Assembly: GCF_001644665.1 (NCBI RefSeq)
Contig: NZ_CP011393.1
Coordinates: 434,001 to 498,000, forward strand
From: Fervidobacterium pennivorans
Lineage (GTDB): Bacteria > Thermotogota > Thermotogae > Thermotogales > Fervidobacteriaceae
Reading direction: 5' to 3'
DNA length: 64,000 nucleotides
Made by a program: the position numbers and the translations under genes. Shown in pieces: positions 1 through 64,000 of the stretch (position 1 is its first letter; each line of letters opens with the position of its first letter). The notes under the pieces are model-generated. The model ran no database searches and was not told the DNA's origin. It was given only the letters and a program-made list of their open reading frames with translations.

Positions 1-2357
1 TAGTTGTTTTATTCCCAATTGTCTGGGTCGTCTCTACGTCCTTAAGACGTGACAATGCAGCGTTTTCAACTAAATTGTTTAGTAGTAGAATGACTCTTCA
101 AAACTACATAGATCTTATAGCACCCGAGAAAAATGGACCAAGATTGGTTTCTGATATGGACGCACTTATTCTGATGGCACCTCCTCATGATAAGATTACG
201 ATCGAAAAAGCAAAAGAACTTTTCCAGAACGATGTCAAAAGATTCAAGATGTACATTCAAGAAACCGAAAAATTGAAAAAAGAAATAGACAATGCAATTT
301 CTTATCTTAATGATTATTTTGAAAAGAATTCGCAGTCGCTCACGAAATCTTACATAGCTGATATAGACAGCATTATTAAAGAACTCCAATTTGAAAAACC
401 AAAAAAATATTTAGAGGTTGCTGCTTATGAATTGTACTCTCAGGGTGAGGACCTAAGCTCTATCCCAGAAGTTGACCCATATGCAGGTCAACAGGACTGG
501 GAAGATATGATTGGTAAAAGAAAAGCGAAATTAGAAGAGTTGAATAATGAAAAGGTGACTTTGCAAAGTGCTATTGAACCTCTGGAAAAAACATATCGAA
601 CATACCAAAGTCAATATCTAAGCCTTTCTAGAACCATTCGGTCTTTCTTGGTTCCACAGCTAAAGGAATACTCCTTGGTTCTCAATTCTGCGTCTGACTT
701 GCTCGATGCTGCGAAGGTCTCTAATGTTTTGGCAGAATCATTACCAGAAGAAAATACAATATTAGAAAGTTTCAAAACAACATTTGAACAGATAAAAGGT
801 ATCCAATTGAATGTTCAGAAGTTTGATGATTTGAAAGATATTGGCGAAGCGTTGTCAGAATTTCAGAAGGGATATAACCAAGTAATTAACAAATGGGCAC
901 AGGCAACAAACAAGGATAAAGCACCATTTGCCGATTTCTTGAATACAATAGATGTCTTTACAACGAGAATAGCAAGTACAATAAACGAAACTGTAAGCTT
1001 AATGAACAGGTTAAACAAAGTAACCGAGAAAATGTTACAATTGCAAGTGGAAATAACGAAATACAAGAGCAGGTATGCTAAGATTGAAGAAGAAATCAAC
1101 AACATTAGTGCTGAGCTTACAAAAGCTTACGAGCTTTTACATGATTCATTGTTGTACCTAAAAGCGAAACTTGCAATTACCCAACTTGAAAAAATAAAAA
1201 CTTTAGTTGCTAACATGAAACTCCCAGCTCAACTCCAAATGCTTAACATTCAATCTAAGAGGATATTCGGAATCACGACAGATGTAGCAAGCATGATAAA
1301 TGACCAAAAGAAGCAGAATAAGGTCAGGAAAATAGCTTCTAAGCTCGATTGGCCAGGTACTGCGAAAGACATGTTTACGAACTACGAAATTTTCTCGCAA
1401 AACTATGAATCTTTCATAAATGATTTAAAGGTTTACCTTGCGGATATAGAAATTCAGGGTCCTAAGTTTATGCCTGTTTCGAAGACAGGCGTAAAGGTCA
1501 GACCTGTTGCTATGGAACGTCTAATCGATACGGTGCTTTCTGTGTACAGGAACAACGTAGTACCTAATATGAATGTTATGTCGAGAAAGTCTTCCGAACT
1601 ATCTGATAAGCTAAATATAAAAGAACTTTCAGTGAGCTTGAAAAAACTCGATGGGGCGGCATTCAGGATCGACCAAATTTGGCAAAGAAAACCAGACCAT
1701 TATATGTTGAAGTGGATTATGAACAGTGTTATTGTCTCTCTCAGCGTAGCAATTATAATAACTGCGGTAACTGCTCTTGCAGCGTATCCATTCAGTAGGA
1801 TGAGGTTTAGAGGGAGAAAGTATGGAATCATGGCGTTATTGCTCATTCAAATGTTCCCAGCAATTATGTACATGATAGCTATTTACACATTCTTATCGTT
1901 CGCTGGAAAGTATATTCCAGGGTTTGGATTGAGTAAGCTATCTGGTTTGATATTTGCTTATCTTGGTGGTATTGCATATAATATGTACCTTATAAAAGGT
2001 TATTACGATACTATCCCAGACTCACTAGAAGAAGCAGCTTTAATTGATGGCGCAACGAGATGGCAGACATTTGTGAAAATAGTTCTTCCTCTAGCTTCTC
2101 CGATTCTTGCGGTTATCGTTATCCTTACGTTCATGGGTACGTTTAACGAATTCGTTCTTGCAAGGATTATATTACAAGATGTTAAACAGTACACATATGC
2201 TATAGGTTTGTACACGTTCTCGACAGGTCCTTTTGAAACACAATGGGGATTGTTCACAGCAGCTGCAATGATAGGTATGGTACCAATGGTGATTCTATTC
2301 TTATTGATGCAAAAATATATTGTCGGTGGTCTTGTGAAAGGAGCGGTTAAAGGATAA
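1..2357 (+). CDS. malG: Maltose-type ABC transporter permease MalG, enlarged, 5' end outside window
   Basis: Inner-membrane permease of a maltose/maltodextrin-type ABC importer. The frame is open to the left edge (first full codon at base 3) and begins in what resembles the first membrane helix of MalG (FPIVWVVSTSLRR), so the start codon is upstream and a TTG at 75 is not the true start. After this comes an insert of about 500 residues rich in Lys, Glu, Leu and Gln with coiled-coil character (visible residues about 60-560). The normal permease core then resumes with several membrane helices, the EAA loop (EEAALIDGATRWQ) that contacts the ATPase, and a C-terminus (GGLVKGAVKG) very like E. coli MalG. 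Classical MalG is about 300 residues, so this one is more than twice as long. Oversized MalG proteins are, to my recollection, typical of Thermotogales. The stop codon overlaps the next start (TAATG). Family assignment is firm; the sugar is inferred. Confidence 0.93.
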   Translation, partial: VVLFPIVWVVSTSLRRDNAAFSTKLFSSRMTLQNYIDLIAPEKNGPRLVSDMDALILMAPPHDKITIEKAKELFQNDVKRFKMYIQETEKLKKEIDNAISYLNDYFEKNSQSLTKSYIADIDSIIKELQFEKPKKYLEVAAYELYSQGEDLSSIPEVDPYAGQQDWEDMIGKRKAKLEELNNEKVTLQSAIEPLEKTYRTYQSQYLSLSRTIRSFLVPQLKEYSLVLNSASDLLDAAKVSNVLAESLPEENTILESFKTTFEQIKGIQLNVQKFDDLKDIGEALSEFQKGYNQVINKWAQATNKDKAPFADFLNTIDVFTTRIASTINETVSLMNRLNKVTEKMLQLQVEITKYKSRYAKIEEEINNISAELTKAYELLHDSLLYLKAKLAITQLEKIKTLVANMKLPAQLQMLNIQSKRIFGITTDVASMINDQKKQNKVRKIASKLDWPGTAKDMFTNYEIFSQNYESFINDLKVYLADIEIQGPKFMPVSKTGVKVRPVAMERLIDTVLSVYRNNVVPNMNVMSRKSSELSDKLNIKELSVSLKKLDGAAFRIDQIWQRKPDHYMLKWIMNSVIVSLSVAIIITAVTALAAYPFSRMRFRGRKYGIMALLLIQMFPAIMYMIAIYTFLSFAGKYIPGFGLSKLSGLIFAYLGGIAYNMYLIKGYYDTIPDSLEEAALIDGATRWQTFVKIVLPLASPILAVIVILTFMGTFNEFVLARIILQDVKQYTYAIGLYTFSTGPFETQWGLFTAAAMIGMVPMVILFLLMQKYIVGGLVKGAVKG

Positions 2358-3532
2358 TGAGCGTTGGTGATGGGCTGATTTCTCCCCAGTACGATAGTTC
2401 TATTGTCAATCTTGTTTCGACATTTCTCAAACACTTTGCGATTCAATCAAACCATCCTGAATACCCCCTCGAAGGCAACTTCGAGGGGTTTTTCCACAAT
2501 GTGAAAAAAATAGTGATATTCTTGATAGATGGAATGGGATATAACAAGTTCTTAAAAATCAATACGAATATTGGTTTCAGGGATATTATAAAGGTTTCAA
2601 GTGTTTTTCCAACCACAACTGTTGCTGCTGTGACAAGTTGGTTTACTGGAAAGACACCAAAAGAGCATGGCCTTCTTGGTTATATTTTGTATCTACGTGA
2701 GATAGGTTCAATTACAAATATGATTGAGTTCACCTATCCAGGTGTAGAAGGTGGCATATTTTCTGGGCTCATCAAAAAACGGTTACATAGATTAGATAAC
2801 GTCTTCGACCTTTTGAAAGACAGAGGGTTTTACGGAGGAGTCTTAACGCATGCTAACATTTCCAACTCAGGTCTTTCTTATCTAATACATAAAAATGCGC
2901 ACGTGATGGGGTATTACTATATGGGAGATTTGTTGGCTACTTTGAAAAAAAAGCTTGCTGAAGACTGGCAAGGGATTCTTTACATCTACTGGGGTCATCT
3001 GGATGGTTTGGGACATAAGAAGGGTCCAGATAGTGAAGCTTACGAAATGGAAATGACAAGGCTACTTTTAGAAATTAAGAAATTCGCCGAAGAACACATA
3101 CCTAATGATACACTTCTTGTAGTTACATCTGATCATGGCATGGTGCAAATACCAAGTTCGACAAACTATTTCTTGAAACCAACAGATACATTCAACAAAC
3201 TTTTAGTATCACCTCCAGGGGGAGAGATGAGAATGATGTATTTCTATTTAGTAAAAAAGAGCAACTACGAATTCTTAAGGAACTACTTCGAAGAAAACTA
3301 TCCTTCGAGCTGCGTATTTCTAACAAGCAGAGAAGCTGTGGATATGGGACTTTTTGGACCTGGGAGAGTGCATCCAGAGTTGTATAACAGAATAGGTGAT
3401 GCTATAATGATAACGAAGTCGAATAACGCATTCACATATTTGTATAGCGGTGGCGAAGAGAGGCTTGCTGGTATGCATGGTAGCTTAACCGAAGATGAGG
3501 TATTTGTTCCCGCAGTTTTTATAAGAAGATAA
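2357..3532 (+). CDS. Alkaline-phosphatase-superfamily type I phosphodiesterase / nucleotide pyrophosphatase
   Basis: Metal-dependent phosphohydrolase of the alkaline phosphatase superfamily, 391 residues. Motifs in order: a metal-binding Asp in IVIFLIDGMGY (about residue 57), a Thr nucleophile region in SVFPTTTVAAVTSW, Asp and His ligands in YWGHLDGLGHKKGPDS, the DH pair in VVTSDHGM, and a late His in LAGMHGSLTEDE. All ligand types for a two-metal active site are present. There is no signal peptide, so it probably acts in the cytoplasm; the substrate cannot be told. The start ATG overlaps the malG stop codon, suggesting translational coupling. A second in-frame start, GTG at 2501, lies just after a terminator-like hairpin at 2465-2493, but the residues before it (IVNLVSTFLKHF) resemble the N-terminus of relatives, so I prefer 2357. 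Confidence 0.85.
   Translation: MSVGDGLISPQYDSSIVNLVSTFLKHFAIQSNHPEYPLEGNFEGFFHNVKKIVIFLIDGMGYNKFLKINTNIGFRDIIKVSSVFPTTTVAAVTSWFTGKTPKEHGLLGYILYLREIGSITNMIEFTYPGVEGGIFSGLIKKRLHRLDNVFDLLKDRGFYGGVLTHANISNSGLSYLIHKNAHVMGYYYMGDLLATLKKKLAEDWQGILYIYWGHLDGLGHKKGPDSEAYEMEMTRLLLEIKKFAEEHIPNDTLLVVTSDHGMVQIPSSTNYFLKPTDTFNKLLVSPPGGEMRMMYFYLVKKSNYEFLRNYFEENYPSSCVFLTSREAVDMGLFGPGRVHPELYNRIGDAIMITKSNNAFTYLYSGGEERLAGMHGSLTEDEVFVPAVFIRR
2465..2493 (+). terminator. Intrinsic terminator-like hairpin inside coding sequence
   Basis: Perfect 10-bp stem (CCCCTCGAAG with CTTCGAGGGG), GCAA tetraloop of the GNRA type, then five T. It lies 107 bases after the malG stop codon but inside the next open reading frame (codons 37-46). 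It has every feature of a rho-independent terminator. Confidence 0.7.
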
Positions 3533-3535
3533 TAA

Positions 3536-4960
<1,425 letters not shown>

Positions 4961-4984
4961 AAAACACATAAGGGGTTGGAAGCC

Positions 4985-6112
4985 TTGAAGATTCAGAGCG
5001 TGTACAAAAACGATAAATTAGAGATTGTCAAAATCGAAGAGAAGAATGGTAGATTTTATGCGTACGCTTTTTCATCACCGTTTTATCCTGATGGAAAAGG
5101 TGGACAACTTGGAGATAGAGGAAAAATCGGCAACATCGACGTATTAGCTGTAAGTGAAAGAGACGGTTTTGTTGTCCATGAACTTTCTGGAATAATAGAA
5201 CCAGGTATATACGATGTGCAAATCGACCAACTTCGTAGGAAAGATATCGCACAACAACATACTGCGCAGCATATATTGTCAGCAGCTTTCATAGAAGTTG
5301 CTGAAATTGAGACTGTTAGCTTTCACATGGGCGAAGAGTATTCAACTATAGACTTGGACATACCATTTGTGGAACCAGAGGTCACTGAGGAAACAGAAGA
5401 TTTGGCAAACAGGATTGTTCAATCATGCACACAGGTAGAGGAAATAGTAACAGATTTCGAAGGAGTTAAGGCTTTCGAATTGAGAAAACCTTTGAGTGAC
5501 AAGGTAAAGGGAAAGGTAAGGTTAATAAAAATAGCGAACCTAGATATCTCGGCGTGCGGTGGGTTTCATGTTGATAATACCGGCGAGATAGGTGTTGTAA
5601 AGATTATAGATCTGGAAAAAGTAAAAGGTAACCTCACAAGGGTGTATTTTGTCGCAGGTGTAAGGGCTGTAAGATATTTCAGAAAGTACAACAATGTGCT
5701 TAAGAACCTTTCAAGACAGTTAACTTCTTCAATCGATGAACTGAACCAGCGTGTTGAAAAGATAATCAACGAACTTCGGGAGAAAAGTTCGTTGCTTTCA
5801 AAAGTTTCACAAGACTATGCTGAATTATTGAAACAAGCTATTGAAAACAACGATTTTGTCTACTTCGAAGGTTACACAGAAGTTGGAAATTTCTTGTCAA
5901 AAATTGTTGACAACCAGTTCTTAGTTTTTTACGATGGTAGCAAGTACATCATCGGTTCAAAAAAGTATGATGTACGGAAATTTGTAAAAGCATTAATTGA
6001 AAAATTTGGAGGAAAGGGTGGAGGAAAAGAAGAGTTTGCAAATTACATACCAAATAGAAAGTTGTCAGCAACAGATTTTGAGACTGTTTTTTCCGAGGTC
6101 TACAACAAATAG
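4985..6112 (+). CDS. AlaX-type alanyl-tRNA editing hydrolase with DHHA1-like tail
   Basis: Free-standing relative of the alanyl-tRNA synthetase editing domain, expected to hydrolyse mischarged tRNA-Ala (for example with Ser or Gly). The zinc-binding HxxxH appears as QQHTAQHIL (His 92 and 96) and the second pair as SACGGFHVDN (about residue 190). A predicted coiled coil follows, then a C-terminal segment with a Gly-rich FGGKGGGKEEFA motif like the DHHA1 domain of AlaRS, so this is a long AlaX form of 375 residues. I place the start at the TTG at 4985, nine bases after AGGGG, instead of the TTG at 4976, which directly abuts that ribosome site. It follows gltX by 24 bases and probably shares its transcript. 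Confidence 0.88.
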   Translation: MKIQSVYKNDKLEIVKIEEKNGRFYAYAFSSPFYPDGKGGQLGDRGKIGNIDVLAVSERDGFVVHELSGIIEPGIYDVQIDQLRRKDIAQQHTAQHILSAAFIEVAEIETVSFHMGEEYSTIDLDIPFVEPEVTEETEDLANRIVQSCTQVEEIVTDFEGVKAFELRKPLSDKVKGKVRLIKIANLDISACGGFHVDNTGEIGVVKIIDLEKVKGNLTRVYFVAGVRAVRYFRKYNNVLKNLSRQLTSSIDELNQRVEKIINELREKSSLLSKVSQDYAELLKQAIENNDFVYFEGYTEVGNFLSKIVDNQFLVFYDGSKYIIGSKKYDVRKFVKALIEKFGGKGGGKEEFANYIPNRKLSATDFETVFSEVYNK

Positions 6113-6144
6113 TTATCGAAAACTATTTACTGGAGGTGTTCAGT

Positions 6145-7389
6145 ATGGGTGCGTCAAAAAAGTTGTTCATATTCGGACTATTACTTTTTGTTTCAGTCTT
6201 TGCATTTTCTAACGCCTTAAAATTTTTGCCAAAAGACTACTCAGCAATTCTTTACATTCCTGACGTTCCAAAAGCTTACGAAGAGTTTAAGGCATTGCCC
6301 ATAGGTCAAACTTTATTAGCAGATACAGGAATAGGTTTGGAGTCACTTGTTAGAGGCGTATTAGAACAGCAACTCTTATCGATGAAATACACATTAGATG
6401 ATTTTGACTTGTTTAGCAAGGAAATGCTCGTTGTCATTGACAAAGATGGAAATATGACTGTTGTGTTGGGACCTGTAAAGAGTCCTACGAAAGTTAGGAA
6501 GGTATTGGAAAGTTTCCTGGAGGCAGAGACATTAAAAAAAGTTAAATTTACCGAGAACTACTTTATATATTCTGATGTGCAAGTTGGTGGCGGTAAAGTT
6601 CCAGCGAATTTGCTTTCAAATCTCAAGGGAAACCTTGGAGTAACATATTCCTACGTGACAGATGGTAAAATCACATTCGAAGGTTACGGATATATGAGAA
6701 TTGAAAACAACGCACTTACTTTCTATCAAAAGTTGGATGCCAAAACGGCAGATGCGAAAAATGTGCTCAAAACGTTGCAAAATACAAAACCTATTGATAT
6801 CTTTGCCGACAAGAATGTAGGTGGAGATTTATTGCTGTTTGTGAACAGACCTATTCCTGATGTGTTGAGAAAAACATTTTTAGATGCCTTAGCCTCTAAC
6901 TTTAATATAACCAATGTGAATGCGACAGGGGTAATGTATCTTTCTGCAGATGTTGGTGCAGCAGTTAGTGCATTGCTAAGCACTGATACGCAAACAGGAA
7001 ATTCTAAATCTAGTCAAACAACACCTCAGGTAAGTATATCTGCGTACTCTGTTGTTTTCGGGACAGGTTTCAAAATGCCTGCTGAGGTGAAAAAGTACGT
7101 AACGATAGGTTCTGAGAAGTACGGAGTATTAACCACTGAAAATGGAATGGAAAGTTATATACTGATAAAGAACGACAGAATGATAACCTATACGGTAAAT
7201 CCGACCAAATACAAACCAGGCGACAGAACCTTTTTCACATCAATTTATGATTCAAAATACTTCATGGGAATATTCCTTAACTTTGAACCACTTATCAATA
7301 CTATGTTGGGCAAAAAAGTTAAATCATCAGGTGTTTTCGTATCCTACATTGAAGGTGATTCGATTATCCAAAAAGGAACTGTGAAGTGA
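6145..7389 (+). CDS. Exported protein of unknown function, possibly DUF3352-like
   Basis: A 414-residue protein with a signal peptide (Lys-Lys followed by LFIFGLLLFVSVFAF, cleavage probably after FSNA, about residue 22). The body begins LKFLPKDYSAILYIPD, a pattern resembling DUF3352 proteins that open with a Leu-Pro element and an 'AILYIPD' strand; this is a weak resemblance. No catalytic motif is seen. Start ATG at 6145 is seven bases after GGAGGT; an upstream GTG lies within that ribosome site and is unlikely. It sits directly before two small membrane proteins with related C-terminal domains, so the three may act together in the envelope. Confidence 0.7.
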   Translation: MGASKKLFIFGLLLFVSVFAFSNALKFLPKDYSAILYIPDVPKAYEEFKALPIGQTLLADTGIGLESLVRGVLEQQLLSMKYTLDDFDLFSKEMLVVIDKDGNMTVVLGPVKSPTKVRKVLESFLEAETLKKVKFTENYFIYSDVQVGGGKVPANLLSNLKGNLGVTYSYVTDGKITFEGYGYMRIENNALTFYQKLDAKTADAKNVLKTLQNTKPIDIFADKNVGGDLLLFVNRPIPDVLRKTFLDALASNFNITNVNATGVMYLSADVGAAVSALLSTDTQTGNSKSSQTTPQVSISAYSVVFGTGFKMPAEVKKYVTIGSEKYGVLTTENGMESYILIKNDRMITYTVNPTKYKPGDRTFFTSIYDSKYFMGIFLNFEPLINTMLGKKVKSSGVFVSYIEGDSIIQKGTVK

Positions 7390-7396
7390 GCATTGC

Positions 7397-7951
7397 ATGA
7401 CAAATGCCAGTGGTGGAAAGGAAAGTAAGGGTTGTTTAAGCTGTTTAATTTCATTTGTTGTTTTTCTCTTTTTAATCTCTGTACTAGCATCTATACTTGA
7501 GGTGCTGATACCTTTCGGTATTTTCAGAGTCTTCCCAACATTAATGCGAGCCTTCGTAGTTGTTGTGCTTATTGCTTTTGCTTTTATGACGTTTATTATA
7601 ATCTCGTCACTTATCAAAGAAAAGGTCAGAACTCAACAACGTCAGCAGGAAACTGCTGAACAAAAGGAAACTTTGATTCAATCAGAAGGCGAACATAGTA
7701 GAGAATACCAAAAAACTTTAGTATATTCGTCTGAAACCAACACAAAAGTGGATAAGTTAGATGTTCAAGAAGCATTTAGAATTCTTGGCTTGCAGCCCGG
7801 TGTTTCTTATACAAAGGTGGGCGAGAGATACTATGAGCTTGTTAAGAAAGTAAATAACATGAAAATTAGCGAGGAACATAGGCGGTTGGTGCTTGAAGAA
7901 TTGGCAAGAGCGTACGAGGTGTTAACTGAACACTATTCAAAAATGAGTTAA
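7397..7951 (+). CDS. Membrane protein with degenerate J-like C-terminal domain
   Basis: A 184-residue protein. Two hydrophobic segments (about residues 14-37 and 44-70) are followed by a Gln/Glu-rich linker and a C-terminal domain from about residue 122. That domain reads FRILGLQPGVSYTKVGERYYELVKK at its start (quoted in part: FRILGLQPGV, then GERYYELVKK) and AYEVLTEHYSKM at its end, a layout like helices I, II and IV of a DnaJ J-domain. The HPD tripeptide needed to stimulate Hsp70 is absent; the region between reads VNNMKISEEHRR. It starts 7 bases after the exported protein at 6145-7389. Function unknown. Confidence 0.65.
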   Translation: MTNASGGKESKGCLSCLISFVVFLFLISVLASILEVLIPFGIFRVFPTLMRAFVVVVLIAFAFMTFIIISSLIKEKVRTQQRQQETAEQKETLIQSEGEHSREYQKTLVYSSETNTKVDKLDVQEAFRILGLQPGVSYTKVGERYYELVKKVNNMKISEEHRRLVLEELARAYEVLTEHYSKMS

Positions 7952-7974
7952 AGTTATAAAGACGGGGTGGTATT

Positions 7975-8370
7975 ATGGACTTTGAATTCTATTACTATTT
8001 TCCAATACCACCGATTAGTTGGGTTTTTCTGGTTCTTAGGATAGGAGCTATAATACTAATTTTTTACACATTATACGTGCTTCTTAGATTTTTCACAGAA
8101 CCGGAATCAGAAACGAATGTTGGTAGAAGGCGTGAATTTCAAAAAAGAAGAGGTGCAATAGGTGGTATTGATAATGAAGAACTATTAAGAGCCCTTAAAA
8201 CCTTTGGGCTAACTCCTTCTGATAATTACTGGGACGCATCTTACAGATATTACAACTTAAGAAAGGCTATACTAGCTTCTAACTTGCCAGCTGAAGAGAA
8301 AGAGTCAAAGCTTCAAGAGATAGATAAGATGTTCGAAATAGTTTCTGACTACTATTCGAAAAAGGGTTAA
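7975..8370 (+). CDS. Small membrane protein with degenerate J-like domain, paralogue of the preceding gene
   Basis: A 131-residue protein with one membrane helix near the N-terminus (about residues 14-38), a basic linker (RRREFQKRRG) and a C-terminal domain that parallels the preceding gene: ALKTFGLTPSDNYWDASYRY early and MFEIVSDYYSKKG at the very end. The ends YSKMS and YSKKG of the two proteins suggest duplication. It too lacks an HPD motif. It lies 23 bases after its neighbour and is followed by a strong terminator, so it closes the operon. Function unknown. Confidence 0.65.
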   Translation: MDFEFYYYFPIPPISWVFLVLRIGAIILIFYTLYVLLRFFTEPESETNVGRRREFQKRRGAIGGIDNEELLRALKTFGLTPSDNYWDASYRYYNLRKAILASNLPAEEKESKLQEIDKMFEIVSDYYSKKG

Positions 8371-8379
8371 GAAAATAAG

Positions 8380-8407
8380 AAAAAGGAGGCCATAAAGCCT
8401 CCTTTTT
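8380..8407. terminator. Bidirectional intrinsic terminator
   Basis: An 11-bp stem (AAAAAGGAGGC with GCCTCCTTTTT) around a 6-base loop; the arms supply T runs on both strands. It separates the + strand operon ending at 8370 from metH, which ends at 8407 on the - strand. Confidence 0.9.
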
Positions 8408-10761
8408 CATCGATTGTTACTCAAAATTTGCTTACACAACTTAACGGCTTCCTGGGCATCTTTTGCATAATAACTTCCGAACCTTTTAGCAAGCTCTTCA
8501 TTCATTGAAGCACCACCAGCTATGACAGGAATTTCTATTCCATTATCTCTAAGTGTTTTGACCACCTGTCCGACCTGGATAACAGTTGTTGTCATCATTG
8601 CTGACAAGCCTACTATATCTGGTTTTAATTCCTTAACTTTTTCCAAAATAACAGTTGCCGGCACATCCTTGCCTATATCAATTACTTCAAATCCTGCACT
8701 TTCTAAAACTGTTGCCACTATTTTCTTTCCAATATCGTGAATGTCACCTTCCACTGTTGCAAGAAGAATCCTGCCCAACTTTACAGAATCCTTTTCTGTC
8801 ACCATGGAGAGTAACTTGTTAAATATGGGCTTCGAAGTTTCTGCCGCAAGAATCAAATGAGGAAGATAAATCTTGTTTTCAGCATAAAGGTTGCCTATTT
8901 CTTCCATTGCTTTAGCAAGAATTGTTTGAATTATCTCGATTGGTGTTAATGTATCTAAGAAGGACAGTACGTATCTTTCCGCATCACTTAAGTTACCACG
9001 AAGGAGTAAATGTACTAATTCGCTACTTTTTACTTCTTCACTTATTCGAACACTTTCCTTTCCTAAAATTCGTTTCATACCTCTTAGAATTTTCATAGTC
9101 GCATCTTCTGATGTATTCAAGATTGCTCCTGATAACCCCGCATGCATTGCTAAAGCCAGGAATGAAGCATTTAACTCATCGCGATTTGGCATTCCAAAAC
9201 TGAAATTGGAAAGCCCTATCATTGTTTTTATTCCATCGGCTGAGAGTTTCTTGATAGTTTCAAGTGTTACGTTGTAATCTTGGTTTGCTCCAATTGGTAA
9301 AACTAACGGGTCAACAAAAATTCTTGAACGGTCTACTCCTTGGCTTTCTAGGTATTCCACAGCCATTTTACCTAATGCGTACCTTTCCTCTGCCGTCTTC
9401 GGTATCTCCTTATCCATTGCAAGAACAATTAATAAACCACCATGCCTTTTGAGTAGCTTTATCTTCTTGTCGAGTTCTTCCTTCGTTGCTTTGGAAGAAT
9501 TAATCAACGGTCTTCCAGGATACTCCATCAATGCACTTTCTAGAAATTCGTTGTACTGAATATCGAAAGAGATTGGAATGCTTACAATTTTATCGAGTTC
9601 CACAAATGCCTTAGAAAAGTGTTCTTCTGATAAAACAGATTCTATTCCAAAATTAACATCGATTACCTGTGCTCCTTCTTGTTCCTGGGATTTGGCAAGT
9701 TTTAAAACGCTCTCAAAGCTAAATTCTCGAATTTCATTATGCAGTTTTTTTCTTGCGGAAGCGTTTATACGTTCCCCTACGACCAAGAATGGTGCAACGT
9801 TAACCATATGAACCCTGCTTGTAACTACATTCAGCTCTTCAACATTCCTAGTTTTTGGTTTTTTCAGACCAATATGTTGGACCATGTACTTGATGTGTTC
9901 CGGTCCTGTTCCACAACACCCACCTACGATATTCGCACCCATTTCAACGTAATCTTCGATGTATACAGTGAATTCTTCAGGGGTAGTTTTATAAGTCAAT
10001 TTCCCATCTGCGGACAGAACAGGTTTTCCAGCATTCGGTTCAACAAAAACCGGTTTTTTAGAAAGCGCAACCAATTTTTTTACAAGCGGTACCATCTTTT
10101 CAGGAGTCAGCGTGCAATTGATACCTATTGCATCAACATCTAAATCGTTGAACAAAGCAACGTAAACTTCTAAACTCGTACCTGTTACGGAAACGCCATT
10201 TTCTTCAAAAGTCATACTCACCAATATAGGCATTTCTGGAGCCACATCTCTTGCCGCCAAATACGCGAGTTTTGCCTCCTTTATATCACTCATTGTTTCA
10301 ATAATAATACCATCAACACCTGCACCAACAAGGACTTCAACTTGTTCTTTGAAAATGTTGTATACGTATTTTGATTTCAGTTCTCCAAGAGGTTCTATCA
10401 TTTCTCCGACGGAAGAGATATCACCTAAAACAAAAACCTGCTTGCTGGCTACTTTAGTTGCCTCTTTAGCAATTTTTACAGCAGATTGGTTAATCTCACT
10501 GAAATACTCATCATATCCCAATTTCATCAACTTATGCCGATTTGCACTGAAAGTGTTTGTAAGTAGAAAATCAACACCAGCGCGGACGTAATCAGCCTGT
10601 AGTGACAAAACTGCTTCAGCATTTGCGATGTTGAGCAACTCAATGGGTTCTCTGGTTTTAATATATCCTCGTTTGAAAAGTTCTGTACCATATGCACCAT
10701 CTAAGAACATCACTCTCTGCGATAGCAGTTCTGAAAACTTTTGTCTGGTAAGGGGTTCCAA
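8407..10761 (-). CDS. metH: Cobalamin-dependent methionine synthase without activation domain
   Basis: Transfers a methyl group from methyltetrahydrofolate via cobalamin to homocysteine, giving methionine. Domains in order over 784 residues: homocysteine-binding barrel (FLDGAYGTELFKRG near the N-terminus; zinc ligands in GINCTL and VGGCCGTGPEH), pterin-binding barrel (VGERINASARKKL onward, about 325), a helical cap and the B12-binding Rossmann domain with the lower-axial His motif GDIHDIGK (about 675). The protein stops after the B12 domain, so the C-terminal AdoMet-binding activation domain of E. coli MetH is missing. Thermotoga maritima also has a split or short MetH, from memory, with a separate reactivation protein; none is seen nearby. 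The TTG start follows a purine-rich GGAGGGAGAGG site. Confidence 0.93.
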   Translation of the reverse strand: MEPLTRQKFSELLSQRVMFLDGAYGTELFKRGYIKTREPIELLNIANAEAVLSLQADYVRAGVDFLLTNTFSANRHKLMKLGYDEYFSEINQSAVKIAKEATKVASKQVFVLGDISSVGEMIEPLGELKSKYVYNIFKEQVEVLVGAGVDGIIIETMSDIKEAKLAYLAARDVAPEMPILVSMTFEENGVSVTGTSLEVYVALFNDLDVDAIGINCTLTPEKMVPLVKKLVALSKKPVFVEPNAGKPVLSADGKLTYKTTPEEFTVYIEDYVEMGANIVGGCCGTGPEHIKYMVQHIGLKKPKTRNVEELNVVTSRVHMVNVAPFLVVGERINASARKKLHNEIREFSFESVLKLAKSQEQEGAQVIDVNFGIESVLSEEHFSKAFVELDKIVSIPISFDIQYNEFLESALMEYPGRPLINSSKATKEELDKKIKLLKRHGGLLIVLAMDKEIPKTAEERYALGKMAVEYLESQGVDRSRIFVDPLVLPIGANQDYNVTLETIKKLSADGIKTMIGLSNFSFGMPNRDELNASFLALAMHAGLSGAILNTSEDATMKILRGMKRILGKESVRISEEVKSSELVHLLLRGNLSDAERYVLSFLDTLTPIEIIQTILAKAMEEIGNLYAENKIYLPHLILAAETSKPIFNKLLSMVTEKDSVKLGRILLATVEGDIHDIGKKIVATVLESAGFEVIDIGKDVPATVILEKVKELKPDIVGLSAMMTTTVIQVGQVVKTLRDNGIEIPVIAGGASMNEELAKRFGSYYAKDAQEAVKLCKQILSNNR

Positions 10762-10811
10762 TTTTCCTCTCCCTCCTCTGCTCTTTTATATTTTGGTGTT
10801 CGTTTTTGTAT

Positions 10812-10822
10812 ATATTACCACA
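10812..10822 (-). promoter_or_regulatory. Candidate extended -10 promoter for metH
   Basis: Reads TGTGGTAATAT on the - strand, an extended -10 box about 50 bases upstream of the metH start. No convincing -35 is seen. The same TGTGG-prefixed -10 occurs at other genes in the window. Confidence 0.45.
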
Positions 10823-10864
10823 TATCAAACATTTTTGTAGTATCTTCGCATTTTTTTGGAAACA

Positions 10865-10892
10865 AAAGGGGATGGTTAGTTCCATCCCCTTT
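10865..10892. terminator. Intrinsic terminator after the large lipoprotein gene
   Basis: An 11-bp stem (AAAGGGGATGG with CCATCCCCTTT) with a 6-base loop, followed on the - strand by TGTTTCC, so the T run is mostly in the stem. It lies between the end of the lipoprotein gene (10927) and the metH start region. Confidence 0.85.
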
Positions 10893-10926
10893 GAATTTTC
10901 ATTGAATCTACAACTTTTTGATGAAC

Positions 10927-13900
10927 TTATCTTCCAATAACTTTGAACATAGGCATACTTAAGGTGAAAAGAGGTTTTATGTCAGATATGTTTGATATGT
11001 CGTAGACTATCAATCCACTGTCAGTCGAGACAAAAAGGTATTTATCATCGGTTGTTGTTAAATTAAATGCGTAAGTCAGTCCAGAGAAATTGACCTCTGC
11101 TACTTTTGCTTTTTGGTAAACATCGATTATCTTGTAACCGAAACCCCCTCCTGCAGCAAAGAGTTTACTACCGTACCAAGAGATATTTCTTGCGGGAGCT
11201 CCTTCAAAGAGAGGAATAGATGTCATATTGTCATCTTCTTTGTCCAATAAATTAACTCCATTTCTGTCTAACAACCACACACCGTTGTATTCACCGTCGG
11301 CAACGTAGATCCTATCAAAGTATTTATCTGCAATAATTCGTTGATCGTACCCAGGATTATATTTTTTTAACGTGTACCCATTTTCGTCTTGCGTAACGAC
11401 ATAAAACCTTGTGTAAAGAACTTGTGCAAAAGACAAATCCGGTGAAAGTTTCAAACTTCCTGCGCGACCAAGAGCAACAAGAATCGCCTGCGTTTCTTTT
11501 TGTTTGGAGAGATTGTTAATAACAACCTCTATATTCATTGGAGATACAATTTCCGCAGGTGATGATGTGATGTACGGAATACCCTGAGACACCGTTACAG
11601 GCAACGTATATGTTGCATCTGGAGTTGTGCTAAAGCCAGAAGAACTGTAACTAAACTTTGCAACAATGTTTTCTGCCCCATTTTTGAGCAGGGCGTAAAC
11701 ATTGTTCGCACTATCAACTGCAAAGTCGTAAACTTTATCGAATGTGCTCAAATCGAGAACAGCAATGTCTCTAAATCTTAGAGTATTTGCTACATCGAAT
11801 TCATATAGTTTTACTTCTTTGTTTTGTGAAAGAACACCTATTGTTGGGTTTGAGCTGTATGGATTGAGTTTTATTTTTGTAAAATCACCAAGTATCATAT
11901 CCCGTTCAACGTAGTTTTTAGGGTCTCTTGCATCTATTGCATGAAGCCCTTCACCGTCCAAACCATCCCCAACAAATCCATCACCTATAAGAAAGATAAA
12001 TTTATCGTATTGCACATGGTCTTTAGAGAAGTAAATCTTGTTAGGTTCGAAAAGTTCGTATCCACTAGGTTTAGATTCGTTCTTTCTGAACCGCCACAAT
12101 CCTCTGACTTCGTCAAATAATAAACAATTTTCGTCACCATTTATGTCATACAAAAAGTGGACATCTTGAAGACTAGCTCCTCTCAAGCTTCGAATTAACG
12201 CCAATGTTGAGCCATTCCATACGTAGAATTTGTCCATCGTAAGAATGTAAACTTTCCCGTCATGTACTTTGACCTTACGAACCGGTGTGTCAAATGTTTC
12301 GCTAAATATTGTTTTCGTTGCCAATGTTGTCTCAGAAATTTCTATAATACCGGCTCTTTGGCCTTCACCAAATGCTAGGACCGGTTTGTTATTAACGATG
12401 CCAACATCTATTGTTGAATAGTCACCGGGAATTATGTTTTTTACATCATACACTGTCAAATATGGGAGGTTTGATAGGTCTATTTCCCAAATACCTGCAA
12501 GGTCGGCAGCAATGAACGCTTTATCACCGTATAAGAATATATCATTGATACGGCCTTGGGTAATGTTAACAGAATCTTTCTTAGGGTTGAACTTGTTTGT
12601 GTTGTTTTTTGAACTTCCAACGTTTGGTATCTTAAATGAGAAGACCTTAGTTCCTAACTTGCTTGAAAATGTTGATGGCGAGGATGGAACTGTTAAATCA
12701 ACAATCTCTATTCTATCGTAACCAACGCCAGCAATAGCATAGTTTTTGTATATTCTTACAACGGAAATGAGAGAACCTAGGTTTAAAGAATCTTTTATCT
12801 TTGGTTGGGCTTTGTCCCTTGAATCGACTATTATTATTTTCTCGTTGCTTGCAAGATAAATGTAGTCTTCAGCAAGGTCGAAATCTTCTATGATGTCGTC
12901 GAACACCAAAGTACCGACAGTGCTGATTCTGTTAATGTCATTTGCCTTAAGGATAGCCAACAGACCTTTGCCACCAAAATCTTTTGCGTTTATGTATAGG
13001 TAATTCTCTTTTGCACTTGTTCGGAAAGTGACTGCTGCTGTGTCTGAAGCACCTGCAAGGTCGTAAACAGTGACGGTGGCGGTATACGTCGTATTCCTTT
13101 CAAGGTTTGGAATAATGATTTCTGTTGATTTTGTCTTACGAATTTTCAAAACCGTTGATAAGCTTCCAGATTTTGCAACTTCAACATCGTACACAAGAAT
13201 ATCGCCACTGTTTTCATCGGTTCCCACGTATCTTAGCACGAGGCTTGGGGGTGTTGATTCGTTTTGAAATGGTTGAACAATTTTCACTTTAGGAGAAATA
13301 TTTGTTTCTTGGATACCACCACTCTGCTGAATTTCAAAGCTGTATTCCTGCTGGTTTGTTTCGCCGTACAAATCTGTTGCCACTGCAACTATTTTGTATT
13401 TGCCCGCTGTGTAACGTGAAACGTCGATATCTCCTTCTTGGAGTGTGGAAAACTCTTTGTCATCTTTGAAAAGTTTGATTGACTTTTCTTTAAAATCATC
13501 ACCATCTGGGTCTGTAATAGAAACAGAGATTACCTGACCACTCTTTTTGGATATATTAATCACAGGTTTTTGGTTTACTATGATTATAGGTACTTCTAAT
13601 ATCGCGCTGCGTGCTGGTGCAGAGGCTTCTATCTTCAAAAGATGTGTTTGGGTAAAAAACTCAGCAGAAAGGTTAAGCTTATTTTTGTAATCACTAAGTT
13701 TTATTGTATTGCTGGGTGTTGCGTCAAGCGTTATACCATCCAATATGTACGTGAAAGTGTAGTTTCCAGAGACTTTCATATTTACAGTTATTGGCTTATT
13801 TCTAACAACGCTTATTGGGGTACTAAAATCGGAGTAAAATCTTCCATCATAAGTAATGCCTGAAAACTCGGGTTTTGGTGTATAGCCACACGATGATAAA

Positions 13901-13965
13901 AAAAGACTCCCTAAGATCGCTGTTAAGAAGATAGCTATAGACATTCGATACCGAGCAACCTTCAT
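10927..13965 (-). CDS. Large lipoprotein with fibronectin-III-like and beta-propeller-like regions
   Basis: A 1012-residue lipoprotein. The signal peptide ends in a lipobox (LSSC, Cys 26), so it should be lipidated and anchored at the cell surface or periplasm. Residues about 220-320 look like a fibronectin type III domain (NISPKVKIVQP start, NTTYTATVTVYDLAG near the end). The rest is made of repeated strands such as LIVYDISNISDIKPL and IWEIDLSNLPYLT, reminiscent of LVIVD-type beta-propeller repeats. No enzyme motif is seen. The ATG is preceded by AGGAGGGGG. It is flanked by a terminator on its 3' side and a divergent fliQ gene on its 5' side, so it is probably a single-gene unit. A role in surface binding or protein contacts is an inference. 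Confidence 0.8.
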   Translation of the reverse strand: MKVARYRMSIAIFLTAILGSLFLSSCGYTPKPEFSGITYDGRFYSDFSTPISVVRNKPITVNMKVSGNYTFTYILDGITLDATPSNTIKLSDYKNKLNLSAEFFTQTHLLKIEASAPARSAILEVPIIIVNQKPVINISKKSGQVISVSITDPDGDDFKEKSIKLFKDDKEFSTLQEGDIDVSRYTAGKYKIVAVATDLYGETNQQEYSFEIQQSGGIQETNISPKVKIVQPFQNESTPPSLVLRYVGTDENSGDILVYDVEVAKSGSLSTVLKIRKTKSTEIIIPNLERNTTYTATVTVYDLAGASDTAAVTFRTSAKENYLYINAKDFGGKGLLAILKANDINRISTVGTLVFDDIIEDFDLAEDYIYLASNEKIIIVDSRDKAQPKIKDSLNLGSLISVVRIYKNYAIAGVGYDRIEIVDLTVPSSPSTFSSKLGTKVFSFKIPNVGSSKNNTNKFNPKKDSVNITQGRINDIFLYGDKAFIAADLAGIWEIDLSNLPYLTVYDVKNIIPGDYSTIDVGIVNNKPVLAFGEGQRAGIIEISETTLATKTIFSETFDTPVRKVKVHDGKVYILTMDKFYVWNGSTLALIRSLRGASLQDVHFLYDINGDENCLLFDEVRGLWRFRKNESKPSGYELFEPNKIYFSKDHVQYDKFIFLIGDGFVGDGLDGEGLHAIDARDPKNYVERDMILGDFTKIKLNPYSSNPTIGVLSQNKEVKLYEFDVANTLRFRDIAVLDLSTFDKVYDFAVDSANNVYALLKNGAENIVAKFSYSSSGFSTTPDATYTLPVTVSQGIPYITSSPAEIVSPMNIEVVINNLSKQKETQAILVALGRAGSLKLSPDLSFAQVLYTRFYVVTQDENGYTLKKYNPGYDQRIIADKYFDRIYVADGEYNGVWLLDRNGVNLLDKEDDNMTSIPLFEGAPARNISWYGSKLFAAGGGFGYKIIDVYQKAKVAEVNFSGLTYAFNLTTTDDKYLFVSTDSGLIVYDISNISDIKPLFTLSMPMFKVIGR

Positions 13966-14001
13966 CCTTACCCCCTCCTAGTAAGTGTTATTTTAATTTG
14001 T

Positions 14002-14029
14002 TTGATTCCGAAGAATTTTTTGATATAAT
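14002..14029 (+). promoter_or_regulatory. Promoter of fliQ
   Basis: TTGATT, a 16-base spacer, then TATAAT with an upstream TG (TGATATAAT), about 43 bases before the fliQ start. A good match to a sigma-70 type promoter. Confidence 0.65.
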
Positions 14030-14071
14030 TACTGAAGAATTTAAAATTTAAAATGGAAAGGAGTTTGCACC

Positions 14072-14338
14072 ATGACACTTGAGGTTTTCTTGGATATAGT
14101 GAAACACGGCATTCAGCTTCTTTTAATGCTTATAACTCCCCCTCTGCTCGTTAGTCTTGCAGTTGGTATCTTGATCAGTATTTTCCAAGCTGCTACTCAA
14201 ATTCATGAGCAGACATTAACCTTTGCACCACGCATCATAGTTGTCTTTTTGACCCTGATGTTTTTGTTTGGTTGGATGATAGAAAATATGTTAGATTTTA
14301 TAAAGGATATCATCGTAAAATACATGTCTATGATTTGA
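14072..14338 (+). CDS. fliQ: Flagellar export gate protein FliQ
   Basis: An 88-residue inner-membrane protein of the flagellar type III export gate, normally complexed with FliP and FliR. Two long hydrophobic helices are separated by the family's typical loop (FQAATQIHEQTLTFAPR, about residues 39-55). Length and sequence fit the family over the whole protein. Start ATG follows AAGGAG. Unusually it stands alone, with its own promoter and no flagellar gene next to it; the divergent lipoprotein and convergent tmk are unrelated. Confidence 0.95.
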   Translation: MTLEVFLDIVKHGIQLLLMLITPPLLVSLAVGILISIFQAATQIHEQTLTFAPRIIVVFLTLMFLFGWMIENMLDFIKDIIVKYMSMI

Positions 14339-14371
14339 CTAGACAACTGAACGTTTGCGATTTCCTATTTT

Positions 14372-14971
14372 CTACACGTTGTATAGCCCTTCAAATATCT
14401 TTATTATCTGCATATTTATAGTTTTCATATCTTTAGTACCATCAATTAAAACAAAACTTTTATCAGTTTCGCATAACTGCAAATAGCAGAGCCTTACTTT
14501 TTCAAAGAACTCCAAACCTTCTTGTTCAATCCTGTCCCTCTGCTCTTTACGTATTCTTGATATAGCTACCTCCGCAGGAATGTCTATATAGAATACCAAG
14601 TCCGGGTAAGTATGATCCGTTGCGAAATCGTTAAGCATTTTTACCACATCTACACCCAAGTTTCTTCCACAACCTTGGTAAGCTACACTTGAATGTGCAA
14701 ACCTATCAGCTATCACCATTTTCCCTTCTTTTAAGGCGGGTTTTATAACTTCCTCAACCAACTGGGCTCTAGAAGCCAAGAAAAGGAGTAATTCACTTCT
14801 TGAAATCATTTCTTCGCTAATCAGAAGCTGTCGTATTTTCTCTCCTAATTTTGTACCCCCGGGTTCTCTTACCTTAACAAACTCAATACCTTTGGACTGG
14901 AGATATTTCGTAAACATCTCTATTTGTGTGCTTTTACCACAACCATCTATCCCTTCAAAAGAAACAAACAC
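14372..14971 (-). CDS. tmk: Thymidylate kinase
   Basis: Phosphorylates dTMP to dTDP with ATP, in the cytoplasm. A 199-residue protein with the P-loop GIDGCGKST (residues 7-15), the DR motif in IADRFAHSSVAYQG (about 93-106), and a LID region with basic residues (RIRKEQRDRIEQ). Length is normal. Start ATG is preceded by a GGAGG site and a promoter about 50 bases upstream. It converges with fliQ with only 33 bases between them and no clear terminator there. Confidence 0.95.
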   Translation of the reverse strand: MFVSFEGIDGCGKSTQIEMFTKYLQSKGIEFVKVREPGGTKLGEKIRQLLISEEMISRSELLLFLASRAQLVEEVIKPALKEGKMVIADRFAHSSVAYQGCGRNLGVDVVKMLNDFATDHTYPDLVFYIDIPAEVAISRIRKEQRDRIEQEGLEFFEKVRLCYLQLCETDKSFVLIDGTKDMKTINMQIIKIFEGLYNV

Positions 14972-15019
14972 GACATGTTCCTCCTTTTCTGTGTCAGATT
15001 GGATGGCAATTCAAAATAA

Positions 15020-15046
15020 ATTATACCACAGGTGAGATACTTTCAA
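15020..15046 (-). promoter_or_regulatory. Promoter of tmk
   Basis: On the - strand TTGAAA, 15-base spacer, then TGTGGTATAAT, an extended -10. Lies about 50 bases upstream of the tmk start. Confidence 0.55.
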
Positions 15047-15111
15047 GAAAGGTAATAGAAAAATGACAATTTTTTGAATCCTTATTCACAAATCAAGAGT
15101 GTATAGTTTTG

Positions 15112-15120
15112 TGGTAAAAT
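15112..15120 (+). promoter_or_regulatory. Extended -10 promoter of the flavoprotein operon
   Basis: TGGTAAAAT (TGTGGTAAAAT in full, from 15110 region) about 32 bases upstream of the start at 15152. No clear -35. It opens a five-gene + strand run. Confidence 0.45.
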
Positions 15121-15151
15121 ATATAAAAACACCAAATTCGGGGGTGTAACC

Positions 15152-16594
15152 ATGCGAATAGGAATTATTGGTGCTGGTGTTGTTGGAGCGTTGGTTGCTA
15201 GGGAGTTAAGTCGATACGATATTGAAGTGTTAGTTTTTGAGAAGAACTGGGATGTTGGGATGGGGGTGACAAAGGCTAATTCTGCAATAGTTCATGCTGG
15301 ATATGATGACGAACCAGGAACGGTGCGTTCAAAGTTTTGTGTTCCAGGAAATGCAATGTACACTGAACTTTCAAAAGAGTTGCAGTTCGATTTGAAGAGA
15401 ATAGGTTCTCTAGTACTTGCTTTCAAAGATGAGGAATTGAGGGTTTTGGAAGAACTTTACAAACGTGGAGAAATGAATGGGGTACCTGGCTTGGAAATTT
15501 GGGATAGGGATAGAATTCTTTCGTATGAACCAAACGTAAATCCCGAAGTTGTGGCAGCCCTTTGGGCACCAACAGCTGGAATAACGGAACCTTGGATGGT
15601 TGCAATGGCAGCAATAGAAAACGCCATTGAGAATGGGGCTAAACTTTTTCTTGACACACAAGTTCTCGAAATAGTAACGGAAAACCAAAGAGTTAAAAGA
15701 CTTGTGACTAATAAGGGAGAGTTTGAGGTAGATGTTGTCATCAATGCTGCTGGAATGTACGGTGACGAGGTTGCAAAAATGGCTGGCGCAGAATTTGTAC
15801 CATTGCATCCAAGGAAGGGAGAGTATATTCTCTTAGATAAGCAAGAATTCGGTGGTTTTGTAAAGAGTATACTATTTCCAACACCCTCTGTGCTTGGTAA
15901 AGGAACACTTGTAACTCCGACGGTCGATGGCGGTATCTTAGTTGGACCCACTGCCGTTGACCTGCCACCAGAACGGGAATTCAGGGAGGATACTTCTACA
16001 ACATTTGAAGGATTTGAAGCTCTCATGTCAAAAGCACTAAAGATGACCCCTCTAATCGATTTCAGAGCCTCTATAAAGACCTTTGCAGGTTTAAGACCTG
16101 AAAGTCCTCAGAAAGATTTCTTTGTCGGTAGAACCAGTGTAATAGGTTTTTTCAACATTATAGCTATGCGCTCGCCTGGTTTAACTGCAGCACCCGCAAT
16201 AGCAAAGTTCATTGTTGAGGAAGTCCAAGAAGCGCTCGGTGAAACTTTCCAGAAAAAATCAGATTTCAAACCTACAAGGGAAAGGATAAAGCACTACGCA
16301 GACTTACCTGCTACCGTTTGGGATGAAGAGATTAAAAAAGACCCACTTGCCGGGCGGATGATATGTTTTTGTAATAAAGTGACAGAGCGAGAAATACTAG
16401 AAGCTATTAAGCGTGGTGCAAGGACGATAGATGGAATAAAATTCAGGACACGTGCGATGTTTGGTAGTTGCCAAGGGGGATTCTGCATGCATAGGATAAT
16501 GAAAATACTGGCAAGAGAGCTTGGGACTGATATTTCGGATATAAGACTTCGCAGTGAAGGGAGTTTCATACTCTTAGGGCAGGTGAGGAAGTAA
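15152..16594 (+). CDS. FAD-dependent glycerol-3-phosphate dehydrogenase-like oxidoreductase with [2Fe-2S] tail
   Basis: A 480-residue DAO-family flavoprotein. The N-terminal FAD-binding motif is GIIGAGVVGALVAREL, and the DAO-type HAGYDDEPGT element follows at about residue 50. The C-terminal region carries a BFD-like [2Fe-2S] site: CFC (about residues 408-410) and, some 30 residues later, CQGGFC. This layout matches anaerobic GlpA-like dehydrogenases, oxidising glycerol 3-phosphate to dihydroxyacetone phosphate. The two genes that follow overlap it and belong to the same known trio (GlpA-like, disulfide-type oxidoreductase, DUF1667), which also occurs in Thermotoga. The substrate is inferred; a hydroxy-acid such as 2-hydroxyglutarate is a possible alternative. 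The stop overlaps the next ATG by one base (TAATG). Confidence 0.85.
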   Translation: MRIGIIGAGVVGALVARELSRYDIEVLVFEKNWDVGMGVTKANSAIVHAGYDDEPGTVRSKFCVPGNAMYTELSKELQFDLKRIGSLVLAFKDEELRVLEELYKRGEMNGVPGLEIWDRDRILSYEPNVNPEVVAALWAPTAGITEPWMVAMAAIENAIENGAKLFLDTQVLEIVTENQRVKRLVTNKGEFEVDVVINAAGMYGDEVAKMAGAEFVPLHPRKGEYILLDKQEFGGFVKSILFPTPSVLGKGTLVTPTVDGGILVGPTAVDLPPEREFREDTSTTFEGFEALMSKALKMTPLIDFRASIKTFAGLRPESPQKDFFVGRTSVIGFFNIIAMRSPGLTAAPAIAKFIVEEVQEALGETFQKKSDFKPTRERIKHYADLPATVWDEEIKKDPLAGRMICFCNKVTEREILEAIKRGARTIDGIKFRTRAMFGSCQGGFCMHRIMKILARELGTDISDIRLRSEGSFILLGQVRK

Positions 16595-17832
16595 TGAAAG
16601 AAAAGAGCGTAGACATTCTTGTCATCGGTGCTGGAGCGGCAGGTCTTGGTGCGGCAATAGGGGCTGCAAGAGAAGGTGTAAATGAAGTAGTTTTGGTAGA
16701 GCGTGATGATAGAAGTGGCGGAGTGTTGAACCAGTGCATTCACAATGGTTTTGGGCTACATTATTTCAGAGAAGAATTGACAGGTCCTGAGTATGCCGAG
16801 AGAATTAAAAGGATAGTTCAGCAATATCCAAACATAGATGTGAAGGTTGAACAATACGTTCACCAAATAGATTACAGAAGGAAAGAGGTTATAGTTGCCT
16901 CGACCGAAGGGATAACCGTTTACAAGCCAAAGGCGCTAATTGTTGCAACTGGAGCGAGAGAAAGACCTATGGGAGGAATACTTGTCCCTGGCACCAGACC
17001 GTCGGGAGTTTTTACAGCCGGGGTTGCTCAGAGGTTTGTGAATTTGGAAAACAGATTGCCGGGAAGAAGAGCAATAATAGTGGGCTCAGGGGATATAGGT
17101 TTGATTATGGCAAGAAGACTTACGTTGGAAGGCGTTGAAGTTGTTGCTGTTGTCGAAAGGATGCCTTATCCAGGAGGACTTGAAAGAAACATTAGACAGT
17201 GTCTAAAAGATTTTAACATCCCTCTTTATCTGAGCCATACAGTGGTTGGCATCTATGGGAGAGAAAGGCTTGAGGAAGTTGTTATTGCTCAACTTGACGA
17301 GAGTTTCAAACCTATTCCAGGAACGGAAAAGAGATTTAAGGTTGACACTTTAATATTATCAGTTGGCTTAATTCCACAAAGTACGCTCTTTAAAGATTTT
17401 CTCAAAATTGACCCGTGGACAAAAGGAATAGTAACGTCAAGTTCTGGGAGGTCCTCTCTTAACTGGATTTTCGCAGCAGGAAATTGTACAGTAATTTATG
17501 ACCTTGTGGACTGGGTTACAGAAGAAGGTACAGTTGCTGGAAAGTTTGCTGCAATGTACGTCAAGAACAGCTGGGAACCAGCAAAATTTTTTGTTGAAAA
17601 AGGACAAAACGTAGGTATCCTCTTCCCGTCATGGTATGAGGAAGGAACAAACTTAAATATCTACTTACGTGTGAAAAAACCTATGGAAGAAGGCACCATT
17701 AGGGTAAAACAAAGAAACAACTTACTATACAGCAAAAAACATTTGAATCTCTCACCGAGTGAGATGATAAGCATAAAAATTCCAGAGTCAAAAATCGGCA
17801 GTGGTGACATTCTAGTGGAGGTGTTAGAATGA
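16594..17832 (+). CDS. Pyridine nucleotide-disulfide oxidoreductase family flavoprotein
   Basis: A 412-residue FAD/NAD(P) protein. The first dinucleotide motif is VIGAGAAGLGAAIGAA (residues 10-25); the second, for NAD(P), is IVGSGDIGLIMARRL (about 155). NQCIHNGFG near residue 48 is characteristic of the group that pairs with GlpA-like dehydrogenases. It probably passes electrons from the upstream flavoprotein to NAD or another carrier. Overlaps its neighbours on both sides (TAATG upstream, ATGA downstream), so the three proteins are probably made in fixed ratio as a complex. The precise electron acceptor is not visible from sequence. Confidence 0.87.
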   Translation: MKEKSVDILVIGAGAAGLGAAIGAAREGVNEVVLVERDDRSGGVLNQCIHNGFGLHYFREELTGPEYAERIKRIVQQYPNIDVKVEQYVHQIDYRRKEVIVASTEGITVYKPKALIVATGARERPMGGILVPGTRPSGVFTAGVAQRFVNLENRLPGRRAIIVGSGDIGLIMARRLTLEGVEVVAVVERMPYPGGLERNIRQCLKDFNIPLYLSHTVVGIYGRERLEEVVIAQLDESFKPIPGTEKRFKVDTLILSVGLIPQSTLFKDFLKIDPWTKGIVTSSSGRSSLNWIFAAGNCTVIYDLVDWVTEEGTVAGKFAAMYVKNSWEPAKFFVEKGQNVGILFPSWYEEGTNLNIYLRVKKPMEEGTIRVKQRNNLLYSKKHLNLSPSEMISIKIPESKIGSGDILVEVLE

Positions 17833-18212
17833 AAGTAGAAGAGATGGTTTGTATCATGTGTCCACTGGGATGTAGGTTGGTCGTCAAGCAAGAAGATAAC
17901 GGTGAAATCAATGTTTCTGGAAATAGATGCCCACGAGGAATTGAATACGGCAAGCAAGAGATGGTAGAACCTTTAAGAATACTGACTTCAAGTGTTTTGG
18001 TTTTAAATGGTGATATGCCTTTGGTATCGGTAAAAACAAATAAACCTATTCCGAGGAGAGTTATTATGCAAGTGATGGATATCTTGAAAAATACTAGGGT
18101 GGAGGCACCTGTGAGAGTTGGAGATATAATTATTAAAGATGTTCTTAATACGGGAGCTGATATAGTTGCCACAAGAAATGTCGAAAGAAGAGAAAAATCA
18201 AGTGCAACCTGA
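17829..18212 (+). CDS. DUF1667 cysteine-rich protein, third member of the trio
   Basis: A 127-residue protein with a CxxCxxxC cluster (CIMCPLGC, residues 8-15) and a fourth Cys in GNRCPRGI (about residue 37), a pattern suited to an iron-sulfur cluster or zinc. It matches DUF1667, which is found next to GlpA-like and disulfide-type oxidoreductases. Likely role: electron-transfer subunit of the dehydrogenase complex (inference). Starts with an ATGA overlap with the previous gene. Its 3' end overlaps the start of Mini-ribonuclease III by up to 47 bases. Confidence 0.85.
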   Translation: MKVEEMVCIMCPLGCRLVVKQEDNGEINVSGNRCPRGIEYGKQEMVEPLRILTSSVLVLNGDMPLVSVKTNKPIPRRVIMQVMDILKNTRVEAPVRVGDIIIKDVLNTGADIVATRNVERREKSSAT

Positions 18213-18603
18213 AATGTTCGATATTTTTCCTGAACCTTCAGTTAACGCAGAAGAATTATCTAGCGATGCGCTGGCTTATCTTGGTGATGCTGTTTACAAT
18301 CTTTACATTAAGTTATACGTTTTAAAGGATATTAAAGCTAGGGACCTGCATCGGCTTTCCAATATTTACGTTTCGCGCGAAGGTCAAAGCAAAGCGTTGG
18401 AGAAGATTTTACCGATTCTTACAGAAAAAGAAAAAGACATAGTTCGGCGTGGTATGAACAGCAAGAGTGCCAGAAAGCACGGTAATGACCGCCTTTATAT
18501 CAAAAGTACCGGTTTTGAAGCATTGGTGGGATATCTTTATCTCACCGATAGGAATCGTTTGAGATTTCTTTTAAGGGAGGGGATAAAATGGGAAGAAGTG
18601 TGA
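18166..18603 (+). CDS. mrnC: Mini-ribonuclease III
   Basis: RNase III-type catalytic domain without a double-strand RNA-binding domain, which matures 23S rRNA in Firmicutes. The signature AYLGDAVYNLYI is at about residue 36, and the second acidic region at GFEALVGYLYL (about 118). The length of 145 residues is normal. Start is uncertain: the TTG at 18166 has GGGAG nine bases upstream, while the ATG at 18178 has no ribosome site. Either way it overlaps the DUF1667 gene, and it overlaps the next gene by 16 bases. Confidence 0.9.
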   Translation: MPQEMSKEEKNQVQPEMFDIFPEPSVNAEELSSDALAYLGDAVYNLYIKLYVLKDIKARDLHRLSNIYVSREGQSKALEKILPILTEKEKDIVRRGMNSKSARKHGNDRLYIKSTGFEALVGYLYLTDRNRLRFLLREGIKWEEV

Positions 18604-20309
18604 TTATTGATGGTTCCATAGTTTACACGGACTCAAGTGAGATATTAAGTAACCCCGGCTTTGAGGCTCTTCTTCGAGAGTATATCGACATTTTAAAAGA
18701 AAAGAATTCGCCGCTTTTGAGAACATTGGAAGCTTTTCGCATAGGTGATGATTACGATGTTAAGCATTTTGTTGAATACCTTCATTTGTTGACCTTGAGA
18801 AATATCCGTGAAATTACAACTATTATAAATTACGTTAATCCGGACGATTTGGCAAAATTTGTTGAATCTTTCTACTCATTTTGGAGGAATAAGCACAGAT
18901 TTATGATTAAGAAAGAGAAGTACACTATAGATAATGCAAGAAAAACAAGCATTGTTTTTACCGCCGTTATGATTGCCGAAGAATTCAAGAATTTGGTGAG
19001 GAATTTGTATCGAACAATTATGAAGAACATCACAACAAATGATACAAACATCATCAGGCAATTGCCGAGCGGTGCTCAGGTCACATTTTTGGTGGATGAT
19101 ATAGAGATTCCCGATGAGAGATTTCAAGCATTTACAAATATCCCAACAGTTTGGGGTGCTATATTCGACCCACCTGTTATTTTCTACACCAAATCTAATA
19201 AAAGAAAGGGGGTTCTACCAGTTGTTGAAAAAGAGATTTTGAGTCAAATCAAGTTAAATAACAAAGAACGCGAGTGGTTTCTTGTGCCAGTCTTGGTAGC
19301 CGAGCTTTTAGTTTATGTTTTTGTGCACAGAGAGTACCTCTCGCATGCTGCAGGTTTAGGTAACTTATTTCAATTTGCGGATATCGTTGATATAAAAAGC
19401 AAGAAAGCTTCTGGGGTTCTGATATTCGGTTTACCTGTTGAGAAAATTCCAGATTATAAAGCCGAATGGAAAAACGGTGTTGTGTTCAAGGATGGGGAGC
19501 TTTACGTAGGTGTAATTCCAGCCTTGGATGAAAACGACTATTTCGGATACATGAAAAAGACAATGCTTACACTTCACAATCTGATAAGGATAGACCAAGG
19601 ACGGCTTCCGGTCCACGGGTCTATGGCACGTATAGTGTTGAAAAATGGCAAAAGTGCGGTTGCAATGTTTGTTGGTGACAGCGGAGCAGGAAAAAGTGAA
19701 ACTTTGGATGCATTGAATAGGTTGGAAGAAGTTGCGTATGTGGATGTTATCATTGACGACATGGGCTCACTTGATATACTAAATGGTAGAGTTGTTGCAT
19801 ACGGAACAGAAACAGGCGCGTTTGTGAGACTCGATGATTTACCACCGGGATACGCTTACTACACAATGGATAGAAGTATTTTTACGAACCCGGACAAGCT
19901 AAATGCAAGAGTGATTGTTCCATTCAACAATTATAGAGAAATAGTTACGCCCACCCCTATCGACTTTTTCTTGTATGCCAATAACTACACAGAGGTTCAC
20001 AGTGATGAAGAAAGGATAATTTTCTTTGATAATGTTGAAGAAGCTTTGGAAGTCTTTTCTGCAGGTAAAAGAATGTCAAAGGGTACAACATCCGAGGAAG
20101 GAATGACTGAGAGCTATTTTGCCAATCCATTTGGTGCGGTCCAGAGGAAGGAAGAACATCATAGAATCGCAGAAAAGTTCTTGAGAAAGATGTTTGAAAC
20201 GGGAGTAAGAGTTGGTGAAATAAGAACGATGTTAGGAGTAGAAGGGTATGAAAAAGAGGGCACCTATCTTGCAGCGAAGACGTTGTACAAACTCATCGAG
20301 AGAATGTAG
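18588..20309 (+). CDS. HPr kinase-like P-loop protein with long unknown N-terminal region
   Basis: A 573-residue protein not recognised as a whole. At about residues 361-371 it carries FVGDSGAGKSE, preceded by LPVHGSMARI and followed about 20 residues later by VIIDDMGSLD. In HPr kinase/phosphorylase the order is a His-Gly element, GDSGIGKSE and a VADD acidic motif, so the ATP-binding fold is probably of the HprK/PEP carboxykinase type. The N-terminal 340 residues show no family I can name. The ATG follows GGGAGGGG and overlaps mrnC by 16 bases. It is followed by a strong terminator. It may phosphorylate a protein or small molecule; the substrate is unknown. Confidence 0.75.
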   Translation: MGRSVIIDGSIVYTDSSEILSNPGFEALLREYIDILKEKNSPLLRTLEAFRIGDDYDVKHFVEYLHLLTLRNIREITTIINYVNPDDLAKFVESFYSFWRNKHRFMIKKEKYTIDNARKTSIVFTAVMIAEEFKNLVRNLYRTIMKNITTNDTNIIRQLPSGAQVTFLVDDIEIPDERFQAFTNIPTVWGAIFDPPVIFYTKSNKRKGVLPVVEKEILSQIKLNNKEREWFLVPVLVAELLVYVFVHREYLSHAAGLGNLFQFADIVDIKSKKASGVLIFGLPVEKIPDYKAEWKNGVVFKDGELYVGVIPALDENDYFGYMKKTMLTLHNLIRIDQGRLPVHGSMARIVLKNGKSAVAMFVGDSGAGKSETLDALNRLEEVAYVDVIIDDMGSLDILNGRVVAYGTETGAFVRLDDLPPGYAYYTMDRSIFTNPDKLNARVIVPFNNYREIVTPTPIDFFLYANNYTEVHSDEERIIFFDNVEEALEVFSAGKRMSKGTTSEEGMTESYFANPFGAVQRKEEHHRIAEKFLRKMFETGVRVGEIRTMLGVEGYEKEGTYLAAKTLYKLIERM

Positions 20310-20345
20310 AACCATATGTGAAAAATTTTATCACTTGTTAAAAAG

Positions 20346-20376
20346 CCAAAGCGGTGGATATTTTCCACCGCTTTGG
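20346..20376. terminator. Bidirectional intrinsic terminator
   Basis: A 12-bp stem (CCAAAGCGGTGG with CCACCGCTTTGG) with a 7-base loop, followed by TTTAT on + and TTTTTAA-like bases on -. It separates the convergent kinase-like gene and argF. Confidence 0.9.
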
Positions 20377-20414
20377 TTTATGGTATTTCAGCTAAATATT
20401 TAATAGGGCGATTA

Positions 20415-21356
20415 TCAGAGCAACGTGGCAATAAGAATAGCCTTAATTGTATGTTTTCTGTTTTCAGCTTCGTCCCACACTCTTGATTGTTTCCCTTCGA
20501 TTACTTCGAATGTAACTTCTTCACCTTTAACCGCTGGTAGACAGTGCATAAAGATTGTTTCCGGCTTACCTGTTTTTTTCATTAGCTCTTCGTTAACTTG
20601 GTATGGTTGGAGCAATTTTCTTCTTTCTGCGGCTTTGTCTTCTTCACCCATGGATGCCCAAACGTCCGTGTAAATAACATCTGCACCTTTGACTGCCTCG
20701 TCAGGATTATCTGTGAATTCTATAGTTGCACCACTTTCTTTAGCGAACTTCATACATTCGTCAACAAGCCATTTTTCGGGTCTGAGAGATTCTGGTGAAC
20801 AGATAACGTAATGCATACCCATCTTTGCTGCTCCAACCATGAGGGAGTTTGCCATGTTGTTTCTGCCATCCCCCATAAAAACAAGTTTGATGCCTTTTAG
20901 TCTGCCGAACTCTTCTTCTATTGTTTGAAGGTCAGCCAAAACTTGGGTTGGATGGAAGAGGTCAGTTAAACCATTGTAAACAGGAACACCGGAATATTTT
21001 GCAAGAATTTCAACCGTTTCTTGTTTGAAACCTCTGAATTCAATTGCATCAACCATTCTACCAAGCACTCTTGCAGTATCTTCGATTGACTCCTTAGCAC
21101 CTAGTTGTATGTCTTGGATCGAAAGGAAGATGGGATGCCCACCTTCTTCTGCAAAAGCAGTTTCAAATGCTAACCTTGTCCTTGTTGACCTTTTTTCGAA
21201 AATCAAAGCAAGAGTTTTTCCCACAAATCTTTGGTGTCTAATTCCAGCCCTGCTCTCTGCTTTGACTTGTTTTGCGATGTCAAGCAGGTAGCGTATTTCC
21301 TCTGGTGTGTTGTCCATCAGCGAAAGAATGGAGCGTCCTTTCATATTTACTGCCAT
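20415..21356 (-). CDS. argF: Ornithine carbamoyltransferase
   Basis: Forms citrulline from ornithine and carbamoyl phosphate (arginine synthesis, or arginine deiminase pathway in reverse). A 313-residue protein with the carbamoyl phosphate motif KRSTRTRLAFE (residues 54-64), HPTQVLADLQT (about 137) and the ornithine-loop HCLPA (about 272). DVWASMGEE matches the SMG loop of ornithine, not acetylornithine, enzymes. Start follows AAGGAGG. A TATAAT (21410-21415 on the - strand) lies about 55 bases upstream without a well-spaced -35. No other arginine gene is adjacent. Confidence 0.94.
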   Translation of the reverse strand: MAVNMKGRSILSLMDNTPEEIRYLLDIAKQVKAESRAGIRHQRFVGKTLALIFEKRSTRTRLAFETAFAEEGGHPIFLSIQDIQLGAKESIEDTARVLGRMVDAIEFRGFKQETVEILAKYSGVPVYNGLTDLFHPTQVLADLQTIEEEFGRLKGIKLVFMGDGRNNMANSLMVGAAKMGMHYVICSPESLRPEKWLVDECMKFAKESGATIEFTDNPDEAVKGADVIYTDVWASMGEEDKAAERRKLLQPYQVNEELMKKTGKPETIFMHCLPAVKGEEVTFEVIEGKQSRVWDEAENRKHTIKAILIATLL

Positions 21357-21517
21357 ACGTGATACCTCCTTTTGAGTTTTTTTGAAAAGTTATTGCCTGA
21401 TAGCTGTAAATTATACTACTAGAATAATTTCTAATTTTCAAGCTATTATTCCGAGTGCATACTCTTACAAAACAACGGATGAAAAAACATACGAAAAAAT
21501 GCTCAGAAAATCAGTAG

Positions 21518-21970
21518 TTAAAAGGTATAACCGATAAGAAATTCAACACCTTCAACTTTTGAATTATCTGACAGATAAAATGAAAAAATACCAGTATTAA
21601 AAACAATGTCTCCAGCGTAATATTTTGCGCCAACACGAACTATGCTCGTTATTTTTTCAAAACCAAAATCTGTCACAGGAAAGAGCATTCCACCAGCTCC
21701 GTAAAGAGAAACCTTTCCAAAGTTGAGTTGAATATCATATTTAGCAATACCACCAAACATACCAAGCGTACTGTCAGAGAGGTTGGATAAAACCATCACG
21801 GTAAAACCTGTGGTAGTATTTGGAGCGTTTACTACCTGTGAAAAAGAATTCAGCTCAACCGCAAATAAAAAGTTTTGATTGAAGGAATAGAACGTTCCTA
21901 TGTTTAGTTCAAAAGCAAAACTTAACGAAAACATGATAAACATAGCTACAATAATAAATGCTTTTCTCAT
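21518..21970 (-). CDS. Small exported protein, possibly beta-rich
   Basis: A 150-residue protein with a clear signal peptide (MRKAFIIVAMFIMFSLSFA, cleavage at about residue 19). The mature part is rich in aromatic and alternating residues (ELNIGTFYSFNQNFLFAVEL) and ends in Phe (EFLIGYTF), a pattern seen in small outer-membrane barrel proteins. This is a suggestion only. Start ATG follows AGGAGGGGG. It lies 46 bases after the preceding - strand gene, so it may share its transcript. Confidence 0.65.
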   Translation of the reverse strand: MRKAFIIVAMFIMFSLSFAFELNIGTFYSFNQNFLFAVELNSFSQVVNAPNTTTGFTVMVLSNLSDSTLGMFGGIAKYDIQLNFGKVSLYGAGGMLFPVTDFGFEKITSIVRVGAKYYAGDIVFNTGIFSFYLSDNSKVEGVEFLIGYTF

Positions 21971-22016
21971 ACTACCCCCTCCTTCTCAAGCTTTTTTGAA
22001 TGTTTTAAGAAAACAG

Positions 22017-22757
22017 TTATTTAAATCTGCTTACAAGTTCATTTAACTTCTCTTCGTCTAAATAGGTCCTGTAGTAAATGTTTCCATCGACTGTAATCTT
22101 AATTGGCATTGTTGTAAGCAATGGAACTTGAACACTCTCGATACTGAATGTTCCAAGCGAATAGTAAAATTTCGCAAGCGCTGCTTCTGTAATCGCAGAT
22201 TCCGGACGTAGTGCAGTTATTTGACTTTGCAAAGATAAATAGTCTAAAAACTTGAGACCACGTTTACTGTAGGTTTCAACTAATTGATTCATGTCTCTTA
22301 CCTTCAACTTCCTAAAAAACTCTTCTTTTTGATAAACAATGTAAGAATAATCTGGTTTCATGGCTAGTAAATCGACAAAATACGTTAGAAAATCCCTAGG
22401 ACTTGCTTTTGTTGCATCTAACTTCTTTGAATTGATAAAAATCGTTGGTGGAATATCAATCATGTAAATCGTTCTTTTCTGACCGTTCACTATAAAAAGC
22501 TTGTTTGCGATTTGTTTGTTCAATACAGCCTCAATGTTTGACGTGCTTATCGGGTAAACAAAGTAATAGACAGAAGTCTTGTTTAAATCAAAATCTGGGG
22601 AATTTCTTACAGCCATGATTTTGATGGCGAAATAAAGCCCAGCGACTAAAAGAATAGCAGCAAAGATCAATAACACAATTTTTGCAGAAGTTCCTTCTGT
22701 TTGTCTTTTTTGTTTACCAACGTATCTTTTGTTCGTTCTCATAGTTCGAACTTTCAC
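22017..22757 (-). CDS. Single-pass membrane protein, possible remote LytR-CpsA-Psr relative
   Basis: A 246-residue protein with a basic N-terminus, one membrane helix (about residues 27-45) and an extracytoplasmic domain. I do not recognise it firmly. In many bacteria a LytR-CpsA-Psr gene follows yqeK, and the layout (TIYMIDIPPTIFIN, then DLLAMKPDYSYIV) faintly recalls that fold, but the conserved Arg/Asp residues of that family are not obvious. It starts with a GTG that overlaps the yqeK stop (GTGA), so the two are translationally coupled. Confidence 0.6.
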   Translation of the reverse strand: MKVRTMRTNKRYVGKQKRQTEGTSAKIVLLIFAAILLVAGLYFAIKIMAVRNSPDFDLNKTSVYYFVYPISTSNIEAVLNKQIANKLFIVNGQKRTIYMIDIPPTIFINSKKLDATKASPRDFLTYFVDLLAMKPDYSYIVYQKEEFFRKLKVRDMNQLVETYSKRGLKFLDYLSLQSQITALRPESAITEAALAKFYYSLGTFSIESVQVPLLTTMPIKITVDGNIYYRTYLDEEKLNELVSRFK

Positions 22758-23332
22758 TCCTTCCTTTCAACTAATTCATTCCAAGTTTCTATAGTAAGTG
22801 GTAGTAGGTAAAGATTATGAGTAACAGCATATATTATCTTGTTCTTTATTATCTCAAAATAGCCCATGTCCAAATCGTAGAAAGCTATTTCTCTAAGTTG
22901 GTTAACTTTTTCGTAATACCTTGTGAATTCCAAGGAATCAGCTAACACAAGGGCTTTTGCATACGGTCCGAAATCTGGATGACCTGACGTGTGGTAAGCA
23001 ATTCCTAAAAGCACATCTGTGTCTGTTATTTTGTATTTCTTTTTTAGGAACTCAGCAGCAACTAATCCATGTAACAGTATAGGACGTTTTTCATAAACAC
23101 CTTCAGTAATGATACCATAGCTACTAGCAAATTTTTTTAGCTTTTCAGCAGGTAAATCTCTAAAAAGGTCATGAGCAAGAGCCATGATTTCTAGTTTGTC
23201 ACTTTCCAGGTTGTACCTTCTTGCCAATTTGAGGCAAAAGTCAACAACTCCGTTCACATGTTCTATTCTTTCGGGCTTTACCAATCTATCAACTAATGCT
23301 CTTAGTTCTTTTACGATGAATCGAGTGTCCAT
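22754..23332 (-). CDS. yqeK: YqeK-like HD-domain phosphohydrolase
   Basis: A 192-residue HD protein similar to YqeK, which hydrolyses diadenosine tetraphosphate symmetrically. Motifs: His in RIEHVNGVVDF (His 19), the HD pair in MALAHDLFRD (about 50), His in LLHGLVAAEFL (about 82) and GIAYHTSGHPDFG (about 102-114), then ADSLE (about 125). The metal ligand set is complete. It sits in a - strand run after hslV and DUF503 and before a membrane protein. Start ATG follows AGGAGGTA. Confidence 0.85.
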   Translation of the reverse strand: MDTRFIVKELRALVDRLVKPERIEHVNGVVDFCLKLARRYNLESDKLEIMALAHDLFRDLPAEKLKKFASSYGIITEGVYEKRPILLHGLVAAEFLKKKYKITDTDVLLGIAYHTSGHPDFGPYAKALVLADSLEFTRYYEKVNQLREIAFYDLDMGYFEIIKNKIIYAVTHNLYLLPLTIETWNELVERKE

Positions 23333-23370
23333 GTGTTACCTCCTTATGTCACATCTTTTGACATTTGAAT

Positions 23371-23652
23371 TTAAAAATGATGGTAGTCATAGGTAAACTC
23401 TTCTATTGTGTATCTGCCTTCAACATAGTTTTCTATGGTATCAAATTTCGCCTCGGCATCTGCTTCGCTGAGCGTTACAAAAGCGATGCCAATTAGTAGG
23501 TAATCTTTTGAATCTTGTCTTCCCGATTCTATGGCAGAGATTTCAAACTGTTTTTTTAAATCGCTTACTAAACTTCTTACAATGCTTCGTTTTTCTTTTA
23601 AAGAATTGACCCCAAAAAGCCTGATAAGTATATTCCCGTACGCAACAACCAT
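23371..23652 (-). CDS. DUF503 family protein
   Basis: A 93-residue protein of the DUF503 (YlxP-like) family: hydrophobic first strand, then NSLKEKRSIVRSLVSDLKK, then the ESGRQDSKDYLLIGIAFV strand. YlxP has been linked to ribosome assembly, but the role is uncertain. I start it at the ATG at 23652, which gives the family's usual length; a GTG at 23670 is the alternative. It lies a few bases after hslV. Confidence 0.82.
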   Translation of the reverse strand: MVVAYGNILIRLFGVNSLKEKRSIVRSLVSDLKKQFEISAIESGRQDSKDYLLIGIAFVTLSEADAEAKFDTIENYVEGRYTIEEFTYDYHHF

Positions 23653-23677
23653 AGGTTCTATCACGTCCACTAGAGTA

Positions 23678-24238
23678 TCACTCTAATTCTTCGATGGTTA
23701 TATTTTCATTTGTGTATATACATATCTCACTAGCGATTTTCATAGCCTCTTGTGCAACTTTTCGAGCATCAAGCTGAGTATTTCTAAGTAGAGCCCTTGC
23801 CGCGGCTAATGCGTAAGGACCTCCTGAACCAATAGCAGCTACATCCTCATCCGGCTGGATTACTTCACCAGTTCCTGAAAGAATCAATAAGTGTTCTTTG
23901 TCAGCTACGATAAGCATTGCTTCTAGCCTTCTTAGTGCTCGGTCTAATCGCCAGTCCTTTGCAAGTTCGATTGCAGCTTTTAACAAGTTTCCGTTCCATT
24001 CACGGTATTTTGTTTCAAACCTTTCGAGCAATGTCATTGCATCTGCCACTGCACCAGCAAATCCGGCAAGAACTTTTCCGTCTCCAATTTTCCTGACTTT
24101 CTTAGCTGTGCCTTTCATCACAGTTGCTCCGTAAGTCACTTGACCATCAGCAGCCATTACCACTTTCCCATCTTTTCTAACTGCTATAACAGTAGTTGAA
24201 TGCCAAAGATTTTCTCGTATTCCAAAAGGTTCAGCCAT
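23678..24238 (-). CDS. hslV: ATP-dependent protease proteolytic subunit HslV
   Basis: Peptidase subunit of the HslUV protease, a proteasome-like Thr hydrolase. 186 residues from the ATG at 24238, which follows GGAGGG by eight bases. The catalytic Thr should be Thr 15 ([13 protein letters not shown]), exposed after removal of a 14-residue propeptide, longer than usual. [18 protein letters not shown] and [15 protein letters not shown] are characteristic. The ATPase partner hslU, commonly adjacent, is not next to it or elsewhere in the window. Neighbours are Sua5 upstream and DUF503 downstream. Confidence 0.94.
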
Positions 24239-24278
24239 ACCTTTTTCCCTCCTACCGAGACTTAACACTAACCGATTT

Positions 24279-25286
24279 TCAAAACTTTGAGACCGCTTTC
24301 TTAATCCTATTCATTATCGAGAAAAATATACCCTCTTCCGGTAATTTCTCAATCACAGCCTCAGGATAAGGACTCTTATCCACTAGCCTTAAACTTTTGT
24401 AAAGATTTTGTGCGATAGTGTACGGCTTTGCGTATTCTCCAATTATATGTACATTTTTAGCATTTCTTAGATACTTTTCAAGAGTTTCCAATGTACACAG
24501 TATTAAAACATCTTTATCAGCATATTGTTGAATTTTCTCAGGTTCAACCATCTTTAAGACCTTCTCTGGAGCGTAGTGCCTGTATTTCATACCGGGTGCA
24601 AGTGGCTTTTCATCTGATTTCGGGATGTAGAATTCAACTCCTCCAAATTCTTTGAAAATCTCGTTCAACTCTTCTATAGTAACAGGACCAGGACGAAGAA
24701 CAAGAGGCCTTTCTCTTGTGAGGTCGATAATTGTTGATTCTATACCAAAAGCACTTTCTCCTGCATCGATAATACATTCCACAAGGCCAAATAAATCCTC
24801 TATTACACTTTTTGCATCTGTAGGGCTAGGTTTGCCTGATAAATTTGCACTGGGAGCCGCTATTGGTCCGGCACACTGAGCTAATCGTTGTGCAATAGGG
24901 TGCGCGGGAACACGTACACCTACCGTATCCAATCCAGCAGTTACTTCAGGTGGAATAATTTCCTTCTTTTTGAGAACAAAAGTCACAGGTCCCGGGGTTA
25001 GTCTTTTGATTACATTAACATACTTTTCCTCAACAAAAGCTAATTCATTTACCTGCTCGAGTGAAGCAAGGTGAACTATCAAAGGATTATCCTGGGGCCT
25101 GCCTTTTACTTCGAATATCTTTTTAACAGCCGTAGGATTTAATGCACAGGCGCCAAGCCCATAGACTGTTTCTGTAGGGAATGCCACCAAACCACCATTT
25201 TTAAGAACATCACAAGCATATTGAATATCATCGTTATACAAATCCGAAATTTTAATTATCTTTGTCTTTGTTGGGTTTCCATTCAT
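24279..25286 (-). CDS. Threonylcarbamoyl-AMP synthase (Sua5 type)
   Basis: Makes threonylcarbamoyl-AMP from Thr, bicarbonate and ATP for the t6A37 modification of tRNAs. A 335-residue protein: the YrdC domain occupies about residues 15-205 ([52 protein letters not shown]) and a C-terminal Sua5 domain follows a linker ([14 protein letters not shown]). The long form is therefore Sua5 (YwlC), not short TsaC. The start ATG at 25286 follows GGGAG by nine bases and lies two bases after the stop of the phospholipase D gene. Confidence 0.93.
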
Positions 25287-25288
25287 TC

Positions 25289-26182
25289 TTACCAACTCCC
25301 ATTTAACAATGCTTTGAAAGTTTGTTCGTACATCTTAACAATCCTTCGGTCTTTTGTATACCAAATCATCTCAACATTTTTGTGAAAGCCACTTTCTGTG
25401 TAATTTGTGGACCCTGTGAATAGTTCGTCATCAACTATAACAAACTTGTGATGCAACAGAGTTCTGCTGATGATTTTGCTATTACCTCGGAGGTATTTAG
25501 ATATGCGACTTCTTAAAAACCATTTGTCAGTAACAATTTTCACATCTATCCCTTGGCTTTGTTTCCATTTAATCGAAGCCAGTATATTTTCATCGGTAAA
25601 TGCGTACATGCAAATGTATATTCTCTTGCGAGCTTTCTGTATAGCTTTGAGTACCTTTTCTTCGGGATTATCTACAGGCGAAATCAAGAAGCCCTTGACT
25701 GTTCCAATTTTACCATATTCCCATAGGTTTAGGAAGAACTCTTTAAATCTCTCGCTATAACTTTTGGGAAACAAAATAAGGTCATTTAGCCCTGTTTCCA
25801 GACCGCTTACACTGAAATTAGCAGAGCCAAATATTACACCATGGTCGTTTACCATAAACTTTACATGGTGCAACCCCTTTGAAGCATCGATTTTCGAAGG
25901 AATTCCAATAACTGGTTTTTCGGTAACAATCCTAACATCAACACCTTTTTCATACAGTTTCTTGAGAGCAGAAAGAACTATCGGGTGGCTTACATCAAGT
26001 GCGGATACGTAAAGGAAAGTATCAGAAGAGTTCATGAATTCTAAGACCAAATTCTTTAACGCTCCAGTTTCGGTAAAATACACGGAGATGTTTGAACTTG
26101 TACTTTGCTTTTGGATTAAGAATATGAGAGTAAGTACAGAAAGTGCAGAAAATACGATAGCTTTTCCTACGTTTTTCTTCAT
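25289..26182 (-). CDS. Membrane-anchored phospholipase D-like protein
   Basis: A 297-residue protein with an N-terminal hydrophobic anchor (KAIVFSALSVLTLIFLI) and two complete HKD motifs: HHVKFMVNDHGVIFGSANFS (about residue 105) and LHHKFVIVDDELFTGSTNY (about 245). Two HKD motifs form one phospholipase D active site. Members include phosphodiesterases for lipids or nucleic acids; extracellular Nuc-like nucleases share this size. The substrate is not known. It ends two bases before Sua5 starts. Confidence 0.85.
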   Translation of the reverse strand: MKKNVGKAIVFSALSVLTLIFLIQKQSTSSNISVYFTETGALKNLVLEFMNSSDTFLYVSALDVSHPIVLSALKKLYEKGVDVRIVTEKPVIGIPSKIDASKGLHHVKFMVNDHGVIFGSANFSVSGLETGLNDLILFPKSYSERFKEFFLNLWEYGKIGTVKGFLISPVDNPEEKVLKAIQKARKRIYICMYAFTDENILASIKWKQSQGIDVKIVTDKWFLRSRISKYLRGNSKIISRTLLHHKFVIVDDELFTGSTNYTESGFHKNVEMIWYTKDRRIVKMYEQTFKALLNGSW

Positions 26183-26214
26183 TTCTCCATTCGTCCTTTA
26201 TGTATGATATATTC

Positions 26215-27351
26215 TCATTCTTCGGCAACCTTTAGCTTTTTTGAGAATAGTATCAGGTTAATTCCCAAGAGCAGTATGTATATTATCGGAACGAGTACAT
26301 GTCCTTCCTCGAAGGCGTTTAAGTGGTTTGCTAAGCGTATGGCATCAACGGTGTATGTTAGTGGTAAGAAACGGGCAAAGTTTTTAACTACCGGATTTGC
26401 GAACTTCAGTGGGAAGTAAAAACCGCCTGCAAACATCTGAGCTTGGAAGTATATCTGTCCGAAAACAAATACCCTGGATGGTTGGTTTTTAGAAAAAATC
26501 AAAACATTCAGACTTAACAAGGTTAGTAAAACACAAGCCAGTGGAACGTGTGAAATCATTGAAGGTAAATACTTACCAACATCGACACCTTTTAAATTTG
26601 CAAATAGACTCAGAACAAATATACCTAAAATCAGTTCAATCATATTAACAAGGGCTGTGAAAATAAGGATATTGATGATATTAATTGGCGTAGTGTAAAA
26701 TCTGCGCAACATACCTCTTCTGTAAAGGTATTCGACTTCGCTCATAAAACCAAAAATGAATACAGATAATATTGCCATTCCAACGACGCCGGGATAGATA
26801 AATTCGTTGTATTCAAACTCACCTTCAGACAGTTTGTACGTTTCAACAGGGACTATTTCTTTTGTTCCAAGAGAATTAAAAACGCTTGATAAGATGTCCC
26901 CAGCAAGTTTTGATTCCTGTCTTACAGGAACGTAGTAGATATTAACCTCTACTTTTCGTTGTAACTTTGTCTTTTGAAGAATAGTTGCTATTGAAAACTC
27001 TGAATCAAAGTTTCTTGGGAGCACTGCATATGCATGGATTTTTCCAGAACGCAGTTCGTTATTTAACTCTTTAAACTTGGATAATTTTTCGGCTTCGTCT
27101 GTGAATGTTACGAATTCAGTCTGGAATTGTTTGATGTCACTGAATACTTTTTCTAACATTTTGCTTTCTCCAAGGATTTTAACTTTCAGCTCCACATTTT
27201 CTTCAACATTTCCGAAGATAGTTGTAAGAATCAAAAACAATATCGTTGGGAATATTACCAACCAAAAAACGGATTCTTTCGACCTTAAGAAAAATTGCTT
27301 AAACAAAGAAATAAATAATTCGAGTAAACCACTTGATTCTGTAGATTTCAT
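26215..27351 (-). CDS. ABC-2 type exporter permease (second)
   Basis: A 378-residue membrane protein: one N-terminal helix (VFWLVIFPTILFLILTTIF), a large extracytoplasmic domain of about 170 residues, then five to six helices (VVGMAILSVFIFGFMSEVEY onward). This is the ABC-2 / YhfE-YadH type of drug or lipid exporter. It follows the ATPase gene by 15 bases and is a homologue of the permease at 28272-29273, so the two probably form a heterodimer. Confidence 0.87.
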   Translation of the reverse strand: MKSTESSGLLELFISLFKQFFLRSKESVFWLVIFPTILFLILTTIFGNVEENVELKVKILGESKMLEKVFSDIKQFQTEFVTFTDEAEKLSKFKELNNELRSGKIHAYAVLPRNFDSEFSIATILQKTKLQRKVEVNIYYVPVRQESKLAGDILSSVFNSLGTKEIVPVETYKLSEGEFEYNEFIYPGVVGMAILSVFIFGFMSEVEYLYRRGMLRRFYTTPINIINILIFTALVNMIELILGIFVLSLFANLKGVDVGKYLPSMISHVPLACVLLTLLSLNVLIFSKNQPSRVFVFGQIYFQAQMFAGGFYFPLKFANPVVKNFARFLPLTYTVDAIRLANHLNAFEEGHVLVPIIYILLLGINLILFSKKLKVAEE

Positions 27352-27366
27352 ATGTTTCTCCTGCCT

Positions 27367-28248
27367 TCAGTCAATTTTACGTCCTGTGAGCTTAAGAAAT
27401 ACATCCTCCAGTGTGGGATGTCTTAGCACGAAGTTCCTGACGTTGGCTTTCAGAAGTTTTTCAATAATGGGTACTGGGTCTGTTACGGAAACGTATGCAT
27501 ATTCTCCTGTAATTATCATTCCTTCAAGATTAATCTTTTCTGCGTACTGCTTTGGGAACTCGATGACAGAGTTCAATCCCGACGATGAAATGAGTTCCTG
27601 TGGTGTTCCATGAGCAATAACCTTTCCGTGGTCCATGATATATACCCTATCTGACAGTTGGTGTGCTTCCTCCATATAATGCGTTGTAAGAATTATCGAT
27701 TTTCCTTCCCTTTTGTATTTTAGAATCACATCCCAAAGGTGTCTTCTTGCCTGCGGATCCAAGCCAACTGTTGGTTCGTCCAAAAAGACGATATCGGGAT
27801 TATTCAAAAATGCTAGGGCAACCGCTAGTCTTTGTTTTTGTCCGCCAGAAAGATATTTAGTTCTTGCTTTCAGTTTTTCACCTAACTGGAATGTGTCAAT
27901 TATCTCTTCGAAATCCGCTTTCGTGTTGTAAAGCGATGCATGCAATCTAATGGTCTCAAATACGGTAAGTTCTTCGAAAAAGAAATTTTCCTGTAGGCAG
28001 ACTCCTATTCTCTCTTTTACTTCATTCGTTATTTTTTCGTATTTTTCAAAATAGACTATTCGACCACTATCGGGTTTCCTCAGACCTTCGAGCATTTCAA
28101 CAGTCGTTGTTTTACCCGCTCCGTTTGGACCAAGTATAGAAATGATTTCTCCCTTCTTTAGTTCTATTGAAACTCCATCTACCGCTTTTACTGAAGGGTA
28201 ATATTTCTTAAGGTCTGTAGCTACGAGTGCAAAATTATTTTCTGTCAC
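27367..28248 (-). CDS. ABC transporter ATP-binding protein (ABC-2 exporter)
   Basis: Nucleotide-binding subunit energising the two flanking permeases. Walker A GPNGAGKTTTVEML (about residue 38), signature LSGGQKQRLAVA (about 137), Walker B IVFLDEPTVGLD and the switch His in ILTTHYMEEAHQL are all present, of the CcmA/DrrA type. The GTG start at 28248 follows TAGGTG by seven bases; a GTG at 28257 lies inside that ribosome site. It sits between two permease genes, all on the - strand. Confidence 0.93.
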   Translation of the reverse strand: MTENNFALVATDLKKYYPSVKAVDGVSIELKKGEIISILGPNGAGKTTTVEMLEGLRKPDSGRIVYFEKYEKITNEVKERIGVCLQENFFFEELTVFETIRLHASLYNTKADFEEIIDTFQLGEKLKARTKYLSGGQKQRLAVALAFLNNPDIVFLDEPTVGLDPQARRHLWDVILKYKREGKSIILTTHYMEEAHQLSDRVYIMDHGKVIAHGTPQELISSSGLNSVIEFPKQYAEKINLEGMIITGEYAYVSVTDPVPIIEKLLKANVRNFVLRHPTLEDVFLKLTGRKID

Positions 28249-28271
28249 ACATATCACCTACCAAAATTTGG

Positions 28272-29273
28272 CTATCTATCCTCTGAATGCAAAAATTTCC
28301 TCATAGCAAAACTTGCAATCGTTAGTCCCGAAAAAATGAAGATAGTGTTTATCGTATAGAAGCTGAAATCATCGAGCACAGGTATATTGTAGACCTTTTG
28401 AAATAACAAATGTACGTACCTTGGTGTTGTAAGATAAGAAACGGAACGAAGGACCTTCGGTAAGAAATCTATGGGGAAGTAGACACCAGAGAAAAAGATG
28501 AAAATCGTGTAAATTATTTGTGCAACGCTCTGTGCTGCGTTTTTGAATAGAAGGCCTATAATCGTACCAAGCGCAAGGTTCACTGAGACGGAACTTATCA
28601 CAACTAGCAAATACTCAGGTAATTGTGAGAGACTCACGATGAGATTCGCACCAAATATAAATTTTGAAAGTAAAAGTACAGCAAAAGACGAAATGATTCC
28701 AGTTATCATATTAGCACTGGCGCAACCTAAGAGCAGTCTTAAAGAAGATATTGGAGTCACGGAAAGTCTTTTGAAAAGTCCGTATCTTACGTATTCGGAG
28801 TAAATGCTAACTCCTGCATTCATTCCAACAGAAAGTAAAGAAATAGCGATAACTCCTATCATTATGTACTCAAGAGCTGTCAGCTCTTTACCAACCTTCA
28901 CATCGTTCAAAACAACTTTCACAGGGGCGCTTGAACCCCTGCTTGTATACCGTAGTTTAAAAACCTGGAGTTCATAATCAATTTGCAGAAGATTGGACTT
29001 TGCGAAAACCTGGATTTTTCCATCATTGCCAATGATAATTGCATCGTATGGGCTACTTTTTATCTCTTCATTGGTTGGAATATCTGAAAGCTTAGTCCAG
29101 CTCTCAAAATCAATATTTACATCCCTATCTGAATAAAAAGCAACAGACGCACCAGTCTGTTGCTTTCCAAATACTGCTCCAAACAAAATTAAAAAGACAA
29201 TAGGGAGAAGAATGTTCATGAAAAACAAGAACCTGTTCCTAATGTTAACAAGAAAAAAAGAGTAAAATAGCAT
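28272..29273 (-). CDS. ABC-2 type exporter permease (first)
   Basis: A 333-residue membrane protein with an N-terminal helix (LFFMNILLPIVFLILFGAVFG), an extracytoplasmic domain, then a helix-rich C-terminal half (IMIGVIAISLLSVGMNAGVS onward; YTIFIFFSGVYFPIDFLP is the typical ABC-2 region). It pairs with the ATPase and permease that follow. It starts 33 bases after the Omp-alpha gene, and an intrinsic terminator-like hairpin lies about 107-139 bases into its coding sequence. Confidence 0.87.
   Translation of the reverse strand: MLFYSFFLVNIRNRFLFFMNILLPIVFLILFGAVFGKQQTGASVAFYSDRDVNIDFESWTKLSDIPTNEEIKSSPYDAIIIGNDGKIQVFAKSNLLQIDYELQVFKLRYTSRGSSAPVKVVLNDVKVGKELTALEYIMIGVIAISLLSVGMNAGVSIYSEYVRYGLFKRLSVTPISSLRLLLGCASANMITGIISSFAVLLLSKFIFGANLIVSLSQLPEYLLVVISSVSVNLALGTIIGLLFKNAAQSVAQIIYTIFIFFSGVYFPIDFLPKVLRSVSYLTTPRYVHLLFQKVYNIPVLDDFSFYTINTIFIFSGLTIASFAMRKFLHSEDR
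29135..29166 (-). terminator. Intrinsic terminator-like hairpin inside coding sequence
   Basis: On the - strand a perfect 12-bp stem (AAAGCAACAGAC with GTCTGTTGCTTT), 6-base loop, with a run of five T at its 3' edge. It lies inside the 5' part of the ABC permease gene, about 140 bases after the Omp-alpha stop codon. Confidence 0.7.
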
Positions 29274-29306
29274 GTTTCACTCTCCTGATTGTAGTCTACT
29301 GTCTCC

Positions 29307-32300
29307 TTACTTCCCTATTACTAAGTAAGTAACGATACCAATTATTGCTAAGCCTAAAATAACTAACCAGCTTTTTAGATTTTCATTCTCTGACTTTAGC
29401 TCTCTCAGTTGTTTCTGCAAATCGTTCACTGTTTCCGAAACTTGTGATAACTGTTCGCGGTCTGCTTTACTTTCTGAAAGTTTCTTCAATTGTTCATTTG
29501 TGAAGATTATGTTTTGCTCATTTTTTTGATCGTATATCTTTAAGGTTTCAACTTCCTCTTTCAGTTTAACTAAGTCGCTTGAATTTTTTTGAGCTGTTTG
29601 TTTAACTTCCAAAAGTTCATCGTGGATTGTCCTTTGAGCTAAATCTATTTTCTCAATCTTTTCGGTTAACATTGCTTCAACTTTGCTGATTCTTTCAATT
29701 ATATCGTTTTGAAGTTTATCGAGGTTTTCATAGACTTTTGTTGTCATGTCGTTGAACTTCGCGTCCACCGTATCATTGGTGGCCATGTTCCCAATTAAAA
29801 TTTCAAATCTGGAAATTCTCTCATCGATGTTTACAAGCTCATTTTGTATGTTGGCAACAATTTCATGTTCTTCGTCTAAGCGTTTTGTCAAAACTTTTAT
29901 GTTGTTTGTTACCTCCTCGTTGGTTTTTGTTGTAAAGAGTTCTAGATTACTGTACTTATTAAGCACGTCATTTATCCTCTTCTCATGCTCGTTCAGGATG
30001 TTTTTCAAATTTGAAAGTTCGTCTTTTGAAGTGTTTTGAGCAATATTTAATTCATCTATTGATTTTGCAAATTCCTTTGTTCTACTGTCAAGTTCGTTGA
30101 AATTTTTTTCCAAAAGGTCCAATTTAGGTTCGAAATGCGACAACTTTTCACCAAGTGCAGAGACTATGACAACCATTTTGTCAAAGTCTTCCTTTGAAAG
30201 AGCCTGTTGATGAAATTCAAGCTTCTGAATTTTTCCTTCTAGATCTGAAATTATCATTCTCATGCTTGCGATTGCTTTGTCAGTTTCCTCTGCTTTCTGT
30301 GTGAGTGCGTCAAATTTTGCTTCCAGAGCTGATACTTTATCGTCACGTACCTCAACAGTCTTAGTAAGCATTGTGGTTTGCGTTTTGAGATCATCAATTG
30401 ATTTGGTTATCGAATCAACTCTGTTTTTTAAATCACTGAGCTCAGCATTTATGGTGCTATAGCTTGCTTCAGGCAGCCTTGTAGTTTGATACGCTGCAGT
30501 ATCAGTGCCTTTGTTCGCATTTTCCTTTGGAGCTTCTACATTTTGCAACCTATTTTGAATTTCTTTTACTTTGTCTTGGAGATCCAAAACCATGGATAAT
30601 ACTTTTTGAACATTTTGGTTAACGGAATTAAGCTGAGCGGTTGTTGCTCTTTTTTGAACGTCGTCTTCTACCTTTTTGACTTTATCCTTCAAAGAGTTTA
30701 CCTCCGATAAAAGGGCTTGATAACTTGATTCCTGAGCAAGCCTTGAAGATATATTTGCTAACTTCAAAGATAGGTCGTCAGTTATTTTTGAAAGTTCGAC
30801 ATATTTGTCAGAGATAGTTTGCAATTTTTCTTCGATTTCATCAATTCTTTTGTTTTTCCTTTGAATATCTTCAGCTAAGGCTTGGACCTTAGAGTTATCA
30901 ACAGGAATCAATCGGAGCTCCGTAATCAACTCTTTGATCGACTCTATCTGCAACCTAAGTTCCTCAATTTCATCTTTTTTCGCATAATTTTCATTTGTTA
31001 GGTATTTATCCTCCAATAGTTTTACCTTTTCTACTAAAGAATTTATGGTAACCTCGATACTTGATAATCGTTTCAAACTTTCTTCAAAGGCTTTAATTTC
31101 AGCACTTTCAAGGATCTTTGCTTTGAGTTCTTCGATTATTGTTTCGCTATATTTTAGTTGGGAAGCAAGCTGTACATTGGCTTCTTCTTGTTTTCCTGAA
31201 GTCTTGTCTGAAAGTTTTTGGATTTCCTTTGAGAATTCATCGAGTCTTTCCCTTATCTCTTGGTTTTCGCCAAGAAAATTTTCAAGAGTTTTAGAGACCC
31301 TATCTACAGACTGTTTAATAAGATTGACTTGGTTCTGAATATCTTCGTCATTCTTTGAAAGTTTAGCTATAGTTTCCTGTATCATATTGATTTCCGCAAG
31401 TACTGTTGATATATCTTGTTCATCCAAGGATTGAGACTGTTGAGGAATCGTTTTTTCTTTTAAAGTTCTGAGCTCTGATATCGAATTCTGGATTTCAATA
31501 ACTTTGTTATTTAACTTCTCAACGTCGGTTTTTAAAAGTTCAAGCAACAACAATCTCTCTTTCAACTCTTTAATTTCTGTTTCAACTGTGCTGATATCTT
31601 CTGAGGTAGGTTTCTGGACTTGAAGACTACTTTCAAGTTCTTTCAGTCTGGAATTCAAGGTCATCTCGAGTTCTTTCAATGTGTTATTTATCTTTGATAT
31701 CGAATCTGAGAGGGCTTTAGAAGATTTTTCAAGGGTTTCCAAACGGGAACTTAAATTTGAGTATTTGTTGTTTAGTTCTTCTAAGGATATCCTCAAGGAG
31801 TCTTGAGCTGCACTTAATTTGTCTACCTTCTGATCTACAGCATTAAGAGAATTGTTTGTTTTATTAAGAGCTGAAATGTAACCTTTAAGATCTTCGGATA
31901 CTTTCTTCAGATCCTGTGAGAGCTTGTTTAAAGATGTTCTAAGTTCTTCTGTATCACTTTTGAAATTTGATTTCAGGTCGCTTTGCTCATTTTTGAGTGT
32001 TTCAACAGACTGCTTAATATCTGAAATTTGACTCTGTTGAGGCATGTCGAGGAGTCTTGCTTGAATGTTTGAAATTTTGTTATCGATATCTCTTAGACTT
32101 GAATCAAATAAAGAATACAACCTATACAATAACATGGCAACCTGGAACCTTGTTACAGTTTCATTCCCTCTAAACGTTCCATCTGGAAAACCTGATACGA
32201 TTCCTAGGTTTGTAAGTTTCTCAACAGCTTCGTAAGCCCAGTGTGATTGTGGAACATCCTTGTATTCTCCATACAAAAGCACAGAAACAAAAAGAACAAA

Positions 32301-32336
32301 GGTAACAACTACCCTTCCCCAAATACTCTTGCTCAT
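29307..32336 (-). CDS. Omp-alpha type toga spacer protein (SLH domain, coiled coil, C-terminal anchor)
   Basis: A 1009-residue structural protein. A signal peptide (VVVTFVLFVSVLLYG) is followed by a single SLH domain (DVPQSHWAYEAVEKL to TRFQVAMLLYRLYS, about residues 27-85), which binds the cell wall. About 900 residues of almost unbroken heptad coiled coil follow, and a C-terminal hydrophobic helix (WLVILGLAIIGIVTYLVIGK) anchors it in the outer sheath. This is the layout of Thermotoga Omp-alpha, a rod that spans the periplasm and holds the toga. The ATG is seven bases after AGGGGGG. An IS6-like element has inserted just upstream of that ribosome site. Confidence 0.92.
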   Translation of the reverse strand: MSKSIWGRVVVTFVLFVSVLLYGEYKDVPQSHWAYEAVEKLTNLGIVSGFPDGTFRGNETVTRFQVAMLLYRLYSLFDSSLRDIDNKISNIQARLLDMPQQSQISDIKQSVETLKNEQSDLKSNFKSDTEELRTSLNKLSQDLKKVSEDLKGYISALNKTNNSLNAVDQKVDKLSAAQDSLRISLEELNNKYSNLSSRLETLEKSSKALSDSISKINNTLKELEMTLNSRLKELESSLQVQKPTSEDISTVETEIKELKERLLLLELLKTDVEKLNNKVIEIQNSISELRTLKEKTIPQQSQSLDEQDISTVLAEINMIQETIAKLSKNDEDIQNQVNLIKQSVDRVSKTLENFLGENQEIRERLDEFSKEIQKLSDKTSGKQEEANVQLASQLKYSETIIEELKAKILESAEIKAFEESLKRLSSIEVTINSLVEKVKLLEDKYLTNENYAKKDEIEELRLQIESIKELITELRLIPVDNSKVQALAEDIQRKNKRIDEIEEKLQTISDKYVELSKITDDLSLKLANISSRLAQESSYQALLSEVNSLKDKVKKVEDDVQKRATTAQLNSVNQNVQKVLSMVLDLQDKVKEIQNRLQNVEAPKENANKGTDTAAYQTTRLPEASYSTINAELSDLKNRVDSITKSIDDLKTQTTMLTKTVEVRDDKVSALEAKFDALTQKAEETDKAIASMRMIISDLEGKIQKLEFHQQALSKEDFDKMVVIVSALGEKLSHFEPKLDLLEKNFNELDSRTKEFAKSIDELNIAQNTSKDELSNLKNILNEHEKRINDVLNKYSNLELFTTKTNEEVTNNIKVLTKRLDEEHEIVANIQNELVNIDERISRFEILIGNMATNDTVDAKFNDMTTKVYENLDKLQNDIIERISKVEAMLTEKIEKIDLAQRTIHDELLEVKQTAQKNSSDLVKLKEEVETLKIYDQKNEQNIIFTNEQLKKLSESKADREQLSQVSETVNDLQKQLRELKSENENLKSWLVILGLAIIGIVTYLVIGK

Positions 32337-32352
32337 ATATATGCCCCCCTTG

Positions 32353-32360
32353 TTAGAAAT
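32353..32360. repeat. Target-site duplication, left copy
   Basis: TTAGAAAT, directly next to the left terminal repeat of the IS6-like element; identical to 33420-33427. Confidence 0.9.
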
Positions 32361-33419
32361 GATAATGTTAACTAAAAGTATTGAAACTTTCCAAAAACCG
32401 CATTATCCTTATAAAGAGGGGACACCCCCCAACCAACTCTCGACAAAGCAGGTTCCCCGATATGAACAACTCAATGCTCTCTTGTCCCAAATGCGGTTCC
32501 ACCAGCTTGTACAAAAATGGTCATGACAAATACGGTAACCAACAATTCCTTTGCAAACTCTGCCATCATTCTTTCAAACTCTCCCATTCTCACAAACGCA
32601 AAAACTTCCCTTTCCCTTATCCCAAATGCACTTCTTGTGGTAAATCTATGCAAATTTACAAAGTCCATCGCTCTTTCGTTGTCTTCCGTTGTAGAGCTTG
32701 TCGTACCAAAGATAGAGTACCTTTTAACCTCCCCGAACCAGTCACCCTTATTCCTGAGAAATTTAAATATTTCCGCTTCCCTATCTTTTTCGTCTTAAAG
32801 GCTTTTGTTTTGTATATGAAACACAATATGTCTTATCGCTCTCTTGCTCATTCTCTTAATATCAAAGTATCTCATGTCACCATATACAAATGGGTTATTA
32901 AATTGTGTACTTTATTCTCTGTACTTTTTCCAACATTTACCATCGAAAATGTTTTCTCAGTTCATGCTGATGAAACTGTTCTTGTGTTCAAAGAACAAAA
33001 GTACTATGTTTGGCTATTAGTTGATCACGAAACTAACTTAATTCTTTGTTGGCATGTCTCAAAGTATCGTGATATGGGACAAGTCAAAGTATTACTCGAG
33101 AAGTTCTTTGGTGATTCAAAACCTAAAAACATTGAACTTATTACTGATGGACTTGGTGCATATGAAAGTGCAGTAAAGCTGTTGTTCAGAAATATCAATC
33201 ACGTAGTGGTACCGCTCGGTAAAAACAATCAATGTGAATCTAAGTTTTCATTGTTGAAAGACTTTTTCCGACTCAAGCGAGGGCTGAAGAATACGAAGAA
33301 CTTAGCGAAATATATTCAAGGATTTTGTGTAGTGAAGAATCTTTGGAAAACGCACAATGGCAATATCAATCGCATTCTTTCACAATTACACTCTTTCATC
33401 ACTACAAGTTAACACTATC
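32361..33419 (+). mobile_element. IS6-like insertion sequence, 1059 bp
   Basis: Bounded by imperfect 19-bp terminal inverted repeats: GATAATGTTAACTAAAAGT at the left and, inverted, GATAGTGTTAACTTGTAGT at the right (15 of 19 match). An 8-bp direct repeat, TTAGAAAT, flanks it; 8-bp duplications are typical for the IS6 family. It holds one transposase gene reading away from Omp-alpha. Ends and duplication are intact, so the insertion looks recent. Confidence 0.93.
32462..33412 (+). CDS. IS6-like DDE transposase with two N-terminal zinc ribbons
   Basis: A 316-residue transposase. The catalytic triad is Asp 170 (VHADETVLV), Asp 229 (LITDGLGAY) and Glu 259 (NNQCESKFS), with the spacing of the IS6/IS240 DDE domain. 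The N-terminus carries two Cys pairs of zinc-ribbon type: C8/C11 with C31/C34, and C56/C59 with C77/C80. A helix-turn-helix follows (SYRSLAHSLNIKVSHVTIY). I use the ATG at 32462; an in-frame TTG at 32381 would add 27 residues that lack family likeness. The gene appears intact. Confidence 0.92.
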   Translation: MNNSMLSCPKCGSTSLYKNGHDKYGNQQFLCKLCHHSFKLSHSHKRKNFPFPYPKCTSCGKSMQIYKVHRSFVVFRCRACRTKDRVPFNLPEPVTLIPEKFKYFRFPIFFVLKAFVLYMKHNMSYRSLAHSLNIKVSHVTIYKWVIKLCTLFSVLFPTFTIENVFSVHADETVLVFKEQKYYVWLLVDHETNLILCWHVSKYRDMGQVKVLLEKFFGDSKPKNIELITDGLGAYESAVKLLFRNINHVVVPLGKNNQCESKFSLLKDFFRLKRGLKNTKNLAKYIQGFCVVKNLWKTHNGNINRILSQLHSFITTS

Positions 33420-33427
33420 TTAGAAAT
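33420..33427. repeat. Target-site duplication, right copy
   Basis: TTAGAAAT, directly after the right terminal repeat of the IS6-like element; identical to 32353-32360. Confidence 0.9.
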
Positions 33428-33447
33428 TCTGATAATGATTCTATTCT

Positions 33448-33478
33448 ATTATAACAAATATATTATCAATTTTGACAA
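33448..33478 (-). promoter_or_regulatory. Probable original Omp-alpha promoter, displaced by the IS
   Basis: On the - strand TTGTCA, 19-base spacer, TGTTATAAT (extended -10). Without the IS this would lie about 50-60 bases upstream of the Omp-alpha start. It is now over 1.1 kb away, with the IS between. Confidence 0.5.
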
Positions 33479-33551
33479 GAAAAACTCTCGATGTGTTTAA
33501 GTTGTATTAAATGCTTTTGGAATAATGGCACGCATTTTGTAAAACAAAAAC

Positions 33552-35153
33552 TCAGTTGTTCGAAAAATGCTCTTGTAAAAACTCCATAGTTTGAACATCC
33601 AGTGTAGAAAAATCTTCTGCCTTTATTCTGTGTGCGTTTTTGGAACCAATACCAGGTATTGATGTTAATTCTTCGAAAGTCAATTCAGATAGAGAAACTC
33701 TTCTAACACCTGTTAATGACCTGTGTCCATGTCCTACCACAACAATATCGGAAGGCTTATCGAAATCAGCGGGGACACCTATCAAAATAGGGTATGTACC
33801 AAGCGGTCTACCAAACGTGACTTTGCCTTCCTTAAATTCTGGAATGACATTTTCTATAACACACCCGATAGGGAATACCCGTTTAAGCATAGGGGTGTCC
33901 ACGTTATTTCTAGTAAGATATTTGTAGTGTTCGAAAAGCTGTTTGTTTACTTTCAATGTTTTCCTTTTGGAGAGGTGATATATTGGGGTACCTGGGAAAA
34001 TTATTAACTGGCGCAGGTTTATCCTTCTTAGTAACAGTCCATTTTCCAGATACTCCAACAATTTTTGATAGTTTATTTCATAAGTTTTCTTTGTCTCACC
34101 AAATAAACCAAATATCAGATTTATTCCTGGAAGTAGTTTTGGAATGCCGTTCTTATCTCTAATTCCTCCGATTTCATTGACCACTCTTACGGCGGTATCG
34201 ATGTCTTCAACTTCACCGTCTATGTTGTTCTTTTTTCTAACAACAGGGTCAAAACTCTCCACACCAAATGATAAGATGTCTCCTGCTGTGTTGTATTTAA
34301 CAATGGTTTCAACGATCCTCGCTGAATGAGGAAGATTACGGGAGATATAGGCGGGGTTTGCGTTGTCTGTATGTAATACTCTAATCTCTGGACACGAATT
34401 TCTTATACCACTGTAGAGTTCTTCAAGAGCTAAAGGGTTTATTGAACCTGCATTCCAATCACTACCAAAAGCAATTATATTCGCACTTCTCCCAAGTCTA
34501 AATGCACGAACACCGTGTTTGTATAATTCAGATATTTCATCAACAATATCTTGAACAGGTCGAGAGAAAAATCTTTTATGCAATAAAGGTTCCGTACAAA
34601 ACGTACAATACGTTCTGCGTTCACAACCTAGTGAGACTTCTACTTCAGCGATGATATTAGGAAACCTCGGATGCAGGACTACAATTGCAGCTCCTGTCTG
34701 AGATGCTACTCTTATCGCTTTTGTATAATCTTCTGAAAGAGTTTCAGAAATCCACTTTCCGATGTCATCAACAAATTCTTCGGCTTCGATATCTGATGTT
34801 TCTCTGGCAATTTTCCCTCCGGATGATGCAAACGCCCTTGCAATAGCTCCCATCAATATTCTGTAAGAGGAATTTGAGTTGGTAAATACCCTATTGACTT
34901 CTTCAGGTGTTATGGGTGTTCCACCAACGTACTTTCCTGGTACCGTAGTACCACCAATTATTACAAGGTAATCATAACGAGAAAATGCGTGCCAAAGGTC
35001 CTTGGCACGCACATCGTCTATCGTATAATAGTCTACCTCATATCCCTTCAACATAAACACGCCTGCGACGTATCTAACATAGGTGCTGATATAAGGTGGA
35101 ACGCCCAAAACCGCGGGTTCGTCAACGTAACCATCAATAATTGCGCAACGCAT
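33552..35153 (-). CDS. Radical SAM protein with CX5CX2C cluster motif and C-terminal HhH
   Basis: A 533-residue protein. Residues 1-170 form a Rossmann-like region that may be a B12-binding-type domain (YLVIIGGTTVPGKYVGG). The cluster motif is Cys 177, 183 and 186 (CERRTYCTFC), a CX5CX2C spacing instead of CX3CX2C. Downstream elements FGVESFDPVVRKKN and LPGINLIFGLFGET fit a radical SAM barrel. The C-terminus has a helix-hairpin-helix (SIPGIGSKNAHRI, about 500), suggesting contact with nucleic acid. It overlaps the preceding gene by 20 bases. The reaction is unknown; RNA or nucleic-acid modification is a guess from the HhH. Confidence 0.8.
   Translation of the reverse strand: MRCAIIDGYVDEPAVLGVPPYISTYVRYVAGVFMLKGYEVDYYTIDDVRAKDLWHAFSRYDYLVIIGGTTVPGKYVGGTPITPEEVNRVFTNSNSSYRILMGAIARAFASSGGKIARETSDIEAEEFVDDIGKWISETLSEDYTKAIRVASQTGAAIVVLHPRFPNIIAEVEVSLGCERRTYCTFCTEPLLHKRFFSRPVQDIVDEISELYKHGVRAFRLGRSANIIAFGSDWNAGSINPLALEELYSGIRNSCPEIRVLHTDNANPAYISRNLPHSARIVETIVKYNTAGDILSFGVESFDPVVRKKNNIDGEVEDIDTAVRVVNEIGGIRDKNGIPKLLPGINLIFGLFGETKKTYEINYQKLLEYLENGLLLRRINLRQLIIFPGTPIYHLSKRKTLKVNKQLFEHYKYLTRNNVDTPMLKRVFPIGCVIENVIPEFKEGKVTFGRPLGTYPILIGVPADFDKPSDIVVVGHGHRSLTGVRRVSLSELTFEELTSIPGIGSKNAHRIKAEDFSTLDVQTMEFLQEHFSNN
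34982..35010 (-). terminator. Terminator-like hairpin inside coding sequence (weaker)
   Basis: On the - strand a 9-bp stem (GCGTGCCAA with TTGGCACGC), 6-base loop, then ATTTTCT. Lies about 145 bases into the radical SAM gene. The T run is only four and starts after an A. Confidence 0.45.
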
Positions 35154-35877
35154 TCTTAATCTCCTTTGCAGTGTTTTCAGATGCTTTAATCAGCTTTACG
35201 TAGTAGTTTCCAACCTTGAATTCTCCAGCCAGTTTGTTGATTTCTAACTCGAGAACTTTTCCTTCTTTGTCATAACCTGAGATTTTTATAAAGTCCTTCC
35301 CTTCTGACGTGGTTGCCCAAAGGAAAAACTTTGAAAGAGAATATAGCTCTTCAGGGAGCACGAAATTGTCAACAAGTTTGTATTTACCAATCAAGTTCTT
35401 TATATCAAACTGCTTTGGAAACTTGTTTATGTACATAGTCGTTGTTACATCTGCAACTTTTCGTACAACACGCATTATTTCGCCAGACACTACGAAGATT
35501 TCCAAGGAAAAATATTCTTCAACAAATTTGTACACACCATCTTTTGATATATCCAATTTTTTTGCTTTCACATACTCGTAAGCTATATCTGACAAATCCT
35601 TGATTTGAAAAGTTCGCACAAGCACATTTGAGTCCCCTATGTAGTACTTATCTTTCAGTTTTACCCAAACAAAACGTTCAGGACTTGAAACAATCACAAG
35701 CTTATAATCTCCACTCTCGTAAACTTCCTCAGCACGCATGAAGGTGCTAGATTTACTAGTCTCATATACCATACGAACATAATATCCATCGGAGTAAGCA
35801 ACCGTGGAAAAAGAAAATACAAAACAAACAATAAAAGCAAAAAGCAAATAACTCCACTTTAGTCTATTTTCAGGCAC
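35134..35877 (-). CDS. Exported RseB/LolA-like protein of the sigma-factor operon
   Basis: A 247-residue protein with a signal peptide (YLLFAFIVCFVFSFSTVAYS). The mature part alternates strands (YYVRMVYETSKS, YKLVIVSSPERFVWVKLKDK, TTMYINKFPKQFDI), the pattern of the LolA/RseB fold that binds lipids or lipoproteins. Together with the sigma factor and the membrane protein just upstream, it resembles the rpoE-rseA-rseB order of E. coli, where RseB protects the anti-sigma factor in the periplasm. The fold assignment is by appearance only. It starts 37 bases after the candidate anti-sigma gene. Confidence 0.6.
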   Translation of the reverse strand: MPENRLKWSYLLFAFIVCFVFSFSTVAYSDGYYVRMVYETSKSSTFMRAEEVYESGDYKLVIVSSPERFVWVKLKDKYYIGDSNVLVRTFQIKDLSDIAYEYVKAKKLDISKDGVYKFVEEYFSLEIFVVSGEIMRVVRKVADVTTTMYINKFPKQFDIKNLIGKYKLVDNFVLPEELYSLSKFFLWATTSEGKDFIKISGYDKEGKVLELEINKLAGEFKVGNYYVKLIKASENTAKEIKNALRNY

Positions 35878-35913
35878 GTCAACCTCACCTTACTTTCAGA
35901 AAGGATTTGAGTA

Positions 35914-36309
35914 TCACCAATCTCCGTCGCTTGCTATCGCTGTATACCTCAGAGTTTTAAAAAGCAGGGCTTTCATGTTGTTCTCATCCATGTTCTGACC
36001 GTTTGTTAACGTTTTCGAATTCGAAGAGAGGGGCTTTTGATTTTCAATTGTTTGTAGTATTGCCGAGAAGTTTTCACTGATTCTAAAAGATTGTGCACTT
36101 TCGAATTTTGTGAACAGTATTAGAAATGCGATAGTAACTACGATTCCTATTTTAAAAAACATTCTTTTCAGCTTGCTTCTCTTTATCTTTCGAATAATCT
36201 TTTCTTCCATCAATGGACCAGGTTTGTAAGAATACTCCTTAGCGATAAATTTTGTAACAAAACTGGACCCGCCTATGTTTGTAAAGTTTTCATGGTTCTT
36301 CCTGCTCAT
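35914..36309 (-). CDS. Candidate membrane anti-sigma factor
   Basis: A 131-residue single-pass protein: an N-terminal cytoplasmic part of about 50 residues, a membrane helix (MFFKIGIVVTIAFLILFTKF) and an outside part. No HxxxCxxC zinc motif of the ZAS type is present. Its place, overlapping the end of an ECF sigma gene by 20 bases, and its layout argue that it sequesters that sigma factor. The ATG at 36309 is preceded by GGGGAGG nine bases upstream, inside the sigma gene. Confidence 0.6.
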   Translation of the reverse strand: MSRKNHENFTNIGGSSFVTKFIAKEYSYKPGPLMEEKIIRKIKRSKLKRMFFKIGIVVTIAFLILFTKFESAQSFRISENFSAILQTIENQKPLSSNSKTLTNGQNMDENNMKALLFKTLRYTAIASDGDW

Positions 36310-36967
36310 CACCTAATGCCTCCCCTAAAAGCTTCCTCAACTGCCTTTTTATATAATGTAACTTACTCTTTATTGTTCCCTCGGGTTTGTCCAGTATTTT
36401 CCCGATTTCTGCATATGTTAAACCGTCAACTTCTTTCATATACAAAATAGCTCTATCTTCAGGATCTAATTTAGCTAAAGCTTCATTCAATTTTTGCATA
36501 ATTTCCTCATCTGACAAGGTCTTTTTAATATCATCCTCAGAACTGACCTGACTGTGGTATTCACTGAACTCTTCGTCATCCGTTGATTGTTCAAAATCAG
36601 TCAGTATACTTCTGCGCTTTAACTTCTTATATAGGTTGTTACATACGTTCATTGTTATTTTGTAAATCCACGTTGCTAACTTCGAATCACCACGGAATTT
36701 CTTGACCCCTTTGTAAACTCGAAGAAAAACTTCTTGAATTACATCGTCGACATCATCTGAGCCTAAGAAACTTTTAACTAAAGCACCTATCTTTGGACCG
36801 TAGGTTCTATACAGATATCTGTAAGCTCCTTCATCACCCTTTGCTAGGGCTCTTATTAACTTTTTCTCATCGTTCCAATTATTTTGACCATCGAGTTTCT
36901 CAAATCGTTCAATATCCGAATTATTTTTCATCTCGGAAAATTTGGAAGATTCCAATTTTCTCACCAC
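36290..36967 (-). CDS. ECF-type RNA polymerase sigma factor
   Basis: A group 4 sigma-70 factor, up to 225 residues. Region 2 spans about residues 45-115 (YRYLYRTYGPKIGALV, DDVIQEVFLRVYKG, KLATWIYKITMNVCNN), and region 4 about 165-215 (LDPEDRAILYMKEVDGLTY, AEIGKILDKPEGTIKSKLHY). It should direct transcription of an envelope-stress or similar regulon. The GTG start at 36967 overlaps the DUF72 gene by 47 bases; an ATG at 36931 is possible. It is followed by a candidate anti-sigma factor and an RseB-like protein. Confidence 0.92.
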   Translation of the reverse strand: MVRKLESSKFSEMKNNSDIERFEKLDGQNNWNDEKKLIRALAKGDEGAYRYLYRTYGPKIGALVKSFLGSDDVDDVIQEVFLRVYKGVKKFRGDSKLATWIYKITMNVCNNLYKKLKRRSILTDFEQSTDDEEFSEYHSQVSSEDDIKKTLSDEEIMQKLNEALAKLDPEDRAILYMKEVDGLTYAEIGKILDKPEGTIKSKLHYIKRQLRKLLGEALGDEQEEP

Positions 36968-37769
36968 CTACAAGGGTTCTAAACATTACAGCGTTTTTCA
37001 AAGCCTGTCCACGGTAGCAGTTATTGAAGAAAACAAATCGCTTTGTTGACGGTAACGAAAGAAGTTCGCTAGCAATCTCTCTCAGCTCGGATTCCGAGTA
37101 ATTGTAATCGTAACGCGTTTTTTCGTCAGCAGTAAACCATTTCGGATTTCGACCATGTAAACGGATATACGTGGAATCTTCTTTTGCACTGTACTCAGTA
37201 CTAAAAGAATACAAACCTGGTAATTTCGGAAGGTCGACAACGACTATGTGGAGATAAGGACTGAATTCTTTCAGCAAAAGCCAAACATCATCCCTTTTTA
37301 CCCACGTCGAGTTTCTAAACTCTATGAAAAGTTCAATTTCCTTGCTTGTTATTTCTTCAGCAAGCTTCTTTAAAAACTCAACGTGTTCATTAGAGTATTT
37401 AAACACATACGGAAATTGGGCAAGGTAACCTACCATTTTACCTTCCTGCTTTATAACATTTGTATTCTTTAGGAAATCCTTGAGATTTTCTATGTTTCCA
37501 TCGTGTGTTATAGAACTATGAAGTTTTAGTGCGAATTTGAAACCTGGAGGCGACTTTCTCAATAAAGATACTATGGTTCTATATGAAGGCATTTGGTAGA
37601 ATGTATAGTTTAACTCCACTGCATTGAAACCGTAATTCTGCCAATAATAATTAAACATCTCGCTGGATTTAATATAATCAGGATACACTGTTCCTACCCA
37701 GTCGTCGAACGAAAAACCGCTTGTTCCAATAAACCAAAGAACACGTTTTTCTTTTTCTTTTTCTTCCAT
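36921..37769 (-). CDS. DUF72 family protein (YecE-like)
   Basis: A 282-residue protein of the DUF72 family, a TIM-barrel of unknown function. Characteristic elements: FIGTSGFSFDDWVGTVYP near the N-terminus, YWQNYGFNAVELNYTFYQMP, FKFALKLHSSITHDG, LFIEFRNSTWV and FFNNCYRGQALKNA at the C-terminus. The ATG at 37769 lies five bases after the helicase stop, with GGAGGG 13 bases upstream; a TTG at 37790 overlapping that site is the alternative. Confidence 0.88.
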   Translation of the reverse strand: MEEKEKEKRVLWFIGTSGFSFDDWVGTVYPDYIKSSEMFNYYWQNYGFNAVELNYTFYQMPSYRTIVSLLRKSPPGFKFALKLHSSITHDGNIENLKDFLKNTNVIKQEGKMVGYLAQFPYVFKYSNEHVEFLKKLAEEITSKEIELFIEFRNSTWVKRDDVWLLLKEFSPYLHIVVVDLPKLPGLYSFSTEYSAKEDSTYIRLHGRNPKWFTADEKTRYDYNYSESELREIASELLSLPSTKRFVFFNNCYRGQALKNAVMFRTLVGGEKIGIFQIFRDEK

Positions 37770-37774
37770 TTTGT

Positions 37775-39721
37775 TTATCTGACCCTCCAATATTCAACTA
37801 AGTAAGGAGGTATATCCTCAACAAAGTCACGTTCAATTTTTCCTGTCCTAAAGTAGTCGCTTCGAGAAAAAACGGAATGAGTTATATAAAGCATATCTTT
37901 AGCTCTGGTTATTGCAACGTAAAATAGCCTTTCTTCTTCGTCAAGAGAACCATCTTTCAGAGCCAAGAAGTGTGGGAAATCACCTGGATTGACACCTATG
38001 ACAAAGACTATCTTCCACTCTAAACCTTTTGCTTGATGGACTGTTGTCAACGTAACTTTCCCGCCTTCATCTTCGTTTCTGTCAAGTTCAGCTTCTCTTG
38101 CCTCAGATATTATTAGCTCGCTTAAGAATTCCTCTGTAGAATTGTAAAACGATGCCATTTCAATAAGCCTTTCAATATCTTCCTCTCTGTCTCGGAAATC
38201 TTGGTAGTGGTATTCAAGAATGCTTTGATAAAAATCTTCATAGAAATTTCTTATCTGCTCGCTTGGACCTTTACCAAGAGAGTTGTAAATAACGTTTTTC
38301 AGTACATCTATGTTAGCACTCTTAACATTAAGACTTAAGAACCGTCCTATAGGGTCTTCTGTCGATGTTATTTCATTTGCAATCCTTTCAGCTTTTACAT
38401 CTCCTACGTTTTCAAGCATTTTCAAGATTCTAATCCATGAAATAACATCGTAAGGATTTTCCAAAATCTTCAAAAATGCTATAACGTCTTTTGCGTGAGC
38501 AGTTTCCGTAAATCTGAGACCTGAGAGTATTTTGAAAGGGATGTTATTTTTTGAAAGTTCCAACTGTAATTCCAACGAGTGGGAATGGGCTCTGTAGATT
38601 ACAGCTATATCACTGTAGTTTGCGCCGTCGTTCACATGCTCGATAATTCTTTGAGCAACAAATCGTGCTTCATCAAAATGGTCATAAGTATTAACAACGA
38701 CAGGTTTTTGGGAACTATAGCGAACTGCTCTTAACTTCTTAGGCACTGATGACCTTGGTATCATTGAATTCACTAACTCAACTATTTTATCAGTGCTTCT
38801 GTAGTTGGTTTGTATTTTAAACACATTAGCACCTTCCATAATCTCTTTAACGTTTTCAAATCGTGCCCCTCTGAATGAGTATATACTTTGCGCATCGTCG
38901 GCTACGACAAAGAGATTGTTGTGAACCTGACTTAAAAGCTGAACGATTTTTAATTGTAGTATATTTGTATCTTGGAATTCATCAACTAAAATCCATTTGA
39001 ATTGAGACGAAATACGTTCACGAACATCAGGTTTTTCTTCGAGAAGCATAAGCATCTTAAGCAACAGGTCGTCGTAATCTAAGACGTTCTGTTTTTCTTT
39101 TTCAATGGCATACTCTTTAAATATATTTTCAATCACATCAATGACGTTTATCCATCTTTTTGCACGTTTAACTATGACTTCATATGGAGTTTGAAGGGTA
39201 TTGTTCATAAATGAGTATAGTGAGTAAAGCTCGTTCGGAGTTGGGAGTGCTTTACTCATCTGCTTTGATGTTACAAAACGACTTCTGACCAACTTCATCA
39301 AATCTACAGAATCATCCTCATCTAGGATTGTAAAGTTTGGTTTGAGACCTATGCTTGAACCATAACGTCTAAGCAAAACATTACACACATGGTGAAACGT
39401 TCCTGAAAGCATTCCAGAGAGCTCTCTTTTAGTTACTTTCTGTGCTCGCTCTATCATTTCTTTTGCTGCAGCTCGAGTAAATGTAACTAAGAGTATTTCC
39501 GAAGGTTTTACTCCATTTCCGAGAAGATATGCAATTTTGTAAGTGATTACACGGGTCTTCCCGCTACCAGGACCTGCTATGACAACACTCTTACCAAAAG
39601 AGTTTAAAACTGCATTTCTCTGCTCAGCGTCGAGCTCGTTCATTATCTCGGTGATTATTTTCTCAGTTATTCCATTCGTGTTTTCTAACTTGTAGTCTTT
39701 AACTTCTCTATCTCGATTCAT
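37775..39721 (-). CDS. UvrD/PcrA-like superfamily 1 DNA helicase
   Basis: A 648-residue 3'-5' helicase. Motif Q/I: AGPGSGKTRVITYKIAYLL (residues about 48-66); II: VDEFQDTN; III: ADDAQSIYSFRGA; IV: QTNYRST; V: TTVHQAKGLEWKIVFVIG; VI: YVAITRAKDMLYIT. All motifs are intact. It is somewhat shorter than UvrD/PcrA (about 720). Role in repair or replication-conflict removal is inferred from the family. Start ATG at 39721 (an upstream GTG at 39727 is possible). It follows the PHP gene by 28 bases. Confidence 0.94.
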   Translation of the reverse strand: MNRDREVKDYKLENTNGITEKIITEIMNELDAEQRNAVLNSFGKSVVIAGPGSGKTRVITYKIAYLLGNGVKPSEILLVTFTRAAAKEMIERAQKVTKRELSGMLSGTFHHVCNVLLRRYGSSIGLKPNFTILDEDDSVDLMKLVRSRFVTSKQMSKALPTPNELYSLYSFMNNTLQTPYEVIVKRAKRWINVIDVIENIFKEYAIEKEKQNVLDYDDLLLKMLMLLEEKPDVRERISSQFKWILVDEFQDTNILQLKIVQLLSQVHNNLFVVADDAQSIYSFRGARFENVKEIMEGANVFKIQTNYRSTDKIVELVNSMIPRSSVPKKLRAVRYSSQKPVVVNTYDHFDEARFVAQRIIEHVNDGANYSDIAVIYRAHSHSLELQLELSKNNIPFKILSGLRFTETAHAKDVIAFLKILENPYDVISWIRILKMLENVGDVKAERIANEITSTEDPIGRFLSLNVKSANIDVLKNVIYNSLGKGPSEQIRNFYEDFYQSILEYHYQDFRDREEDIERLIEMASFYNSTEEFLSELIISEAREAELDRNEDEGGKVTLTTVHQAKGLEWKIVFVIGVNPGDFPHFLALKDGSLDEEERLFYVAITRAKDMLYITHSVFSRSDYFRTGKIERDFVEDIPPYLVEYWRVR

Positions 39722-39749
39722 TATCACACCACCATTTGTATACTTATTT

Positions 39750-40601
39750 TCAGAACAACCTGGATAAGAACTTACCGATATGTCTGAATGGAATGTTCAT
39801 TCCAAGCTTTATATTGGGTCTGTTATCTCCATGGAAGTCACTTCCTGCGGTGACCACCAAATTGTATTTTTCCGCGATTCTTAATAATTCTTCTACCTGA
39901 CCGGGCAAATGTGTTGAATAATACGCCTCCACACCGTCCAAACCTTTTGAGACCAAATATTTAATCAAATCTTCAAGAGTTTCAATTTCCGGAGCTATTG
40001 GATAAGGTTTACCCTCGTGAAGTGTTTGGTATGGGTGTGCCAATATGGCGATGCCACCTGATTCTTTTATCAATTCGATGGCTTCCTCTGGCTTCAGTCT
40101 TTTTTTCTCAACAAAAAATAATCCACCATCTTTTAGATATTTTTGGAACGCCTCTTCCATGCTTTGCACGTATCCTTTTTCCACCATCAGACGAGCAAAG
40201 TGGGGTCTACCAATCGCTTTGCCCTTTGCCACTTTTTTTAGTTCTTCCATTGTAAGCTTGAATCCGTGTTGATTCATCTTTTCAAGAATTAGTTCGTTTC
40301 TTTTGTTGCGATATTCGATTAACTCATTTAATACTTTTTCGACTTTTTCCGAATTGTCGAAGTTGTAACCTAAGATATGCAAGCTGTCGGTTGGATATTC
40401 CGCACTGATTTCCACTCCTCGAATAAGTAATAACTTTGGGTCTTTGTAAACGGTCTCATCAATTTGATGGAACCCAGTTATTGTATCATGGTCAGTTATT
40501 GCGAGCACCTCTAATCCTATCAATTTTGCTTTTTCCACAAGTTCCATTGGCTTTAGAGTACCATCTGATGCAGTTGTATGCGTATGAAGATCCAAAACCA
40601 A
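39750..40601 (-). CDS. PHP-domain phosphoesterase
   Basis: A 283-residue metal-dependent phosphoesterase similar to the YciV / RNase AM group. DLHTHTTASDGTLKP, AITDHDTITGF, RGVEISAEYP, GRPHFARLMV, LAHPYQTLH and AGSDFHGDN supply the four PHP motifs with their His and Asp ligands. Members act on 3',5'-nucleoside bisphosphate or 5' ends of RNA; which applies here is not known. The TTG start at 40601 is six bases after GGAGGG. The leader is part of a 16-nt inverted repeat shared with the divergent HD gene. Confidence 0.88.
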   Translation of the reverse strand: MVLDLHTHTTASDGTLKPMELVEKAKLIGLEVLAITDHDTITGFHQIDETVYKDPKLLLIRGVEISAEYPTDSLHILGYNFDNSEKVEKVLNELIEYRNKRNELILEKMNQHGFKLTMEELKKVAKGKAIGRPHFARLMVEKGYVQSMEEAFQKYLKDGGLFFVEKKRLKPEEAIELIKESGGIAILAHPYQTLHEGKPYPIAPEIETLEDLIKYLVSKGLDGVEAYYSTHLPGQVEELLRIAEKYNLVVTAGSDFHGDNRPNIKLGMNIPFRHIGKFLSRLF

Positions 40602-40614
40602 AGCAATCCCTCCA
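40599..40614 (-). repeat. 16-nt inverted repeat, left copy (ribosome site and start of the PHP gene)
   Basis: On the - strand TGGAGGGATTGCTTTG, ending with the TTG start codon. Identical to the + strand sequence at 40727-40742. Confidence 0.9.
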
Positions 40615-40652
40615 GATAAGTTTAACAATCTACTTTTTAAATTTCATGTTTT

Positions 40653-40677
40653 ATTATACCACGTTTTGTGGTATACT
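40653..40677. promoter_or_regulatory. Overlapping divergent extended -10 promoters in a palindrome
   Basis: TATACCAC and GTGGTATA form an 8-bp inverted repeat around GTTTT (40655-40675). On + it gives TGTGGTATACT, on - CGTGGTATAAT, so each arm is an extended -10 facing outward. The two genes on either side (40601 - and 40740 +) are divergent. Transcription from one side should interfere with the other; a repressor could also use the palindrome. Confidence 0.55.
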
Positions 40678-40726
40678 TAATTAAAGATACGTAGACAACA
40701 GATAAAATTTGAAAGTAATTTTGTTA

Positions 40727-40742
40727 TGGAGGGATTGCTTTG
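40727..40742 (+). repeat. 16-nt inverted repeat, right copy (ribosome site and start of the HD gene)
   Basis: TGGAGGGATTGCTTTG, ending with the TTG start codon of the HD-domain gene. Identical to the - strand sequence at 40599-40614. Confidence 0.9.
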
Positions 40743-41282
40743 AAAAGAGAAGAAGCTCTGGAGCTACTTAAAACCCATTTATCCAACAAAAACTTGATTA
40801 ACCACTGCCTGGCTTGTGAAGCCATTATGAGGCGTTTAGCTCGCCATTTTGGACAAGATGAAGAAACATGGGGACTTGCAGGGTTGCTACACGACCTTGA
40901 TTATGATTATACAAAGGACAAACCAGAAGAACACGGATTCAGAAGTGTCGAGATTCTTGGTGACTCTGTAAGCCAAGAGATAAAAGATGCCATCCTTGCA
41001 CATTGTGAAAAGAAAGTACCTGAAACTCTTATGGAGAAAGCGCTTTATGCCGTTGATCCAACGAGTGGTTTCATAGTAGCTGCCGCGTTGATAAGACCAG
41101 AAAAGAAACTCGCTTTTGTTGATGTTCCGTTTCTGCTAAACAGGTTTAAAGAAAAAGGATTCGCAAAAGGTGCAAATAGGGACCAGATGAAATCTTGCGA
41201 GAATATCGGACTTACATTAGAAGAATTTTACTCACTTGCTTTAGAAGCCATGAAAGAGATATCCGAGCAAATAGGACTGTAA
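40740..41282 (+). CDS. HDIG-type HD-domain phosphohydrolase
   Basis: A 180-residue HD protein. His in NKNLINHCLACEAI, the HD pair in LAGLLHDLDYDYTKD, His in EEHGFRSVEIL and AILAHCEKKVP, and Asp in YAVDPTSGF form the metal site. It resembles small HDIG phosphohydrolases of unknown substrate (nucleotide-like). The TTG start follows GGAGGG by six bases. It heads a + strand run with a membrane protein and thrS. Confidence 0.82.
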   Translation: MKREEALELLKTHLSNKNLINHCLACEAIMRRLARHFGQDEETWGLAGLLHDLDYDYTKDKPEEHGFRSVEILGDSVSQEIKDAILAHCEKKVPETLMEKALYAVDPTSGFIVAAALIRPEKKLAFVDVPFLLNRFKEKGFAKGANRDQMKSCENIGLTLEEFYSLALEAMKEISEQIGL

Positions 41283-41318
41283 AGTTTTGACTTCCATTTA
41301 AAGTGTTGAGGTGCGAAC

Positions 41319-41729
41319 ATGGAATTTGTGCTGTGGGTTGTTTCCATTATTTCGGTTTTTGTTGATAATGTTTTCAGAGAATACTTTACACTTGTGCCGT
41401 TGTATTTTCTTCTTGAATCTCTTCCAGAAATTGATGAGAGAAGCTTAAAGTCGAAAGTAATAAGACTTTTTTTGTTTTCTCTTTTCTACCAAAGTTTTTC
41501 ATACCAGAGATTGACGATTATCTGGGTTATCCTAACATCTGTCATTATTGTGATAGAATTGTATAGAGACACATTTTACTATCCTTGGAGCGCATCTTTA
41601 CTACAGGCAGTTTTATTCTTACTTCCATACTACTTTTATGAACCAGTCGCTTTACTTTACGGCTTTCTTGTAAATTGCGCATTATTTGTTTACATATACA
41701 AAAAACTCGAGTTTGGAGGTGCCCGATGA
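41319..41729 (+). CDS. Small multi-pass membrane protein of unknown function
   Basis: A 136-residue protein with four or more hydrophobic segments ([57 protein letters not shown]). The layout somewhat recalls MreD-type proteins, but there is no firm match. The ATG is preceded by GAGGTG. Its stop codon overlaps the thrS start (ATGA), so the two are translationally coupled. Confidence 0.65.
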
Positions 41730-43657
41730 TTATGCAAGTGAGATTACCTGATGGGAGTATAAAAATTTACGACGGACCTGTAACACCGGGTCAAATAGCG
41801 AGAGAAATTTCCGAGGGTCTATGGAGGAATGCCGCAGGGGCTATCGTCAACGGTCAGTTGTGGGATTTGGAACGACCTATCGACTTCGATTGCGAGTTGA
41901 AAATAGTAAAGTTAGAAGAACCAGAAGCAGCAGAAATTTACAGGCATACGATGTCACATATAATGGCCCAAGCTGTTATGAGAATTTACGGTGCTGACAA
42001 GGTTAAACTTGGTATCGGTCCAACTATTGAAAATGGGTTTTACTACGATTTTGACATTCAAGACGTGAAAATAACGGAAGAAGACTTAGCAAAGATAGAA
42101 GAAGAAATGAAGAAAATAATTAAAGAGGACTTGAAAATAGAAAGATTTGAGTTACCAAAAGCTGAGGCAATAGAGTTAATGAAGGAAAGGGGACAGGTTT
42201 ATAAAGTAGAGCTTATAGAGGAAATTCCTGATGAAAAAGTAAGTTTTTACAAACAGGGTGAATTCATTGACCTTTGTCGAGGACCACATTTGCTAAGCAC
42301 TGGCAAGGTGAAGCATTTTAAGTTGCTTTCTGTTTCTGGTGCTTATTGGCGAGGTAATGAAAAAAATCCAATGCTGCAAAGAATATATGGTACAGCATTT
42401 GCAAAAAAAGAAGACCTTGAAAACTACTTGAAAATGCTCGAGGAAGCAAAAAAGAGAGATCATAGAAAACTCGGACCTCAACTTGAATTGTTCTTTATAA
42501 ACACTGATGTTGCTGCAGGTATGCCTATATTTTTACCGTACGGTATGACAGTTCTTCTGGAGCTTATGAATCTTTCAAGGAAATTGCACAAAAAGTATGG
42601 CTACAAAGAAGTGGGAACTCCTTTAATAATGCACGAAAAACTGTGGCGTCAAAGTGGACACTGGGACCATTACAAGAACAATATGTATTTCACAGAAAAA
42701 GAAGAAGTTACCTACGCTGTGAAACCAATGAACTGTCCTGGTCACATCCTGATTTATAAAAACAAACCTGTTTCATACAAAGACCTTCCAATCAGGTTGT
42801 TCGAATTCGGTAGGGTTCACAGGTACGAACGCGGTGGGGTTTTACACGGACTATTGAGAGTAAGGACGTTTACACAAGATGACGCGCATATATTTTGTAG
42901 AGAAGACCAGGTTGTGGCAGAGGTCACCAACGTTGTTAAATTTATTGACGAACTGTACAGCATCTTTGGTTTCACTTATCGTGCAACACTCAGCACAATG
43001 CCTGAAGACCATATGGGTGATGAAGCGACTTGGGAAAAAGCTACACAGGCGCTTAGGAACGCCTTGGAAGAAACAAAAGTTCCGTATGTTGTTGCAGAAG
43101 GAGAGGGCGCATTTTACGGTCCAAAAATTGATTTCCATGTTAAAGATGTGATTGGCAGAGAATGGCAGTGTGCAACTATCCAGGTAGATTTCCAAATGCC
43201 TGAACGCTTTGATATCACATACAAAGATGCTGACGGAACAGAAAAAAGGCCAGTTATGATTCACAGGGCGCTATACGGTTCCCTTGAAAGATTTTTTGGT
43301 ATTCTTATTGAGCATTACGCTGGTGCGTTCCCAACATGGCTTGCACCGGTTCAAGTCGTTGTACTACCTGTCTCGGAAAAGTATGTTGATTACGCAAAGC
43401 AGCTATCAGAAAAGTTTGACAAGACCGGCATAAGGGTAGAACTTGATGACCGTAATGAGACCCTTGGGTACAGAATAAGGGAAAATCAGATGAGGAAAGT
43501 GCCATATATGATAATCGTTGGAGAGAAAGAGAAAGAATCTGGAAAAATCTCAGTTAGGACACGTGAAGGAAGAGACATCCATGATGTGGAAGTTGAAGAA
43601 TTCATAACAAAGATTACGGGGGAAATAAATTCCAGAAGTATATCTCTGACTTACTAA
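41726..43657 (+). CDS. thrS: Threonyl-tRNA synthetase
   Basis: Charges tRNA-Thr with threonine. A 643-residue protein with an N-terminal TGS domain ([19 protein letters not shown]), an editing domain ([11 protein letters not shown]; second His/Cys motif in [12 protein letters not shown]), class II motif 2 ([12 protein letters not shown] region), motif 3 ([14 protein letters not shown]) and a C-terminal anticodon-binding domain. All parts are present and the length is normal. Start ATG at 41726 follows GGAGGT by five bases; an upstream in-frame ATG at 41675 would lie within the previous gene. Confidence 0.97.
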
Positions 43658-43687
43658 TTTGAGCGGTCAGCAAAAGGTGGTGGGAAT

Positions 43688-44500
43688 TTGTTACCGGAAG
43701 AACTTGTAAAACTTTTCAAAGAGGCGTTTGGTAAAGAACCAATATGTGAGGATTCAAGTATTGGAATTTGTATATCGAAAGAGAACGGTTATATAGTGAT
43801 AAGAGAAAACGGGAAATTGTTAGCACAGTTTGAAGATAACGAATATGATTATGGTTTCATCTTGCAATACTATGCAAAAAAGGCAGGTTTGTTTGCACCC
43901 CAAGACAAACAAATGGAAGAGCTTTTGAGGTCACTTTTTGTAAATATAATCGTCCTAACAGAGGTAGAAGACAAGAATGGATTTTCCCATTCTCAACGGG
44001 TTGCCAAGCTAGCTGAAGAATTTGCGCGGTATCTTGGCTGGGATGAATCAAATATCCAAGAACTTAGAAATCACGCATTTTTACATGACGTGGGTAAAAT
44101 AGCCATTGAACAACTGATGCTTTATTCGCCAACACGATTAAGAACATTTGAAGCTCACTACGAGGATCACCCGACGATGGGAACTATTTACCTAACAATA
44201 CACGAAAGCCTATGGAAATATATCCCAACCGTCAGACATCACCATGAACGATGGGATGGAAAAGGATTTCCGGATAAACTGAAAGGTGAAGAAATACCAT
44301 ACTTTGCAAGAATAATTGCTGTACTGAATTACTACGACGAGGTGACAAATTTTGTATCAGCTGATTGGGACAGTGAAATTAAAACTCCACAGCAAGCTCT
44401 AAAGGAAATAAAAAGTCTAGCAGGAACATTCTTTGACCCCACAATTGTCGAGCAATTTGTAAATTTTATGAGGGACGTTTACAACATAAATGTCCAGTAA
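43688..44500 (+). CDS. HD-GYP-type phosphodiesterase, stand-alone
   Basis: A 270-residue protein. An N-terminal part of about 95 residues without known motif is followed by an HD-GYP-like domain: SHSQRVAKLAEEFARYL, AFLHDVGKIAIE, HPTMGTIYLT and HHERWDGKGFPDKLKG. GFP stands in place of the GYP motif, though the HHxxxDGxG core is intact, so it could degrade cyclic di-GMP or a related molecule. No GGDEF protein is seen in the window. Start TTG at 43688 after GGTGGTGGGAA. It is 30 bases after thrS. Confidence 0.85.
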   Translation: MLPEELVKLFKEAFGKEPICEDSSIGICISKENGYIVIRENGKLLAQFEDNEYDYGFILQYYAKKAGLFAPQDKQMEELLRSLFVNIIVLTEVEDKNGFSHSQRVAKLAEEFARYLGWDESNIQELRNHAFLHDVGKIAIEQLMLYSPTRLRTFEAHYEDHPTMGTIYLTIHESLWKYIPTVRHHHERWDGKGFPDKLKGEEIPYFARIIAVLNYYDEVTNFVSADWDSEIKTPQQALKEIKSLAGTFFDPTIVEQFVNFMRDVYNINVQ

Positions 44501-44519
44501 TGTTTAGTTATTAGCCATT

Positions 44520-44578
44520 GTTGGAAAAGATTAAGGTAGGTTGTAACATTGTGTATTGGTTTTTGTAGCTTTTCCAAC
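44520..44578. repeat. Inverted repeat with 39-base loop in the intergenic region
   Basis: GTTGGAAAAG (44520-44529) and CTTTTCCAAC (44569-44578), a perfect 10-bp inverted repeat 21 bases before the NfeD gene. Could be a leader structure or an operator. No T run follows, so it is not a terminator. Confidence 0.6.
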
Positions 44579-44599
44579 GTGGCTTCTAGGGGGGATTTT

Positions 44600-45085
44600 A
44601 TGATTTCACCGGTAACGTTTTGGATTATCTTAGGCGTTTTGCTAATGGTTTTGGAGATATTCACACCAACATTTTTCGTATTCTGGTTTGGCCTTGGCAG
44701 CTTAGCAGCTGCCATTGTTGCCTACTTTTACGAGAACACTATCTTTGAGCTTCTTACATTTATAGTGGTGTCGGGTATACTAGTTTTGTCCACAAGAAAA
44801 CTTGCCAAGAAAATAACAGGCGAAGAAGTAAGAAGTATCAATGTTGATGAAATCATTGGAAAAGAAGCAATAGTTATAGAACAAATTGATAATAAGTTGG
44901 GAAAAGGCGTAGTCAAGGTAAGCGGTGATATGTGGCGAGCTGTATCTGTTGATGATGATGTAGTAATACAAAGCGGAGAAAAGGTGATAATCGAAAAAGT
45001 GGAAGGCGCTCATGTCGTTGTTCGCCCAGTCTTTAAACCGAAAGAGTTTGAGAATTTAAAGGAGAATAAGTCAGATAATTTATAG
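44600..45085 (+). CDS. NfeD-like membrane protein (short form)
   Basis: A 161-residue protein: three membrane helices ([42 protein letters not shown]) followed by a soluble OB-fold domain ([40 protein letters not shown]). This is the short NfeD type (NfeD1b-like) that partners stomatin; the serine protease domain of long NfeD is absent. It lies 31 bases before a stomatin-like gene, the usual pairing. The ATG follows AGGGGGG. Confidence 0.92.
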
Positions 45086-45116
45086 TATTTCCAAAACCAA
45101 AAAGGAGGGGAAAAAC

Positions 45117-46055
45117 ATGTATGTCGTGCTAATTGCAATTGCATTTTTACTTCTGATTATTGCAGCAACAGGAATCAGGATTGTAAGGCCATACGAGCGG
45201 GGGTTAATTGAAAGATTGGGAAAGTTCAAGAAAGAAGTTAAGTCTGGTCTGCACTTCATAGTTCCTTTCTTCGACAGGATGATCAAAGTTGACATGAGAG
45301 AACATGTAATAGACGTTCCTCCTCAGGAAGTTATTACAAAAGATAATGTTGTCGTAGTTGTTGATGCTGTGATATATTACGAGGTAACAGATGCGTTCAA
45401 GTCTGTTTACAATGTCAGTAATTTTGAGTTCGCCACTATCAAGCTTGCTCAGACGAATTTGAGAAATGTGATAGGTGAACTCGAACTTGACCAAACACTA
45501 ACGTCAAGAGAGAGTATAAATACTAAGTTAAGAACAGTTCTCGATGAGGCGACCGATAAATGGGGTATAAGAATTACGCGTGTTGAAATTAAGAAAATCG
45601 ACCCACCGAAAGACATTATGGAAGCAATGAGTAAGCAGATGAAGGCTGAGAGGACAAAGAGAGCAGCCATACTTGAAGCAGAAGGTATCAGACAATCCGA
45701 AATTCTCAAAGCTGAGGGAGAAAAACAAGCAGCGATTCTGAAAGCAGAAGGTGAGGCTGAGGCAATTAAAAGAGTTGCCGAGGCGAACAAATATCGACTT
45801 ATCGCTGAAGCTGAAGGTCAGGCACTTGCTATAACAAGTGTGTTTAAAGCCATCCATGAGGGTAATCCAACAAATGATCTCATAGCAATAAAATATCTTG
45901 AAACGCTCAAGGAAGTTGCTAACGGTCAGGCAACTAAGATATTCCTACCTTTGGAAACATCATCTGTCCTTTCGTCGGTAGGAGCAATAGCTGAGCTATT
46001 TAAAGATGTTCAAACAAAGCAAGAAAAGCATTCGGAGGAAAATAAAGAGAAATGA
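45117..46055 (+). CDS. SPFH/stomatin-like membrane protein (QmcA type)
   Basis: A 312-residue SPFH protein. It has an N-terminal membrane helix ([16 protein letters not shown]), band 7/PHB domain ([32 protein letters not shown]), then a coiled coil rich in Glu-Ala-Glu repeats ([20 protein letters not shown]). Such proteins form membrane scaffolds, usually with an NfeD partner encoded next to them, as here. The stop codon overlaps the next ATG (ATGA). ATG start follows AGGAGGGG. Confidence 0.95.
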
Positions 46056-46543
46056 TTAAGACATTTTTAAACATAATCTTTGGCTCCCTGATAAGCACGC
46101 TTATCGGGAGCTTTTTTGCTGTAGTTATTTCCTTTGGTGTAATTTCTAAAAGACCACGATTTCGCTATCAAACTCTCTATTTTTTCAATGACATAATGAC
46201 ACTCGGGTTACTTACATTGCTTTGGTACTACGTTGACAACTTGATAATTGCCTTTGCACTCTTTGCAATGTTATCGACAGTGTTTCTAATATACAAATTG
46301 CTTGTAGGAGTTTATTCCATCGACAGGCGCTTCACATTGCTCATACTATCTTTGGGCGCCAGCCATAACGAGTATTCGCTTTTCATCCTCGAACGTAACC
46401 TTGGCAAGCTTTTCGCCAATCTATTGAAATTCTATGTGCTTTGTTTAATAGGTTTTTTAGTCTCACTAACAAACTATGCCTCCGACATAGGCTTTTTCTC
46501 TTTAATTGTGGGATTGATTTTGACCTTATTTCAAGCAGACTAA
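46052..46543 (+). CDS. Membrane protein of unknown function downstream of stomatin
   Basis: A 163-residue protein with about four hydrophobic segments ([69 protein letters not shown]). I do not recognise it. Start is coupled to stomatin by an ATGA overlap. Just 31 bases into the coding sequence lies a strong terminator-like hairpin with six T. If that terminates, most transcripts would not reach the rest of this gene. Confidence 0.6.
46083..46117 (+). terminator. Strong intrinsic terminator-like hairpin inside coding sequence
   Basis: A 13-bp stem (GCTCCC plus GATAAGC on the left; GCTTATC plus GGGAGC on the right, one bulged T), a CACG or shorter loop, then six T (46112-46117). It lies 28 bases after the stomatin stop codon but inside the next coding sequence. 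Confidence 0.75.
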
Positions 46544-46579
46544 CATATAAAAGAACGATGAAAGGAGAAGTGTTACATC

Positions 46580-47776
46580 ATGGAGAAGAACTTGCTGGTA
46601 AACTATGCACAGGCTATCTTAAAAGTAGGTGTGAACCTCCAAAATGGTCAAAAGCTCGTTGTGAATGCTTCTGTAGACCATAAGGACTTTGTTAGGATAC
46701 TTGTAGAACAAGCTTACGACCTTGGTGCGAAGGAAGTTCTCGTTGTTTGGAACGACACGTATATAACAAGACAGAAACTTCTGAAAGCTCCGGAAGATGT
46801 TATTACAAATGTATATAACTGGGAAGTTGAAATGGCAAAAAGTTTTCTAGACGATGGTGCAGCTACGATTTCACTTGTAGGCTCCTATGCGGATTTACTA
46901 TCAGATGTTCCAGCAAATAGAATAGGAGCTGCTACCAAAGCAAGGCAGATAGCATTTAAGGAAATAATGGAAAGGACAATGATGAATAAGAACAGATGGT
47001 GTGTAGCAGGTGTGCCAAATCCAGAATGGGCTAAGAAAGTTTACGGAACAGAAGATATAACTCATTTATGGAAAGACATCCTCTTCATGGCAAGGATAGA
47101 CGAAGCAGGTTATGAAAAACTCCTTGCTCATTTGGAGAGACTAAAAAATCGAAAAGATTATCTTAACAATATGAAATTTGAAGCTTTAAGGTACGAAGGA
47201 CCTGGCACAGATTTGAGAGTAGAGCTTCCAAAGAAACATCTTTGGTTGAGTGGTATAGAACACGACGTGAATGGTGTGCCGTTCCTCCCAAACATTCCAA
47301 CAGAAGAGGTCTTTACTGCGCCATCGAAATATGGAGTCAACGGAAGGATATCCAGCAGTATGCCTCTTGTTTACCAGGGTAACATAATCGACAACTTCTG
47401 GTTTGAGTTTAAGGACGGTAAGGTAGTTAATTTTGGTGCAGAAAAGGGAGAAGATGTGTTGAAAGAACTTATCAACACAGATGAAGGAGCATCCTACTTA
47501 GGCGAGGTTGCTCTTGTTGACATAACCTCCCCAATCTATCAACTCAGTAGGATATTCTACAACACGTTGTACGATGAAAATGCTGCCTCACATTTTGCTC
47601 TGGGTAGAGCCTACCCAACATGCGTCGAAGATTTCAGCGGTGACCCGGAAAAGGATGGCATAAATATGAGTCTTACACATGTGGATTTTATGGTTGGAAA
47701 TGATAAGATGAATGTGTACGGAATCAAAGATGGAAAGGAATATCTGTTAATGGAGAACGGACTTTGGAAAATTTAG
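46580..47776 (+). CDS. M29-family aminopeptidase
   Basis: A 398-residue metallo-aminopeptidase like Thermus aminopeptidase T and AmpS. Typical elements: PNIPTEEVFTAPSKYGVNG (Glu ligand, about residue 240), GEVALVDITSPIYQLSRIF (about 311), FYNTLYDENAASHFALGR with a His ligand (about 340) and LTHVDFMVGNDKMNVYG with the His-x-Asp ligands (about 370). The metal ligand set looks complete. Broad N-terminal amino acid release is expected. Start ATG after AAGGAG. Confidence 0.93.
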   Translation: MEKNLLVNYAQAILKVGVNLQNGQKLVVNASVDHKDFVRILVEQAYDLGAKEVLVVWNDTYITRQKLLKAPEDVITNVYNWEVEMAKSFLDDGAATISLVGSYADLLSDVPANRIGAATKARQIAFKEIMERTMMNKNRWCVAGVPNPEWAKKVYGTEDITHLWKDILFMARIDEAGYEKLLAHLERLKNRKDYLNNMKFEALRYEGPGTDLRVELPKKHLWLSGIEHDVNGVPFLPNIPTEEVFTAPSKYGVNGRISSSMPLVYQGNIIDNFWFEFKDGKVVNFGAEKGEDVLKELINTDEGASYLGEVALVDITSPIYQLSRIFYNTLYDENAASHFALGRAYPTCVEDFSGDPEKDGINMSLTHVDFMVGNDKMNVYGIKDGKEYLLMENGLWKI

Positions 47777-47788
47777 TTATACACCATC

Positions 47789-47816
47789 TGGTATAATGTT
47801 CCTAATATGGTATAAT
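47789..47816 (+). promoter_or_regulatory. Two tandem extended -10 elements before apgM
   Basis: TGGTATAAT occurs twice, with TATAAT at 47792-47797 and 47811-47816, 59 or more bases before the apgM start. Neither has a clear -35 at 16-18 bases, so the extended -10 may carry the activity. Confidence 0.55.
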
Positions 47817-47874
47817 TATATGTGAATAATATCACTAAGTTTCGCTATGAATTTTGTTGAAGGAGGTAGACTGT

Positions 47875-49086
47875 ATGAATTTTGACAAACAGGAGTTTGT
47901 TCATGAATTAATCTCGCCGAATGCTTCTAAGATTGTTCTGCTTGTTATGGATGGTATTGGTGATTTACCAAACGAAGAAGGTGTAACACCACTTATGAAA
48001 GCGAACACACCAAATTTAGACAAGCTTGCTCAACTCAGTGATCTTGGTCAAACGATACCTGTTATGCACGGGATAACACCGGGTAGTGGACCAGGACATC
48101 TTGGACTTTTCGGATATGACCCCATCAAATATCAAATTGGTCGAGGCATTCTCGAAGCGTTGGGAGAGGATATAGAAGTAGGAGAGCTTGACGTGGTTGC
48201 AAGGGGTAATTTTGCAACTATAGATGGTGACATAGTTATAGATAGAAGAGCAGGTAGGCCATCAACAGAAGAGAGTGCTAAGGTCGTAGAAAAACTAAAC
48301 GCAAACATAAAGGAAATTGAAGACGTGAAAGTAACGTTCTATCCTGGTAAAGAACACAGGTTTGTTTTAAAGCTTACGGGAGAAGGATTGTCTGATAACA
48401 TCGAAGACGCAGACCCACAAAAAGAAGGGAAACCAATAAAATATACGACAGCTCTTTCACCAGAAGCTGAGAAAACGGCAAGAATCGTGAATAAACTTCT
48501 TGAAAGAATCAAAGAAGTGCTCAAAGATGAACCCAAGATGAATTTTGCACTTGTTAGGGGTTTCTCAAAATATCCTAAGCTTCCACAATTTCCAGAAGTT
48601 TACAAACTTAGAGCCGGTGCAATTGCGGTTTATCCAATGTACAAAGGGCTTGCAAAACTCGTTGGAATGACCATTATCCCGACAGGTCAAACCATCGAAG
48701 ACGAGATAGAGACGCTTAAGAAAGAATGGAATAATTTCGATTTCTTCTTTGTTCACATAAAGAAAACAGATTCCTACGGTGAAGACGGTAAATTCGACGA
48801 AAAGGTTCACGTCATTGAAAATGTTGATAAGGTTCTTCCTGAAATCCTAGCACTGAACCCTGATGTACTTGTTGTAACTGGTGACCACTCAACACCTTGT
48901 GCAATGAAAGGGCACTCGTTCCATCCAGTTCCGATAATGTTCTTTGCTAAACACACAAGAAAAGGACTTTCAAAAGCGTTTAACGAATTTGAATGTGCAA
49001 GAGGCACACTTGGCACAATCCATGCAACAGACGTTATGAACCTAATCTTAGCATACTCAGGTAGGTTAGAAAAGTTTGGTGCGTAA
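47875..49086 (+). CDS. apgM: 2,3-bisphosphoglycerate-independent phosphoglycerate mutase, archaeal type
   Basis: Interconverts 3- and 2-phosphoglycerate in glycolysis and gluconeogenesis. A 403-residue alkaline phosphatase superfamily member. LLVMDGIGDLP holds the first metal Asp, TPGSGPGHLGLFGYDP holds the Ser nucleophile region, HIKKTDSYGEDGKFDEK and VTGDHSTPCAMKGHSFHPVP hold the remaining His/Asp ligands. The length and the motif order match ApgM, not the 510-residue GpmI. The ATG at 47875 follows AGGAGGT by seven bases. Confidence 0.95.
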   Translation: MNFDKQEFVHELISPNASKIVLLVMDGIGDLPNEEGVTPLMKANTPNLDKLAQLSDLGQTIPVMHGITPGSGPGHLGLFGYDPIKYQIGRGILEALGEDIEVGELDVVARGNFATIDGDIVIDRRAGRPSTEESAKVVEKLNANIKEIEDVKVTFYPGKEHRFVLKLTGEGLSDNIEDADPQKEGKPIKYTTALSPEAEKTARIVNKLLERIKEVLKDEPKMNFALVRGFSKYPKLPQFPEVYKLRAGAIAVYPMYKGLAKLVGMTIIPTGQTIEDEIETLKKEWNNFDFFFVHIKKTDSYGEDGKFDEKVHVIENVDKVLPEILALNPDVLVVTGDHSTPCAMKGHSFHPVPIMFFAKHTRKGLSKAFNEFECARGTLGTIHATDVMNLILAYSGRLEKFGA

Positions 49087-49128
49087 TAGATATTCAAACT
49101 TAAGATAATATTGGCTGGGGGGAAAGGG

Positions 49129-50406
49129 TTGGGGGAGAAGTTGAAAGTCTATTCCGCATCTTTTACTTCTTTCTACTACTTTGGTGGAGCAATTATTGGT
49201 GCGTTGGTGGGAACTCGTTTGAAGTTCCCACTTTTCTTTTTGGTTTTTCCCGTAGTTTTGGCTCTTTTTAAAAGACCAAAGCTTGGTTTATTTGTCCTTA
49301 TTTTGATGTTATCAAATATCACGCTTGTTAATAACCTTGAATTTCCAACAAAAAACATGGAATTCGTAGGGACTGTGAAAATGGTCCAGAATGGTTCAAG
49401 TATTCTTCAGTTGTCATTTTTCGATGGTGAAAAGTGGCGCAGACTTGGTGTTGATGTTCTTATATATAAGGAAGAACCTCTCGGCACAATAGTGTACTTT
49501 GTTGGTGAGTTGAGAAAGAGAAGTTCCTATCCGATATACTATGCAAAGACCGATTATTATGTAACTGCAAACAATTACGAAACTTTCGTCAGCTCGGTCT
49601 TTGCTCAGTTCGAAAAGTTCAGAAAATTTTCAACCTTTGTTGAGCCTTTTTATCAAAACTTATTCGGAAATTCTTCAAGAGATGAGAATTTTATCAAGAG
49701 TGGCTTATTTCATATATTTTGCGTTTCAGGCATGCACGTATCTTTGCTTTATTTATTCACCTCTTACATTGTAGGAATTTTGACTTACAGAAAAGGGTTG
49801 AGGACTGTCTTTTCGTTGTTTTTACCTACGGTTTTTGTCATAGGCTCAGGAATGGGATTACCCTCGTTACGTGCATTGATAATGCTGTATGTGGCTGGAT
49901 TACTAAGAATTCTTGATTACAAAATAAACGCTGTAAACGTAGTTTCACTCGTCGGAACTGGGATGGTGTTAGCGAATCCGGAAATTGTGTTTTCGTTATC
50001 CTTTTATATGACTTTTTTTGCGACCATTGGTGTTTTAATTTCTGAAAATAATCTTTTGTCAAACATTGGAGGGTTTCTTGGAAGTGCTCCGTACGTTTCT
50101 CTAATTAACCCTGTGAATCCCTTTTCCATAATAGCTACTATCCTGGTTTCAATACCGGTCCAGGTCCTATTGTTCGGGCTAACAATTAGTTATCTTCTCT
50201 TTACGCTTAAGTTGTACTACCTCAGTGCGCTGTTACTTTACGCGTTAAAGCCTTTTTCTTGGTTTATCGAGACGGTGGCTATCGTGTTTGCTAAATTTCC
50301 TTTAATACCACAACATCCAGTAGTTACTTTTGCATTTGCCATGTCCTTTATCACTTATATAGGCCTTGTATTTGAATCAAAAAAACAAAAGCAGGAGCTA
50401 TCTTAG
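49129..50406 (+). CDS. Short ComEC/Rec2-like membrane protein
   Basis: A 425-residue protein related to the DNA-uptake channel ComEC. After one or two N-terminal helices there is an OB-type DUF4131-like region (about residues 75-165), then the competence domain with the conserved GMHVSLLYLF motif (HIFCVSGMHV) and GSGMGLPSLRALIMLY, followed by more helices. The C-terminal metallo-beta-lactamase domain of full-length ComEC is absent, and the protein ends soon after the membrane domain. TTG at 49129 with GGGGGG before it is preferred over TTGs at 49111 and 49141. A terminator-like hairpin lies 79-113 bases into the gene. Confidence 0.85.
   Translation: MGEKLKVYSASFTSFYYFGGAIIGALVGTRLKFPLFFLVFPVVLALFKRPKLGLFVLILMLSNITLVNNLEFPTKNMEFVGTVKMVQNGSSILQLSFFDGEKWRRLGVDVLIYKEEPLGTIVYFVGELRKRSSYPIYYAKTDYYVTANNYETFVSSVFAQFEKFRKFSTFVEPFYQNLFGNSSRDENFIKSGLFHIFCVSGMHVSLLYLFTSYIVGILTYRKGLRTVFSLFLPTVFVIGSGMGLPSLRALIMLYVAGLLRILDYKINAVNVVSLVGTGMVLANPEIVFSLSFYMTFFATIGVLISENNLLSNIGGFLGSAPYVSLINPVNPFSIIATILVSIPVQVLLFGLTISYLLFTLKLYYLSALLLYALKPFSWFIETVAIVFAKFPLIPQHPVVTFAFAMSFITYIGLVFESKKQKQELS
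49207..49241 (+). terminator. Intrinsic terminator-like hairpin inside coding sequence
   Basis: A perfect 9-bp stem (GTGGGAACT with AGTTCCCAC), 7-base loop, then TTTTCTTTTT. It lies 121 bases after the apgM stop codon, inside the ComEC-like gene. Confidence 0.7.
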
Positions 50407-50424
50407 AAAGATACTCCTGCTTTT
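50387..50424. terminator. Bidirectional intrinsic terminator
   Basis: An 11-bp stem (AAAAGCAGGAG with CTCCTGCTTTT) around a 16-base loop that can itself pair (ATCTT with AAGAT). The arms give T runs on both strands. It ends the ComEC-like gene (its left arm overlaps the stop region) and fur. Confidence 0.9.
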
Positions 50425-50457
50425 ATTTTGATTAATTTTTAGGAGTTTTCCCTTGTT

Positions 50458-50898
50458 TTATTTCTTTGAGCATTTTGGACATATTCCTCTGAACTTCAGG
50501 TCAATTTCTTCCACGATGTAACCTTTGGTTTTCAAAAAATCTATGTACATTATCATTACTTTATCAGGAGAAAGCTCTCCTTTTAGTTCGTATATTCTTC
50601 CACAAGAACTGCAAATAAAATGTGAATGTCTTCCTTCTCTATCAACGAGTTCGTATCTGTATACTCCTTCTCCGAACTGTAATTTTCTCAAAAAACCGAG
50701 TTCAACAAGCAAATCTATGGTTCTATAAACTGTTGCTTTACTTACATTGAGCTTCTTGTTTATAAGGTATCTATAAACCTCCTCGGCACCTAAGTGTTCA
50801 CTGTTGGTTTCTACAAAGACCTTTAAAACTTGTTCTCGTTGAGGTGTCATTCTGTACTTCCTGTCTCTTAGCTCCTTTTTGAGATTGTCAACGTGCAT
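50458..50898 (-). CDS. Fur-family metalloregulator
   Basis: A 146-residue DNA-binding regulator of the Fur/PerR type. An N-terminal winged helix (RMTPQREQVLKVFVE, VSKATVYRTIDLLVELGFL) is followed by the metal-binding and dimerisation domain with His-rich GRHSHFICSSCG and the second Cys pair in ICPKCSKK. The two CxxC pairs form the structural zinc site. Iron, peroxide (PerR) or zinc (Zur) as the sensed signal cannot be told apart. It follows nusA by 34 bases. Confidence 0.93.
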   Translation of the reverse strand: MHVDNLKKELRDRKYRMTPQREQVLKVFVETNSEHLGAEEVYRYLINKKLNVSKATVYRTIDLLVELGFLRKLQFGEGVYRYELVDREGRHSHFICSSCGRIYELKGELSPDKVMIMYIDFLKTKGYIVEEIDLKFRGICPKCSKK

Positions 50899-50932
50899 GT
50901 TATCGCCCCTTTATTCCGAATAATTTTAAAGC

Positions 50933-51967
50933 TTACGCGTTCATAACAGGTTTAATATCTATCTTCCAACCTGTTAACTTCGCTGCCAATCTTGCGTTTT
51001 GTCCAGCTTTTCCTATCGCAAGCGAAAGTTGATTTGGAGCGACAAGAACTCTTGAGGCCTTTGACTCATAGTCCAAAATTTCGACATCAATAACCGAAGC
51101 CGGTAAGAGCGCATTAGCTATCAATTCCTTCGGGTCATCTGACCATTTTATAATATCTATTTTTTCCATTTTGACTTCACGTAACACAGCTGCTATTCTT
51201 GAACCTTCGTGACCTATACAAGCACCGACAGGGTCAACTTTTGGATCCTTTGAGGTAACAGCTACTTTTGTCCTAACCCCAGGTTCTCTTACAACTTTGA
51301 CAATTTCTACTATTCCCTGCTCAATTTCTGGGACTTCAAGTTTCAGAAGTCCCACCACAAACTCTGGGTCTGTTCGGGATACTATAATTTTTGGACCTTT
51401 TTTGTCCTTTTTGACTTCCCTTACGTAAACTTTTATCAAATCGGATTGTTCGAATTCTTCACCTGGAATCCATTCTTTCTTTGGAAGGTGTGTTTCAAGC
51501 TTTCCAATTCTTATGTCCAACCATTCAGGAGTAACCTTAAGGACCTCAGCAACAACCACCCTTCCAACAAGTTCTGAATACCTTTCGTATTGTTTTTCTT
51601 TTTCTATTTCCCTTATCTTTTGGATAAGAACTTGCTTGGCTACCTGAACTGCAAACCTTCCAAGCTTCTTTATATTCATCTTCTTTTTAATAATGTCCCC
51701 AACGACTGCGTCTGGCTTTATCTTCAATGCTTCCTCAAGGGAAATCTGAAGATTTTCGTTTTCTACCTTTTCTACAACTTCGAGTAGTTGATAAGCCTCT
51801 ATTTCTCCTGAGAGCCTGTTTATGACAATTTCGACATTCCTTTCACCTGTTTTGTTCTTATATGCACTCATAATAGCCTTTTCAAGAATGCTTATCGATT
51901 CGTCAACAGATATACCCTTTTCTTTTTCTAACTCCCTAAGCGCTTCCAACAACATTGGACTATTCAT
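50933..51967 (-). CDS. nusA: Transcription elongation/termination factor NusA
   Basis: A 344-residue NusA with an N-terminal RNA-polymerase-binding domain, an S1 domain (LVGRVVVAEVLKVTPEWLDI, about residues 130-200) and two KH domains (GVRTKVAVTSKDPKVDPVGA and LSLAIGKAGQNARLAAKLTG). The C-terminal acidic repeats of E. coli NusA are absent, as in most non-proteobacteria. The order rimP-nusA is the usual one. An internal role in controlling termination is relevant to the many hairpins in this window. Confidence 0.96.
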   Translation of the reverse strand: MNSPMLLEALRELEKEKGISVDESISILEKAIMSAYKNKTGERNVEIVINRLSGEIEAYQLLEVVEKVENENLQISLEEALKIKPDAVVGDIIKKKMNIKKLGRFAVQVAKQVLIQKIREIEKEKQYERYSELVGRVVVAEVLKVTPEWLDIRIGKLETHLPKKEWIPGEEFEQSDLIKVYVREVKKDKKGPKIIVSRTDPEFVVGLLKLEVPEIEQGIVEIVKVVREPGVRTKVAVTSKDPKVDPVGACIGHEGSRIAAVLREVKMEKIDIIKWSDDPKELIANALLPASVIDVEILDYESKASRVLVAPNQLSLAIGKAGQNARLAAKLTGWKIDIKPVMNA

Positions 51968-52001
51968 GCCTTACCAACCTCCTATGCCAATATTTTGATT
52001 T

Positions 52002-52463
52002 TTAAAATACATCTACTTCCAAGTTTGCAGACTTAATATCATTATAGCTTATAGTGACTTCCTTACCTTCAACTTCCAGAACAATTGTTCCATTTTCCAA
52101 ATCGACAACTTTTATATAACCCTTTAAGGTTTTATTTGTCTTTACCTTTGCCAAGCTTCCTTCAAACCTTTTGAAATCTTCAATACTTCGAAGGGGTCTG
52201 TCAAGTCCCGGAGAAGATACTTCTAAGTAGTACCTACCGGGTATCAGGTCACTTGAGTCGAGTTCTTTCTCTATTTCGTACGAAACAAGTTCACAGTCTT
52301 TCGTACTAACGTAATCATTCAGTTTGTCTATAACCACTGTAAGTACCCATCTGCCAGATTGCATCTTATATTTCACGTCAAAAAGTACCAATCCCAAACT
52401 TTCAACAATTGGTTTAGCTATCTCAGATACCCTCTTTTCTATTTCCTTGGGACTTAAACTCAT
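52002..52463 (-). CDS. rimP: Ribosome maturation factor RimP
   Basis: A 153-residue protein needed for 30S subunit maturation. LGLVLFDVKYKMQSGRWVL (about residue 25), a central DSSDLIPGRYYLEVSSPGLD with the family's VSSPGLDRPL, and a C-terminal Sm-like strand region match RimP. The length is normal. Start follows an AGGAGGTG site. It precedes nusA with a 34-base gap. Confidence 0.93.
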   Translation of the reverse strand: MSLSPKEIEKRVSEIAKPIVESLGLVLFDVKYKMQSGRWVLTVVIDKLNDYVSTKDCELVSYEIEKELDSSDLIPGRYYLEVSSPGLDRPLRSIEDFKRFEGSLAKVKTNKTLKGYIKVVDLENGTIVLEVEGKEVTISYNDIKSANLEVDVF

Positions 52464-52501
52464 TTTTTCACCTCCTGAAAACTTCTATTAAGATAACCGA
52501 A

Positions 52502-52527
52502 AAACCGGGACTGACGTCCCGGTTTTG
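52502..52527. terminator. Intrinsic terminator after tRNA-Ser
   Basis: An 11-bp stem (AAAACCGGGAC with GTCCCGGTTTT) with a 4-base loop. On the - strand it lies just downstream of the tRNA gene and upstream of rimP, so it should end the tRNA transcript. Confidence 0.88.
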
Positions 52528-52558
52528 ATGCATTCTTTCAAGACCACATAACACCTTC

Positions 52559-52649
52559 TGGCGGAGAGGGTGGGATTTGAACCCACGGGTGGTTTGTGAC
52601 CACCGCACGCTCTCCAGGCGTGTGCCTTAGACCCCTCGGCCACCTCTCC
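52559..52649 (-). tRNA. tRNA-Ser (GGA anticodon)
   Basis: On the - strand a 7-bp acceptor stem (GGAGAGG with CCTCTCC), D-arm region, anticodon stem-loop CACGC-CTGGAGA-GCGTG with anticodon GGA, a long variable arm (GCGGTGGTCACAAACCACC) and a GTTCAAATC T-loop. CCA is encoded. The long variable arm and anticodon mark tRNA-Ser reading UCC and UCU. Confidence 0.97.
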
Positions 52650-52835
52650 TGGGAAGCTCGGAATCCTTACCAAGCTTGCAAAGTCCTACGTAATTATACC
52701 ATAGCTAGTTTAAAAATCAAGAGCTTTCATTCGTGGTAACCCGATGAACGAATTGATTACTAAGTGGCAATAGTTTTGTAGTTATGTTTTTTTCAAAGCG
52801 TACTTTATAAAAAAACATTAATTAGGCTTGCGCTA

Positions 52836-52844
52836 TGTTATAAT
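52836..52844 (+). promoter_or_regulatory. Extended -10 promoter of the tandem HD gene
   Basis: TGTTATAAT with TATAAT at 52839-52844, 20 bases before the TTG start at 52865. No good -35. The leader is very short. Confidence 0.55.
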
Positions 52845-52864
52845 AGTTAGCGAGGTGAAGAGAA

Positions 52865-54127
52865 TTGGTTGATATACTTTTGAAAACAATAATGTTCGTT
52901 CCAAAATTTGGTGTTCATTCTTTACAAGTTGGCTTTATCGCATCAAAAATAGGTAAGCAATTGGGTCTTGATGAATTGGAATTGTTTTATTGCGGTGTTC
53001 TCCATGACCTTGGGGTTTTGACACCGCACAAGGGTATTTTACTGGACGACATTAACAATGAATTCCTTATTAAAGAGGATATTCCCACGTTTGAAGCTCC
53101 TACTAAGGGCCATACGCTTATCTCGGCCTTTGAAGTTTCAAAGATATCATTTCTTTCCAAAAGGTTTCCGAACTTATCCGCAAGTATATTACTCCACCAC
53201 GCCTTGCCACATTATCTGAACGAAAGCTCAACAAAAGATATTACGGCTAATGTTGTATCTATCAGCGAAGAAATATCTAAGTACGTTCTTGTGAATGACG
53301 AAGAGATGACTTACGACGATTTTATAGTTCCTTTATCCACAATAAAAAACAGATTCTTCGATTTTGTCTACGACGCTGCACTGAGTGTTTTAAAACAAGA
53401 ATACACAAGATGGATGCTTTACGATATAAAGGCCGGTTTTAATAGGGAAAAGCTTATACAAGACTATTATATCAAGGAGCCTATGAGCTTTGAAGAAATT
53501 GTTGAAATAGGGGCGGTTTTGTCTTACATAATTGACTCAAAGAGCGAATTTACACGTGCACACAGTTGGCGAGTGGCTAACTTAGCGGGAGCTATTGCAA
53601 AGGAAATTTTGCTTAATGAAGAAGAATTCTTCATTGCTGGTCTATTCCATGATATAGGAAAAATAACAACTCCGATAAGTGTTCTTGAGAAGAAAGGGAA
53701 GTTGACAACTTCTGAGATGGATATAATGAAAAAGCATGTTTACTATAGTTATCTCATACTTTTAGACCACCAAAATGAACCGTGGTTTTGGCCCGCTGTT
53801 AGACATCAAGAACGGGTCGATGGAAGTGGTTATCCTTGGAGGTTAAAGGGTTCTGAAATGACATTTAAAGATAAAATTCTACAAGTTGCCGATTATTTTG
53901 TGGCTGTGTTAGAACCAAGACCTTACAGAGGTCCTAGTAGTCCTGAAAAAGCTTTAGAAGAAGTACAACGGGCAGTTTCTAATGGGGTCCTTGACCCTGG
54001 ACCTGCAAGTATCTTGAAGGAACTTGTTTACGGTGGATTCAATTTTGAAAGTATTGATTTTATCTCATCTATCCAAAAAGACATAAGTGATTTTGAAAAA
54101 AGTTTAACAGAGGAAGGCAAGGTATAA
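52865..54127 (+). CDS. Tandem HD / HD-GYP domain protein
   Basis: A 420-residue protein with two HD domains. The first (about residues 15-190) has HSLQVGFIASKIG, GVLHDLGVL and SILLHHALPHYLNE. The second (about 220-400) is HD-GYP: FTRAHSWRVANLAGAIA, GLFHDIGKITTPISVLEKK, KKHVYYSYLILLDH and RHQERVDGSGYPWRLKG. The GYP motif is intact. No sensory domain is attached. Such proteins hydrolyse cyclic dinucleotides. TTG start six bases after GAGGTGA. Confidence 0.87.
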   Translation: MVDILLKTIMFVPKFGVHSLQVGFIASKIGKQLGLDELELFYCGVLHDLGVLTPHKGILLDDINNEFLIKEDIPTFEAPTKGHTLISAFEVSKISFLSKRFPNLSASILLHHALPHYLNESSTKDITANVVSISEEISKYVLVNDEEMTYDDFIVPLSTIKNRFFDFVYDAALSVLKQEYTRWMLYDIKAGFNREKLIQDYYIKEPMSFEEIVEIGAVLSYIIDSKSEFTRAHSWRVANLAGAIAKEILLNEEEFFIAGLFHDIGKITTPISVLEKKGKLTTSEMDIMKKHVYYSYLILLDHQNEPWFWPAVRHQERVDGSGYPWRLKGSEMTFKDKILQVADYFVAVLEPRPYRGPSSPEKALEEVQRAVSNGVLDPGPASILKELVYGGFNFESIDFISSIQKDISDFEKSLTEEGKV

Positions 54128-54155
54128 ATTCATTTTAGAAAGGTGGGATTTTAAG

Positions 54156-54536
54156 ATGGGTATTAACTTAAGAGAGGTCAAAAGGATAGCTATCGTTGGT
54201 GCAACAACAAATCCTGAAAAGTTTGGAAATATTGTTCTAAAGGACTTAAAGAAGAAAGGTTTTGATGTTCTTCCGGTTAGCCCGAAGTACGATGTTATCG
54301 AAGGGATAAGAACGTACAAGAGTGTTGATGAGCTACCAGATGATGTTGATTTGATAGTTTTTATTGTCCCACCAGAAGTAGGGCTTGAGGAGTTAAAAAA
54401 GGCTTACAACCGTGGATTCCGTAAATTCTGGTTCCAGCCAGGTGCAGAGTCGGAAGAGATAGTTGAATTCTCAAAAACACTGTCAGATGCAGATTTTTCT
54501 TTTATCAAATGCATCATGGTCCAGACAAATTGGTGA
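54156..54536 (+). CDS. CoA-binding-domain protein (YccU-like)
   Basis: A 126-residue single-domain protein with a Rossmann CoA-binding fold: IAIVGATTNPEKFGNIVLKD, DVLPVSPKYDVIEG, VDLIVFIVPPEVG and FWFQPGAESEEIVE. Typical of the YccU/YneT family, length normal. The catalytic role is unknown. It follows the HD gene by 28 bases and precedes the CBS protein. Confidence 0.9.
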   Translation: MGINLREVKRIAIVGATTNPEKFGNIVLKDLKKKGFDVLPVSPKYDVIEGIRTYKSVDELPDDVDLIVFIVPPEVGLEELKKAYNRGFRKFWFQPGAESEEIVEFSKTLSDADFSFIKCIMVQTNW

Positions 54537-54590
54537 AAACTTTGGAATGGTTACATTTTATATTCTAATGACTGGAAGAGGTGACGTGAA

Positions 54591-55541
54591 TTGACTTCTG
54601 AGATTTTGGAAAAAGTCCAGAAGGTTTTTGCTAATATAAGCGTAAAAGAATTCATGACCAAAGATGTAATTTATGTAAAGCCAGACAGAACAGTCGCACA
54701 GGTAAAAGAAATACTTCGGCTGAAAAGAATCTCTGGAGTTCCTGTTGTGGACGACAACAATATTGTGGTTGGTATAATAAGCATAGAAGATATCATAAAA
54801 TGTCTTGAAAACAGTACACTTAACGAAAGTGTGAACGAATACATGACTAAAAACGTGGTTTGTTTAAGCGAAGATGCTACGTTGCAAGATGTGATTAAGC
54901 ATTTTGAAAGATATAGATACGGCAGATTTCCGGTTGTTGATGTTCAGGGAAAGCTTGTTGGTATCGTTACGAAAAACGATATACTTGCCGCAGTTGCTAC
55001 TCGACTTGGTCTGCTTTATTTGCACGATGAGAGACGAAGAGAAGTACTTGAACAAGATGTTTTGAGTAGGTCTTTGGTCACTGGTGAGGAAATTGACAAA
55101 AAAGGTGCAGATTTTTATTTCAAAATCGACTACTTTGATGTTAATTTAGCTGGTATAGGTGCAGCTCAGTTGAAAAAGTTCTTGATAAGCAAAGGCATAC
55201 CAGAACAAGATGTGAGGAGAATTGCGGTAGCCACTTACGAAGCTGAAACAAATGTGGTTATACATAGTGGAAGTGAAGGTGAAATATTCTGTTTTTTAGC
55301 CCCTGACAGGATTATCGTTAGAGTTGAAGACCGGGGAAAGGGTATTGAAAACATTGAACTGGCAATGAAAGAAGGTTATTCAACAGCCCCGGATTATGTA
55401 AGAGAGTTAGGCTTTGGTGCTGGAATGGGTCTACCCAACATGAAAAGGTTTTCCGATAAAATGGTGGTGCTCTCAGAGAAAGGAAAAGGCGTAGTCGTTG
55501 AAATGGTATTCTATTTGGATAAGAATTTTCAAGAACTCTGA
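54591..55541 (+). CDS. Two CBS domains fused to a RsbW/SpoIIAB-type ATPase
   Basis: A 316-residue protein. Two CBS domains (about residues 15-75: VKEFMTKDVIYVKPD, ISGVPVVDDNNIVVGII; and about 80-140: VNEYMTKNVVCLSE, GRFPVVDVQGKLVGIV) are followed by a GHKL-ATPase domain of the anti-sigma-factor kinase type: AVATYEAETNVVIHSG (N box), VEDRGKGIENIE (G1), GFGAGMGLPNMKRF (G2). CBS pairs bind adenosine nucleotides, so the kinase may be gated by energy state (inference). Start TTG after GAGGTGA. No partner anti-anti-sigma gene is adjacent. Confidence 0.88.
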   Translation: MTSEILEKVQKVFANISVKEFMTKDVIYVKPDRTVAQVKEILRLKRISGVPVVDDNNIVVGIISIEDIIKCLENSTLNESVNEYMTKNVVCLSEDATLQDVIKHFERYRYGRFPVVDVQGKLVGIVTKNDILAAVATRLGLLYLHDERRREVLEQDVLSRSLVTGEEIDKKGADFYFKIDYFDVNLAGIGAAQLKKFLISKGIPEQDVRRIAVATYEAETNVVIHSGSEGEIFCFLAPDRIIVRVEDRGKGIENIELAMKEGYSTAPDYVRELGFGAGMGLPNMKRFSDKMVVLSEKGKGVVVEMVFYLDKNFQEL

Positions 55542-55585
55542 ACATTTCTTTGAACGGTTTTAGAAATTAGATGTCTAAACATAGT

Positions 55586-55643
55586 GGTTAATGTTAGTTC
55601 AGTATTTTTAATACTATTTAGGTTGAGTTTCTGACTATTAACC
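55586..55643. repeat. Nested inverted repeats next to the IS110 right end
   Basis: GGTTAAT (55586-55592) pairs with ATTAACC (55637-55643); between them AGTATT (55601-55606) pairs with AATACT (55610-55615). Lies between the CBS-kinase gene and the IS110 transposase. May belong to the element's end or to a transcript end; no clear T run follows. Confidence 0.5.
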
Positions 55644-55654
55644 AGGCACAGGAG

Positions 55655-56872
55655 TCAACTATGTAAAATTAAATTTTGAGTAGAAGACGAAAATGTATGA
55701 TCGATGTTGAATTTCTCGCGCTTTTTCATCATAGCAAATATCGTCCTTAGCAATTTGTGCGCTACACTCATCATCGCTTTTTTGTATACTAACCCTTGCG
55801 CTCGTTTTCTTTGAAAATATGCTTTAAAATATTCGTTGTGTCTCACTACATTCACACTCATCAGCCAAATTATTCGTCTCAGGTGTGCATTGCCCCTTTT
55901 GGATATACGGCTTTCTCCTTTGTGTTTGCCTGATTCATCTACGCTTGGGTCAAGCCCACAATAGGCAATTAGTTTTTTGTATGTGCTAAATCTTGAAATA
56001 TCGCCAACTTCGGCAAGAAAATACAGTGCGCTATTTTCACCAATTCCGTCAATGGACGTGAGTATTTCAACATCTTGATTAAGCGAAGCACATTTGCAAT
56101 ATTCTTTGAGCATCTCATCAAACTCATTAAGTTGCTCTTGTAAAAATCGAAGTTCCTTGATAGTTTGAATAAGAATCTTCTCTTTCACTGGCCAATACTG
56201 AGCGATGGAGTTGTTAGCAAGCTCTTTAAGAGTTTCTGGAGTAAGTTTTAACTTTCTACCGGTTGTTTTTGAAAAGAAAACACGTAAAGAATCAATGGAG
56301 GCTTTTTGGATAGCTTTAGCAGAAGGGAAAGAAGAAAGCAAATTCAAAATAGCATCATTGTAGACGTTGGTCACTTTTTCAAGTTCAGGGAAGAGGAGAG
56401 AAAGAAGCTTTTCGATGTCGTTTTTGACTCTTGAAATTTGATGAGTGATGCTTTCCTTTTTCCTTGCAATATCCCGAAAATCTGAGTTGAGGAAAGAAGA
56501 AGTAGGAAGAAGATGATGGGTATAGAAGACGGTAAGAGCAATAGAGCGAGCATCGATTTTGTCAGTTTTAGTTTTCCTAAGCCCAACGGGAAGAGATTTA
56601 TTAACAAGCAAAGGATTAAGAACGACACAAGAGAAATCATTGAGAGAGAGGAAAGAAAGAAGGTTAAGATGGTAACAGCCAGTAGACTCCATAGCGATAA
56701 GGACAGAAGACTTAGGGAAAACGGAGAGCTTTTGAACAAAGGAGGAAAACCCTTGTTTGGACATATCGAAAGCAGATTCGAAGATGATAGAATTAGGATT
56801 TTGGATAGCACAGGCGTTGAACTTATCCTTGAAGATGTCAATACCGACAAAGATGGAGAAGTTTTGAGACAT
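55655..56872 (-). CDS. IS110-family DEDD transposase
   Basis: A 405-residue transposase. The N-terminal RuvC-like DEDD domain has Asp 12 (GIDIFKDKF), Glu 62 (AMESTGCYH) and Asp 104/107 (TKTDKIDARS). A coiled coil follows (about 160-260). The C-terminal transposase_20 domain shows LTSIDGIGENSALYFLAEVG, AYCGLDPSVDESGKHKG and SRISKRGNAHLRRI, with the catalytic Ser presumably in DPSVDESG. Start ATG after AGGAGG. It looks intact, so the element may be active. Confidence 0.93.
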   Translation of the reverse strand: MSQNFSIFVGIDIFKDKFNACAIQNPNSIIFESAFDMSKQGFSSFVQKLSVFPKSSVLIAMESTGCYHLNLLSFLSLNDFSCVVLNPLLVNKSLPVGLRKTKTDKIDARSIALTVFYTHHLLPTSSFLNSDFRDIARKKESITHQISRVKNDIEKLLSLLFPELEKVTNVYNDAILNLLSSFPSAKAIQKASIDSLRVFFSKTTGRKLKLTPETLKELANNSIAQYWPVKEKILIQTIKELRFLQEQLNEFDEMLKEYCKCASLNQDVEILTSIDGIGENSALYFLAEVGDISRFSTYKKLIAYCGLDPSVDESGKHKGESRISKRGNAHLRRIIWLMSVNVVRHNEYFKAYFQRKRAQGLVYKKAMMSVAHKLLRTIFAMMKKREKFNIDHTFSSSTQNLILHS

Positions 56873-56879
56873 ACTAAAA

Positions 56880-57048
56880 CCTCCTTTCGATTGAATAGGT
56901 TAAAAGGCGAGGGCAGGGGCCTGCTGAACCAAACCTCCAGTGTGACGAGGGTTAAAAACCCAACCAACTTATCATGGTTAAAGGCAGGCGACAGACTCCT
57001 GTAATGGCTTGAAAGCCAAGGGACACTAAGTCGTCCTGCCCTGCCTAT
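56880..57048 (-). ncRNA. Candidate IS110 bridge RNA
   Basis: About 170 bases of noncoding sequence directly 5' of the transposase, where IS110-group bridge RNAs are encoded. On the - strand GGCAGG and CCTGCC enclose a TGGCTT/AAGCCA hairpin (first domain). GGGTT/AACCC and GCAGG/CCTGC can form a second. ACAGGAGTC in the first domain is complementary to the element's 3' end sequence. Structure was judged by eye only. Confidence 0.4.
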
Positions 57049-57096
57049 TTTTTGACTAAAATATTTATACCATACTTTTACGTAGGAGGTGTAATT

Positions 57097-57762
57097 ATGG
57101 ATAACACATTAACGTGGGTTTTGGTTGGGGTTCTTGTTGCCGCGGTTGTTGTAGGTGGGATTTTTCTTCTCATGCCAAAGGATAAGTACATTGAAGTTGA
57201 TGGCGTAAAAGTGTGGAAGATTCCAAACGATGCGGAGATTATTTTTGTTGACCAGTCGAAAGCTTCGAGCGTGAAGACTCTTGTACAAAAGGGTCAGCTG
57301 ATAGCATTCGAAGGTGAGGCACAAGGTTTGGGAACAACACAAGACAGAGAAAAGGCAAAGATACGTGCATATCAAAAGATTGCAGAGTTTTTGAATGCAA
57401 AGGTTACAACATTTGCGCAGCTTGTGGAAGGTCAGCTCCAAAATGTGCAGGTATCCGGCAGCAAAAAGCAAGAGCTAGTGAGTGCGTCAGTGGATGCATA
57501 CAAAAGAGTTACGGAATTGTTTGCTGAAGGAAGGGTGTCAGGCGCGTACGAATTTGCCGCTTGGAAAGTCAGGAGAGACAACCTGGTTTACACATACGTG
57601 TTACTAGTTTACGACCCAGCTCAGATTTTGAAATTGATAGAGGTTGATGCTTTGGTGAAACAAAAGATAGACGAGCTTGGAAAGCAAGGGGTCAACTTCT
57701 TTGAGAATTTGAATGCAGTCTTACAAGAAGCAACTAAAGGAACACCGATGGAAAAGAAATAA
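57097..57762 (+). CDS. LPP20-like membrane-anchored protein (first of three)
   Basis: A 221-residue protein with an N-terminal helix (WVLVGVLVAAVVVGGIFLLM) and a soluble domain with the LPP20 look: REKAKIRAYQKIAEFLNAKV, ASVDAYKRVTELFAEGRVSG and AYEFAAWKVRRDNLVYTYVL. It is clearly a paralogue of the third gene (60105-60761). The ATG at 57097 follows AGGAGGTG. Role unknown; LPP20 domains are found on envelope lipoproteins. The IS110 element lies directly upstream, so its original promoter may have been separated. Confidence 0.72.
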   Translation: MDNTLTWVLVGVLVAAVVVGGIFLLMPKDKYIEVDGVKVWKIPNDAEIIFVDQSKASSVKTLVQKGQLIAFEGEAQGLGTTQDREKAKIRAYQKIAEFLNAKVTTFAQLVEGQLQNVQVSGSKKQELVSASVDAYKRVTELFAEGRVSGAYEFAAWKVRRDNLVYTYVLLVYDPAQILKLIEVDALVKQKIDELGKQGVNFFENLNAVLQEATKGTPMEKK

Positions 57763-57779
57763 TAAGTTGGTGTGCGATG

Positions 57780-57808
57780 CCCCCTGCTATAAAGCAGGGG
57801 GTTGTTTT
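57780..57808 (+). terminator. Intrinsic terminator between first and second LPP20-like genes
   Basis: A 9-bp stem (CCCCCTGCT with AGCAGGGGG), ATAA loop, then TTGTTTT. It lies 18 bases after the first gene, so the second either has partial read-through or its own promoter. Confidence 0.85.
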
Positions 57809-57837
57809 ATTTGAGTTTTTAAAGAGGTGGTGTTCCT

Positions 57838-60069
57838 ATGGATTCGACAATTCTGTTGATAATTTCGGCTTTGTTGATAGGTATCCTAGTTGCAGGTTTT
57901 TTTCTCTTAATACCCAAATCTGAAGTTAATCAACCTGATACATCGTTAGCTATTAAGACTACGGAGGACATAAATAAGACAATAAGCACAGCTACAGGTT
58001 CTGGCAGTTCCCAAGAACAAGTTCAGCCGCCCCAAACAACACAACCATCACAATCTTCTCAGTCTTCGTCACAACCTCAACAGCCTCAGCAGTCGGTTCA
58101 AATATCACCAGTGCAACCTCCAGCACAGCTTTCGAATGCTTATATCGAAGTCTTTGGTGAAGGTTACGGGAAAACAGAATTAGAAGCAGAAGAGACTGCA
58201 AAAAACAATGGATTCCAAAAGCTGATTGAACAACTGTACGTGGAGGTAAAATCATCCGCTGTACTAAAAGAAAAGCTTACAACGATGGTTCAAGATGGGA
58301 AAGTAAAGGAAAGATTCGAAAGTCAATACGAAAGGACAATTCAAACGAGGTCAGAAATGGAATTACTGGGGGTTTCTTACAGAACTACAGAGAGGAAGAA
58401 AGTTGGAAACCAGTATTATGCAAAAGTCCAAGTATATATAGAGGCTGAGAAAGCGAAACAGCAATTAGAGGCTTTTCTTGCTATAAGACTAGGTAAATCA
58501 TTGCTCGACTCTAAAATGATATTCTCCGCAAAGGCTATTGCTGATAAATACGAACCTCTTTTGTCAGCAAATATTTTTCCTCCAAAGACTGCGCAAGAGC
58601 TGGTTCAAATTGTAAATGATATCAGAAGGAGATATGATAGGGTTCAAAACCTCATCGCTAGTATAAACTCTGCACAAGTTAATGACAAGAAAAGTGCACT
58701 AGAAGTGGCTAACTATTTAAACGAATTGTTCTCAATGGTTAATGACTTACCGCTTGGTTCTGTGGATGTTGACAAACTTAAACCGTTTTTAAATGACGTG
58801 AAAATATCGATTAAAGGCCCTCAGGATGTACTACTTGGAGAACAAGTCAAACTTGAGATTATTGTAGAACCTACTCAGGCAAAATCGGTGTGGATTTTCG
58901 GAGAACAGGTTGAAGCTCAAGATTTGGTAACACTTAGTGAAGGGACTGCTGTGTTGTCTGTTCTTGTCAAATCCAACACGTCCAGAGTAACGGTTTCACT
59001 CGCAGGAGTGGTAAATGCTACATGGGCTCCAGGAAGCGTTAGGATTAACCCTGACATCCTGAAAACGGTCTACAAAACAGATGATGAGCTGAAGATTTTA
59101 GCTAGTGGGACTGCTAAGATAACATCGGACCAAAAGTTAAGGCATGAGAATGCTTTGAGGGATGCGTTAGTAAAAACTATAAAAAAAGCTGCGTCTGAAT
59201 TACTTGTCGGCAGTGACAGGGAACTGTTGGACGTTCCATTGGATGAATATATTCTCACCAAAGTTATTGGAGCTATCGACTATGAAATATCGGCAACGGG
59301 AGAATACGCAGGTTTATATTACGTTCTTGTGAGTTCAACGATTAAGAAATATGATTTTGAGAACAATCTTAAAGAAGCTTTGAGAAATGCTCCGGTTGGT
59401 TTTGCGTTGGTTCTAACCGAAGGGGATAAATTAGGATACGTCGAACCTGCGATAATTAATGGACTGCTATCTTCCGGTATAAAGCTCGTGTCTAAAGACT
59501 TCTCAAGGAAAATACTCGAGGCTCAGCTAAAGAGCAATCTACCACCAAACTTGCTGGCAAGAGTAACAGCGTTGAGTGCTGCAAGATACTTAATTTACGT
59601 GATTGTTAACAGCGCAACAACGTACTTGCCAGATTACAAAGTTTATTCTGTCAGAACTTTGATTACGACACAGATTATTGACACTATAACTGGTAACATG
59701 CTTGATAGTGTAAGATTTGAGGAAGTTAACACAGGAGCAACTGAACAAGCAGCTTTATCTAAGACAACATCTGGTCAAAAATTCAAAGAATATGTAAATG
59801 CTATTGCACGTTCTCTCAAGTTCGAAAACGCACAACCCTTTGCTGTTTACAAGTACACGTTTGTGCTTGAAAGAGCAATCTACGGTTCGATTTTGCTTGA
59901 TTACTTAAACGCGAAGTATGATAAAGTTAGAGTTGTTGAAAAGACTGATACAAAATTGATAGTGGAGATAGAAAACGTTCCTATGTCTGATATGGAAAAA
60001 TTCCTTTCCGCAATTGATGCTGTAAGAATTAAAAAGATATCGGATTTTAATTATCAAGTGACTAAGTAA
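57838..60069 (+). CDS. Large LPP20-like membrane-anchored protein (second of three)
   Basis: A 743-residue protein. N-terminal helix (ILLIISALLIGILVAGFFLL), then a Gln/Ser/Pro-rich linker (about residues 45-95), an LPP20-like domain (YIEVFGEGYGKTELEAEETA, about 102-215), a helical middle, a beta-rich segment (DVLLGEQVKLEIIVEPTQAK) and a second, more distant LPP20-like region (about 430-700). It follows a terminator and precedes the third member. The layout suggests a scaffold or envelope-sensing role. Function unknown. Confidence 0.7.
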   Translation: MDSTILLIISALLIGILVAGFFLLIPKSEVNQPDTSLAIKTTEDINKTISTATGSGSSQEQVQPPQTTQPSQSSQSSSQPQQPQQSVQISPVQPPAQLSNAYIEVFGEGYGKTELEAEETAKNNGFQKLIEQLYVEVKSSAVLKEKLTTMVQDGKVKERFESQYERTIQTRSEMELLGVSYRTTERKKVGNQYYAKVQVYIEAEKAKQQLEAFLAIRLGKSLLDSKMIFSAKAIADKYEPLLSANIFPPKTAQELVQIVNDIRRRYDRVQNLIASINSAQVNDKKSALEVANYLNELFSMVNDLPLGSVDVDKLKPFLNDVKISIKGPQDVLLGEQVKLEIIVEPTQAKSVWIFGEQVEAQDLVTLSEGTAVLSVLVKSNTSRVTVSLAGVVNATWAPGSVRINPDILKTVYKTDDELKILASGTAKITSDQKLRHENALRDALVKTIKKAASELLVGSDRELLDVPLDEYILTKVIGAIDYEISATGEYAGLYYVLVSSTIKKYDFENNLKEALRNAPVGFALVLTEGDKLGYVEPAIINGLLSSGIKLVSKDFSRKILEAQLKSNLPPNLLARVTALSAARYLIYVIVNSATTYLPDYKVYSVRTLITTQIIDTITGNMLDSVRFEEVNTGATEQAALSKTTSGQKFKEYVNAIARSLKFENAQPFAVYKYTFVLERAIYGSILLDYLNAKYDKVRVVEKTDTKLIVEIENVPMSDMEKFLSAIDAVRIKKISDFNYQVTK

Positions 60070-60104
60070 AATTAATTTAGTTTCCTGTAAGGAGGTGTGC
60101 TTGT

Positions 60105-60761
60105 GTGATATTTGAAAACAACTGGGTTTTATGGACTGTAGTAATAGTATCGGTTGTGTTTGGAGCGTTTCTTCTTTTTATGTTACTTCAACAAGACCAA
60201 TACCAATGGATAACTGCTAACGGATATAAGATTCAAAATATTCCTAGAGATGCTACTATTGTCTTTGTGAACAATAGTATTGAAAAAAGGGTTGGTGAGC
60301 TGTACAAAACTGGAAGATTAGTCGCTTTTGTGGGCCAAAGCATAAGTGGAGGCATTGACACGGTAAGTGCAAGAGAAAAGGCAAAGATTAATGCATACAA
60401 AGAACTTGCCGAGTATTTCAATGTCAGAGTGCAAACTTTTGCAGCACTTGTTGAAGGGCAATTACAAAGTACTTCGGATTCAAGAGCACAACAGGTTAAA
60501 AGTATCGCTCTTGAAGTGTATAAGAGAGTAACGCAGATTTTCTCTGAAGCTCAAATTTCTGGTGCTTATGTATACGCGATATGGGAAGAAAGAGTGGGCT
60601 CACTCGTTTATACTAATGTATTGCTTGTATTTGACCCGGAAGGTGTTATCGAGGCTCTAAAAGCGAATGAAGAGATAAACAAGCAGATAGCAGAACTTGG
60701 AAAATCCGGAGTAGATTTCTTCAAAGCACTTAATTCAGTAATCTGGGAAGCAAAGAAATAG
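60105..60761 (+). CDS. LPP20-like membrane-anchored protein (third of three)
   Basis: A 218-residue paralogue of the first gene. N-terminal helix (WVLWTVVIVSVVFGAFLLFM), then REKAKINAYKELAEYFNVRV, ALEVYKRVTQIFSEAQISGA and YTNVLLVFDPEGVIEAL, each aligned with the first gene without large gaps. The GTG start at 60105 is seven bases after GGAGGTG. A terminator follows. Function unknown. Confidence 0.72.
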   Translation: MIFENNWVLWTVVIVSVVFGAFLLFMLLQQDQYQWITANGYKIQNIPRDATIVFVNNSIEKRVGELYKTGRLVAFVGQSISGGIDTVSAREKAKINAYKELAEYFNVRVQTFAALVEGQLQSTSDSRAQQVKSIALEVYKRVTQIFSEAQISGAYVYAIWEERVGSLVYTNVLLVFDPEGVIEALKANEEINKQIAELGKSGVDFFKALNSVIWEAKK

Positions 60762-60784
60762 CCAGGTGCGAAACCAAAAAAAAG

Positions 60785-60820
60785 AAAAAGCGGGATGGTT
60801 TGTGTCTCACCCCGCTTTTT
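60785..60820. terminator. Bidirectional intrinsic terminator
   Basis: A 10-bp stem (AAAAAGCGGG with CCCGCTTTTT) around a 16-base loop; T-run TTTTTTT on + and A/T run on -. Ends the third LPP20-like gene and lepB. Confidence 0.88.
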
Positions 60821-60834
60821 TTGTTTATGCGCAC

Positions 60835-61737
60835 TTACTTTTTTATATCTACTAACGGTTGGATAGGACCAAACGCTTTGAATGGCCACACTCTTAAAAT
60901 GGGTCTACCAACGACGCAATCTTTTGGAACAAAACCAAAATACCTGCTGTCTAAACTTTGAGAAGAATTATCTCCCATAAAGAAATAGAAACCATGAGGA
61001 ATTTTCACATATACCTGTCCATTTTCCTCCCACACATAATCTGAAAATTTTATCCCATAGGGTTTCAAATATCGGTCTACAAAAACAGTGTAATCTATAC
61101 CGTAGGGTACAGGCTCAAGTCCACCTAAAATACTGAAGACAATATTTGTTAACTCTGTTCCTTCTTTAAATGCTAGTTCAAAAAGATAATTTCTGTATTG
61201 ATTTTTATCGTTCTTATACTTGCTCGCTTCAGCTAGGTATTCCCAAAGTTTAGGATATCTAAAAATGCCCTCTCTTGTGTAATTAACATCTTTCAGATGC
61301 TCAGGTATATGACCGTTGACGAACAATTTCCAGTTTCCGTCCACTTCTTTCAAAGTGATTACGTCTCCTTCTTTAGCGACCAACCGTTTTACATACTTTA
61401 CCGAACCTTTGAATTGCCTTGGTGTGAATAAATCCATGAATTTATCAAATGCTCTAAGCATTTGCTGAGCGCGTTCATCCGGGAACGGAGTATAAAAGAC
61501 GACAATTTCGCCAACTTCCGGTTCACGTGCAGAATACGTTATCTTCTCAACAAAAAGACGGTCCCCCACATTTATTGTGGGGACCATCGATGGAGTGGGA
61601 ACAAGCATTGTTTCAAATACGAAGACCCGTATGATTGTTGCGGCAACAATAGCGTATATAAGTGTTATGACTATCTCTTTTGCTAGGTTTTTTCCTTTAT
61701 CCAATTTGCTGTTCTCAGCTTTTTTCTTTGAGGACAT
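60835..61737 (-). CDS. lepB: Signal peptidase I
   Basis: Cleaves signal peptides of exported proteins at the outer face of the inner membrane. A 300-residue protein with an N-terminal helix (EIVITLIYAIVAATIIRVFV), the catalytic Ser 50 (TPSMVPTINVGDRL), Lys 117 (VKYVKRLVAKEGD) and the late GDNSSQSLDSRYFG box. An insert of about 90 residues sits between the Lys box and the last box. It starts one base after the rplS stop region, so it is probably co-transcribed. A terminator-like hairpin lies near its 5' end. Confidence 0.94.
   Translation of the reverse strand: MSSKKKAENSKLDKGKNLAKEIVITLIYAIVAATIIRVFVFETMLVPTPSMVPTINVGDRLFVEKITYSAREPEVGEIVVFYTPFPDERAQQMLRAFDKFMDLFTPRQFKGSVKYVKRLVAKEGDVITLKEVDGNWKLFVNGHIPEHLKDVNYTREGIFRYPKLWEYLAEASKYKNDKNQYRNYLFELAFKEGTELTNIVFSILGGLEPVPYGIDYTVFVDRYLKPYGIKFSDYVWEENGQVYVKIPHGFYFFMGDNSSQSLDSRYFGFVPKDCVVGRPILRVWPFKAFGPIQPLVDIKK
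61552..61585 (-). terminator. Terminator-like hairpin inside lepB (weaker)
   Basis: On the - strand GGTCCCCACA pairs with TGTGGGGACC (one bulged G), 5-base loop, then GTC and TTTTT. It lies about 153-186 bases into lepB, after rplS. Part of the sequence encodes the conserved catalytic region, so it could be protein constraint. Confidence 0.4.
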
Positions 61738-61738
61738 T

Positions 61739-62086
61739 TTATTTTCTCTCCTTAATCTTCACCTTACCCTTGACATTTCTGAGGTAATAGAGTTTTGCCC
61801 TTCTTACACGACCTTTTCTGAGAACCTCTATCTTCTCGATGGTTGGAGCATAAAGTGGGAAAATCCTTTCGACTCCAATACCACCTGCAGCGATTCTTCT
61901 AACCGTGAATGTTTTGCTAATACCGGAACCTCTAATAGCAATAACTATGCCTTCGTAAGCTTGAATTCTTTCCTTGTCTCCTTCTTTAACTTTGACATGA
62001 ACTCTTACCGTATCTCCGGGTCTGAATTCTGGAACTTCTTTGAGTTGACTTTTCTCAATGATTCTCACAAGGTTGTCCATGCTCAT
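61739..62086 (-). CDS. rplS: 50S ribosomal protein L19
   Basis: A 115-residue L19: [62 protein letters not shown] and [11 protein letters not shown]. The length is normal. Start ATG after AGGAGGTTAT. It belongs to the rpsP-rimM-trmD-rplS ribosomal cluster. Confidence 0.97.
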
Positions 62087-62110
62087 ATGTATAACCTCCT
62101 TTTCAGATTC

Positions 62111-63421
<1,311 letters not shown>

Positions 63422-63425
<4 letters not shown>

Positions 63426-63955
63426 TCTAACCACTCCGGCATCTTCACATGAATTTTCTTTGCTTCTTTATCTATTTTTGTAACATACCTTTCGATAACT
63501 GGTATGAGAACCTCTTCGTTACCCTTCTTTACTACTATTACATCGTTGTTCCCTGTTTCTATAACATCTTCTACAATACCTAAGGAGTTTCCGTTTTCAT
63601 CTATGACCTCGCAATCGAAGAGTTCGAAAAAGTAATATTCGCCGTCTTTGGATTTTGGGAAGAACGACTTATCAACATATAGGACGAAACCTTTGAGTTT
63701 TTCTGCCTCAGATATGGTGTTAACACCAGCTATGTGAACTATGTAATAGTCATGAGCTTTTCTACTCGTTTCAATTCGTATATAAGCAAATTTTTTCTGA
63801 GACTCGTTGTAAGCAACGACTTCTGTTAGTTTTGAAACAAGCTCAGGCATGTTTGTAAAAAGGTGTAGTTTTAAATCGCCTTTCAATCCATGGGTGTTAC
63901 TCAAAACACCAAGGGCTACCTTGTCTTTCAGTAACTCTTCAACTCGTTTCATCAT
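63422..63955 (-). CDS. rimM: 16S rRNA processing protein RimM
   Basis: A 177-residue assembly factor for the 30S head that binds S19. LGVLSNTHGLKGDLKLHLF (about residue 16), GFVLYVDKSFFPKSKDGEYY and the PRC-type C-terminal domain (FELFDCEVIDENGNSLGIVE, VLIPVIERYV) match. Its start (ATG at 63955 or 63952) overlaps the end of khpA. Confidence 0.96.
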
Positions 63956-64000
63956 CTTATCACCTTCAGGATGAAGTCAGAATCATCGGCCATAGCGGAC
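63952..64000 (-). CDS. khpA: KH-domain RNA-binding protein KhpA, C-terminal end only
   Basis: The last 15 codons of a gene entering from the right edge: SAMADDSDFILKVIR and a TGA stop that overlaps the rimM ATG. The ending resembles the C-terminus of KhpA (YlqC) proteins, which precede rimM in the rpsP-khpA-rimM-trmD cluster. The identification relies on this short stretch plus gene order. Confidence 0.7.
   Translation of the reverse strand, partial: SAMADDSDFILKVIR

Follow-up and report, generated by a model that had tools for sequence, protein, structure and literature searches.

A probable RpoE-RseA-RseB-type module with a zinc-free anti-sigma factor and a predicted RseB-like protein in Fervidobacterium pennivorans

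The window analysed here, a stretch of 64,000 nt from F. pennivorans (contig NZ_CP011393.1, positions 434,001–498,000), carries on its reverse strand three consecutive open reading frames for an ECF sigma factor, a single-pass membrane protein and an exported protein (Table 1). The sequence-only reading had described an operon of overlapping or nearly overlapping genes, in agreement with the frames found: the sigma gene overlaps the middle gene by 23 nt, the exported gene starts after a gap of 36 nt, and it in turn overlaps the following radical-SAM gene by 20 nt. As uvrD-like and PHP genes lie upstream on the same strand (37775–40628), the sigma gene sits inside a longer gene row; a scan of positions 28000–41000 for sigma-70 promoters and terminators gave nothing above its shuffles. 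Families of the phylum are referred to below by number, f1 being that of the window, with other genera (g3–g5) that we take to be Thermosipho-like, f9 being presumably Kosmotogaceae-like and f10 presumably Petrotogaceae.

Table 1. Features in and around the sigma factor locus (window coordinates).
Feature	Position	Strand	Evidence
Candidate toga anchor, OmpA (Omp-alpha)-like, with SLH domain, extended coiled coil and hydrophobic C-terminal stretch	29307-32336	-	SLH 4.4e-15 and coiled-coil families
IS transposase, between radical-SAM and OmpA-like genes	32381-33412	+	DDE_Tnp_IS240 9.9e-47
Radical-SAM/HhH protein, fourth gene, co-conserved	33552-35153	-	Radical_SAM 2.9e-9; next gene in 41/41 loci of order
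Exported RseB-like protein, 247 aa	35134-35877	-	Foldseek of mature model: E. coli RseB 2p4b top
C-terminal domain of RseB-like protein, ~residues 174-247	35137-35358	-	MucB 6in8 C-terminal domain, 66 residues
Signal peptide, residues 1-27 (cleavage position deduced from the sequence)	35797-35877	-	Hydrophobic signal-like N-terminal stretch; model better without it
Membrane anti-sigma factor without zinc motif, 132 aa, in an RseA-like position	35914-36312	-	23-nt overlap with sigma gene; family profile finds f7/f8 orthologues
Conserved C-terminal tail of anti-sigma, residues 126-132 (IASDGDW)	35917-35937	-	Asp invariant in 37 rows, Gly at least 90%
Predicted transmembrane segment of anti-sigma, residues 52-70	36103-36159	-	Hydropathy maximum at residue 52, where the best 19-residue window begins
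ECF sigma factor (RpoE-like), 225 aa from GTG	36290-36967	-	Sigma70_r2 9.1e-16, Sigma70_r4_2 7.2e-14
DUF72 gene, upstream, overlaps sigma start	36921-37790	-	DUF72 5.1e-47
uvrD-like helicase, upstream	37775-39727	-	ORF; name from sequence reading, without family search
PHP-domain protein, upstream	39750-40628	-	PHP 3.2e-12

The first place is thus held by an ECF sigma gene with both Sigma70_r2 and r4 regions; an alternative in-frame ATG lies at codon 13, and the family models begin to match near residue 33, the RpoE model (from residue 33) scoring under its cut-off. Its orthologue occurs once per genome in 93 of 103 genomes of the class, spread across the phylum, and the window's protein is 40–91% identical to 31 orthologues and retains region 4.2. 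In all 41 loci of the order first read, the sigma gene is followed by a gene for a small membrane protein, one for an exported protein and a radical-SAM gene, in that order. With the order constant in these loci and the exported protein present in 41/45 genomes of the order by single-protein search (42/45 by profile search), the three-gene arrangement is not a matter of chance. Scans of viral contigs for further relatives found nothing.

The middle protein has a single clear hydrophobic stretch, and the Lys/Arg-rich stretch before it suggests an N-in topology that would leave a cytosolic part of about 50 residues (41–51 in the window's genus and the next genus). It was called zinc-free from the sequence alone, which holds: the Hx3Cx2C motif is absent, so that the protein is not a ZAS member by this measure. 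Orthologues of two other families, f7 and f8, retain the motif (13/13 there, 13 of 73 membrane orthologues in total), and the other 60 lack it. From 1451 ORFs, a profile of the order's zinc-free proteins recovers the orthologue at the corresponding position in 13/13 f7/f8 loci (E 5.7e-16 to 1.2e-8), and two of the three tested exceed the Pfam zf-HC2 cut-off of 22.2 bits (L087, 31.0; L090, 32.6), with L078 below it at 16.7; the NCBIfam ‘anti-sigma factor’ model matches L087 at 8.9e-9, under its own cut-off. Because of this continuity with the motif-bearing orthologues, the middle protein is, as judged by apparent descent, an anti-sigma factor whose class I domain is truncated in the window, with helix 1–2 lost. 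A tree of the sigma factors did not separate the backbone branches, so that zinc may have been lost once or several times.

That the middle protein is instead an unrelated small membrane protein would fit its short cytosolic part and the lack of any Pfam or NCBIfam match reaching cut-off in the window's copy, but its profile link to the zf-HC2 anti-sigmas that occupy this position in f7/f8, together with Sigma_reg_N as the commonest Pfam match of the family (7/37 members, a weak best of 0.0015), makes this highly improbable. Comparison with E. coli RseA by hhalign found no similarity, and a PDB sequence search with the anti-sigma and exported-protein profiles gave no route to RseA or RseB. Matches to RhuM (3e-5, in 2/37 anti-sigmas) and, on the window's proteins, to OGG_N (0.0071) and Pox_LP_H2 (0.053) were dismissed as scattered Pfam matches. 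In f2, f3 and most of f9 the anti-sigma opens, like RseA, on an xDGE-like helix 1; helix 1 is missing from the anti-sigmas of the window's clade and of the other genera of its family. At the opposite end, the last residue is aromatic in 68/73 membrane anti-sigmas of the phylum, and the three f7 tails (3/3) have a non-aromatic end.

Structure prediction for the exported protein improved from a mean pLDDT of 44.2 with the signal peptide to 70.8 for the best mature model, which rests on a two-sequence alignment and is the one model of five to reach 70 (the others, 34.6–45.5). In Foldseek this model places E. coli RseB 2p4b first among PDB matches (E 1.2e-5, probability 1.00, 275 columns), and ranks 1–34 are all RseB or LolA superfamily; RseB was already top with the signal-peptide model (E 3.3e-3). 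MucB 6in8 aligns across both domains (184 residues, Z 8.0, rmsd 6.0), and the C-terminal domain by itself matches that of 6in8 over 66 residues (rmsd 3.0, Z 4.4) in a low-confidence model for which KA1 domains tie. The exported protein is therefore predicted to adopt the two-domain fold of E. coli RseB, and the unrelated fold that would have told against the sequence-only reading is not what the model gives. In sequence comparison, however, the label ‘RseB/LolA-like’ fails: no Pfam RseB or LolA match appears in 40 family members at E 0.1, so that none counts as MucB_RseB by sequence, the window's protein has no Pfam or NCBIfam match reaching cut-off, hhalign found no similarity to E. coli RseB, and alignments with five RseB sequences gave E 0.2–0.34.

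These data also bear on a simpler explanation, namely a plain ECF sigma/anti-sigma pair whose exported neighbour is a LolA-type lipid or lipoprotein carrier, cotranscribed by chance and a target rather than a sensor. For the N-terminal domain, LolA proteins score about as well (Z about 10) as RseB 2v42, whose Z of 11.0 over 137 residues is tied with other LolA-fold proteins, and the lack of a sequence link to RseB is as such a carrier would predict. LolA nevertheless has no second, C-terminal domain, and in the first 37 Foldseek rows the aligned columns extend to 263–280 for RseB chains as opposed to 141–178 for LolA chains and 214 for the LolA-superfamily protein 3buu. The exported gene moreover stands constantly straight after the anti-sigma gene, and is absent jointly with the membrane and tail part in f10; we therefore regard the carrier explanation as improbable, and prefer an RseB-like protein.

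The promoter pattern searched for, GAAC-N17/18-GTC, was originally modelled on the sigmaE consensus of E. coli. In the 110 nt preceding the sigma domain it occurs in 56/66 loci outside the window's family (f2, 10/11; f3, 9/13; f7, 3/3; f8, 10/10; f9, 15/15; f10, 6/11; f11, 3/3), whereas in the window's family it is found in 0/19 loci. The check suggested in the sequence-only reading, a search for an ECF promoter before the operon itself, thus succeeds in relatives and fails in the window's family. Of the 98 genomes with an HtrA match, 43 (hand-chosen over the families) were read at the region before htrA, which has the pattern in 29/43 loci, or 29/33 outside the window's genus and the next genus: f3, 11/11; f2, 4/4; f9, 3/3; other f1 genera, 9/9; and f8, 2/2. 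It was found there in 0/10 loci of the window's genus and the next, 0/3 of f11 and the one f10 locus read (0/1). Over whole genomes, the pattern at best barely outnumbers its backward control (7 versus 7 in the window's genome, 63 versus 54 over the 11 genomes searched), and hence no wider regulon is shown. Among 20 hand-chosen stretches read, most of them around pattern places, two f2 genomes showed matches ahead of a dnaG-like gene. The available part of a genome-wide T. maritima study reports no motif for Thermotoga RpoE (PMC3636130); if the present interpretation is right, the GAAC/GTC sites offer a concrete promoter and, in htrA, a first target for it.

With the sites before both sigma and htrA missing, the circuit is evidently rewired in the window's genus, which, on these sequence traits, is a variant that has also lost helix 1 of the anti-sigma and carries Lys at sigma R149 and R178. 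The two Lys are found in 10/10 sigmas of the window's clade, as compared with Arg in the other 75 aligned sigmas (one gapped there), and the other genera of the family retain R149/R178 although their anti-sigmas are also without helix 1. According to the part of PMC7406223 available, R149 and R178 contact RseA D11. The same losses, and the overlapping DUF72 and uvrD-like genes in the row upstream, could alternatively mean that the Fervidobacterium module is decaying or constitutive, the sigma factor being read from the longer row with no amplification of itself or of htrA and held weakly by a reduced anti-sigma. All three genes are nevertheless open in the window and in relatives, the tail Asp is invariant, and the sigma factor keeps both its identity to orthologues and its region 4.2, so that decay appears unlikely, if somewhat less so than the carrier explanation, and we favour a rewired module.

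A different reduction is seen in f10, where no membrane anti-sigma is present in 11/11 loci read and, among the matches listed, an RseB-like gene in 0/21 genomes (16/21 by elimination); the membrane segment, the tail and the RseB-like gene are thus jointly absent. HtrA occurs in 21/21 f10 genomes, which is weak evidence as HtrA has other roles. An RseC-family gene lies near sigma in 11/11 f10 loci read (L105, 1.4e-23); since this family is widespread (98/103 genomes) and adjoins sigma only in f10, it is not evidence for the window.

The sequence-only reading had further suggested that this envelope-stress system may have evolved for the toga, which these data do not show: the sigma factor occurs across the phylum, and the only hint of a toga link is the neighbouring OmpA-like gene. 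This gene was found downstream in 8/9 Fervidobacterium-clade loci, the window included (by reading, with Pfam run on the window's copy only), and at the same place in 0/9 loci of other genera of the family and 0/4 of f3.

Taken together, the gene order, the descent of the anti-sigma, the predicted RseB fold and the relatives' sigmaE-type sites ahead of sigma and of htrA argue for an RpoE/RseA/RseB-like module, and the parallel to rpoE-rseA-rseB drawn earlier gains from the last three. We put the probability that the locus is a Thermotogota version of this envelope-stress switch, mechanism included, at roughly 0.78. The membrane-anchored anti-sigma would hold the sigma factor by packing its short cytosolic part on it; as the zinc site and helix 1–2 are lost in the window's lineage, the grip is expected mainly through the helix before the membrane, presumed to correspond to the sigma2-binding helix 4. 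The RseB-like protein, with its LolA-type cavity, may bind the anti-sigma on its periplasmic part and shield it, with the SDG-aromatic tail as the likeliest contact. Envelope damage, in the form of unfolded sheath proteins or of lipid or lipoprotein in the cavity, would free the anti-sigma, upon which an HtrA-type protease and then a site-2 protease would cut it and the sigma factor would start its targets. The window's genome encodes both HtrA and a Peptidase_M50 protein (505-aa open frame), which we infer to be the putative site-1 and site-2 proteases.

A bolder combined reading, which we consider speculative and rather doubtful, is that the anti-sigma carries its own degradation signal and that two lineages pared it from opposite ends. 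The SDG-aromatic tail would mimic the aromatic C-terminal end that an outer-membrane protein exposes when misassembled, and be capped by the RseB-like protein until envelope lipid or a sheath protein pulls the cap off, so that the tail could dock in the PDZ of HtrA or the site-2 protease and cleavage follow; one molecule would be both brake and alarm peptide, whereas in E. coli OMP tails and RseA are separate molecules. As to the paring, f10 would have retained a soluble helix-1-like part, and the window's family the helix-4, membrane and tail part.

If the RpoE-RseA-RseB interpretation is true, a thermophilic, deep-branching diderm phylum with a sheath has the sigmaE/RseA/RseB logic, including a promoter of closely similar architecture and htrA as a target. 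It then becomes testable whether the response goes back to the ancestor of diderm bacteria or was assembled on two occasions from a LolA-fold protein. It would also provide a natural series of anti-sigma reductions with matching interface changes in one clade. Many Thermotogota relatives keep the module with matching control DNA, such that an E. coli-type envelope alarm may be studied in a very distant lineage.

Among known systems, LolA lipoprotein carriers share the fold of the N-terminal domain, and the RseB-like protein differs from them by its extra C-terminal domain, its anti-sigma neighbour and the lack of a Pfam LolA match. The f7/f8 anti-sigmas resemble the zinc class I proteins RsrA, ChrR and RsiW (zf-HC2) in their motif, from which the 60 motif-free orthologues, including that of the window, depart; mixed groups of zinc and zinc-free anti-sigmas are already described in the available part of PMC7406223. 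The very short cytosolic part in the window's family, perhaps two helices, recalls the class II CnrH/CnrY type, but CnrY retains its sigma4-binding first helix (PMC7406223, in the part available), whereas the window's anti-sigma misses helix 1 and descends from a class I type. With respect to E. coli and Pseudomonas, the Thermotogota anti-sigma and RseB-like protein differ in having no detectable sequence similarity to their counterparts, the anti-sigma has a short, variable periplasmic part with a conserved SDG-aromatic tail, the fourth gene is radical-SAM instead of RseC as in E. coli, and the window's genus lacks the promoter sites. The likeness to E. coli rpoE-rseA-rseB-rseC and Pseudomonas algU-mucA-mucB lies in the order of sigma factor, membrane anti-sigma and, as predicted here, RseB-like fold, in the RseA-like xDGE opening of the f2, f3 and most f9 anti-sigmas, and in the relatives' sites before sigma and htrA, which are close to the E. 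coli sigmaE consensus.

The sequence-only reading had proposed an operon of an ECF sigma factor, a small membrane protein and an exported protein, parallel to rpoE-rseA-rseB, and the three open reading frames were confirmed on the minus strand at the coordinates listed below. The source genome (2.06 Mb, one contig) contains four Sigma70_r2 matches, among which the sigma factor of the window ranks third by score.

Features of the operon and its surroundings (window positions)
Feature	Position	Strand	Basis or remark
SLH/coiled-coil OmpA-like protein gene, 1009 aa	29307-32336		downstream of radical-SAM gene; SLH 4.4e-15
IS transposase (DDE_Tnp_IS240)	32381-33412		between radical-SAM and OmpA-like genes
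Radical-SAM/HhH gene	33552-35153	-	3' of exported protein gene, 20-nt overlap
Exported protein gene	35134-35877	-	ORF
Middle protein gene	35914-36312	-	ORF
ECF sigma factor gene	36290-36967	-	ORF
DUF72 gene	upstream of sigma, overlaps sigma start	-	family match
uvrD-like helicase gene	upstream of sigma	-	name from reading the sequence
PHP-domain gene	upstream of sigma	-	family match

The RpoE/RseA/RseB-like envelope-stress module is real and phylum-wide, and the window's copy is a rewired variant of it. For the module as such, we infer binding, signal and proteolysis. Within the order, the exported protein is present in 41 of 45 genomes by single-sequence search and in 42 by profile search, the three genomes without a profile match being 60%, 71% and 92% complete. 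The arrangement sigma, small ORF, exported protein, radical-SAM on one strand was found in all 41 order loci first read, the small ORF coding for 95–150 aa in 39 of these and also being found in the other two (L026 and L035). Throughout the order, the operon's fourth place is always taken by the radical-SAM/HhH gene. Across the 103 genomes of the phylum, profile searches detect sigma in 93, at one copy each, and the exported protein in 67; in six more genomes, of family f9, the corresponding position holds an exported protein that resembles it. Of these six, L115 alone matched a looser search and the other five were assigned by position and reading. In the literature searched, which included few subscription papers, we found no paper linking this operon to RseB, and the papers naming both the Thermotogota and RseB were, judged by title, on other subjects.

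The middle protein of the window gives nothing over a Pfam or NCBIfam cut-off, and the commonest weak match among 37 members of its family is Sigma_reg_N (7/37, best 0.0015). A profile built solely from the zinc-free middle proteins of the order, when searched against 1451 ORFs of 45 other loci, matches the ORF directly 3' of sigma in all 13 loci of families f7 and f8 (E 5.7e-16 to 1.2e-8), and each of these 13 orthologues carries Hx3Cx2C. Three of them were run against Pfam zf-HC2 (cut-off 22.2 bits), which L087 (31.0) and L090 (32.6) exceed and L078 (16.7) does not. The window's middle protein is thus an anti-sigma factor by descent. The lack of the usual zinc motif, as first read, holds throughout the order; among 85 loci compared, 73 have a membrane anti-sigma (the other 12 being 11 loci of family f10 and one truncated at a contig end), and 13 of the 73 have the zinc motif. 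As about half of the membrane-bound class I anti-sigmas are zinc-free according to the available text of PMC7406223, zinc loss alone is ordinary. The last residue is aromatic in 68 of the 73, the exceptions being two in the window's family, f1 (Leu), and all three of f7.

Family f10 has a membrane anti-sigma in none of the 11 loci read (L102–L112), and eight of these have, 3' of sigma, a soluble protein of 58–69 aa with a helix-1-like start. An RseB-like protein was found by profile in none of 21 f10 genomes (five among the misses listed, 16 by elimination), and HtrA in all 21. The joint absence of the membrane part, the tail and the RseB-like protein suggests that the anti-sigma tail and the RseB-like sensor work together. 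Each of the 11 f10 loci also has an RseC-family gene close to sigma (PF04246, 1.4e-23 for L105), and sigma, soluble protein and this gene have the appearance of a stripped anti-sigma system.

The RseB/LolA-like nature of the exported protein has the support of a predicted fold and not of sequence methods, as a PDB profile search, Pfam and profile comparison with RseB found no relative. The full-length model is poor (pLDDT 44.2); for the mature protein (residues 28–247), modelled from an alignment with one relative (L101), the best of five models reached pLDDT 70.8 and pTM 0.49, and the remaining four 34.6–45.5. With this best model, Foldseek placed Escherichia coli RseB (2p4b_A) first among 350,542 PDB chains (E 1.2e-5, probability 1.00, 275 columns), with a TM-score by query of only 0.45, and ranks 1–34 are RseB or LolA-superfamily chains throughout. 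In VIA-align 2, where most rows cover the N-terminal domain only, a sponge ependymin-related LolA-fold protein (Z 11.3), RseB 2v42 (Z 11.0 over 137 residues) and LolA proteins (Z ∼10) are tied; MucB 6in8 aligns across both domains (Z 8.0, 184 residues, rmsd 6.0). The cavity of Pseudomonas aeruginosa MucB is a lipid sensor, with release of MucA (PMC7400510, partial text).

The pattern GAAC-N17/18-GTC was sought within 110 nt upstream of the sigma domain, against a background of 0.018 per 110 nt (all loci, both strands, real sites counted). Outside f1 it occurs in 56 of 66 loci (f2 10/11, f3 9/13, f7 3/3, f8 10/10, f9 15/15, f10 6/11, f11 3/3), one of the 10 misses (L045) being truncated by a contig end, and a few sites in f10, f2 and f3 lie so near the sigma domain as to cast doubt on the start codon of those loci. 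T precedes GAAC in all 56. In f1 the pattern is absent from all 19 loci, so the ECF promoter that had been suggested as a check upstream of the window's own operon is lacking in its family, though common among its relatives. Before htrA the pattern is found in 29 of 43 loci: f3 11/11, f2 4/4, f9 3/3, f8 2/2 and the f1 genera g3–g5 9/9, there with A ahead of GAAC, and none in the window's genus and the next (g1–g2, 0/10), f11 (0/3) or f10 (0/1). In most families read (L158–L217), a sigmaE-type site stands at a near-constant distance from htrA; several Fervidobacterium htrA loci have TATAAT-like boxes in its place. In two f2 genomes (L171 and L173), the pattern lies 37 and 99 nt upstream of a gene read as a dnaG-like primase. 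In whole-genome searches of 11 genomes, the pattern with flanks was matched 63 times and its backward control 54 times; in the window's own genome, each was matched 7 times. With counts so near those of the control, neither a wider regulon nor use by the window's species is supported. The available portion of a Thermotoga maritima study (PMC3636130) reports no motif for RpoE.

The suggestion that the system evolved for the toga draws context, not proof, from the OmpA-like neighbour, toga anchoring by OmpA-type proteins being described in the accessible part of PMC3387000. At the downstream place, an SLH/coiled-coil gene was read in eight of nine Fervidobacterium-clade loci (the window, L101 and L218–L224), and in none of nine g3–g5 or four f3 loci. 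The exception, L219, has an IS and other genes at that place; its transposase copy, 3' of the radical-SAM gene (genome G013), is of equal length to that of the window and nearly the same over the first 75 residues. By its place, the window's OmpA-like gene seems distinct from the two F. nodosum OmpA genes in that part of PMC3387000 and, judging from locus numbers, would be a third.

The rewiring can be set against the E. coli complex, in which, by the available text of PMC7406223, D11 of RseA helix 1 touches RpoE R149 and R178, and the contact with sigma2 is made by helix 4. When 85 Thermotogota sigmas are aligned with E. coli RpoE, Arg stands at both positions in every ungapped row (74, with one more gapped) from outside the window's clade, and Lys in all 10 sigmas of the clade, whose anti-sigmas are without helix 1. 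Helix 1 is also absent from the other nine members of the family, which keep the Arg pair, so the Arg-to-Lys change tracks helix-1 loss only partly. By a crude xDGE-like pattern, helix 1 is scored in f2 (10/10), f3 (13/13), f9 (13/15), f11 (2/3), f7 (1/3), f8 (0/10) and the window's family f1 (0/19), the known counterpart for comparison being the N-terminus of E. coli RseA, MQKEQLSALMDGET.
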